Shown: piece by piece, positions 1 through 38,305 of the stretch
How the letters are laid out: every line of letters starts with the position of its first letter
Position numbering within the stretch: the stretch's first letter is position 1
Source: a bacterium
Lineage (GTDB): Bacteria > Planctomycetota > SKW154 > DAOVDS01
Length of the DNA: 38,305 bases
Assembly (NCBI GenBank): GCA_030669415.1
Contig: DAOVDS010000004.1
Location: forward strand, 1-38,305
Direction of reading: 5' to 3'
The notes under the pieces: generated by a model
Told to the model about the DNA's origin: nothing
The model's input: the letters and a program-made list of their open reading frames with translations, nothing else
The model's database searches: none
Translations under genes and position numbers: made by a program

Positions 1-1871
1 ACGGGCTTGCCATCACGTTTCATTTTCCACTTTTGCGGGTCGAGTGCCATTTTCCAGGTTTCTTCTTCGCCCAATATTTTGCCCGTTATTGGATTGCGCT
101 CAATGCGGCAGACTCTCTGAGCCGGAATTGCGCCACAGAACAGGATAGCCGGTATCTCCTTCTTTATTGCCGATATGTGTTTCTTGAGTTGTCCGTAATA
201 GTGACCGCTCTTTCTAACAGCTTCAGAAATCTGTTTTGCATTGAGGTTTCTGTCCTTCACAAGTTCAAGCAGTTCAGGAGGAATATCATCGGGAGATTCA
301 AGACACGGTGACCACCTCCAGAAACCCCGGAATATGAAGTCTGTGTGTGTTTCTTTCAACAGTTTAATAGTCTCGTTGACGTTCCTGACACGGTCGGTGA
401 TATTCTCGTAAAGTGAAGCGACCTTTACCTGCGAAAGCTTTTCCAGCGCTTTCTTCCTGGAGGCGTTCTTGTCTTTTCCGAACTCTTCGATAAGTTTCTG
501 GAATTCATAAAAAGCGGGTGTTCTTTTCTCCTCGGCAAGAGCGTTTCTGATGTCTTTGAGATACCGCTTCGTGGTTGTTTTTTTCTTTCCCTCGAATTCC
601 CAAATCTCATCATGCCCCGGATATGTAAGAAAGTGGCTGGTAAACCAGGGCTCTATGCCCAGGAGGTTATTTTTTTGGGCGAAATAGGTCATCACTCTGA
701 GAAATCGCGCGTCCCACGAAGCCCTGTTCGGGTCATTAAAGCCCGGGCATAAGTCTTCCGGGTCGGGGGTCGCCTTGTTCCATTGAGTGGTAAGCCAGAA
801 TTCCTCTATCCAGCTCTCCTTCCCTTTTGAATGTATCAGCTTGATCTTCTCTTCAATCGCATTGCCTCCGGGACAATCCTCGCCGAGGCCCCAGGTGTTG
901 TATATGTCGAAACCTATGATGTCGAGTTCGGGTATCTCCACGAAGTAATCTATGCAGTCAAGCCTCTTGCGGTAGTTGATTGCTGTCACGCTTGTCTTCA
1001 CGTTCGGGTCAATGCTCTTCGCCAGCTTGCATGCTTTCCCGACCCATTCCTTCAGGTACTCCATCGCCTCCTTGCTCTCGCACTTCGGCTCGTGGGTTAT
1101 CACGTAGTAATCCGGATGCCACTTCCGGATTATATACTCAGTAGCGTCAAGAACCTTTTGGGGTTTCTTCTTGGCACTGTAAATGAAACTCCTGAACCAG
1201 ATTTTCAGTATCTTTTTCCTATCTCGGACTTCCTTGAAGACCTTGTCATATCTGTCAATAAGGGATTTATCGAGGTCTTCCGGGTTTCCTGTTATGCCTA
1301 CGGAAATTATGTCTGCTCCCGTCTCAATCAGCATCTCCAGAAATTTCATGTCATCATCCGAGTTGGTCTGCTCCCTCACTCCCACGCTGAGCGGCAGGTG
1401 AAAGCCGATGAAATGCATCGGCTTGTGTTCTTTGGGTTTCCACTCAACGAGCTTCTCATTCAGCCACTTGTCCATGTCGAGGTAGCGCTGCTTGTGTTCT
1501 GGAGAGAGACCGGCAGGCAGGGGTGGCGCAGGAGATTCCTTTTCACCATCCTTCTCCGACGGCTCTTCTTCCGGCTTCTTTTTGGACTGCTCAATCTTGT
1601 CAAGTAGAGCACTTGCCTCTTGCAGCAATTGTTCCACCTTTTCCCAGTCATTGTCGCGATACGCCCTTTGCAGCTTCGCGTAAACTGGCCTCAGTTCCGA
1701 GAGGTCGCAACCTTCGGAGCGCAGTTGCTTCGCCCTCTGCGTTAGTTGCCGCAACTGTTGCTTCAACTCACCTGCGTCCTGTCCGAGTAGGTCAGGCAAC
1801 ATCAAGACAGCAGATACAACCATAACCAGGCACAGGAGCGCCAACCAACAGTATCTGACCCCGCTGTACAT
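1..1871 (-). CDS. Secreted/anchored glycoside-hydrolase-like protein (TIM-barrel, clan GH-A-like), C-terminus truncated by window edge
   Basis: Reverse complement is open from ATG at 1871-1869 (GGAGG upstream) to the window edge: MYSGVRYCWLALLCLVMVVSAVLMLPDLLGQDAGELKQQLRQLT... FIGFHLPLSVGV... YYVITHEPKCES... DIIGFDIYNTWGLG... SWIEEFWLTT... No stop in ~623 codons. THEP and EEFW resemble acid/base and nucleophile Glu contexts. Missing from the ORF track because it has no stop in the window. Confidence 0.75.
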   Translation of the reverse strand, partial: MYSGVRYCWLALLCLVMVVSAVLMLPDLLGQDAGELKQQLRQLTQRAKQLRSEGCDLSELRPVYAKLQRAYRDNDWEKVEQLLQEASALLDKIEQSKKKPEEEPSEKDGEKESPAPPLPAGLSPEHKQRYLDMDKWLNEKLVEWKPKEHKPMHFIGFHLPLSVGVREQTNSDDDMKFLEMLIETGADIISVGITGNPEDLDKSLIDRYDKVFKEVRDRKKILKIWFRSFIYSAKKKPQKVLDATEYIIRKWHPDYYVITHEPKCESKEAMEYLKEWVGKACKLAKSIDPNVKTSVTAINYRKRLDCIDYFVEIPELDIIGFDIYNTWGLGEDCPGGNAIEEKIKLIHSKGKESWIEEFWLTTQWNKATPDPEDLCPGFNDPNRASWDARFLRVMTYFAQKNNLLGIEPWFTSHFLTYPGHDEIWEFEGKKKTTTKRYLKDIRNALAEEKRTPAFYEFQKLIEEFGKDKNASRKKALEKLSQVKVASLYENITDRVRNVNETIKLLKETHTDFIFRGFWRWSPCLESPDDIPPELLELVKDRNLNAKQISEAVRKSGHYYGQLKKHISAIKKEIPAILFCGAIPAQRVCRIERNPITGKILGEEETWKMALDPQKWKMKRDGKP

Positions 1872-2094
1872 TCAGCCTCCTTCCAACAGTGTTGCCGGGA
1901 TTGCACTCTCCTGCATGCATAAACGCATTCAGGTAATCCATGTTTCGGGCAAACCACATAATTGGTGAACAAAGCTCACTCCGGGACTCTCCGGATAACA
2001 CCATCTAATCCATCCGAATCTCCTTGCCTCTCCCCAGATTCCCGCTGAGACCAGACCTCATGCGGAAGTTCTGCGGAAAAAAGGGAAAAAAGGA

Positions 2095-2123
2095 TTGACG
2101 CTGTGCGGCCTCAGGATTAGAAT
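2095..2123 (+). promoter_or_regulatory. sigma70-like promoter (TTGACG-N17-TAGAAT)
   Basis: TTGACG 2095-2100, 17-nt spacer, TAGAAT 2118-2123, upstream of CDS at 2202. Confidence 0.5.
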
Positions 2124-2201
2124 TACTCGTCTTGGAAGGATGTCAGGCTCGGGGTATGGTTTCCGGTGCCCCGGGAATTCAGATTTCGAGGAGGAGACAG
2201 T

Positions 2202-3128
2202 ATGGCTCTGAAGAAGATTGCGCTTCTTCTTTTGGTTCCGGTAGTTGCGCTTGCGGCTTACGGCATTTCCGGCTGCGTCCACGGCGAGCATGATGATACG
2301 CCGCTGACTATCATGACAACTTCGCTTCCGCCGGGCATGTCGGGCAGCGCGTACAGTTATACGCTCGAGGCCATAGGCGGCAAGATTCCGTACACGTGGT
2401 CAATTGAGGCCGGAGGGGCTACTCTGCCGCCGGGGCTCTACCTCTCCGAGAGCGGCAACCTGTCCGGAACACCAACCACTGATGGGTCATATTCCTTTAC
2501 CATGGTGGTGACTGACTCGGACAAGGACGTGCGCATCGCCACCAAGAATCTGACGATTGTCATATATCCGCTGGGCGAAGTGACAATCACGAGTGCGACG
2601 GTAGGCCCTGTCTATGTCACCCAGGCACTCGAAAGTCAGCTTCAGGCTGTGGGCGGTGTGACGCCGTACCTGTGGAGCATAGTGCTGCCCGCCACTCAGC
2701 TCGCTCCAGGACTTTACCTCTCTGATTCAGGGAATATAACGGGTACTCCCACGAAGAAGGGGGTTTACACGGTTGAGGTACGAGTGGACGAGCAAGGAGC
2801 GACTTTCGACACAAGGAACATAACAACTACTGTGTACGACCCTCAGGAAGAGCTGTCTATAACAACCACAAGTCCGCTGCCCGACTGGGACCGGACGACT
2901 AGTTACAGCTTGACATTGGACTCTTCCGGAGGCGGAACAAGCCACGAATGGGACTTCGAGACTGGGTCAGCGCCGCGCCCAGGCGACCTTGCTCTTAGCC
3001 TCCAAGGTGACCTCACTGGAAGTGCTTACAGCCCCGTCAAGGGTGAATACTCGTTCTCCGTGCAGGTCACTGACGCCGCAGACCCGCCAGCCACCGTGAC
3101 AAAGATTTTCAAAATCACGGTGAAGTAA
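2202..3128 (+). CDS. Lipoprotein with three putative-Ig (He_PIG-like) repeats
   Basis: MALKKIALLLLVPVVALAAYGISGC lipobox; repeated LPPGLYLSESGNLSGTPT / LAPGLYLSDSGNITGTPT motifs; GAGGAG before ATG (track start 2166 is upstream of this). Confidence 0.8.
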   Translation: MALKKIALLLLVPVVALAAYGISGCVHGEHDDTPLTIMTTSLPPGMSGSAYSYTLEAIGGKIPYTWSIEAGGATLPPGLYLSESGNLSGTPTTDGSYSFTMVVTDSDKDVRIATKNLTIVIYPLGEVTITSATVGPVYVTQALESQLQAVGGVTPYLWSIVLPATQLAPGLYLSDSGNITGTPTKKGVYTVEVRVDEQGATFDTRNITTTVYDPQEELSITTTSPLPDWDRTTSYSLTLDSSGGGTSHEWDFETGSAPRPGDLALSLQGDLTGSAYSPVKGEYSFSVQVTDAADPPATVTKIFKITVK

Positions 3129-3152
3129 TCACGGCCAAGCCCGGATAATCCC

Positions 3153-3184
3153 GGACGGCATCAACCTGGTGCCGTCCTTTTTCT
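3153..3184 (+). terminator. Rho-independent terminator
   Basis: ggacggca...tgccgtcc 8-bp perfect stem followed by ctttttctt. Confidence 0.65.
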
Positions 3185-3214
3185 TGACAGCAAGAAGGGA
3201 TTCAAAGAAAATTC

Positions 3215-3243
3215 TTGCACGGGGCGGGTGACTGATTTACAAT
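3215..3243 (+). promoter_or_regulatory. sigma70-like promoter (TTGCAC-N17-TACAAT)
   Basis: Spacing 17 nt, upstream of lipoprotein CDS 3270. Confidence 0.5.
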
Positions 3244-3269
3244 CAGCCGAAATTACTGGAGGGTATGAC

Positions 3270-3857
3270 ATGTTAAAAAGAGCTTTCGTTATAATTGGCC
3301 TGCTGTCAATACTTGGCTGCTCTTCGCTTTCCATCGAGGCGCTGCCGGGGCCGATGGACCGGCTGGGAAACGAGAGGTACGGGTACCAGTTCCTGATTCC
3401 GGGCAAGTGGGATTTCAGCGTGAACTCCAACATAAGGCCTACGAAGCTGGAAATCCGGGCACCTAAGACGGATGCGGCGATTGTCGTTACGGTGATGGAA
3501 GGCGCCGGGGCACAGGATATGGATGACTTCGTCAAGGAGTTGAGCAGGTACAAGGGCACGGAGTCATTTACGCTTATCCGCATGTGGCGCACGGATTTTG
3601 ACGACAACACGGGCTACGTCGTGAACTTCACGTGGAAGGGCGTAGTGCTCCTGGGCAAGAAGAAGTATGGCAAGCGGGGCCTGGAGTACCAGGCGACCGC
3701 CGCCATGGTGGAGCGCGACCCGAGCCCGATACTGCTCGTGTGCTTCGCGCCGAAGAAGCAGTTCAAGAAGCTCAACGACGAGTTCTTCACGCACGTGCGG
3801 CATTCGCTCAAGGTGAAGCCGGTCGAGATTACTGTCCGCAAGGTCAGCGAGGATTAG
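3270..3857 (+). CDS. Small lipoprotein (PsbP/DUF1795-like fold possible)
   Basis: MLKRAFVIIGLLSILGCSS lipobox; ggaggg upstream of ATG. Confidence 0.7.
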   Translation: MLKRAFVIIGLLSILGCSSLSIEALPGPMDRLGNERYGYQFLIPGKWDFSVNSNIRPTKLEIRAPKTDAAIVVTVMEGAGAQDMDDFVKELSRYKGTESFTLIRMWRTDFDDNTGYVVNFTWKGVVLLGKKKYGKRGLEYQATAAMVERDPSPILLVCFAPKKQFKKLNDEFFTHVRHSLKVKPVEITVRKVSED

Positions 3858-3858
3858 C

Positions 3859-3989
3859 GCTACTTTGTCATCTTTTCCCTCTCCCCTGGGGGGAGAGGGT
3901 TAGGGTGAGGGGGAATTATACTTATCACCCTCCCCTCAATCCCCTCCCCTCAAGGGAGGGGAAGTTAAGGATGGAGTTGACAAAGTAGC
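3859..3989. repeat. Nested palindromic intergenic element with 12-bp terminal inverted repeats
   Basis: gctactttgtca (3859-3870) versus tgacaaagtagc (3978-3989), enclosing ccctctcccctggggggagaggg and cccctcccctcaagggagggg hairpins; between convergent genes. Confidence 0.65.
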
Positions 3990-4004
3990 ATTAGGGACAG
4001 GGCG

Positions 4005-4382
4005 CTACTTCCCGACGGGCATTACCCTGACCATGTCACTGAGAATCCTGCTCAGCTTTTTCATCAGCGGCTTGTGCGAGAGCACCTCCCCGGGCGGCGC
4101 CACGCGGTGGCTGAACTCGTCATCGAGCTGATTGAGGATATCCATTGCCTCAACAGCGAGGTCGTAGGCGTTCTTGAGCTTCGAGTCACGCTCCTGCCCC
4201 GGTTCAAGCTCCATTGACTCGTAGAAGAGCTTCTCGACCTTGTCCGTCAGGGCGCGCGCCTTGCTGAGTCGAAAGGCGTAGGTTTTCTCTGGAGGGTCAA
4301 CAATTTCATCGGAGCAGCCACAAATACCCAGCACAACCGCGAGCACAGCAGCGACCAGCACTGGGATTGATTTTGCGTTCAT
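4005..4382 (-). CDS. Small lipoprotein, unknown function
   Basis: MNAKSIPVLVAAVLAVVLGICGCSDE lipobox; ORF 4005-4433 with start trimmed to MNAK. Confidence 0.65.
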   Translation of the reverse strand: MNAKSIPVLVAAVLAVVLGICGCSDEIVDPPEKTYAFRLSKARALTDKVEKLFYESMELEPGQERDSKLKNAYDLAVEAMDILNQLDDEFSHRVAPPGEVLSHKPLMKKLSRILSDMVRVMPVGK

Positions 4383-4487
4383 AGTTACCCCCGCCGTAAG
4401 CTTCCTACATTGAATAATACCACGCGGGGACACGGGAGTGCAAACTGGAAGAAGGCAGAAGGTCGATGACGAGTAGTGCGCCGCCGT

Positions 4488-4937
4488 TTATGCGCTGACC
4501 TGCGTGCCGGACTGGGCGCCGAGTGCCTCTCTGAGCTGCTGGCGGCTGATTTGTCCTATGGCAATCAGGAGCTCGCCCAGGCGCGGGTTAATGCCTGTTT
4601 TGCGAAGAAGCTGCTGGCGCCTGAGCGCCTTTGTCAGGGTCGGGTTGTCGATGAAGCCGCGTTCCACCAGGATTTCTCCGAGCAGCTTCCTTCTCTCCCT
4701 CTTGTCCGCGGGCAGGACGGTCGTCTCGCCGGTCTTGCCCTGGAGGGAGAGGACTTCACGGACCTGGCTTTCCGTCATATATCCGCGCGCCAGTATAATG
4801 GAGCCGAGCCGGCGCCGGACGTTTGCGGTCTCCTGCTGGATATCAAGACACTGCTGGAGCTGCTCGCTGGTAATCATGCCCATACTCAGCGCGATGACCC
4901 CAAACATCTTGGCATTGGTAAGGCCCTTGTACTTCAA
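4488..4937 (-). CDS. Stand-alone MshEN/GspE-N-like repeat protein
   Basis: Repeats such as FGVIALSMGMITSEQLQQCLDIQ..LGSIILARGYMTESQVREVL and LGEILVERGFIDNPTLTKAL; TTG start with GGGAGG upstream. Confidence 0.7.
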   Translation of the reverse strand: MKYKGLTNAKMFGVIALSMGMITSEQLQQCLDIQQETANVRRRLGSIILARGYMTESQVREVLSLQGKTGETTVLPADKRERRKLLGEILVERGFIDNPTLTKALRRQQLLRKTGINPRLGELLIAIGQISRQQLREALGAQSGTQVSA

Positions 4938-5045
4938 CTCGACCTCCCGGCAAAAAATAGGAGTATTGATGCCCTGATGCTATTGGCCGACGCCCTGCAA
5001 GTCAAGAAGAAATGAAAAAATTTGCGCACTTTTCGTCAAGGCGAA

Positions 5046-5122
5046 ACTGTCGCGTGTGTAAGAAGCCCCGCAGCTTTGCGGCGGGGTTCGAGTCAACCCC
5101 GGGTCATAGACCCGGGGCTTCT
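5046..5122. repeat. Two adjacent GC-rich hairpins (aagccccgc...gcggggtt / aaccccggg...cccggggctt)
   Basis: Direct reading of inverted arms. Confidence 0.6.
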
Positions 5123-5234
5123 GATTTCAAGGCCCTTGAGACCCGGCGTATTTCAGATTTGCCTTGCATGGCGGATGATTGTCTGTAGGATAGGGCGTTC
5201 TCAGCGCCGCGTCTGGTGAGGCAAGGTAAGAGCA

Positions 5235-5672
5235 ATGCGAACACTCGGAATCGACTACGGCGACAAGCGTACAGGGCTTTCGATAAGCGACCCGCTCGGT
5301 ATCACGGCGCAGCCGCTGCCGACAATCAAGGCACCGGCAGGCAAGGGACTCGTTGAGAGAATAACCGAGGTCGTATCTGAGAAGGATGTCTGTGAGGTCG
5401 TTGTCGGCCTGCCGCGCAACATGGATGGCACGCTTGGCGGGTCGGGCCGGAAGGTAATGGCGTTTGTGGAGAGGCTCAGGGAGGTGCTGGGCTGCGAGGT
5501 GCTGGTCGAGGATGAGCGGCTGACCACAATGATGGCTGACAAGGCGCTCGCGGCGCTGGGCGAGAGCCCGAGGGTGCGCAAAAAGAAGCTGGACAGGGTT
5601 GCGGCGCAACTCATCCTGCAGAGCCACCTTGACAGGAAGCGCACATGCGAGGGCTCGCAGCAAGATAGTTGA
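5235..5672 (+). CDS. ruvX: Putative pre-16S rRNA nuclease / Holliday junction resolvase YqgF family
   Basis: [28 protein letters not shown]...[14 protein letters not shown]...DERLTT family motifs. Confidence 0.93.
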
Positions 5673-5692
5673 GAAAAAAGTGGCCCTCACTA

Positions 5693-5720
5693 TTGCAATT
5701 GGCGAATTTGCAGGTACAAT
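5693..5720 (+). promoter_or_regulatory. sigma70-like promoter (TTGCAA-N16-TACAAT) for rpsO
   Basis: Located between ruvX and rpsO. Confidence 0.4.
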
Positions 5721-5778
5721 TCAGTCAGTGCAGATGGCAGATGCGTGGAAGAGTTCGCGGCTGGGAGAAGTTACAACC

Positions 5779-6045
5779 ATGAGCAGCGTGCAGAAGAAAG
5801 AGGAGATTATCGAGCAGTTCAAGCTGCACGATGGAGACACGGGAAGTCCCGAGGTGCAAGTGGCGTTGTTGACGAAGCGAATCAACCAGATTACCGGCCA
5901 CCTCCAGACCCACAAGAAGGACCACGCTTCGCGCAGAGGGCTCCTGGTGCTGGTAAACAGGCGAAACACTTTGTTGAAGTACTTGACCAAGAAAGACCCC
6001 AAGCGGTACCAGTCTGTTATTGGGCGGCTCGGACTTCGTAGGTAA
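5779..6045 (+). CDS. rpsO: 30S ribosomal protein S15
   Basis: [69 protein letters not shown]; start trimmed from the track ORF at 5599. Confidence 0.97.
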
Positions 6046-6129
6046 CTTGATGGACCTGCCTGTCAGTGACCCTTGTAAGCAAAGACACCGCTTAGGAACC
6101 GTTATGCATGTTTTTTAGGGAGTATTGTA

Positions 6130-8364
6130 TTGCATCAGAAAGTTGAGAGAGAATTCGCCGGCAGAACCCTGACTATGGAGACCGGGCATCTGGCAAGGCA
6201 GGCAAGTGGTACTGTTACGGTGCGCTTTGGAGACACTGTGGTCATGGCCGCCGCGGTCTATGGGCCGCCGAGGAGGGGCCTTGGGTTTTTCCCCCTGACG
6301 ATTGAGTACAGGGAAAAGACCTATGCCGCGGGCAAGTTTCCCGGCGGGTTCTTCAAGCGTGAGGGGAGGCCCACCACGAAGGAGACACTGACCAGCCGGC
6401 TGATAGACAGGCCGCTTAGGCCAATGTTCCCCGAGGGCCTTGTCAACGAGGTGATGGTCACCGCAATCGTCCTGAGTGCGGACGAAGAGAATGAGCCGGA
6501 TGTTCTCGCCGTCACAGCGGCCTCGGCCGCGCTGATAGTCGCCGGTGGCCCGTTTGACAAGCCGCTTGGCGCAGTCCGCGTCGGGAAGATAGGCACGGAG
6601 TTCGTCGTCAATCCCACCCATACACAGTCGAAGATATCGGAGCTCGACCTCGTGGTCGTCGGGACTCGCGACGATATCGTCATGGTGGAGGCGAGTGCAA
6701 ACGAGGCGCCTGACAGTGTCGTTCTCGAAGCGATACCCTTCGGACACCGCGCCCTGATAGGCCTTATCGAGATGCAGGAAGACCTTGCCCGCAAGGAGCC
6801 GGCCGGCGGCGAGGAGTTCGAGTACAACCTGCCGGAAGCAGAGCTTGTCGAGAAAGTGCGCAACGAGCACTACGAGCAGATAAAGGAAGCGAGCAAGGGC
6901 GCCAAGAGCGACCGCAAGTCCCAGCTCACACAGGTGCGCCAGGAGGTTGAGAAGAAGTTCAACCCGGAAGAAGACCCGGAGCTGAAATCGAACATATCCG
7001 AGGCCTTCACCGTCGTGGAGCGCGAGGCGGTAAGGGAGATCATATTCTCGGGCACGCGCATTGACGGACGCGCCCACGACAAAGTGCGAGAGATAAGCGT
7101 GCAGGTCGGGTTCCTGCCGCGAACGCATGGCAGCGCCGTGTTCACACGCGGTGAGACCCAGGCTCTGAGCGTCGTGACGCTCGGGACTGTCGGCGATGCG
7201 CAGCGCGTGGAGGGGTTGATACCGGAGTTCCACCAGAAGTTCATGCTGCACTACAACTTCCCATCTTTCTGCGTAGGCGAGGTATGGTTTCCACGTGGCC
7301 CTAAGCGCCGCGAGATAGGCCACGGCGCACTCGCCGAGCGCGCCATTTTCCCCCTGCTGCCGCTGCCGGAGAAGTTCCCCTACACGATACGGATTGTCAC
7401 TGACATGATGGAGTCGGACGGCTCCTCCTCAATGGCGACTGTCTGTGGGGGCACGCTCTCCCTCATGGATGCCGGCGTGCCGATACGCCAGCCCGTTGCA
7501 GGCATAGCGATGGGCCTGTGCATCGGCGACGGCGAGTTCAAGGTTCTCTCCGACATATCCGGGGCCGAGGACCATTACGGTGACATGGATTTCAAGGTCA
7601 CGGGCACGCAGAACGGCATTACCGCCCTGCAGATGGACATCAAGGTACAGGGCATTGGAGAGCAGGTTATCGAGGCCGCGCTGCGCCAGGGGCGCGAGGG
7701 GCTCAATCACATACTGAGAGAGATGCTGACAAAGAGCGGTCTGGCACAGCCGCGTGCAGAGCTTTCGCCCTACGCGCCGAAGCTTGTGCAGGTAATGATA
7801 GACCCCGACAAGATAGGGCTGCTTATCGGCCCTCAGGGCAAGACGGTCAAGGGCATCCAGGAAAGGACAGAGACCACCATAGAGATAGAGGAAGATGGCA
7901 GGGTAACTATTTCCGGCTCAACCACCGAGAGCATAATGGCGGCGAAGGAAGAGGTCGAATCCTTGACCCAGGAAGCCGAGATAGACAAGGTTTACAACGG
8001 GACGGTCGTTTCCATCCGCGACTTCGGGGCGTTTGTCGAGATATTCAGGGGCAAGGAGGGACTCCTGCACATCTCGGAGCTCTCCGACGACTACGTCGGC
8101 TCAGTCTCCGACGTGGTGAAGGTAGGCGACGACATCGCCGTGAAAGTGATTTCCATTGACGACCAGAACCGCATCCGCCTCAGCCACAAGGCAACCAAGC
8201 CGGGATATGACCCCAGCCAGTCCGAGCGCTCCGACAGGCCCGACCGCGGAAGAGGGGGCAGGCGAGGCGGTTCCGACCGGAGGTCCGGACGTGACTCAGG
8301 CGGCCCCGACAGCAGCAGGCGCCGCAACGACCGCGGACGGGGAAGCGGACCCCCGCGCGATTGA
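6130..8364 (+). CDS. pnp: Polyribonucleotide nucleotidyltransferase (PNPase)
   Basis: Full PNPase with two RNase PH domains, KH (IGLLIGPQGKTVKGIQE) and S1 (GTVVSIRDFGAFVEI); TTG start; directly after rpsO. Confidence 0.97.
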   Translation: MHQKVEREFAGRTLTMETGHLARQASGTVTVRFGDTVVMAAAVYGPPRRGLGFFPLTIEYREKTYAAGKFPGGFFKREGRPTTKETLTSRLIDRPLRPMFPEGLVNEVMVTAIVLSADEENEPDVLAVTAASAALIVAGGPFDKPLGAVRVGKIGTEFVVNPTHTQSKISELDLVVVGTRDDIVMVEASANEAPDSVVLEAIPFGHRALIGLIEMQEDLARKEPAGGEEFEYNLPEAELVEKVRNEHYEQIKEASKGAKSDRKSQLTQVRQEVEKKFNPEEDPELKSNISEAFTVVEREAVREIIFSGTRIDGRAHDKVREISVQVGFLPRTHGSAVFTRGETQALSVVTLGTVGDAQRVEGLIPEFHQKFMLHYNFPSFCVGEVWFPRGPKRREIGHGALAERAIFPLLPLPEKFPYTIRIVTDMMESDGSSSMATVCGGTLSLMDAGVPIRQPVAGIAMGLCIGDGEFKVLSDISGAEDHYGDMDFKVTGTQNGITALQMDIKVQGIGEQVIEAALRQGREGLNHILREMLTKSGLAQPRAELSPYAPKLVQVMIDPDKIGLLIGPQGKTVKGIQERTETTIEIEEDGRVTISGSTTESIMAAKEEVESLTQEAEIDKVYNGTVVSIRDFGAFVEIFRGKEGLLHISELSDDYVGSVSDVVKVGDDIAVKVISIDDQNRIRLSHKATKPGYDPSQSERSDRPDRGRGGRRGGSDRRSGRDSGGPDSSRRRNDRGRGSGPPRD

Positions 8365-8561
8365 CAGCATCCAAGAGCAGCCCTCTTGGGCAGGTTTGAT
8401 AACAGGGGTGACCAAGGTGCCGGACTCGGAGGACCGGTTTCTTCGAGTGCACATGAGGAAGCGTACGACTGGGTTTTGTTCCCGGGCATGCGGGATTATA
8501 CCAATCCCTGACCGGGAAAGAGGAGAAGTTGGCACTGTTGAGTGAAGAAGGGGTTTGAAGC

Positions 8562-8768
8562 ATGGAGACGGGTCGCGTGAAGTGGTTCGACAGCAAGAAG
8601 GGATACGGGTTTATCGAAAGCGACGGCGGCGAAGACATCTTCGTCCACTATTCGAATATCGCCTCTGACGGCTACAAGACTCTCGAAAAAGGCGATGTCG
8701 TGGAGTACGAGGTCACGGAGGGCCAGAAAGGGCTCCAGGCACAGAACGTCAAGAGGACACCAGAATAG
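8562..8768 (+). CDS. csp: Cold-shock protein
   Basis: METGRVKWFDSKKGYGFIESDGGEDIFVHYSNI CSD signature. Confidence 0.95.
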   Translation: METGRVKWFDSKKGYGFIESDGGEDIFVHYSNIASDGYKTLEKGDVVEYEVTEGQKGLQAQNVKRTPE

Positions 8769-8893
8769 CAAACAGAAGAAACAGGAAGTTCCTCGATTTC
8801 TCCGCCGAGGAATCGTGTGAGAAGCAGACCGTCGCCGACGGAGTTGCCGTCAGGCCGTTCTACCTGCACTCCACGTGCCTTGCCATACTCGAG

Positions 8894-9127
8894 ATGGAGC
8901 CGGGCAGCGTATTGCCCGAGCACAAGCACATCCACGAGCAGATTTCGTACATCGTATCGGGCGAAGTGCAGGTCACGGTCGATTACGAGAACAGGACCGT
9001 GCGCGCGGGCGAGCTCTTCGCGGTCAAGAGCAACACGCTGCATTCTTATCGCGCCCTGGGCAACCCGGTGCGTATGATAATAGCCTCGTCCCCCCTGCTG
9101 CGTGATTATGTTTTCAATGAAGAGTAG
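8894..9127 (+). CDS. Cupin-domain protein (frame stays open and homology-like upstream to about 8768, without ATG/GTG/TTG)
   Basis: MEPGSVLPEHKHIHEQISYIVSGEVQVTVDYENRTVRAGELFAVKSNTLHSYRALG cupin motif. Confidence 0.75.
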   Translation: MEPGSVLPEHKHIHEQISYIVSGEVQVTVDYENRTVRAGELFAVKSNTLHSYRALGNPVRMIIASSPLLRDYVFNEE

Positions 9128-9629
9128 CCTGAAGGGCAGCCTGGCCGGACTGGCAACTGCCCTGCTTCTGACGACTGCCGGCTGTGTCCAGACGCGGGAA
9201 CACACCACCGACAGTCTTATGACTATTGACTACTCCCGCACCTACGGCAGAGCGCTGACAAGCAATGTGGCAGCGGCCCGCGAGGCTGTACTTGCGAATC
9301 CCGACGACCCGGCCCCGCATGTCTTTCTTGGAAATGCCTACCTGCTAACGAAGAACCTCGACGCGGCGGAGGCCGAGTTCAAGATTGTCCTGTATCTCTC
9401 GCCCTATTCAGACGCGGCGTATTACGAGCTTGCCCGCATAAACACGCTGCGCGGCAACCATGAGACTGCGCTGCTGCTGCTGAACCGCGCGGTTGAGCTT
9501 AATCCCGGGTTCGCCGACGCGCACCTCGCGCTGGCGCGCATTCACGAGAAGCTCGGCAACTCCCAAGAGGCACGCCTACATCGCAACGCCTACATAGAGG
9601 CCGCCAAGGCGCAAACAGAGGGCCCCTGA
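9117..9629 (+). CDS. TPR-repeat lipoprotein
   Basis: MKSSLKGSLAGLATALLLTTAGC lipobox, TPR helices; overlaps cupin stop. Confidence 0.8.
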   Translation: MKSSLKGSLAGLATALLLTTAGCVQTREHTTDSLMTIDYSRTYGRALTSNVAAAREAVLANPDDPAPHVFLGNAYLLTKNLDAAEAEFKIVLYLSPYSDAAYYELARINTLRGNHETALLLLNRAVELNPGFADAHLALARIHEKLGNSQEARLHRNAYIEAAKAQTEGP

Positions 9630-9662
9630 GGAACTCCGATTGCAGCCGGAACCACATTTCAC

Positions 9663-9692
9663 TTGACACGCGCCGAGGGCCTGCTGTACTTT
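9663..9692 (+). promoter_or_regulatory. sigma70-like promoter (TTGACA-N18-TACTTT)
   Basis: Upstream of CDS 9756. Confidence 0.4.
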
Positions 9693-9755
9693 AGGAGTAA
9701 CGAACACGGACCGTCGGATTGCAGACCTGAGACTCTATATTGTGGAGAGTGAAGC

Positions 9756-10127
9756 TTGGCAGGCGGCGATTTTCAGATAAACTCACGGGTGCGGGGCATA
9801 TTCGCGAAGCACTGGCTCGATACCTCGCGACTATCCGTGGTCACTATCAAGGGCAATGTCTACATCGGCGGCTACGTGCGCAAGCTCCCCGCCGTCAGCC
9901 TTGATATCGAGGTGAACGAAGACCTGATGGAGACAATCAATTTCGAGATAGGCAGAATCAAGGGCGTCAAGCGCGTCACGTACCGGCTGGAGGACTGGCG
10001 AAGAGAGGGAGGCAAGTTTTTCTCCTTGGCTCATAAGAGAAAATCAACCGAAGACGACAAGAAGCGAGCCCAAGACATGGCGAGGCGCGCAGGTTACCGC
10101 AAGGATGAAGATTATGGAACCTCTTGA
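9756..10127 (+). CDS. BON-domain-like small protein
   Basis: VVTIKGNVYIGGYVRKLP...DLMETINFEIGRIKGVKRVTYRLEDW resembles BON pattern; TTG start. Confidence 0.55.
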   Translation: MAGGDFQINSRVRGIFAKHWLDTSRLSVVTIKGNVYIGGYVRKLPAVSLDIEVNEDLMETINFEIGRIKGVKRVTYRLEDWRREGGKFFSLAHKRKSTEDDKKRAQDMARRAGYRKDEDYGTS

Positions 10128-11469
10128 GAGACTCAAACAGAACCTGGATGAAGAAATCAGGCTCCACCCGCGCTACCCCGACCTGGTGAACTTGCTGGGG
10201 CTGCTCCTGGCACTCGAGGGGCGCCACACCGAGGCGCTCAAGGAGTACGACCGGGCGCTGGAAATCAACCCCCGTTACACCGAGTGTAAGACGAACCGGG
10301 CATTCTCACTCGCGGCCCTCGGCAGGACTGACGAAGCGCTAAAGGCCGCCGAGGCCCTGTCCTGCGAGGCACCTGACAGTTGCGACGTCCTCGTCTCCTG
10401 CGCCAAGCTGCTCGCCTGGCAGGGCCGGACTGCCCCGGCACGCGCCATACTCGAAAAGGCCGCCGAGCTGCGGCCCAACTACCCCGCAGTCTATCACTAC
10501 CTCGGGCTGACATATCTAACAGGTGACAGAGAGAAGGCCTGCGCGAATTTCGAGAAGGCCGCATCGCTGGGCAGCGCGTACATCGCGCTCTATGACTCGC
10601 TGCACATTTACCGCAATGGCGGGGTCAAGCTTGCAGGCGGCAAGGACCCGGCCGTGAAGGCTCTTCTGAACCAGCTTGCAGACAACCCCAACAGTGTCAA
10701 GGTGTACCTGGCCCAGGCCAAGATGTTCGCGGCGGGAGGCCAGTTCGACGAGGCTTCCTCCCATTTCGACAAGGCGCGCGCAATCGAGGCGGATTCGCCC
10801 GTAATCGAGAACGGACTCGGACTTGTCGCAATAGCGCGCGAATACGGTGAAGAAGCCAAGCTCCACTTCCGCCGGGCCCTGCACTTCGACCCGGCGAACA
10901 TAACCGCGCACGTCAACCTCGCCTTCCAGCTCGGCGCCGACGGGGACCTCAACGGTGCCGAAGAGCAGATGCGCAAGGCGGTCGAGCTCGCGCCCCGCTA
11001 CCCTGACATCCGGGTTCAGCTTGCCACAATCCTCACGGAGCGAGAGCAGCTCGATGAGGCAATCACGCACCTGCGCGAGGCGCTTTCAATCAACCCCAAG
11101 TACGTATTCGCCGCCATCATGCTTGGTTCAATACTGTTTGCCAAGAAGCGCTACCAGGAGGTAATCGACACGTATGCGGGAATGGATGCCGACGCCATAG
11201 GCCTGCCTGAAGTCTACTCCCACCTTGCGACATCCCACCTGGAGACGGGCAAGACTGACAGTGCCCTTGAAATAGCCGGCAAGGCCGTTTCAATGGAGAA
11301 CCCCCTGCCCTCAACGTACGTCTGCCTGGTAATAGGACACCACCGGCTGGGCAAGGTGAAGGAGGCGCGCTCCTGGGCCCTGAAGTACGTCAAGCAGTTC
11401 CCCGAGGGGCCCGAGATAGAGGAAATCCGCACCCTTGTGGACCTCCTGAAGGACACCCCGGACGCGTAG
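10114..11469 (+). CDS. Tetratricopeptide-repeat protein
   Basis: Many TPR motifs (ALKEYDRALEINPRYTECKTNRAFSLAALGRTDEALK...). Confidence 0.88.
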   Translation: MEPLERLKQNLDEEIRLHPRYPDLVNLLGLLLALEGRHTEALKEYDRALEINPRYTECKTNRAFSLAALGRTDEALKAAEALSCEAPDSCDVLVSCAKLLAWQGRTAPARAILEKAAELRPNYPAVYHYLGLTYLTGDREKACANFEKAASLGSAYIALYDSLHIYRNGGVKLAGGKDPAVKALLNQLADNPNSVKVYLAQAKMFAAGGQFDEASSHFDKARAIEADSPVIENGLGLVAIAREYGEEAKLHFRRALHFDPANITAHVNLAFQLGADGDLNGAEEQMRKAVELAPRYPDIRVQLATILTEREQLDEAITHLREALSINPKYVFAAIMLGSILFAKKRYQEVIDTYAGMDADAIGLPEVYSHLATSHLETGKTDSALEIAGKAVSMENPLPSTYVCLVIGHHRLGKVKEARSWALKYVKQFPEGPEIEEIRTLVDLLKDTPDA

Positions 11470-11483
11470 CACCTGGTTTTGGT

Positions 11484-11513
11484 TTGACTTCACACCCTTG
11501 CGCGAAGTACAAT
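11484..11513 (+). promoter_or_regulatory. sigma70-like promoter (TTGACT-N18-TACAAT)
   Basis: Upstream of DUF192 CDS. Confidence 0.4.
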
Positions 11514-11545
11514 TACTGTAGAGGACTTGGCTCAGTGTATGAGGT

Positions 11546-12034
11546 GTGTGTCTGATGACGTTCATGAAACTCAAGGCAGCCTTCGCGTGCACGCTGCTTC
11601 TCTTCGCGTGCTGCCAGGGAGAACATCGCCCCGAAACACCCGAGCCTGAGCGCCACCTGGGACTTCACAAGCTTACCATCGGCGAGGCCGTGGTGTACGT
11701 GGATGTCGCCAGGACGGACGCCGCCCGGCAACAGGGCCTCATGTACAGAGAAAGCATGCCGCAAGACGAGGGTATGGTGTTTGTCTATCCCGACCAGAGG
11801 TATCTCTCGTTCTACATGAAGAACACGCTCATTGCGCTGTCCATCGCCTACATAGACCAGAAGGGCGTTATCCGGCAGATTCTTGACATGCAGCCGCTGG
11901 ATGAGAGCTCTCACGAAGCGATTGTGCCTGTCCAGTACGCGCTCGAGGTCAACCAGGGCTGGTTCCAGAAGAACTCGGTCAAGGTCGGCGACAGCGTGGC
12001 TAACCTGCCATCACCGGAAGGAGCAGAGGAGTGA
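11546..12034 (+). CDS. DUF192 family secreted protein
   Basis: DVARTDAARQQGLMYRESMPQDEGMVFVYPDQRYLSFYMKNTLIALSIAYID is the DUF192 pattern; start may be an internal ATG. Confidence 0.85.
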   Translation: MCLMTFMKLKAAFACTLLLFACCQGEHRPETPEPERHLGLHKLTIGEAVVYVDVARTDAARQQGLMYRESMPQDEGMVFVYPDQRYLSFYMKNTLIALSIAYIDQKGVIRQILDMQPLDESSHEAIVPVQYALEVNQGWFQKNSVKVGDSVANLPSPEGAEE

Positions 12035-13023
12035 AAGTAGCACTCGCAGGCGCTACGGGGGCGGTGGGACGCGAGATACTCAAGGTGCTCGAAGACCGCA
12101 AGTTCCCCGTAACCGGCCTGAGACCCCTCGCTTCCGAACGCTCCGCCGGCAGCACCGTCGCCTTCCAGGGCCGCGACATCGAAGTAGGCCTTCTCGACGA
12201 GAACGCCTTTGAGGGCATAAATATCGCCTTTTTCAGCGCGGGCGGCGAAATCAGCAGGCAGCTCGTACCCTGTGCCGTTGATGCCGGGGCGACCGTGATA
12301 GACAACTCGAGCGCCTTCAGGATGGACCCGGAAGTCCCGCTCGTTGTCCCTGAAGTCAACCCCGACGACGCCAGGAACCATAATGGGATTATCGCCAACC
12401 CGAACTGCTCGACAATCCAGCTTGTGGTCGCGCTTGCGCCCCTGCACCGCGAGGCCGGGATACTGCGCGTGCTCGCCGCCACCTACCAGGCGGTCAGCGG
12501 CACGGGAAAAGCTGCCATAGACGAGCTCAAGCGCCAGGTCAGTGAGCTCGAAGAGGGAAAGCAGCCCACGGTGGAAGTCTATCCCAAGCAGATTGCATTC
12601 AACCTCATCCCCCACATTGACACGTTCCAGGAAAACGGGTACACTCGTGAAGAGCTCAAGATGCTTGACGAAACAAGGAAAATTCTCCACGATGACACTA
12701 TCCGCGTCTCGGCGACCTGTGTTCGCGTCCCAGTCTACCGGGCGCACTCCGAGGCGGTGTTTGTCGAGACCAGGCGAAAGCTGACGGCGCAGGAGGCGCG
12801 CGATGTCCTCTCACAGGCGCCCGGCGTCAAGGTGCTCGACAACCCCGAAAAGCTCGAATACCCCACTCCGCTGACGGCCACGGGAAGCTGCCTGACATAC
12901 GTCGGCAGAATCAGGGAAGATACCGCCCTTGAAAACGGCCTGGCCCTCTGGGTCGTTGCAGACCAACTGCTCAAGGGCGCAGCTCTCAACGCGGTGCAGA
13001 TTGCCGAGTTGCTGATAGACTGA
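12031..13023 (+). CDS. asd: Aspartate-semialdehyde dehydrogenase
   Basis: MKVALAGATGAVGREILKVLEDRKFPV...IIANPNCSTIQLVVAL...RVPVYRAHSEAVFVE; GTG start. Confidence 0.96.
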   Translation: MKVALAGATGAVGREILKVLEDRKFPVTGLRPLASERSAGSTVAFQGRDIEVGLLDENAFEGINIAFFSAGGEISRQLVPCAVDAGATVIDNSSAFRMDPEVPLVVPEVNPDDARNHNGIIANPNCSTIQLVVALAPLHREAGILRVLAATYQAVSGTGKAAIDELKRQVSELEEGKQPTVEVYPKQIAFNLIPHIDTFQENGYTREELKMLDETRKILHDDTIRVSATCVRVPVYRAHSEAVFVETRRKLTAQEARDVLSQAPGVKVLDNPEKLEYPTPLTATGSCLTYVGRIREDTALENGLALWVVADQLLKGAALNAVQIAELLID

Positions 13024-13048
13024 CTATCGCCAGATTGGAGGATAAACG

Positions 13049-14665
13049 ATGCTCAGAGCACAACGTGTTGCAGTTCTGTATTCTGTCTTCTGTATTCTGT
13101 ATTCTGTCTTAATCTGCCTGCCCGCCTTTGCACAGGAGAAACCGGCCAAGAAGCCACCCGGGAAGCAGGAGGAAGACCACATTCACGGCCACCCTGAATG
13201 GAAGCACCCCAACAAGGCGGAAAAGCCCTTTTTCAAAAGTGTTGACGACCTGCGAAAGTTCGGCGAGCCTCACATGCGAAGAAGCCATATCTCGCTCGTA
13301 GGGAACCTCGGGAAAGGCAAGCGCCAGGGAATCCGCAGTGAACTCATGAGCTTCGGCCTGGACAAGGTAATACTGCACCTCCAGGGCGACCACGACTTCG
13401 GCGTTCGCAGAGCGTGCCCGGAGACCATCACCAAGCTCTGCGACAAGAAGGGGGTGGATGAGAGAGTCAAATACCTCAAAGAGAAGATAGAGGCTGGCGA
13501 AAAAGTTGTCGAGACGCCTGATAAGGTCGTGAAGGCCTTCCAGGAGCAGCTCGACAAGGCAAGAAAGGCACTGCTGAAGGCACTCAAGGAGGACAAGAAG
13601 AACGAGGTCCGCGAGCAGTGCGCAGGCTTTCTGCCCCATATTGCCAGAGACAAGAAGGTCGTTGATGCGCTGACCAACGCCCTGCTGAGCGACGGCTGGT
13701 CAATGGTGCGGGAAATGGCCGTGAACTCGCTTATGATTATCGAGGACCGAAGCTCCATCGAGGCGCTGCGCAAAGCGCTGGAGAAGGATACTCACTCCAC
13801 CGTGCGCGCCGCGGCCGCCAAAGCGCTGCTCAAGTTCGGCGACAAGGGCGCCGCGAAGCTGTTCAAAGAGGGGCTCAAAGACGGCTGGTCCAACGTGAGG
13901 CTCGAATGCATACGGGCGCTGGCCCAGTTCGGGACAAAGGATACCATAAAACCCCTTATGGAGCGGCTCTCCGACAAGAAAGACATCGTCAGGGAGGAAG
14001 CCGCGATTGCGCTGGGCAGTATAGGCGACGCCAGCGCTCTGCCCGCTCTCGGCAAAACCAGCTCCGACGAGTACGAGACAGTCCGCGAGTCCGTCTACAA
14101 GGCGATTGCAGGAGTCGCCAAGCGCTACAAGTCCGGGGCCCGGTTGGCAGCCACCATGCTCGCTGACCAGAAGGTGGATGACAAGACGTTCAACGCCAAG
14201 ATTCCCGGAATTGCGAACCTGATAAACCTGCTGGCTGCCGGTGACATCGCAGACGCGAAGAAGCTCCTAAGTTCATGTCAGGAGGGTTCAACAGACAATC
14301 GAATGGCGGCCCGCAAAGAGGCGTACAAGCTGGTAGCCGCAATAGCCGAACGTGCGAAAAGCACCACCAGGCAGGCGGCTGACATCCTCGCCCGGAAGGG
14401 CCTGCCCGATGCGGTATTCAATCCGAGGATAATGGCCATCCGCGGGCTGCTGCAGCTTGCGGACAAGCGCGGCGTTGAAGCCCTGATGGGAGCGCTCAAA
14501 GAGAAGTACATCTTTCGCAAGCTCAGCGCCATCCGGGTCGCCGTGGAGGAGAAGGTGAAAGACCCGGTGTTCCTGAAGGCGCTGACAGAGCTGGCCAAGT
14601 CCGGCAAGACGGAGCCGATGGTCAAGAAGAAGGCCAACGAGGCCCTTGCTGCGCTGGAGAAATAG
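13049..14665 (+). CDS. Secreted HEAT-repeat protein
   Basis: Signal peptide; repeats such as DGWSMVREMAVNSLMIIEDRSSIEALRKALEKDTHSTVRAAAAKALLKFGD. Confidence 0.85.
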   Translation: MLRAQRVAVLYSVFCILYSVLICLPAFAQEKPAKKPPGKQEEDHIHGHPEWKHPNKAEKPFFKSVDDLRKFGEPHMRRSHISLVGNLGKGKRQGIRSELMSFGLDKVILHLQGDHDFGVRRACPETITKLCDKKGVDERVKYLKEKIEAGEKVVETPDKVVKAFQEQLDKARKALLKALKEDKKNEVREQCAGFLPHIARDKKVVDALTNALLSDGWSMVREMAVNSLMIIEDRSSIEALRKALEKDTHSTVRAAAAKALLKFGDKGAAKLFKEGLKDGWSNVRLECIRALAQFGTKDTIKPLMERLSDKKDIVREEAAIALGSIGDASALPALGKTSSDEYETVRESVYKAIAGVAKRYKSGARLAATMLADQKVDDKTFNAKIPGIANLINLLAAGDIADAKKLLSSCQEGSTDNRMAARKEAYKLVAAIAERAKSTTRQAADILARKGLPDAVFNPRIMAIRGLLQLADKRGVEALMGALKEKYIFRKLSAIRVAVEEKVKDPVFLKALTELAKSGKTEPMVKKKANEALAALEK

Positions 14666-14680
14666 GAAGGAGAAAGGCGC

Positions 14681-15232
14681 GTGGACTACGGCCAGACACA
14701 GGGCCTGGTTGACAGGCGATACAGGCTGCTCAAGACCGGTGCCCTGCTCTTTCTGTCTTTCGACATCTTCTACACCTTCGCCGGTTACCTGTGCGCCAAC
14801 CTCTCGGGAGAATCACTCTGGCAGTTCGCCGGCCTGCTCAGGCCCGAGGCCGGCGCTATCGTACCCACGCTCCTGAGATACACCGTGCTCGGCTATGCCA
14901 TAGTCTCACTGCCGCTGGCAATGCACATCAGGAAGCTCTCTCTCGCAATAGAAAGCCCGAAAGACTCCCCGCAAGTCAAGACCCGTGGCGTCCGGTCAAT
15001 CGAGTCGGCTTTCGCACACTACCGCCACACGCACCGTGTGATGCTCGGCGCGCTAAGCGCAGTCAACTTCCTTGCCGCGGCGTGCTTTATCGCCTACGGT
15101 GAGTTCTGGATTGCGGCTGTGGCAAGCTGCATAGGTTTCGGCAACAAGCTTGTGGTTTTCCCGGGCTCGGGCGACTTCAACCGCTGGATATGGCGCGCAC
15201 TCGAAGTCACTCGCGGGCAGAGCGCAACCTGA
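14681..15232 (+). CDS. Multi-pass membrane protein, unknown function
   Basis: Several hydrophobic segments; GTG start after gaaaggcgc. Confidence 0.6.
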   Translation: MDYGQTQGLVDRRYRLLKTGALLFLSFDIFYTFAGYLCANLSGESLWQFAGLLRPEAGAIVPTLLRYTVLGYAIVSLPLAMHIRKLSLAIESPKDSPQVKTRGVRSIESAFAHYRHTHRVMLGALSAVNFLAAACFIAYGEFWIAAVASCIGFGNKLVVFPGSGDFNRWIWRALEVTRGQSAT

Positions 15233-15250
15233 CACCCTTGGGTTAGGGCC

Positions 15251-16018
15251 ATGCCTCAGAGAAATATCATGTTCACCATCCAGTACGACGGCACGAACTT
15301 CCACGGATGGCAGCGCCAGCCAGACACGAGGACTATCCAGGGCGAGCTTGAACGGGCAATCGAGCGGGTTCTTCGCACCCCTGTCCTCACCGAGGGGGCA
15401 TCCCGCACAGACGCGGGCGTCCACGCGCTGGGGCAGGTCGCCAACTTCCATACTGAGAGCGAGCTGGCACCTGAAAGGCTGATTGGCGCCGTCAATGCCG
15501 GGCTGCCTGACGACGCGGCGGTCGTTGGCGCGCGAGAGGTGCCGCAGGAGTTCAGCAGCCGCTTCCGGGCCAAGGGCAAACTGTACCGCTACCTGATTCT
15601 CAACAGGCCCCTTCCATGCCCGCTCGTGCGCAATCGCGCACTGCACGTCAAGGAGGAGCTTGACGTTGCCGCCATGTCAGACGCGGCGGCACGAATCGAA
15701 GGCGAGCGCGACTACGCCGCTTTCGGCACGAAAATCACAGAGGAAGAAAACACCGTCTGCACCATCGACAGGGTGAGCGTTGGCAGGGTATCCTGGCCCG
15801 CACTGGGCAGCGCCGCTGATGATTTGACTGCAATAGAGGTGCAGGGCAGCCGCTTCCTCTACAAGATGGTTCGGACAATCGCGGGAACTCTTCTGGAAGC
15901 AGGCAAAGGAAGACTTCCACCCGGTGAAATCCCCGGTATAATAGAATCGAGGGACCGGGCCAGGGCCGGCCCGACGCTCAAGCCGCATGGTCTCTATCTG
16001 GTTAGGGTTCTCTACTGA
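15251..16018 (+). CDS. truA: tRNA pseudouridine(38-40) synthase TruA
   Basis: IQYDGTNFHGWQRQPDTRTIQGELE...GASRTDAGVHALGQVANF. Confidence 0.95.
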   Translation: MPQRNIMFTIQYDGTNFHGWQRQPDTRTIQGELERAIERVLRTPVLTEGASRTDAGVHALGQVANFHTESELAPERLIGAVNAGLPDDAAVVGAREVPQEFSSRFRAKGKLYRYLILNRPLPCPLVRNRALHVKEELDVAAMSDAAARIEGERDYAAFGTKITEEENTVCTIDRVSVGRVSWPALGSAADDLTAIEVQGSRFLYKMVRTIAGTLLEAGKGRLPPGEIPGIIESRDRARAGPTLKPHGLYLVRVLY

Positions 16019-16019
16019 T

Positions 16020-16799
16020 ATGTCAAGGATTGCGGTAATAAGCGATATCCACGGTAACCTTGAGGCGCTCAAGGCGGTCCTCAAGAACATCAAGCAGGCG
16101 GGCGCAGCGCGCACCATCTGTCTCGGCGACGTGGTCGGGTACGGGCCCAACCCCGTCGAGTGCGCGGATATCGCCCGGAAGCTCGATGTCGTGCTCTGCG
16201 GGAACCACGAATGGGCGACAGTCTATGAGCCGGTCGGCTTTCACGCCACAGCCAGAGAGGCGCTCCTGTGGACTACAGCCAGACTGAAGCCGCGCTGGTA
16301 CAGCCTGGGCGCCACGGTGCGCAGGTGGCGTTTCATAAAGAGGCGCCCCAAGCGGCACAAGGAGGGACGCCTCCTCTTTGTGCACGGCTCGCCCCGCAGC
16401 CCGATTGACGAGTACATACTGCGCTCCGACGTCGATGAGGTGCTTCACGAGAACAGCGAAAAAGTCGATGATGCCTTCGACAAGACTGATTGGATTACAT
16501 TCGTGGGGCACAGCCACACCCCATCGATAATAACCGAAGATGCGCGCTACATAGAGACGGGCGAGCTTGAGAACGGCTTGTTCACCTGCAGCAGGGATGC
16601 GAAGTACCTGGTCAACGTCGGCTCGGTCGGCCAGCCGAGGGATAAGAACTGGCGGGCCTGCTACGTGCTTTTCGACCCCGACACAGGCAGGGTCGAGTAC
16701 CGCCGTGTCGAGTACGACGTAGACACCACCGTGGCAAAGATAAGGCGGATTGTCCAGGTGGACAACTCACTGGGCGAACGCCTGAAAATCGGCTCATGA
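16020..16799 (+). CDS. Metallophosphoesterase (YfcE/calcineurin-like)
   Basis: MSRIAVISDIHGNLEALKAVL...CLGDVVGYGPNPVECAD...GNHEWA...GHSHTP metallophosphoesterase motifs. Confidence 0.92.
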   Translation: MSRIAVISDIHGNLEALKAVLKNIKQAGAARTICLGDVVGYGPNPVECADIARKLDVVLCGNHEWATVYEPVGFHATAREALLWTTARLKPRWYSLGATVRRWRFIKRRPKRHKEGRLLFVHGSPRSPIDEYILRSDVDEVLHENSEKVDDAFDKTDWITFVGHSHTPSIITEDARYIETGELENGLFTCSRDAKYLVNVGSVGQPRDKNWRACYVLFDPDTGRVEYRRVEYDVDTTVAKIRRIVQVDNSLGERLKIGS

Positions 16800-16801
16800 C
16801 A

Positions 16802-16980
16802 AATCCAGGCATGGTTCATTTGGCGGAGAATAAGGGTAACACGAAAACCGCTCATTATGTCATTGCGAGCGACCGAAGGGAGCGCGGCAATCTCATCGAT
16901 GGGATTGCCACGTCGGAGGCTTCGCATCCTCCTCGCAATGACATAAACGTGTTACCCGCATTTGAACCATGCCCAAATCC
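16802..16980. repeat. Nested palindromic element, copy A, GTCATTGCGAG core
   Basis: Core gtcattgcgagcgaccgaagggagcgcggcaatctc...gggattgccacgtcggaggcttcgcatcctcctcgcaatgac; outer arms gggtaacacg/cgtgttaccc and ggcatggttca/gaaccatgcc. Confidence 0.8.
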
Positions 16981-17106
16981 AGAATCCAAATGTGTAATCA
17001 AGGGAGATAAGGAGATAGTCCAGATATGGAGATAGGGAACAAAATGGCTCTTATCTCCTTATCTTTCAAATCCCCTAATCTCCTTTTTTTACACTTCATC
17101 AGGAAA

Positions 17107-18027
17107 ATGCGGCCTTTGTTAGTGACATGCGTTCTGCTTGCTGCCGCCAGCTTGTGTGCATACGCCCAGGAGCGCGTGACAGACGGCGACGTGACTGTCG
17201 TCTTTCCGCCGCGCCTGCGCTCCCAGGCTGATGCGGCGCTTGCGCTCTACCGGCAGGCCGCGCAGCAGGTGCGCATGAAGACAGACCTGCCCGACCCCGG
17301 CCCTGTGAGAATCGAGCTTGCCGACACCGACCTTGCCTTCCAAGCGGCCTACAGGCGGCTGGGCGGCCGCGGGACGCCCGAACACGCGCTGGCCGTCGCG
17401 TTCAGCCCGCAGAACGTCGTGCTGGTGCGCTCCTCGCACCTTGCCGGTATCGGGCCAGGCAGCCTGCCCGAGACTCTCGTTCACGAGACGTTCCACCTGT
17501 ACCTGGCCACCATGCTGCGCCGCGTGAACAGGCGTGTGCCGCTGTGGTTCAACGAGGGTGTGGCGCAGTGGGTGGCGGGGCAGAAAGTCAGCCCGCAGAT
17601 TCGCAATATGCTGCAGACCGATGCCAAGGGTGGGCGGCTGCCTTCTCTTGCCTCGCTGAGCGAGCGATTCCCGGATGAGAGGCTGGCTCTTTCGATTGCC
17701 TACGCCCGGTCGCTCTCGTTTGTCGAGTGGCTTGAAGGACGCTCGCCCGGCACTGTCAGGGGAATCCTGTCCGCCATGGCACAAGGAGAGCGTTTCAAGG
17801 TGGCGCTGCTGGACACGACGGGTGAGAACGTCTCGGCCCTCGAAGCCGCCCACGTTGCGAAACTCGCAGGCGAGCGCTCGTTCCTGCGAACATTCCTGAG
17901 CCAGCTTACGCTTTTCTCAGTCCTTGCCCTAATAGCACTCGCTGCCTTCGCGCGATACCTCGTCAAGCGAAAACGCCTGCACAGGACGCTCGAGTACGAA
18001 GACACGCTGGATGGATACGAAGATTAG
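17107..18027 (+). CDS. Peptidase MA-like (gluzincin) secreted protein
   Basis: Signal peptide MRPLLVTCVLLAAASLCAYAQ; HETFH...WFNEGVAQWVAG zinc-peptidase pattern; C-terminal TM. Confidence 0.75.
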   Translation: MRPLLVTCVLLAAASLCAYAQERVTDGDVTVVFPPRLRSQADAALALYRQAAQQVRMKTDLPDPGPVRIELADTDLAFQAAYRRLGGRGTPEHALAVAFSPQNVVLVRSSHLAGIGPGSLPETLVHETFHLYLATMLRRVNRRVPLWFNEGVAQWVAGQKVSPQIRNMLQTDAKGGRLPSLASLSERFPDERLALSIAYARSLSFVEWLEGRSPGTVRGILSAMAQGERFKVALLDTTGENVSALEAAHVAKLAGERSFLRTFLSQLTLFSVLALIALAAFARYLVKRKRLHRTLEYEDTLDGYED

Positions 18028-18065
18028 CCGGGGGGTCCTGCGCGGATGAAACCCGCAACCTGGAT

Positions 18066-18677
18066 TTACTCGCCGTGCTGCGCAAGGATGGCTTTCAGGA
18101 TTTTGCCGGACTTCTGCACTGCGTTGACGACGGCCCGCGAGGTAATTGTGGAGCCTGTCAGCGCATCAACCTTGCCGCCGTCCGGCTTGAGGCTTGCCTC
18201 CGAGGCAGTCAAACTCCTGAACTGTTCCTGGAAGTCAGGCCGCTTGTTAGTCTCGTCTATCCACTTGCCTGAGAGCATGCCTCCCCAACTGTTCTCGGAG
18301 TTGACGAGGTCGACGTTCCCGCCCAGCCCTGGCGTCTCTGTGTGGCTGAGAACATAGATTCCGATAACCTTTTCGAGAGTTTTGTCCCAGCCCACCATGA
18401 CAGTGACCGCACCGTCGAAGCCCTGGGCGCTGGTAATCACCGCATAGCCCGCAGAACACTTGAACCAGGTAACGGCGTCGCCTTCGTACAGGGCCTCCTC
18501 TTTCTTTATCTGGTCCTCGGGCGTGTCCTTGAAGATGCAGCAGGCGGCCTCTGTTGCCTTCTTCTCGTCGGCAATCCTGATTTTGTCCACCACGCTGCTG
18601 TAGACGATATCAATGCCGGCGACGCATAGCGCGGCGATTACCACGAGAACCAGAGGATAGTGTATGGTCTTTTTCAT
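18066..18677 (-). CDS. rnfG: Electron transport complex subunit RnfG-like (FMN-binding)
   Basis: MKKTIHYPLVLVVIAALCVAGIDIVYS...GIYVLSHTETPGLG...DALTGSTITSRAVVNAVQ covalent-FMN motif. Confidence 0.88.
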   Translation of the reverse strand: MKKTIHYPLVLVVIAALCVAGIDIVYSSVVDKIRIADEKKATEAACCIFKDTPEDQIKKEEALYEGDAVTWFKCSAGYAVITSAQGFDGAVTVMVGWDKTLEKVIGIYVLSHTETPGLGGNVDLVNSENSWGGMLSGKWIDETNKRPDFQEQFRSLTASEASLKPDGGKVDALTGSTITSRAVVNAVQKSGKILKAILAQHGE

Positions 18678-18725
18678 CTGAACCTCCGTCGGCTGCTGAC
18701 TATCGGCCACTGCGCCAGCAACCTT

Positions 18726-18780
18726 TTAGCCGCGCCGCTTGCGGCGCGGGAAGAACGCGCCATAAATGGCGCGGCTAAAC
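18726..18780. repeat. GC-rich palindromic module (ccgcgccgcttgcggcgcgg / cgccataaatggcgcggctaaac)
   Basis: Related sequence at 28907-28958. Confidence 0.6.
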
Positions 18781-18850
18781 AGTTGTCGCACTGCCTACGC
18801 TTCGCTCCGTGGGCACAGGTGTTCCATTCGGCACACCTGAGCACGTGCAC

Positions 18851-20104
18851 TTATCCCTTCTGCGATTTAACAAGGCCGAATTTCTTCGGCACAGTGAACC
18901 TGTCTATAAGCGGAACGGCGGTGTTCATGATTAGAATCGAGTAGCAGACGCCTTCGGGATAGCCGCCCAGCTTGCGGATAACCGCGGTCAGCACGCCGGC
19001 GCCCACGCCGAAGATAATGGCCCCTTTCGCGGTCATGGGCGATGTCACCATGTCCGTCGCCATGAAGAAGGCACCCAGGACAAGCCCGCCGCTCAATGTC
19101 CAGAACGCGAGCCTCTCGAAGAAGCTGTACCTGGCATACCACGGAACCAGGCCCGTCGCAGACACGACCTCCAGCTCGACTTCCTTGTCTTCACGCCTCA
19201 CTTTCAGTTTCAGTTTCTGACCGTACAACAGCTTGCCAACTTCTCTGCGCAGGTTTTGCGAATTCTTTATTTCTACTCCGTCAAACTCTGTGACGACGTC
19301 ATCCTTTTTCACACCAGCCTTGGCCGCAGCAGTGCCGTCAAGAACGCCAGTAACTTTCGCACCTCCTGCGCTGTCGGCAACCTGAAGGCCGAGGAAAGGC
19401 TCCTTCGCCTTGTAGGGAATAACCATGCACAGGACAACGGCGGTCACGATAAACGAGACAGGCACGCGCCAGTCAACGTACTTTCGCACAATGAGGAACA
19501 GCCCGCCGATAAGCAGGAGCAGCGCCGAGGTCTCGCCAAGCGAGCCGGGCACATTTCCCATGAAGAGGTCCCAGACTGAATACTCCTGGGCCCCTGTGAC
19601 AGACATCTTGAGCGCGTTGAGCGGCGTCGCCGCTGAGACAACATCCACGCTTCTCGGCGTCGCCCAGCCGGCCGTCATTTGAAGCGACCACGCCGCCAGG
19701 ACAAAGGCGCGCCCCGCGAGCGCGGGGTTCCAGATGTTGCATCCCAGACCGCCGAAGAGGTGCTTGGCGGCCGCGATGGAGAAGAACGCACCGATTACAA
19801 CGAGATACCACGAGACGTTGGACGAGATGACCATGGCGAAGAGCAGGCCGGTTACTACTGCGGAGCCGTCGAGCGCCTGAATGACCGGCTTCCTGCGAAG
19901 CGCCAGAATCAACGCCTCGGTACCCACGCAAACGGCTATCGAGCCGAGGATAATCGCGATGGCACTCCCGCCGAAGAACCAGCAGCCGACAACCGCAGCC
20001 GGCGCAAGGGCGAGCACCACAGTCCACATTATCTTCGGGATTGACTCATCGCTTCGTATATGCGGTGATGTGCTGACAAGGAATCTCTTTTGCGCCTCTG
20101 CCAT
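18851..20104 (-). CDS. rnfD: Electron transport complex subunit RnfD with inserted PDZ domain
   Basis: RnfD body (GLGCNIWNPALAGRAFVLAAW...WTLSGGLVLGAFFMATDMVTSPMTAKGAIIFGVGAGVLTAVIRKLGGYPEGVCYSILIMN) interrupted by KEPFLGLQVADSAGGAKVTGVLDGTAAAKAGVKKDDVVTEFDGVEIKNSQNLRREV... Confidence 0.9.
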   Translation of the reverse strand: MAEAQKRFLVSTSPHIRSDESIPKIMWTVVLALAPAAVVGCWFFGGSAIAIILGSIAVCVGTEALILALRRKPVIQALDGSAVVTGLLFAMVISSNVSWYLVVIGAFFSIAAAKHLFGGLGCNIWNPALAGRAFVLAAWSLQMTAGWATPRSVDVVSAATPLNALKMSVTGAQEYSVWDLFMGNVPGSLGETSALLLLIGGLFLIVRKYVDWRVPVSFIVTAVVLCMVIPYKAKEPFLGLQVADSAGGAKVTGVLDGTAAAKAGVKKDDVVTEFDGVEIKNSQNLRREVGKLLYGQKLKLKVRREDKEVELEVVSATGLVPWYARYSFFERLAFWTLSGGLVLGAFFMATDMVTSPMTAKGAIIFGVGAGVLTAVIRKLGGYPEGVCYSILIMNTAVPLIDRFTVPKKFGLVKSQKG

Positions 20105-20222
20105 CGCCCTCTTCTCTCTGTAGTCAGTAACCAGCAATCAGTATCGAGTAGACTGAATAAACGCGCAGCAAGCTGCGCCGCTAAATTCTCATCCGTTTTC
20201 TTCCCACGCTACTTGCTGCCGG

Positions 20223-21608
20223 TCACTTGCTTGCAGTAGCTTCTTCTTTCTTCTTTTCTTCTTCCTGTGCCTTTTTCGCCTCGGCCTTGGCCCTTTCTTT
20301 CGCCTGGATTGCGCGCAGCTCGCCCTTGCCGTACTTGATGAACTGCACTATGGGGCGCTTGGCCGGGCAGACGTAGGTGCATACGCCGCACTCTATGCAG
20401 TCAAGCAGGTTGCTGGCCTTCGCCAGCGCGACGTTCTTGGCCTCGAGCAGAACTGACAGCCGGCTCGGCACAAGCCGCATGGGGCATGTATCCACGCAGC
20501 GCCCGCAGCGGATGCAGGGGCCGTACCTTCCCACCGGTTTCCCTTCCATCACGAGAATGCCCGAGGTGCCCTTTATTACGACCAGGTCGGTAGTGTACTG
20601 GGCAAGGCCCATCATCGGGCCGCCGAGGATAATCTTGTTTGCGCCCGCCTTTACACCGCAAAGGTCAAGAAGCTCCTTTATCGGGTGGCCGACAAGGGCG
20701 AGCAGGTTTTTCGGGTTCTCAATGCCTTCGCCCGTCACGGTGAGCACCCGCTCTATAAGAGGCTTATTGTACTTCACAGCTTCCCAGGTGGCGAAGGCGG
20801 TGCCGACGTTGTTTACCAGCGCCCCCACATCCATCGGCAGCCCGCCGGAAGGCACCTCGCGGTCGAGAATAGCTTTTATTAGCTGCTTCTCTGCGCCCTG
20901 CGGATACTTGACGGGCAGCGCCACGACCTTTATCGAGGGGTCCACCTTCGCGGCCGCCTCGCGCATGACCTTTATCGCATCAGGCTTGTTCGCCTCGATG
21001 CCGATGTAGCGGTCTTTCGCACCCACTACCTTGCACAGAATCCGCAGGCCCTGGATAATCCCGTCCGGCTTCTCGAGCATGAGCCGGTCATCGGCGGTGA
21101 GGTACGGCTGGCACTCGACGCCGTTGAGGATGAACGAGTTAATAGGCTTGTTCTTGGGCGGCGACACCTTCACGTGCAGGGGAAATGTCGCGCCGCCCAG
21201 GCCTACAATACCGGCATCCGTAATGCGCTTCTTGAGCTCGTCAGCACCGAGAGAGTCGATATCGGGAGTCTCTACATTGAGACCCTCCGCCCATGTATCT
21301 TCGCCATCGTTCTCGATAACCACCGAGGTCACGAGGTCGCCGAAGATGTGCTCGTAGGAGCCCACGTCAACGACCTTGCCGCTGACCGAACTGTGCACAG
21401 GCGCCGAGACGAAAGCGGAGGCTTCACCGACAACCTGGCCCTTCTTGACAGGGGCCCCTTTCTCGACAACAGGCTTGCATGGCGCACCGAGGTGCTGGGC
21501 CATGGGGATGCGAACCACCTTGGGGATGGGTGCGTTTTCTATGGCCTTGTCCTTGCTGAGGTGCTTCATGTCGTGAGGGTGAACTCCCCCGACGAAAGTG
21601 TGAGCCAT
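20223..21608 (-). CDS. rnfC: Electron transport complex subunit RnfC
   Basis: GGVHPHDMK...GLGGATFPLHVKVSPP...NGVECQPYLTADDRLM...CIRCGRCVDTCPMRLVP...CIECGVCTYVCPAKRPIVQ. Confidence 0.95.
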   Translation of the reverse strand: MAHTFVGGVHPHDMKHLSKDKAIENAPIPKVVRIPMAQHLGAPCKPVVEKGAPVKKGQVVGEASAFVSAPVHSSVSGKVVDVGSYEHIFGDLVTSVVIENDGEDTWAEGLNVETPDIDSLGADELKKRITDAGIVGLGGATFPLHVKVSPPKNKPINSFILNGVECQPYLTADDRLMLEKPDGIIQGLRILCKVVGAKDRYIGIEANKPDAIKVMREAAAKVDPSIKVVALPVKYPQGAEKQLIKAILDREVPSGGLPMDVGALVNNVGTAFATWEAVKYNKPLIERVLTVTGEGIENPKNLLALVGHPIKELLDLCGVKAGANKIILGGPMMGLAQYTTDLVVIKGTSGILVMEGKPVGRYGPCIRCGRCVDTCPMRLVPSRLSVLLEAKNVALAKASNLLDCIECGVCTYVCPAKRPIVQFIKYGKGELRAIQAKERAKAEAKKAQEEEKKKEEATASK

Positions 21609-21649
21609 TTCCCGTTCTCCGTGCAACTATCCGAGCTTCCGCCCGGCAG

Positions 21650-22717
21650 CTACTTCTCAGACTTCTCTGTGCCGCCCGAGAGGTCGAATCTCTCTACTTT
21701 GGCCTCTTCACGCAAGTGCTGTACAAGGTGGCCGATCTCATGGCCGTCCACATGCCTCCTCTCCTCCTCGTCGAGTAGAAACGGCTGCACTTCCTCGTAC
21801 TTGAGCTGGGAGACATCCTTGATATCCACGAGCTTCACAATGTGGAAGCCGAACCTCGACTGGACAGGCTCTGCAACCTCGCCGGGCTTGAGCTGGTCGA
21901 AAACCACGGGTACAAGCAGGTTGAAAAGAGCCCCCTTGGGGACCCAGCCCATGTCGAAGCTTTCCGCAGTGTAGCCCGCCCCGTATTCAGTGGCTATCTT
22001 CGCGAAATTCTCCCCTGCGCGAAGCTTCTTCACCACCTCGTCGGCGACATCCTTGGAGTTGAGCTTCTTCCACCGCTGCGACTTCTCCGTGAGCCCGGCA
22101 ATCTCCATGTCGATTTTCTGTTTCTGCTCGGCGGAGGCAATCCGCAGTTCGCACTTCAGTCGCGATATCTCACGTGCTATGCCATGCGCCATCTCCTCGG
22201 TCGAGACAAGTATGTGATGGACCCTGGCTATCCTGCCGGCATCCTTGGGGTATCTTCTCTCGAACAGGGCCTTCATGTTCTCGTCCGAGGCGCGCTTCTT
22301 CTTGACCAGCTTCTCCGCAAGAAGCAGCAGCCTGGTCTTGTAGGCGTTGTTCTTCTTGCGCTCCTCGATTGTGTATCCATAGCGCTTCAGCTCCGCTTCG
22401 AGCTCTTTGAGGTCGTTGTTGTAGTGGGCAAGTTCCTGCAGCAGGAGTTCGTTCTGGCGTTCAGTTACTTCCTTGCCGGAGACAGTCACTCCCGCCTTTT
22501 CGGCAGCCTGCTGGACGAGGAGCCAGTCTACGAGCTCCTCCATGAACTCGCGCGCCTTGCACTCGAAAAGGAGCTTCTCGAACTCGGCGCGGGTGGTCTC
22601 CTTCGCGTTTACCCGCAACACCACCCCGCCCCCGCCAGTTGGCTGCTGGGCATCCTGCGCCAGCACAATCAGGCACAGCGCAGTAACCAGGAACGCTGCC
22701 GCCGCTATTTTCTTCAT
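21650..22717 (-). CDS. Parvulin-type peptidylprolyl isomerase (PrsA/SurA-like), secreted
   Basis: Signal peptide; VHHILVSTEE...LRAGENFAKIATEYGAGYTAESFDMGWVPKG...VVFDQLKPGEVAEPVQSRFGFHIVKLVD. Confidence 0.88.
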   Translation of the reverse strand: MKKIAAAAFLVTALCLIVLAQDAQQPTGGGGVVLRVNAKETTRAEFEKLLFECKAREFMEELVDWLLVQQAAEKAGVTVSGKEVTERQNELLLQELAHYNNDLKELEAELKRYGYTIEERKKNNAYKTRLLLLAEKLVKKKRASDENMKALFERRYPKDAGRIARVHHILVSTEEMAHGIAREISRLKCELRIASAEQKQKIDMEIAGLTEKSQRWKKLNSKDVADEVVKKLRAGENFAKIATEYGAGYTAESFDMGWVPKGALFNLLVPVVFDQLKPGEVAEPVQSRFGFHIVKLVDIKDVSQLKYEEVQPFLLDEEERRHVDGHEIGHLVQHLREEAKVERFDLSGGTEKSEK

Positions 22718-22759
22718 AACTGCAACTCCAAATCTGAGGACATCTCCGGGCTTAGACTC

Positions 22760-24019
22760 TTAGTTCTCTTCCTGCTTCTCGACTGCGGGATTCGCCTTGC
22801 CCGCGGGCGCCGCTCCCTGCGGCACTTTCTGCTTCGCCTTGGTCTCCATGTATTTCAGAATCTGGATAAGCTGCGAATTGGAGAGCATGCCTTCCTGAAG
22901 CATGAGCATCCCCAGCAGCTTGTGTGTGCCTTTCCTGTCCATGTCCTTCTGCAGCTTGAGCGCCTCGTCAAGCTGCTCGTGGGTTATGAAGTCCATCCTT
23001 ATGGCAATCTCGCCGAAGAATTCCTTCTGTGCCTCGGTCTCGTCTGTGTAGCCATTCGGGTGTTTGCGGTGCCAGTGCCACGCAGTCTCGACCATGGTCT
23101 CCAGCTCGCCCAGCTCGTGCCGCCAGCCGAGTTCCTTCGCTGCCCTCTCGTTGCTCGCCACCAGTGACGGCGGGTCTCCCGGCCGCCTTGGCGCATCAAC
23201 CGCTTCAATCTCGGCGCCCGTAACCTTCCTGCAGACTTCAATCACTTCCCTTACGGAGAAGCCTTTCCCGCTGCCGAGGTTGAATATCTCAGGGCCGCAG
23301 AAGTGCTTCTCGTAGGCGAGCACGTGCGCCTTGGCCAGGTCAGTAACGTGAATGTAGTCCCGTATGCAGGTTCCATCCCCGGTGGGGTAATCAGTACCGA
23401 AGACACGTACCTTCTGCTTCTGCTTGAGCGCGACCTTGAGCACCAGCGGAATCAGGTGTGTCTCGATGCGGTGGGCCTCGCCGAGGTCGCCCTCGGGGTC
23501 GGCGCCAGCCGCATTGAAATACCTCAGCATGACGGGCTCGAGCCCGTGGGATTTCGCGTAGTCGAACATTATCTGCTCGATAAACCACTTGGACTTGCCG
23601 TAGGGGCTTATCGGCACGCAGACGTGTTTTTCATCTATCGGCAGGTACTGCGGCACACCGTAGGTCGCGGCGCTGCTGGAGAAGATAATCCGCCTGACAT
23701 CGAACTCTAGCATTGCGCGGAGCAGGTTCAGCGTGCCGAGCAGGTTATTGAGGTAGTACTTCTGCGGGTCTTCCACCGACTCTTCCACGTAGCAGCATGC
23801 CGCCATGTGGAAGACGCCATCTATCCTGTAGGTGGTGAAAAGACGGTGGAGGTCGTCGAAGCTCTTGAGGTCGCCCTCGACGAGGTGCCCGCCGTGAATG
23901 GCTTTGCGGTGGCCCTCCGAGAGGTTGTCAAACACTATCGGGTGATATCCCGACCTTGCCAGCTCCTTGACAATGTGGCTCCCGATATAACCCGCACCAC
24001 CTGTAACCAAAAGCGCCAT
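22760..24019 (-). CDS. galE: UDP-glucose 4-epimerase with C-terminal MshEN-like extension
   Basis: MALLVTGGAGYIGSHIVKELARSGYHPIVFDNLSEGHR...SSSAATYG...YGKSKW; tail after HRKHPNGY: FFGEIAIRMDFITHEQLDEALKLQ...LLGMLMLQEGMLSNSQLIQIL. Confidence 0.92.
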   Translation of the reverse strand: MALLVTGGAGYIGSHIVKELARSGYHPIVFDNLSEGHRKAIHGGHLVEGDLKSFDDLHRLFTTYRIDGVFHMAACCYVEESVEDPQKYYLNNLLGTLNLLRAMLEFDVRRIIFSSSAATYGVPQYLPIDEKHVCVPISPYGKSKWFIEQIMFDYAKSHGLEPVMLRYFNAAGADPEGDLGEAHRIETHLIPLVLKVALKQKQKVRVFGTDYPTGDGTCIRDYIHVTDLAKAHVLAYEKHFCGPEIFNLGSGKGFSVREVIEVCRKVTGAEIEAVDAPRRPGDPPSLVASNERAAKELGWRHELGELETMVETAWHWHRKHPNGYTDETEAQKEFFGEIAIRMDFITHEQLDEALKLQKDMDRKGTHKLLGMLMLQEGMLSNSQLIQILKYMETKAKQKVPQGAAPAGKANPAVEKQEEN

Positions 24020-24127
24020 CAGCGGTCCTTCCGCCAGTGAAATGAAGACAGCATTTTACCAGCACCAGGCTTGCTGTCAAGCGAAAACACATTCCATTGC
24101 TGCGCACACTGCCGGTAAGCATTTGTC

Positions 24128-24157
24128 TTGCAAAAGGACCTTCCCTGGTGTTATCAT
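24128..24157 (+). promoter_or_regulatory. sigma70-like promoter (TTGCAA-N18-TATCAT)
   Basis: Upstream of histidine kinase CDS 24188. Confidence 0.35.
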
Positions 24158-24187
24158 CACTGCTGAACTTACCAGTGAGGTAGTCCG

Positions 24188-25729
24188 ATGTCCGAAGCAA
24201 CGGGCCGTCAGCGCAAGCTGACTAAGAGCTTGAATTTCAGACTTGTTTTCTTTGTCTGCGTCTTTCTTCTGGTAGCTAAGGGTACGTTCAGCTACATGAT
24301 GACGAGGATGGAACACGACGAGCTGATTGCGGAAGTGGTTAACGGCTCCAGGCGCTTCAGTGAAGGCATAAAGCGCTCAACCCGCTACGCCATGCTCAAG
24401 TTCGACCGCGAGGCGATGCACCAAATACTCGAGGAGGTCGGCCGCCAGGAGGATGTTGAGCGAGTCCGCATACTCAACAAGGAAGGCGATGTCATTATAT
24501 CCACACGGTCAGAGGAAATCGGCCACAAGGTAGACAAGCGCGAAGAGGCCTGCTACGGCTGCCACGATGTTGACAAGCCGCTCGAGAAACTGCCCATGTC
24601 GAGAAGGTGGCGCATTTTCGGGCAGTCCGGAGACCGCCGGGTCGGCATCGTCGACCCGATATACAACGAGCCGGACTGCTGGAACGCGCCGTGCCACCAG
24701 CATCCCGAAGACAAGAAAGTGCTTGGCGTACTCGATGTGATAGTCTCCGTAAAGGAAGTTGATGAACTGCTTGCAGCCAGTGCCTGGCGGCGGGCGATTT
24801 TCACCATTCTTGCAATCATAATCGTCGGTACCGTCATAAGCTACTACCTTTACCGCACAGTCACCGTCCCTGTGCGCCGCCTTGTCAGCGGTACGAAACA
24901 CCTCGCTGCCGGCGAGCTTGATTACCAGATTGCCGTCACCGACGCCACGGAAATCGGCTACCTCGCCCAGTCGTTCAACAGGATGGCACGCACACTCAAG
25001 GAACAGCAGCAGCAGGTCGTGCGGCAGGAGAAGCTCGCCTCGCTCGGACAGATGGCCGCCGGCATAGTACACGAAATAAACAACCCCCTTTCGGGAATCC
25101 TCATCTATGTGCGCCTTATGCTCAAGCAGATTGAAGCCAAGACCTTCGACCCGGATGAAGGGGCAAGCAACCTGTCCAAGATGGAACGGGAAGTGCAGCG
25201 CTGCTCTCGAATAATCCGCAATCTCCTCGATTTCTCCCGCCAGACCCCACCGCAACTGCGCAGGGTGGACATGGCGCAGGTGATAGAGGAAGCCCTGCTT
25301 ATCCTCGGCCACCAGGCGAGCCTCCAGAACATCGAGGTGGTGAAGAAATACGCACCCGATGCGCCGGTTGTCGAGGCCGACTTCGACCAGATGCGACAAG
25401 TGCTCAACAACATGTTCACCAACTCCATGCAGGCGATGAAGGATGGTGGCAAGATAATCCTGCGACTCTCCAGAGCGAAACCTGAATTTCTACCCGGCGC
25501 CAGGCGAGTACTCAAAGTGGAGATAGAAGACACAGGGTGCGGCATACCGGATGAGAGTCTCGGCAACCTTTTCACGCCCTTCTTCACCACCAAGGAGAAG
25601 GGAGAGGGGGTCGGTCTCGGGCTGGCCGTTGTCTACGGAATTATCCAGCGGCACAACGGCAGGATCGAAGTCTCGAGCAAGGTCGGGCAAGGCACGGTCT
25701 TCACAATATACCTGAGAGCACAGCAATGA
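24188..25729 (+). CDS. Sensor histidine kinase with periplasmic CxxCH heme-like motif, HAMP, HisKA, HATPase
   Basis: EACYGCHD (24551-24565), CWNAPCH (24677-24697), HAMP, AAGIVHEINNPLSGIL H-box, GCGIPDESLGNLFTPFFTTKEKGEGVGLGLAVVYGI. Confidence 0.93.
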   Translation: MSEATGRQRKLTKSLNFRLVFFVCVFLLVAKGTFSYMMTRMEHDELIAEVVNGSRRFSEGIKRSTRYAMLKFDREAMHQILEEVGRQEDVERVRILNKEGDVIISTRSEEIGHKVDKREEACYGCHDVDKPLEKLPMSRRWRIFGQSGDRRVGIVDPIYNEPDCWNAPCHQHPEDKKVLGVLDVIVSVKEVDELLAASAWRRAIFTILAIIIVGTVISYYLYRTVTVPVRRLVSGTKHLAAGELDYQIAVTDATEIGYLAQSFNRMARTLKEQQQQVVRQEKLASLGQMAAGIVHEINNPLSGILIYVRLMLKQIEAKTFDPDEGASNLSKMEREVQRCSRIIRNLLDFSRQTPPQLRRVDMAQVIEEALLILGHQASLQNIEVVKKYAPDAPVVEADFDQMRQVLNNMFTNSMQAMKDGGKIILRLSRAKPEFLPGARRVLKVEIEDTGCGIPDESLGNLFTPFFTTKEKGEGVGLGLAVVYGIIQRHNGRIEVSSKVGQGTVFTIYLRAQQ

Positions 25730-27078
25730 AGAAACCCAAGCGAGTCCTGATAGTTGATGATGAAGAGATAATCAGGGACTCCATGGCGCAGTGGCTCGAG
25801 TCCTGCGGTTACGAGACCTACGTCGCATCCAACGGGAAAGAAGCAATCGAAGTGCTCAGGGACAAGCCGATTCCCGTTGTCCTGGCCGACCTCGTGATGC
25901 CTGTCATGGACGGAATAGCCTTCGTCAAGGAGGCCAGGCGCCTCTTCCCGAGTATCTCGGTTGTCATAATCACCGCACACGCCACCATAGAGACTGCCAT
26001 AACCGCCATGAGGGAAGGAGCGTGCGACTACGTCGAGAAGCCTTTCTGCCCGGAAGCTATCGAGCTGGTGGTCGCCAACCTCACGCAGCACCAGGAGCTG
26101 CTGGTGGAGAATGAGCGCCTGCGCCTGGCCCTGCACGAGAAGAACCGCCTTGAAGACCTCCTCTTCAAGAGCCAGAGCATGCAGCGCGTCGCGGACACTA
26201 TCCGCGCCGTGGCGCCCGCCAACACCACTGTCCTTATCGTCGGAGAAAGCGGCACAGGCAAGGAGCTTGTCGCAAGAGCCCTTCACAACCTGAGCGAGAG
26301 AAAGGGCAAGCCTTTCATAGCTGTGCCCTGCACCGCCCTGCCCGATTCCCTGCTCGAAAGCGAGCTCTTCGGACACGAGAAAGGGGCCTTCACCGGCGCC
26401 TCCTCACGCCGCAGGGGCCGGTTCGAGCTCGCCGATTCCGGCACCATCTTTCTCGATGAAATCGGTGACATCTCGAACAAGACCCAGCTTTCTCTCCTGC
26501 GTGTAATCGAGACGAAAGAGTTCACCCGCGTAGGCGGCAGCGAGCTCCTGAACTGCGATGTGCGCGTAATCTCCGCCACCAACCGAAACCTGCCCTCGCT
26601 CGTAAAAAGCGGCGCGTTCCGCGAAGACCTCTTCTACCGCCTCAACGTCGTCACCATCGAGCTGCCGCCCCTGAGAGAGCGCAGGGAAGACATCCCGCTG
26701 CTAACTCAGCACTTTCTCGAGAAGTTCTCGGCCGAGCAGAACAAGCCTGAAATCGAAGGGTTTGCACCGGAAGTGCTCAAAGCTCTCCTCGAATACGACT
26801 ACCCCGGCAACGTACGCGAGCTCGCCAACATGGTCGAACACGCCGTCCTCATGGCGGGGGGGACACAGGTGACACTCGAAGACCTGCCCAAGCCGCAAAA
26901 AGCCCTGGATGACACATACGCGCAGCCCCCTGCGGGCCTCACTCTGAGAGAAGTCGAGAGAATACAGATAGAGAAAACCCTCGAGCAAACAAAGGGTAAT
27001 CGTTCGAAAGCAGCCCGCATTCTCGGAATCGAACGTGCCACACTCTACAATAAACTGAAAGCCTACGGCTTGATGTAA
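25726..27078 (+). CDS. NtrC-family sigma54-dependent response regulator
   Basis: REC domain; GESGTGKELVARALH; GAFTGA; Fis-type HTH KAARILGIERATLYNKLK. Confidence 0.96.
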   Translation: MKKPKRVLIVDDEEIIRDSMAQWLESCGYETYVASNGKEAIEVLRDKPIPVVLADLVMPVMDGIAFVKEARRLFPSISVVIITAHATIETAITAMREGACDYVEKPFCPEAIELVVANLTQHQELLVENERLRLALHEKNRLEDLLFKSQSMQRVADTIRAVAPANTTVLIVGESGTGKELVARALHNLSERKGKPFIAVPCTALPDSLLESELFGHEKGAFTGASSRRRGRFELADSGTIFLDEIGDISNKTQLSLLRVIETKEFTRVGGSELLNCDVRVISATNRNLPSLVKSGAFREDLFYRLNVVTIELPPLRERREDIPLLTQHFLEKFSAEQNKPEIEGFAPEVLKALLEYDYPGNVRELANMVEHAVLMAGGTQVTLEDLPKPQKALDDTYAQPPAGLTLREVERIQIEKTLEQTKGNRSKAARILGIERATLYNKLKAYGLM

Positions 27079-27196
27079 ACTTATTATACACCCTGTTCAA
27101 AGTTTAGACACTTCCGAACAGCCCCGCTCAGGCCCACACGATAATCACTTAATCTAACTCCTTATGCCACACCAAGTTCCCACATTGGTATCCGAA

Positions 27197-27214
27197 CTGG
27201 CACACCTATTGCTA
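27197..27214 (+). promoter_or_regulatory. sigma54 -24/-12 promoter
   Basis: cTGGCACacctaTTGCTa: GG-N10-GC spacing exact; 49 nt upstream of ATG 27263. Confidence 0.8.
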
Positions 27215-27262
27215 TGTTCAGACTGGACGCAAACAACAACTGCATCTGAGGAGGGCATAGCA

Positions 27263-28174
27263 ATGGCGTTCGAGGAAAAATCAGTACTCGTGGTGGATGA
27301 CGAGGAAATTGTAAGGGAGTCGGTAGCTCAGTGGCTTCAGAGCGAGGGCTACAACGTTGACAGCGCGGCAGACGGACTCGAAGCGCTTGAGAGAGTCAAG
27401 GACCATGACTACGGTGTGATGGTCCTGGACATGAAGATGCCCGGGATGGACGGTCTGACAGTCCTCAAGCAGGTGCATGAGATAACCCCGCAGACCAAGG
27501 TGATAATCATCACCGCATACGCGAGCGTTGAGACAGCCGTGCAGGCACTCCAGGACGGTGCCGTTGACTACATTGTGAAGCCCTTTGAGCCCGAGAAGCT
27601 GGAGGCATCAGTTGCGAAATGGGTCGGCAGGCCCAAAATCACTTCGGGCAGCGCCTCCACAGAAACATCCTCGGCGAAATCGCAGGAAGAGGAGAGCGCT
27701 GTCGCCCTGACTGCCGTCCTCGAGAAGGCGAAAGAGCTTCTTGGCAGCGGAAACGCTGACGAAGCACTCGCCGCGATAAATGCCGCCCTTGGCGTCGCCG
27801 CCCCGCCCGCACCCGCGCCGGAGAAGGTAGCAGAAAAAGAAAAAGCCGCCCGGCCCAAGGTCAAGCCGGGCAAGTACTTCCCGCCACACTTCTGGGAAGG
27901 ATGCTTTATCTACACTTGCGGCAAGGATACCTGCCCGTTCACCGCCGAGTGCTTCGGCGCCCAGACAAAGCACCAGCGCGAGACGGAGAAGTTCATCCAG
28001 CATGTCAATCAGATACTGCTCGACGGCGGTACACTCACCGCACAGGAACAGGCGGAAGTTGACCACGCGACAAAACACCACGGCGCACAGCTCGACCCCA
28101 AGCAGGGCATCTATATAATCAGCAAGACCGCCCTGAGAAACAAGCCCGGACTCGGCGGCGCCTACTTCAGGTAG
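27263..28174 (+). CDS. Response regulator (REC) with uncharacterised C-terminal Cys-rich domain
   Basis: VLVVDDEEIVRESVAQWLQSEGYNVDSAADG...IVKPFEPEKL; C-terminus WEGCFIYTCGKDTCPFTAECFGAQTKHQRETEKFIQHVNQILLDGG. Confidence 0.88.
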   Translation: MAFEEKSVLVVDDEEIVRESVAQWLQSEGYNVDSAADGLEALERVKDHDYGVMVLDMKMPGMDGLTVLKQVHEITPQTKVIIITAYASVETAVQALQDGAVDYIVKPFEPEKLEASVAKWVGRPKITSGSASTETSSAKSQEEESAVALTAVLEKAKELLGSGNADEALAAINAALGVAAPPAPAPEKVAEKEKAARPKVKPGKYFPPHFWEGCFIYTCGKDTCPFTAECFGAQTKHQRETEKFIQHVNQILLDGGTLTAQEQAEVDHATKHHGAQLDPKQGIYIISKTALRNKPGLGGAYFR

Positions 28175-28180
28175 AATCCC

Positions 28181-28270
28181 AAGCCGCGTCCTTCAGGGCG
28201 CGGGCAATAAAGCCGCGGGTTTCAACCCGCGGATGTTCAGCCGCGCTGTTTACAACGCGAGATAAGATTT
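28181..28270. repeat. Dispersed GC-rich palindromic repeat
   Basis: agccgcgggtttcaacccgcggatgttcagccgcgc; 26-nt core shared with 28887-28912. Confidence 0.6.
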
Positions 28271-28274
28271 CCAA

Positions 28275-28303
28275 AGCCCCGCCGTTTATCGGCGGGGTTG
28301 TTT
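28275..28303 (+). terminator. Possible rho-independent terminator
   Basis: ccccgccgtttatcggcgggg followed by ttgtttt. Confidence 0.5.
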
Positions 28304-28337
28304 TAGGCCCGCAGCCTGAGTGGAGAAGAGCCGCGGC

Positions 28338-28366
28338 TTGCTTTCGCCCGCACATTGTGGTATAAT
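28338..28366 (+). promoter_or_regulatory. sigma70-like promoter (TTGCTT-N17-TATAAT)
   Basis: Consensus -10 and 17-nt spacer, 9 nt before ATG 28376. Confidence 0.55.
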
Positions 28367-28375
28367 AGAAGTGAG

Positions 28376-28564
28376 ATGAGAAACGCATTCTGCATCCTGA
28401 CAATCGCCCTGCTCCTCCCCGCCTGCAGCGGGGCTTCTCAACTCTTGCAGACAGTCTGTTGTGGCGGTAATAACTTATCAAGAGCACCTGGGACGGTCCC
28501 AGGTCAAGTCCACTTGGGAAATCTGGGCATATCCTTGGGCAACCCCCAAAAGGAGTGTAGTTGA
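28376..28564 (+). CDS. Very small lipoprotein-like ORF
   Basis: MRNAFCILTIALLLPACSGAS lipobox; overlaps next ORF. Confidence 0.4.
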   Translation: MRNAFCILTIALLLPACSGASQLLQTVCCGGNNLSRAPGTVPGQVHLGNLGISLGNPQKECS

Positions 28565-28872
28565 TTTCGCGCTCAGCAGTTACTTCGTTCGTTCTTGGCA
28601 TCTGGGGAGGTCTCCATTTCCCTCTCATTATCGTAGCATTGAGGTGTGGTGCATCTTCACTGACTGTTGTAATTCTGTGGGCTTCAGTTCTACCTGCGTG
28701 TATCGGAGCACTGGTCATGGGCGTAGTAGCTGTATGCAAACTCAGCCGCAGTCGAAGCACAGCAAAAGGCCAATGGATGGCGCTTATCGGGATGGTACTG
28801 AGTGGACTCGGACTATCGTTTCTGCCGGTGACAGCATATCTGATATTTATCCCACACCTATCGGTATTATAG
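28561..28872 (+). CDS. Small multi-pass membrane protein (DUF4190-like)
   Basis: Three hydrophobic segments, GQWMALIGMVLSGLGLSFLPV; TTG start. Confidence 0.5.
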   Translation: MISRSAVTSFVLGIWGGLHFPLIIVALRCGASSLTVVILWASVLPACIGALVMGVVAVCKLSRSRSTAKGQWMALIGMVLSGLGLSFLPVTAYLIFIPHLSVL

Positions 28873-28990
28873 TGCGAGCCGCGCCCTTCAACCCGCGGAT
28901 GTTCAACCGCGCCGCCTGCGGCGCGGGGATATGATGCCATAAATGCCGCAGCCAAACAACCCCGCCGCACAGCAGCGGGGCTTCTAAAAT
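28873..28990. repeat. Dispersed GC-rich palindromic repeat cluster
   Basis: ttcaacccgcggatgttcaaccgcgc; ccgcgccgcctgcggcgcgg; gccataaatgccgcagccaaac; ccccgccgcacagcagcggggcttct. Confidence 0.65.
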
Positions 28991-28996
28991 GACACG

Positions 28997-29068
28997 AGCG
29001 GGTGAGGGGAGTCGAACCCACGACAGCAACGTTGGCAACGTTGCGCTCTACCACTGAGCTACACCCGC
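28997..29068 (-). tRNA. tRNA-Gly (anticodon GCC)
   Basis: Reverse complement GCGGGTGTAGCTCAGTGGTAGAGCGCAACGTTGCCAACGTTGCTGTCGTGGGTTCGACTCCCCTCACCCGCT folds as cloverleaf; TTGCCAA anticodon loop; no encoded CCA. Confidence 0.95.
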
Positions 29069-29081
29069 TTACTACTCTTCA

Positions 29082-29109
29082 ATTCTACGTCCTGAGTCAC
29101 GACGGTCAA
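29082..29109 (-). promoter_or_regulatory. sigma70-like promoter for tRNA-Gly (TTGACC-N16-TAGAAT)
   Basis: Minus-strand reading of ggtcaa/attcta. Confidence 0.4.
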
Positions 29110-29140
29110 CCATTTTTTTGACGAAATCGACTGCCCGCTC

Positions 29141-29169
29141 TTGCAGTAATTCGGCTCAGCCCATATAAT
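29141..29169 (+). promoter_or_regulatory. sigma70-like promoter (TTGCAG-N17-TATAAT)
   Basis: Consensus -10, 17-nt spacer, about 360 nt upstream of the first HtrA-like gene. Confidence 0.5.
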
Positions 29170-29529
29170 CCGGGAAGTAGTGGCTTGCCACTTTTGGAAA
29201 TAGCTGTTGAGTTTCCTGTGTTCTGGAAGTGAGGCGTAAACAGGAACGTACAATTTCAATAGTGACGGTGCAGTAGTTTTTGAGGCCCACGAACATTGTA
29301 GTCGAGATGGGTCCGCAGTTTGAGGGCAACCCGGACAGGACGTGCGAGGCTTTTGGGCACATTTCCGGCGCCATAGCAGGCGTGAAGCGCGGCCAGCCAG
29401 GTGCCGGTGCCGGGCCATAGTAGCGGCGGTTTGCGAAGACACCGATGTCTAACTTGGGAAGCTCTCGCGCGTATAACTCTTTAGGAAGCTCCGGCCACAA
29501 CAGATTCTTCGAACATCATGGGGGGACCG

Positions 29530-30882
29530 ATGTCAGCAAGACGCGCAATTTCGACGGCAGTTCTGGTGCTGGTTGTCACGCTAACGGCAGCGCCGCTCTT
29601 CGCACAGGGGAGGAAAGACCTCGAAGACCTCCAGGACAAGACCATCGAGCTCATGAGGAAAGTCCAGAAAGCCACTGTGGCGATTCACTGCAAGCTCGAT
29701 GGCAAGAGGCCGACTACGCCGCGCCTCCCCGTGAGGGGCATGCGGCGCCGGCCCGGTGCGGGCAGCTACTTCGGCACAGGCGCGCTAATCAGCTCCGACG
29801 GTTACATCCTCACTTCCACAAGCGTCGTCCCTCCCAAGGGTAAAGAAATAAAGGTGTACTTCGAGAATGGCAAGGTCTACGATGCCAAGCTGGTCGGCTT
29901 CGAGGAAAGAAACAACGTAACCCTGATTAAGATAGACGCAACCGGCCTGCCCACGCTCAAGCTGGGCTCCTCTAAGAACGTCAAGGTCGGACAGGTAGCA
30001 TTCACTTTCGGCAACCCTTACGACTGCATCCTCAATGACCACCAGGTTGCCATTTCGATGGGCGTGGTCAGCGGAGTCTACCGGCTTCGCGGTGACGGCG
30101 ATTACACCGGCAGGGTCATCGAGACTGACGCAGCCCTGAACGCCGGCAACGACGGCGGGCCGCTCGTCAACGTCAGAGGCGAGGTTACCGGGATACTCAA
30201 TCTCAGCTATTCCTATTCCAAGTGGCTCAACGTCGCGGTCCCGATTGACCAGATTAAGTTCATCCTCGACGACCTCAAGAAGAACGCCGAGATAACCCCG
30301 AAGTACGGCTTTTCCATAGCGGAGGAAGCCTACCCGGGCGGCGGTGTCGAGCTAACCAAGGTGCGCAGGAACACGCCCGCGAGAAAAGCGAGGCTTCGCA
30401 GGGGAGATGTCGTGCTCGAAGTAGACGGCCTTGCCGTCGAGAACCCGGAGGAGCTCGCCAAGGAGCTCACCGTTCTGCCGCCGGGGAGCGAGGTCACTTT
30501 CCTCATCCGCCGCAGCGATGAGGAAATGGTCGTAAAGCTCACCTCCGGTAAGGTTGTCAAGGAGCGAAAGAAGCCGGAACCCGAGCCCGAGCCGGAGCCC
30601 GAGCCACAGCCGGTAGCCAGGGAGCGGGGCACCATGGGCGTGCGCGCCACCCAGGAGAAGGACCACCTTGTCATAACAAAGGTCGCCGAGGGCGGTGCCG
30701 GCGCCGAAGCGGGTATCAAGGTCGGCGACAAGCTGCTTGAAGCAAACGGCAAGAAGGTCAAGACGCTTGATGAGCTTTCCGCCATCCTCAAGAGCTTGCA
30801 TGCGGGCGACAAGATCGAGGTGCTCATCGAGCGGGACGGATGGACTAAGAAAATCGAGCTTACGCTGAAGAAGAAACAGTAG
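29530..30882 (+). CDS. HtrA/Deg-like protein with two PDZ domains, predicted pseudoprotease
   Basis: Trypsin-like fold (YFGTGALISSDGYILTSTSVV...RNNVTLIKID...ETDAALNAGNDGGPLVN) with His, Asp and Ser positions replaced; EPEPEPEPEPQP linker; PDZ. Confidence 0.85.
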   Translation: MSARRAISTAVLVLVVTLTAAPLFAQGRKDLEDLQDKTIELMRKVQKATVAIHCKLDGKRPTTPRLPVRGMRRRPGAGSYFGTGALISSDGYILTSTSVVPPKGKEIKVYFENGKVYDAKLVGFEERNNVTLIKIDATGLPTLKLGSSKNVKVGQVAFTFGNPYDCILNDHQVAISMGVVSGVYRLRGDGDYTGRVIETDAALNAGNDGGPLVNVRGEVTGILNLSYSYSKWLNVAVPIDQIKFILDDLKKNAEITPKYGFSIAEEAYPGGGVELTKVRRNTPARKARLRRGDVVLEVDGLAVENPEELAKELTVLPPGSEVTFLIRRSDEEMVVKLTSGKVVKERKKPEPEPEPEPEPQPVARERGTMGVRATQEKDHLVITKVAEGGAGAEAGIKVGDKLLEANGKKVKTLDELSAILKSLHAGDKIEVLIERDGWTKKIELTLKKKQ

Positions 30883-30907
30883 GCATCCTCAATACAGGAG
30901 AACGCAG

Positions 30908-31978
30908 ATGAAGAAGATTCTCGTACTTGCGGCGGCCGCGGCGGTGCTCGCATTCGCACTCCCCGCGCCTGCCCAGGAATCCGAGCCCAAGGAAGACTCC
31001 AACCCGCTCGCCAAGCTGGAAGAGGCCTTCCAGAAAGCCGCCGACAAGGTCAAGGATGCGGTTGTCAGCATCGATGTCGAGCGCGACTCGTCCATCCCCG
31101 AGACGGATGACGAGAAGAAGCCCAAGCCCGTGCTCGGGCGCGAGGCACGCACAAGGCCGGGCAAGTACTACCGCCGCCCCAAGGGCCCTGTCAGCGGTGT
31201 GCTTGTCTCCTCTGACGGCTATATCGTCACCTCGCTCTTCAACGTCCGCGGCAACAACATCAAGAAAATCAAGGTCACGCTGCCCAGCGGCAAGCGGCTC
31301 GAAGCTACCCGCCTCGGCTGGGATGAGAACACTGACGTGGCAGTCATAAAGGTGAAGGGAAAAGACCTGCCGCACGTCAAGTTCGCCAAGACGAGCCACC
31401 TCAAGCCCGGACATTTCATCGTCGTTGTCGGAAGGGGTGATGACAGGCTCAGCCTCACTGTCAACTTCGGCATCGTCTCGGCACTCAACCGCCTCGACGG
31501 CAGGGCAATCCAGATAGATGCGGCCCTGAACTACGGGAACACCGGCGGTGTCGTCGTTGATATCGATGGCAAGGCTGTCGGCATTGCCTGCCACGTTTCC
31601 GACCGCGCCGTCACGGGCCAGAACTCCGGCGTCGGGTTCATGACTCCGCCGGAGAAGCTCCTCGAGAACCTCGTTCTTATGAAGGAAGGCGCCAAGATCA
31701 AGAAGGACAAGAAGCCCTTCCTCGGCGTGCAGGCATCGCAGGGCGCGAAAGACATAAAGGGCGCCGAGGTCGTTCGCGTACTGCCAAACACGCCCGCCGC
31801 CGAAGCGGGCATGCAGAACGGCGACATCATCGTCGAGTTCAACGGCGCCAAGATTACGGACTGGGACAGCCTGCGCGAGGAGATTGCAAAGACAACGGTC
31901 GGCCAGAAGGTGAAGCTGAAAATCAAGCGCGCCGACGCCGAAGTCACGCTGGAACTTGAAATGGGCGAGAAGCCCTGA
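30908..31978 (+). CDS. HtrA/Deg-like protein with one PDZ domain, catalytic His and Ser replaced
   Basis: GVLVSSDGYIVTSLFNVRG...DENTDVAVIKV...QIDAALNYGNTGGVVVDIDG; C-terminal PDZ KKPFLGVQ... Confidence 0.85.
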   Translation: MKKILVLAAAAAVLAFALPAPAQESEPKEDSNPLAKLEEAFQKAADKVKDAVVSIDVERDSSIPETDDEKKPKPVLGREARTRPGKYYRRPKGPVSGVLVSSDGYIVTSLFNVRGNNIKKIKVTLPSGKRLEATRLGWDENTDVAVIKVKGKDLPHVKFAKTSHLKPGHFIVVVGRGDDRLSLTVNFGIVSALNRLDGRAIQIDAALNYGNTGGVVVDIDGKAVGIACHVSDRAVTGQNSGVGFMTPPEKLLENLVLMKEGAKIKKDKKPFLGVQASQGAKDIKGAEVVRVLPNTPAAEAGMQNGDIIVEFNGAKITDWDSLREEIAKTTVGQKVKLKIKRADAEVTLELEMGEKP

Positions 31979-31995
31979 TTCGAAAGGAGCCACAC

Positions 31996-33282
31996 GTGCG
32001 AAAATCCGCCTTCGCCGCGGTATTCCTGGGGGCCATGCTGCTGTGCTCGGTACTGCCGGCCCAGGATGACACAACCGAGTATGCAAAAAGCGTCCAGAAA
32101 GCTATCGCCAAGGTGACGGCGAAGGTCTCGGCGGCTTTCGTCAACTTCGGCGGCGGCTCCGGTATCGTCGTCTCACCCGACGGGCTCGTGGTCACAAACA
32201 ACCACGTCGCCGGACGCTCCATGAACTGGGTCCTCCGAATGCCGGGCGGCGAACGCGGCAAGCGCTTCAAAGCCAAGATGCTCTGGCGTGACCCGCGCGG
32301 TGACATCGCCCTGCTCCAGCTCGAGTTGAAAGAGGGCGAGAAGGTCCCCTACGTCGAGATGGCCGACTCCGATAAAATCCGCGTCGGCGCGTTCGCCATC
32401 GCACTGGGCACACCCTTCATGACCGCCAACGAGGACTCCATCCCGACCGTCACCTTCGGCGTTGTAAGTGTCATTCACACGAACAAGGGCGGCTACTCCG
32501 ACGCCATCCAGACAGACGCGCCCGTAAACCCCGGCAACTCCGGCGGGCCGCTCTTGGACCTCGACGGCAGGCTCCTGGGCATCAACGGCCAGATAAGGGT
32601 TCGCTTCCCCTACCGCGTAAACACCGGCATAGGGCTGGCCATCCCCACAAACCAGATTAAGCGCTTCATGGAAGCCTACAAGGAGGTCAAGGACGGCAGT
32701 GTCGTCTACCACGGACAGATAGTGGGCCTCACAGTCAAGAAAGACCCCACCTGCGCCGAGGGTGCGCTTGTCGAGAAGGTCAAGGAGGACTCGACCGCCG
32801 ACAAGGCCGGCTTCCAGAAAGGCGATGTAATTGTCCGGGTGAATGAGTACGAAATCTTCAACTACGTGCGTTTCGCAGGAGTGGTAGGCACCTACCCCGA
32901 GAAGTCGAAGCTCGACGTGGTGGTAATGCGCGACGGCGAAGAGCACAAGCTCGCCGTTACTCTTGACCGCCTCGGCGCGGGACGCCAGCGGCCTGTCAGG
33001 ACAAACCCCAAGGCCGCCTTCCTCGGCGTGCGGTTCTCGCCCGTCCCGAACGCCGACGGCGTGGAGCTCCAGCAGGTGGTGCCCAACACCCCGGCGGACA
33101 AGGCCGGCCTGAAAGCCGGCGATGTCATCACCAAGTTCGGCGGGAAGAAGATTGAGAACGCCGACGATATTCGCCAGGTCCTGAGCAAGAAGAAGCCCGG
33201 CGACAAGGTCAAGGTGAAAATCCTGCGCGACGGCGAGGAGAAGGAGCTCGAAGTTACACTCGAGGCGCGCGGCAACAGGTAG
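31996..33282 (+). CDS. HtrA/Deg serine protease with two PDZ domains, intact triad
   Basis: GSGIVVSPDGLVVTNNHVAG, PRGDIALLQLE, QTDAPVNPGNSGGPLLDLDG; two PDZ domains. Confidence 0.93.
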   Translation: MRKSAFAAVFLGAMLLCSVLPAQDDTTEYAKSVQKAIAKVTAKVSAAFVNFGGGSGIVVSPDGLVVTNNHVAGRSMNWVLRMPGGERGKRFKAKMLWRDPRGDIALLQLELKEGEKVPYVEMADSDKIRVGAFAIALGTPFMTANEDSIPTVTFGVVSVIHTNKGGYSDAIQTDAPVNPGNSGGPLLDLDGRLLGINGQIRVRFPYRVNTGIGLAIPTNQIKRFMEAYKEVKDGSVVYHGQIVGLTVKKDPTCAEGALVEKVKEDSTADKAGFQKGDVIVRVNEYEIFNYVRFAGVVGTYPEKSKLDVVVMRDGEEHKLAVTLDRLGAGRQRPVRTNPKAAFLGVRFSPVPNADGVELQQVVPNTPADKAGLKAGDVITKFGGKKIENADDIRQVLSKKKPGDKVKVKILRDGEEKELEVTLEARGNR

Positions 33283-33286
33283 CTTA

Positions 33287-33718
33287 ATGGTCAGCCCCAA
33301 CCGTTACTATTGGCTTATTGTCTGTTGGCTGCTAACTGCTCTTGCAGGCTGCGTCCAGCCCGGCACACCCATCCCGGAACACAGAGTTCGCGGGCTACCC
33401 GAAGGCTTCCCCGCCGACTTCCCGCTCCACATCCAGTTCTCCGTTGCCGACACGGCCGAGAAGCTCCACTGGCCATCCGGTGATTACTTCCTCGTCAAGT
33501 TTGTCACCGAGCTCAAACCGAACGAGATCCACTACTTCTTCCGCAAGGAACTGACAACCGACCGCGGCTACGAGATGACCCGCGAGTCAGGCGAGCCTTC
33601 CGGCGCAGGCACTCTCGTCTTCAGGAAAGGCAGGCGACACGTTGAGGTGAGCATCGGCACTGAGGAAGGCAGAAACACCATACTTCTGAGACTCAAGGAC
33701 CGCAAACAGGGGGAATAG
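33287..33718 (+). CDS. Small lipoprotein, unknown function
   Basis: YYWLIVCWLLTALAGCVQP lipobox. Confidence 0.6.
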   Translation: MVSPNRYYWLIVCWLLTALAGCVQPGTPIPEHRVRGLPEGFPADFPLHIQFSVADTAEKLHWPSGDYFLVKFVTELKPNEIHYFFRKELTTDRGYEMTRESGEPSGAGTLVFRKGRRHVEVSIGTEEGRNTILLRLKDRKQGE

Positions 33719-33721
33719 GCG

Positions 33722-34375
33722 ATGAAAGTCACCTGGCTCGGACACAGCGGGTTCATGCTTGAAGCTTCCCAGACAATCGTAATAGACCCCTTCCTCACCG
33801 GCAACCCCAAGGCCGCCATGAAACCCGAAGATATCAAGAAGTGCGACATTATGCTCCTCACGCACGACCACGGTGACCACATCGCCGATGTCGCGGCTAT
33901 CTGCAAGGCTACCGGCGCAACGCTCTACAGCACGCACGAGCTCGCCACCATGCTTGCAGAAGAAGGCCTGAAGACTGAAGGCATGAACATAGGCGGCACG
34001 CTTAACCTCCAGGGCGTGGAAATCCACATGGTCAACGCCCAGCACACTACCGCCTCCGGACACGCCATTGGCTTCATTGTGATTGCGGACACCAAGTGCA
34101 TCTACCATGCCGGGGACACAGGCCTTTTCGGCGACATGAGAATTATCGGCGACTTCTTCAAGATAAACCTCGCCATGGTGCCCATAGGCGACCGCTACAC
34201 CATGGGGCCCGCTTCAGCCGCACGCGCGGTCGAGCTGCTGCGCGCCGAGAAGGTCATACCCATGCACTACAACACCTTCCCCGCGGTCGAGCAGGACCCC
34301 AGGCAGTTTGTCGAGCTTGTCGGCTCAAGCGCACAGGTTATCGTCCTGAACCCCGGCGACTCCTGCCAGCTCTAA
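33722..34375 (+). CDS. Metal-dependent hydrolase, UPF0173 (metallo-beta-lactamase fold)
   Basis: MKVTWLGHSGFMLEASQTIVIDPFLTGNP...LLTHDHGDHIAD...YHAGDTGLFGDM...MHYNTFP. Confidence 0.93.
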   Translation: MKVTWLGHSGFMLEASQTIVIDPFLTGNPKAAMKPEDIKKCDIMLLTHDHGDHIADVAAICKATGATLYSTHELATMLAEEGLKTEGMNIGGTLNLQGVEIHMVNAQHTTASGHAIGFIVIADTKCIYHAGDTGLFGDMRIIGDFFKINLAMVPIGDRYTMGPASAARAVELLRAEKVIPMHYNTFPAVEQDPRQFVELVGSSAQVIVLNPGDSCQL

Positions 34376-34419
34376 GACGGACAAGCATACTGCTCACCTG
34401 TGGTCTCAAGATAGTGGTG

Positions 34420-34610
34420 TAATACGGAATCCAGAAAATAACCTTTCATAGCTGGACGACACAAAATGTCATTGCGAGGAGGAGGCGCAGCCTCCGACGT
34501 GGCAATCTCAAGAGGCGCCTGAAGATGAGATTGCCACGCTCCCTTCGGTCGCTCGCAATGACGGATAGCGACAACCGTGCATCAACGGTTACTTTCTGCA
34601 ATCCGTATTA
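34420..34610. repeat. Nested palindromic element, copy B, GTCATTGCGAG core, opposite orientation to copy A
   Basis: Outer arms taatacggaatccagaaaataacc / ggttactttctgcaatccgtatta; core gtcattgcgaggaggaggcgcagcctccgacgtggcaatctc...gagattgccacgctcccttcggtcgctcgcaatgac. Confidence 0.8.
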
Positions 34611-34674
34611 GTGCTCCTGGGCGCGAGATGCAGGGGAAGTGGCTGTGTCGCTGCTGAAGTTTCTCATTTTTCTA

Positions 34675-34703
34675 TTGACAAACGGGCATCGAGTTGCCAT
34701 AAT
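34675..34703 (+). promoter_or_regulatory. sigma70-like promoter (TTGACA-N17-CATAAT)
   Basis: Upstream of lipoprotein CDS 34754. Confidence 0.5.
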
Positions 34704-34753
34704 TCTACACTGCGAAAGAAGATGGTTTCTAACCCTGGCTGAAGGGAGCGAGG

Positions 34754-35446
34754 ATGAGGAAGCTGATTATTCTAACAGCGTGTATTCTTGTCATCTCCAT
34801 GTGTCTTGGCTGCGAAGCGTTCAAGCTGAGGAAAGACTACTCGAAAGTCCAGGATGTGAAGACTGACAAGGGCCCGCTGGCCAGGTACTTCGAAGACAGG
34901 TTCCTTGACTTCTGGGATATACTCGGCTTCAAGTTCCACATGGGAACGGGACTGCTGGTAAACGCGCGCGCAACCAAGTTCGCGCAGGCGGGGCTGGGCT
35001 TCATTGACGGCGACAAGTTCGGCTTCAAGGGGCGCGAGCTCGGCTACTGGTACGAGTGGCGCGGTGAGATCGGCGTATCAGTCTTCTACATCAACACCGC
35101 CAAGAAAGACCCCATCATCGGCAACAAGTTCCTCTTCGAAGCTGCCAGGGCGGCGGAAACGGAAGAGGTCAGCGACATTGATATCTTCCGCGACGACGAC
35201 AGGGACCGCTGGGACATAGGTGTGACCGTACATGCACTCTTTATCGGCATTGATATCGAGTTCCGCACCAAGGAGTTCTTCGACTTCCTGCTGGGCATTG
35301 TCACGCTTGACATGTGCAAGGATGACACGAAGAACCGGCTGCGCAAGATGCAGGCCACTTCGCCCGAGCTTGCAGCGCCAAGGCGGGCACTGCCGCCCGA
35401 GGTCCTGCGTTCACCGCCGCACATGGAGAGGGCGTCGGGCTACTAA
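34754..35446 (+). CDS. Lipoprotein, unknown function
   Basis: MRKLIILTACILVISMCLGCEAF lipobox; gggagcgagg upstream. Confidence 0.75.
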   Translation: MRKLIILTACILVISMCLGCEAFKLRKDYSKVQDVKTDKGPLARYFEDRFLDFWDILGFKFHMGTGLLVNARATKFAQAGLGFIDGDKFGFKGRELGYWYEWRGEIGVSVFYINTAKKDPIIGNKFLFEAARAAETEEVSDIDIFRDDDRDRWDIGVTVHALFIGIDIEFRTKEFFDFLLGIVTLDMCKDDTKNRLRKMQATSPELAAPRRALPPEVLRSPPHMERASGY

Positions 35447-35464
35447 GTTATTTCGAGTGCTCAG

Positions 35465-35496
35465 GGGCTCGCCGCCTGGCGGGCCCTTTTCTTTTG
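35465..35496 (+). terminator. Rho-independent terminator
   Basis: gggctcgcc-gcct-ggcgggccc followed by ttttctttt. Confidence 0.75.
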
Positions 35497-35524
35497 TAAA
35501 CTCCCCCCACATCGAGGTTTTGCC

Positions 35525-35554
35525 TTGACGGGACATCCCGGCCTCTCTTATCAT
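35525..35554 (+). promoter_or_regulatory. sigma70-like promoter (TTGACG-N18-TATCAT)
   Basis: The track start TTG at 35525 is the likely -35 box rather than a start codon. Confidence 0.45.
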
Positions 35555-35587
35555 AACTGGCCGAAGCTCTTCCCTGGAACCGGCGTT

Positions 35588-37792
35588 ATGTACCGAGTCC
35601 TTTTGCTCTTGTTTCTCCTTGCGGCTGTGGCGGGGTATCTCGATACAGCGCAGGCGCAGGAGACTGCACAAACCTCCCCTGCCCCGGATGCGTCCTCGCC
35701 ACGCGAGAAAGTCCAGCTCAGCTCGTGGGTCAAGGAGCTGCGCCAGAAAGAGAATGTCGCGATATTGTTCGGGAACGTCCGGGTCAGCAAGGGTAAGCTG
35801 AGCATACTTGCCGATGCCGTGGTTGTGTGGTTCAAGGAGGACGGCTCCGGTGTAAGCGAGATATACGCCGAGGGCGCCATTCTCATGACTGACGGCAAGA
35901 ACAGGATTTCAGCACAGGCGGCTTACTACAGCTTCGAGACAGGCACGGCCAGGATTACGCAGGCGCGGGTGCACACGACGCAGAGGTCTCTGAGCGACCT
36001 GACTGTCTTCGAGCGCAGCAAGGAGTCCGGGCCGGTCGCCGCGAAGAAGGCGCAGCCGGAAATCAGTCTCTACTTCCGGGCCGAGAAGCTGCGGACGGAA
36101 CGTCCGACGCGCTACGTCGCCGAGAAGCTGACGCTCTCGACCTGCGAATGCCCGCACCCGCACTGGGGAATACGGTGCCGCCGGGCCACCATCTATCCGG
36201 GAGGCACATTTGAGGCGAGCGGCAATCAGCTCTTCATCGGCCCGGTGAAGATACCGTTTTTTAACGTCAGGTTCGAGCCTGACTGGCGCATGCCGCTCTA
36301 CCGGCTCAGAGTCGGCTCAAGCAGCGACAAGGGGAGCTTCAGGCTTTCGCGCTGGCAGCTTGTCGTGGAGCCCAACTACCGCCTCTTCTGTGACCTCGAC
36401 ACCTACAACAAGAACGGGACAGGCAGCGGCGCGGTCTTCGAGTACAAGGGCCGCGCATACCCGTGGGGAGGCTACCTCGAGACCTACGCAATCAACGACC
36501 GGGAACCACCTGCGGGCGTCAAACACTATCGCTACCGGCTCAAGTTCCTCCACGTGCAGAAGCTCCCGGGCGAGGTCGGGATGACTCTCGAGTACTCGAA
36601 GACTACGGACCAGGACTTCCTCAAGCAGTTCTTCGAGCGTGAATACAGGAAGGGACGCGAACAGGAGACCTATGCCTACTTCAGGAAGACGCACGGCAAC
36701 CTCGGCGCCAGCCTCCTAACCAGCACGCGCACGGAGAAGTTCAAGACAGTCACCCAGCACCAGCCGCAAGTACGCGCATACGCCATATCAAGGGAACTGC
36801 CGGGCGGTTTCTACCTGAGCGCGGCACTGCGCAATGAGAAGCTTCTCAGGCAGTACGCCCAGATGCTGGCGCTGCCGGACGAAGAGGTCGAGCGCCATGA
36901 TGTGCTGCTAACGCTTGACCGCCCGCTGGGCATGGGACAGATTCTTCGCCTCAAGCCTCGAATCGATGCAAGATACACACACTACAACATAAACGCAGCC
37001 GACTCGCAGAACGTTGACCGGGAAGTAGTGAAAGTGAGCTGCAGCGCGAGCACGCGGCTTTCCCGAATCTACCGCACGAGCAGCAAAAGGCTGAAAATCG
37101 ATGGCCTCAAACACATTATTGAGCCGCAACTAACATACGAGAATACTTACGAAAACGACAACGACCCTGCCAGTCTCTTCCAGTTCGACGAGGTGGATTC
37201 AATACGCAAGTGCGAAAAGCTCACGCTCTCGCTTACGAACCGTCTCGACACCCGCCGCGAGGTGAAAGAGGTTCCGAGTGTTGTCAGCCTGCTCGACTGG
37301 CGGCTTCAAATCCCCTACTACGCCAAGCCTGCGCGTGACAACGGCGGGGAGAGCTACGGCCCGCTCGAGAGCCGGCTGGAGGTGTCGGCAAGCCCTTACC
37401 TGACTATCCGCTCGGACCTCGCCTACGACACCGCCCACAGGCACATGCAGAAAGGCACCATCGACGCGACGGTGCGCAGTCCGGGCATCTGGCAGCTCTA
37501 CCTGGGCACTTTGTATGCGGCAGGCGAAGACACTATTGGCACACTGGGATTGTCCGCCAGGCTGTCGCCGAAATGGTCAGTCTCAGTAAGGCTCCAGCAC
37601 AACCTGTCGGCGGGCCGCTACGTCAGCAAGACGTTCACCTTGACAAGAAGGTTCCACTGCTGGATAATGGAAGCAGGCGTAGTTTTGGAGCGTGACAAGG
37701 ATTCGCCGACCTACGTGTTCCTGATTTCGCCTGCTGCGCTGTTCAAGAAGGAGAAACTGAGGTTCACCGAGGAATCGACGTTCCTGAAATAG
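35588..37792 (+). CDS. lptD: LptD/OstA-like LPS-assembly outer-membrane protein
   Basis: N-terminal OstA-like repeat (ENVAILFGNVRVSKGKLSILADAVVVWF...ISAQAAYYSFETGTARI), long beta-rich C-terminus. Confidence 0.75.
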   Translation: MYRVLLLLFLLAAVAGYLDTAQAQETAQTSPAPDASSPREKVQLSSWVKELRQKENVAILFGNVRVSKGKLSILADAVVVWFKEDGSGVSEIYAEGAILMTDGKNRISAQAAYYSFETGTARITQARVHTTQRSLSDLTVFERSKESGPVAAKKAQPEISLYFRAEKLRTERPTRYVAEKLTLSTCECPHPHWGIRCRRATIYPGGTFEASGNQLFIGPVKIPFFNVRFEPDWRMPLYRLRVGSSSDKGSFRLSRWQLVVEPNYRLFCDLDTYNKNGTGSGAVFEYKGRAYPWGGYLETYAINDREPPAGVKHYRYRLKFLHVQKLPGEVGMTLEYSKTTDQDFLKQFFEREYRKGREQETYAYFRKTHGNLGASLLTSTRTEKFKTVTQHQPQVRAYAISRELPGGFYLSAALRNEKLLRQYAQMLALPDEEVERHDVLLTLDRPLGMGQILRLKPRIDARYTHYNINAADSQNVDREVVKVSCSASTRLSRIYRTSSKRLKIDGLKHIIEPQLTYENTYENDNDPASLFQFDEVDSIRKCEKLTLSLTNRLDTRREVKEVPSVVSLLDWRLQIPYYAKPARDNGGESYGPLESRLEVSASPYLTIRSDLAYDTAHRHMQKGTIDATVRSPGIWQLYLGTLYAAGEDTIGTLGLSARLSPKWSVSVRLQHNLSAGRYVSKTFTLTRRFHCWIMEAGVVLERDKDSPTYVFLISPAALFKKEKLRFTEESTFLK

Positions 37793-37810
37793 CTTTGAAG
37801 AGGTCCAGGC

Positions 37811-38293
37811 ATGAAGTCGCGAAAGGCAATATACCCCGGTTCTTTCGACCCTATAACGCACGGGCATCTCGATGTGATAAGGCGGGGAAGCAAGCTCTTC
37901 GACCACCTCACCATTGCGGTATCTATGAATCCGAGTAAGGAGTACCTTTTCACGCCGAAAGAACGCAAGACCATGATTGACGAGCTTGTCAAGGACCTCC
38001 CCAACGTGGATGTCATCATCACCGAGACGCTGGTGGTTAAGCTTGCCCGCTCACTGAAGGCGGGGTTCCTGCTTCGAGGGATTCGCACGTTTTCCGACTT
38101 CGAGTACGAGTTCCAGATGGCATTCACGAACCGGTCGCTCGCGCCTGAAATCGAGAGTGTCTTCGTCATGCCATCAGAAGATTTTTCGTTCCTGAGTTCG
38201 AGCATGGTCAAGCAGGCGGTCGCGCTCGGGGGCGACCTGTCGCGCTTCGTGCCTCAGAACGTGCTCTCCTGCCTCAAGCGCAAACTGAAATAG
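37811..38293 (+). CDS. coaD: Phosphopantetheine adenylyltransferase
   Basis: KAIYPGSFDPITHGHLDVIRRGSKLFDHLTIAV...LLRGIRTFSDFEYEFQMAFTNRSLAPEIESVFVMPS...FLSSSMVKQAVALGGDLSRFVP. Confidence 0.97.
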   Translation: MKSRKAIYPGSFDPITHGHLDVIRRGSKLFDHLTIAVSMNPSKEYLFTPKERKTMIDELVKDLPNVDVIITETLVVKLARSLKAGFLLRGIRTFSDFEYEFQMAFTNRSLAPEIESVFVMPSEDFSFLSSSMVKQAVALGGDLSRFVPQNVLSCLKRKLK

Positions 38294-38305
38294 GCAAGCC
38301 GCCAC

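Follow-up and report, generated by a model that had tools for sequence, protein, structure and literature searches.

A predicted UDP-glucose 4-epimerase with a C-terminal MshEN-related tail, and the recurrence of this domain beside sugar-precursor enzymes and peptidyl-prolyl isomerases in the Planctomycetota

The window, i.e., the whole stretch of 38,305 nucleotides analysed here, derives from a member of the Planctomycetota and contains an open reading frame (ORF) whose product joins a sugar-nucleotide epimerase to an additional C-terminal domain (Table 1). One relative carries 48 copies of PF07596, which had no match in 14 controls, and this would fit the same phylum. The core of this product is predicted to be a UDP-glucose 4-epimerase (GalE), as it scores over the equivalog cut-off of TIGR01179 (428.1 bits, cut-off 262.3; aa 3-323, model positions 2-331 of 332), and the GGAGYIG and YGKSK (YxxxK) motifs are present. 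GalE enzymes are homodimers that supply UDP-galactose. An ordinary GalE ends at about 330 aa with no further domain, whereas the window protein has a complete catalytic core and, in the same uninterrupted ORF, a tail of 94 aa. An earlier note on this DNA had described a GalE with an extra C-terminal tail of the MshEN/GspE-N type, and the extension is real; the peptide that it quoted, FFGEIAIRMDFITHEQLDEALKLQ...LLGMLMLQEGMLSNSQLIQILKYM, lies at aa 334-391. Profile scans revealed no traffic ATPase domain in this product, in which the tail follows GalE instead.

Table 1. Coordinates of the GalE-tail ORF, its parts and the genes next to it in the window.
Feature	Position	Strand	Details
GalE + tail ORF	22760-24019	-	419 codons, ATG start, no internal stop
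GalE core, aa 1-323	23051-24019	-	TIGR01179
HKLG domain, divergent MshEN_N-like, ~aa 330-395	22835-23032	-	A1 profile, 104.9 bits
NF053729 match, aa 335-389	22853-23017	-	
Motif I, FFGEIAIRMDFITHEQLDEALKLQ	22949-23020	-	FFG...Q: lacks Arg and Gly10, retains Gly3 and Gln
Spacer, KDMDRKGTHK	22919-22948	-	10 aa, canonical 5
Motif II, LLGMLMLQEGMLSNSQLIQILKYM	22847-22918	-	LLG...M: lacks Arg and Gln
Low-complexity C-terminal end, aa 396-419 (~24 aa)	22763-22834	-	sequence; pLDDT under 50
Parvulin/SurA-type PPIase, signal-like N-terminus, next same-direction gene	21650-22717	-	PF13616, PF00639
rnfC	20223-21626	-	PF13375, PF01512
rnfD with inserted PDZ	18851-20137	-	PF03116, PF13180

The order galE/tail, peptidyl-prolyl isomerase (PPIase) and rnfC is common to the genome of the window (G000; 18851-24019, minus strand), G001 (L105/L106) and G011 (L097:8143-13284). 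The rnfD gene comes next in G000 and G011, and this order links the Rnf complex with a gene for envelope sugars. The RnfD-like protein of the window contains a PDZ_2 domain (aa 247-324) inside its NQR2_RnfD_RnfE membrane domain; the PDZ_2 domain is seemingly missing from the G011 homologue (L097:12277-13284), which is shorter. The window also encodes an LptD-like outer-membrane LPS transport protein (35525-37792, plus strand) and a histidine kinase (24188-25729, plus strand) that shows CYGCH and CWNAPCHQH in its sensor part, a possible c-type heme binding site; a gene for a sigma-54 response regulator (25726-27078) comes after it.

The isolated tail is recognized by NF053729, an NCBIfam model of the MshE-related c-di-GMP motif, with 38.3-39.8 bits, borderline over the cut-off of 38 (E 8.7e-10 at 38.3), and the whole GalE-tail protein scores 33.7 bits against the same cut-off. 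The Pfam MshEN model, which the earlier note had proposed as a check, matched neither the whole protein nor the tail even at E<=10, and thus this HMM would have overlooked the tail. A profile built from twelve tail relatives (A1) matched chains of Thermus PilF, PilB and Vibrio cholerae MshE in the PDB, the MshE chain with an E of 6.8e-05. When the profile of the tail subfamily, for which we have coined the name HKLG, was compared by hhalign with seven MshEN copies from the same genome, the probability was 98.1 and the E value 6.8e-14; NF053729 also matched all 12 HKLG members scanned. The PDB matches and the hhalign result therefore identify the HKLG domain, at the level of sequence, as a relative of MshEN, in agreement with the MshEN/GspE-N relationship that the earlier note had proposed.

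Designed PPR proteins returned by phmmer against the PDB were rejected as tail relatives, being chance repeat matches. The viral contigs scanned contained no tail relative, and in the contig profile scan the matches were limited to unfused GalE from proteobacteria plus a single distant SDR. AlphaFold2 modelled the single-sequence tail as four helices (tail residues 2-16, 22-34, 40-50 and 56-72; pLDDT 59), and a Foldseek search of the PDB with this model gave no significant match; for the full protein, a three-row model also reached a low confidence (pLDDT 52.6). We base no structural claim on these low-confidence models. The window's genome (4.15 Mb) has about 53 NF053729 matches (E<=1), some of them at positions 4503-4901 of the window (minus strand), and several relatives appear to have as many or more; in the 2016 MshEN paper, Myxococcus xanthus with 22 genes was the upper end.

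A canonical MshEN consists of two 24-aa motifs, RLGxx(L)(V/I)xxG(I/F)(L/V)xxxxLxxxLxxQ, with a 5-aa spacer, making a 53-aa unit (PMC5013675). The window tail aligns to both without gaps within the motifs (FFGEIAIRMDFITHEQLDEALKLQ, 10-aa spacer, LLGMLMLQEGMLSNSQLIQILKYM). Both Gly3 residues and most of the hydrophobic triads are retained, both Arg and one of the two Gln are missing, and the spacer has twice the canonical length; in motif I, Arg is changed to Phe and Gly10 to Asp with respect to the published consensus (PMC5013675). None of the three canonical features, i.e., an RLG...Q motif I, an RLG...Q motif II and a 5-residue spacer, is found in the window tail.

These deviations are not peculiar to the window copy. 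When 392 genomes of the phylum were searched with the A1 profile, this led to 60 strong members, distributed over 59 genomes; a few of the weakest are outliers. Arg is absent from position 1 of motif II in all 60, which have Leu, Met or Phe there, and position 24 of this motif is Gln in a single member, having been lost in 59. The spacer measures 10-11 aa in all 60, instead of the canonical 5, and usually ends in Gly-x-(x)-His-Lys/Arg; this conserved His-Lys/Arg ahead of motif II is a new feature with respect to canonical MshEN. Gly3 is invariant in both motifs and the motif-I Gln24 is kept in every member, while position 2 of motif I is Phe in 59/60, Leu21 is present in 56/60 and Arg in 21/60. 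When a published relaxed motif was tried, the motif II of none of the 60 members passed, and most of the own-genome MshEN copies tried failed too, and thus this motif discriminates weakly. By its own conserved residues and gene context, HKLG is a distinct MshEN subfamily as judged from sequence.

Canonical c-di-GMP binding by the HKLG domain is unlikely, because the spacer has 10-11 residues and the motif-II Arg and Gln, as well as the motif-I Arg of the window copy, are lost. The c-di-GMP control of polysaccharide precursor synthesis suggested by the earlier note is thus unsupported for the window copy, which lacks both Arg, one Gln and Gly10 and has a doubled spacer. The absence of binding residues, which the note had considered as a possible refutation, weakens the c-di-GMP part of its claim, and what stands are the Gly3 residues and most of the hydrophobic triads. 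It is still conceivable, albeit unlikely, that the tail is a c-di-GMP receptor with a relaxed motif that allosterically sets GalE activity, as MshEN does on NfrB. The relatedness to MshEN, the invariant Gly3 residues, the motif-I Gln and the 9 GGDEF proteins of the own genome are in agreement with this proposal, and so are the observations that Arg9 or Gln32 changes in MshE, taken singly, weaken c-di-GMP binding no more than about five-fold (PMC5013675), and that in NfrB more than one change is seemingly required to prevent it (PMC8669469). However, the motif-II Arg is gone in the entire subfamily and the Gln in all members except one, the spacer is doubled, and the window copy is also without the motif-I Arg and Gly10. 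In constructs of PilF GSPII-A, c-di-GMP binding disappeared with the loss of the motif-II Arg and Gln; Ser at the motif-II Arg position had this effect, and both Gln positions needed restoring (PMC12002112).

The MshEN of V. cholerae MshE (PDB 5HTL; PMC5013675) shares with the tail the two tandem 24-aa motifs, the Gly3/Leu/Gln framework and a helical layout, which in the tail is a prediction, but it is N-terminal on a secretion ATPase, has a 5-aa spacer with both Arg and Gln, and binds c-di-GMP, whereas the window tail is C-terminal on GalE, combines a spacer of 10 aa with a degenerate motif II and leaves no space for an MshEN_C subdomain. Escherichia coli NfrB also carries a C-terminal MshEN on a polysaccharide-making enzyme, but this enzyme is a glycosyltransferase of the membrane, its motif is fully conserved and its c-di-GMP binding has been demonstrated (PMC8669469), whereas the window protein is a precursor epimerase that is soluble and has a degenerate motif. 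Altered key residues are also found in Thermus PilF GSPII-A and Xanthomonas XpsE, both reported as c-di-GMP non-binders (PMC12002112, PMC5013675); these remain within traffic ATPases, whereas HKLG is a separate subfamily with its own residues and context. Fusions of MshEN to glycosyltransferases and many signalling domains were already known (PMC5013675), and in the open-licence literature we found no paper describing MshEN with GalE or KdsA.

The GalE-tail fusion, which the earlier note proposed to look for in other GalE proteins, recurs in other families of the phylum. HKLG is fused to GalE or a GalE-like SDR in 24 genomes of 8 families, i.e., in 23 of the 60 members (f1, f16, f19, f39, f52, f85 and f88) and in G001 (f2), where the fusion is split between two contigs: one of them ends within the tail that follows GalE, and another begins with the matching end of a tail, followed by a PPIase and rnfC. 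An SDR is fused to HKLG or located within about 210 nt upstream of it in 31/60 members, and KdsA in 3/60. A small free HKLG ORF lies directly after an SDR in G011, G029, G072, G090, G199 and G279, the protein of G011 having 93 aa. In G177 and G148, both genomes of one genus, the galE stop and the free-tail start overlap as ATGA (L165:4470-4850, L170:4660-5050), and thus a single frameshift separates the fused form from the free one. In the f50 and f61 genomes (L163:3084-4439, L161:5808-7130), the SDR is followed first by a class I/II aminotransferase and then by the free HKLG protein. KdsA, which produces KDO-8-phosphate for LPS, is fused to HKLG in G106 (TIGR01362, 355.8 bits, cut-off 314) and is followed by a free HKLG in G070 and G122. 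About 24/60 members have no sugar enzyme close by, some of them being contig ends or weak outlying members, and in some genomes the neighbours are unrelated (proB with a PHP-type gene, or a HAD hydrolase with secA). The link to polysaccharide precursors that the earlier note had drawn gains strength from the repeated occurrence of HKLG with GalE, UXS-type SDRs and KdsA.

A PPIase is encoded downstream of HKLG on the same strand in 35/60 members (32 parvulin/SurA-type and 3 cyclophilins), and none was detectable in the other 25, some of which are contig ends or weak outliers. In half of the members (30/60), HKLG is accompanied by both a sugar enzyme and a PPIase, the parvulin/SurA type standing after epimerases. 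The cyclophilins are restricted to the three KdsA cases, with an N-terminal membrane-anchor-like segment and, in two of them, TPR matches: the KdsA-HKLG fusion of G106 is followed by a TPR/cyclophilin, and the same order is found with free HKLG in G070 and G122. Many of the HKLG-linked PPIases begin with signal-peptide or lipoprotein-like segments, as judged by eye. The other own-genome MshEN copies checked had no PPIase or GalE homologue within flanks of up to 1.5 kb. Both the enzyme and the isomerase folds vary around a constant HKLG middle domain, and the two PPIase folds are unrelated.

The conservation pattern might also be read as that of a motif-I half-site, which would bind a different ligand, such as a mononucleotide or a sugar nucleotide, or would allow the tails of a GalE dimer to pair around a two-fold symmetric dinucleotide. 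We consider this rather improbable. It would agree with the universal motif-I Gln and Gly3, the nearly constant Leu21, the new His-Lys/Arg before motif II and the established homodimeric state of GalE, but HKLG also exists free and on KdsA, whose geometry differs from that of GalE, and the motif-I Arg is found in only 21/60 members, being Phe in the window. Even less credit deserves a purely structural tail, i.e., a bundle of helices for the stability or oligomerisation of the enzyme, with no ligand or partner. The four predicted helices and the fusion to unrelated enzymes would suit such a role, but the free versions of 72-137 aa, some of them with no enzyme nearby, the recurrent PPIase neighbour and the strong residue conservation, including His-Lys and Gly, make it very doubtful.

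Among the fused members of one family, pN/pS ranges from 0 to 0.16 in the tail and from 0.02 to 0.09 in the GalE core, the linker between them being more variable in several pairs; the tail is under purifying selection. Since other families share the fusion, and the tail pN/pS in close relatives is within or near the values of the GalE core, the fusion is not an assembly artefact, and an artefact or a neutral read-through limited to this assembly is hardly credible: the assembly has 448 contigs and 5.6% contamination, and galE and the free tail of G177/G148 are one frameshift from fusion, but the fusion recurs across 8 families in independent genomes and selection acts on the tail. In a tree of 52 SDRs, the fused GalEs fall in several groups, but a single clade of them was not rejected (p-AU 0.153), and thus we make no claim of convergence within GalE. 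The fusion to KdsA is independent of the others, because this enzyme is unrelated to GalE. The G234 and G289 proteins are very distant SDRs (branch 3.11).

The reading that we favour, with some reserve, is that HKLG would be a cytoplasmic docking or regulatory element that acts on or with a sugar enzyme, and that the PPIase would be the exported arm of the same module. A divergent domain of the MshEN_N type, predicted to be helical, may have become a dedicated accessory module for envelope-sugar precursor enzymes, within a triad of sugar-precursor enzyme, HKLG domain (free or enzyme-fused) and exported PPIase. Docking might be homotypic or involve a partner from the envelope machinery, and HKLG would tie the supply of UDP-galactose or KDO to envelope/LPS assembly, with the neighbouring PPIase serving the periplasmic side of the same process. 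Direct contact is impossible between a tail in the cytoplasm and a PPIase that is exported, and thus the link between HKLG and the PPIase would be at the pathway or operon level. SurA-type PPIases help outer-membrane proteins such as LptD. The associations themselves are observed, and envelope/LPS assembly is the theme that the associated genes appear to share. More tentatively, there may be a phylum-wide envelope-biogenesis module, in which an MshEN descendant that does not bind c-di-GMP (or retains a half-site) couples interchangeable sugar enzymes to interchangeable exported PPIases.

Annotations tend to label MshEN domains as c-di-GMP receptors because of their name, and NF053729 carries that description. 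The HKLG subfamily, with its lost motif-II residues, its purifying selection and its association with envelope-sugar enzymes and folding chaperones of unrelated folds, is a warning against such annotation. It also provides a Rosetta-stone lead on how the supply of precursors may be coupled to the assembly of the cell envelope, a structure that is poorly understood in this phylum.
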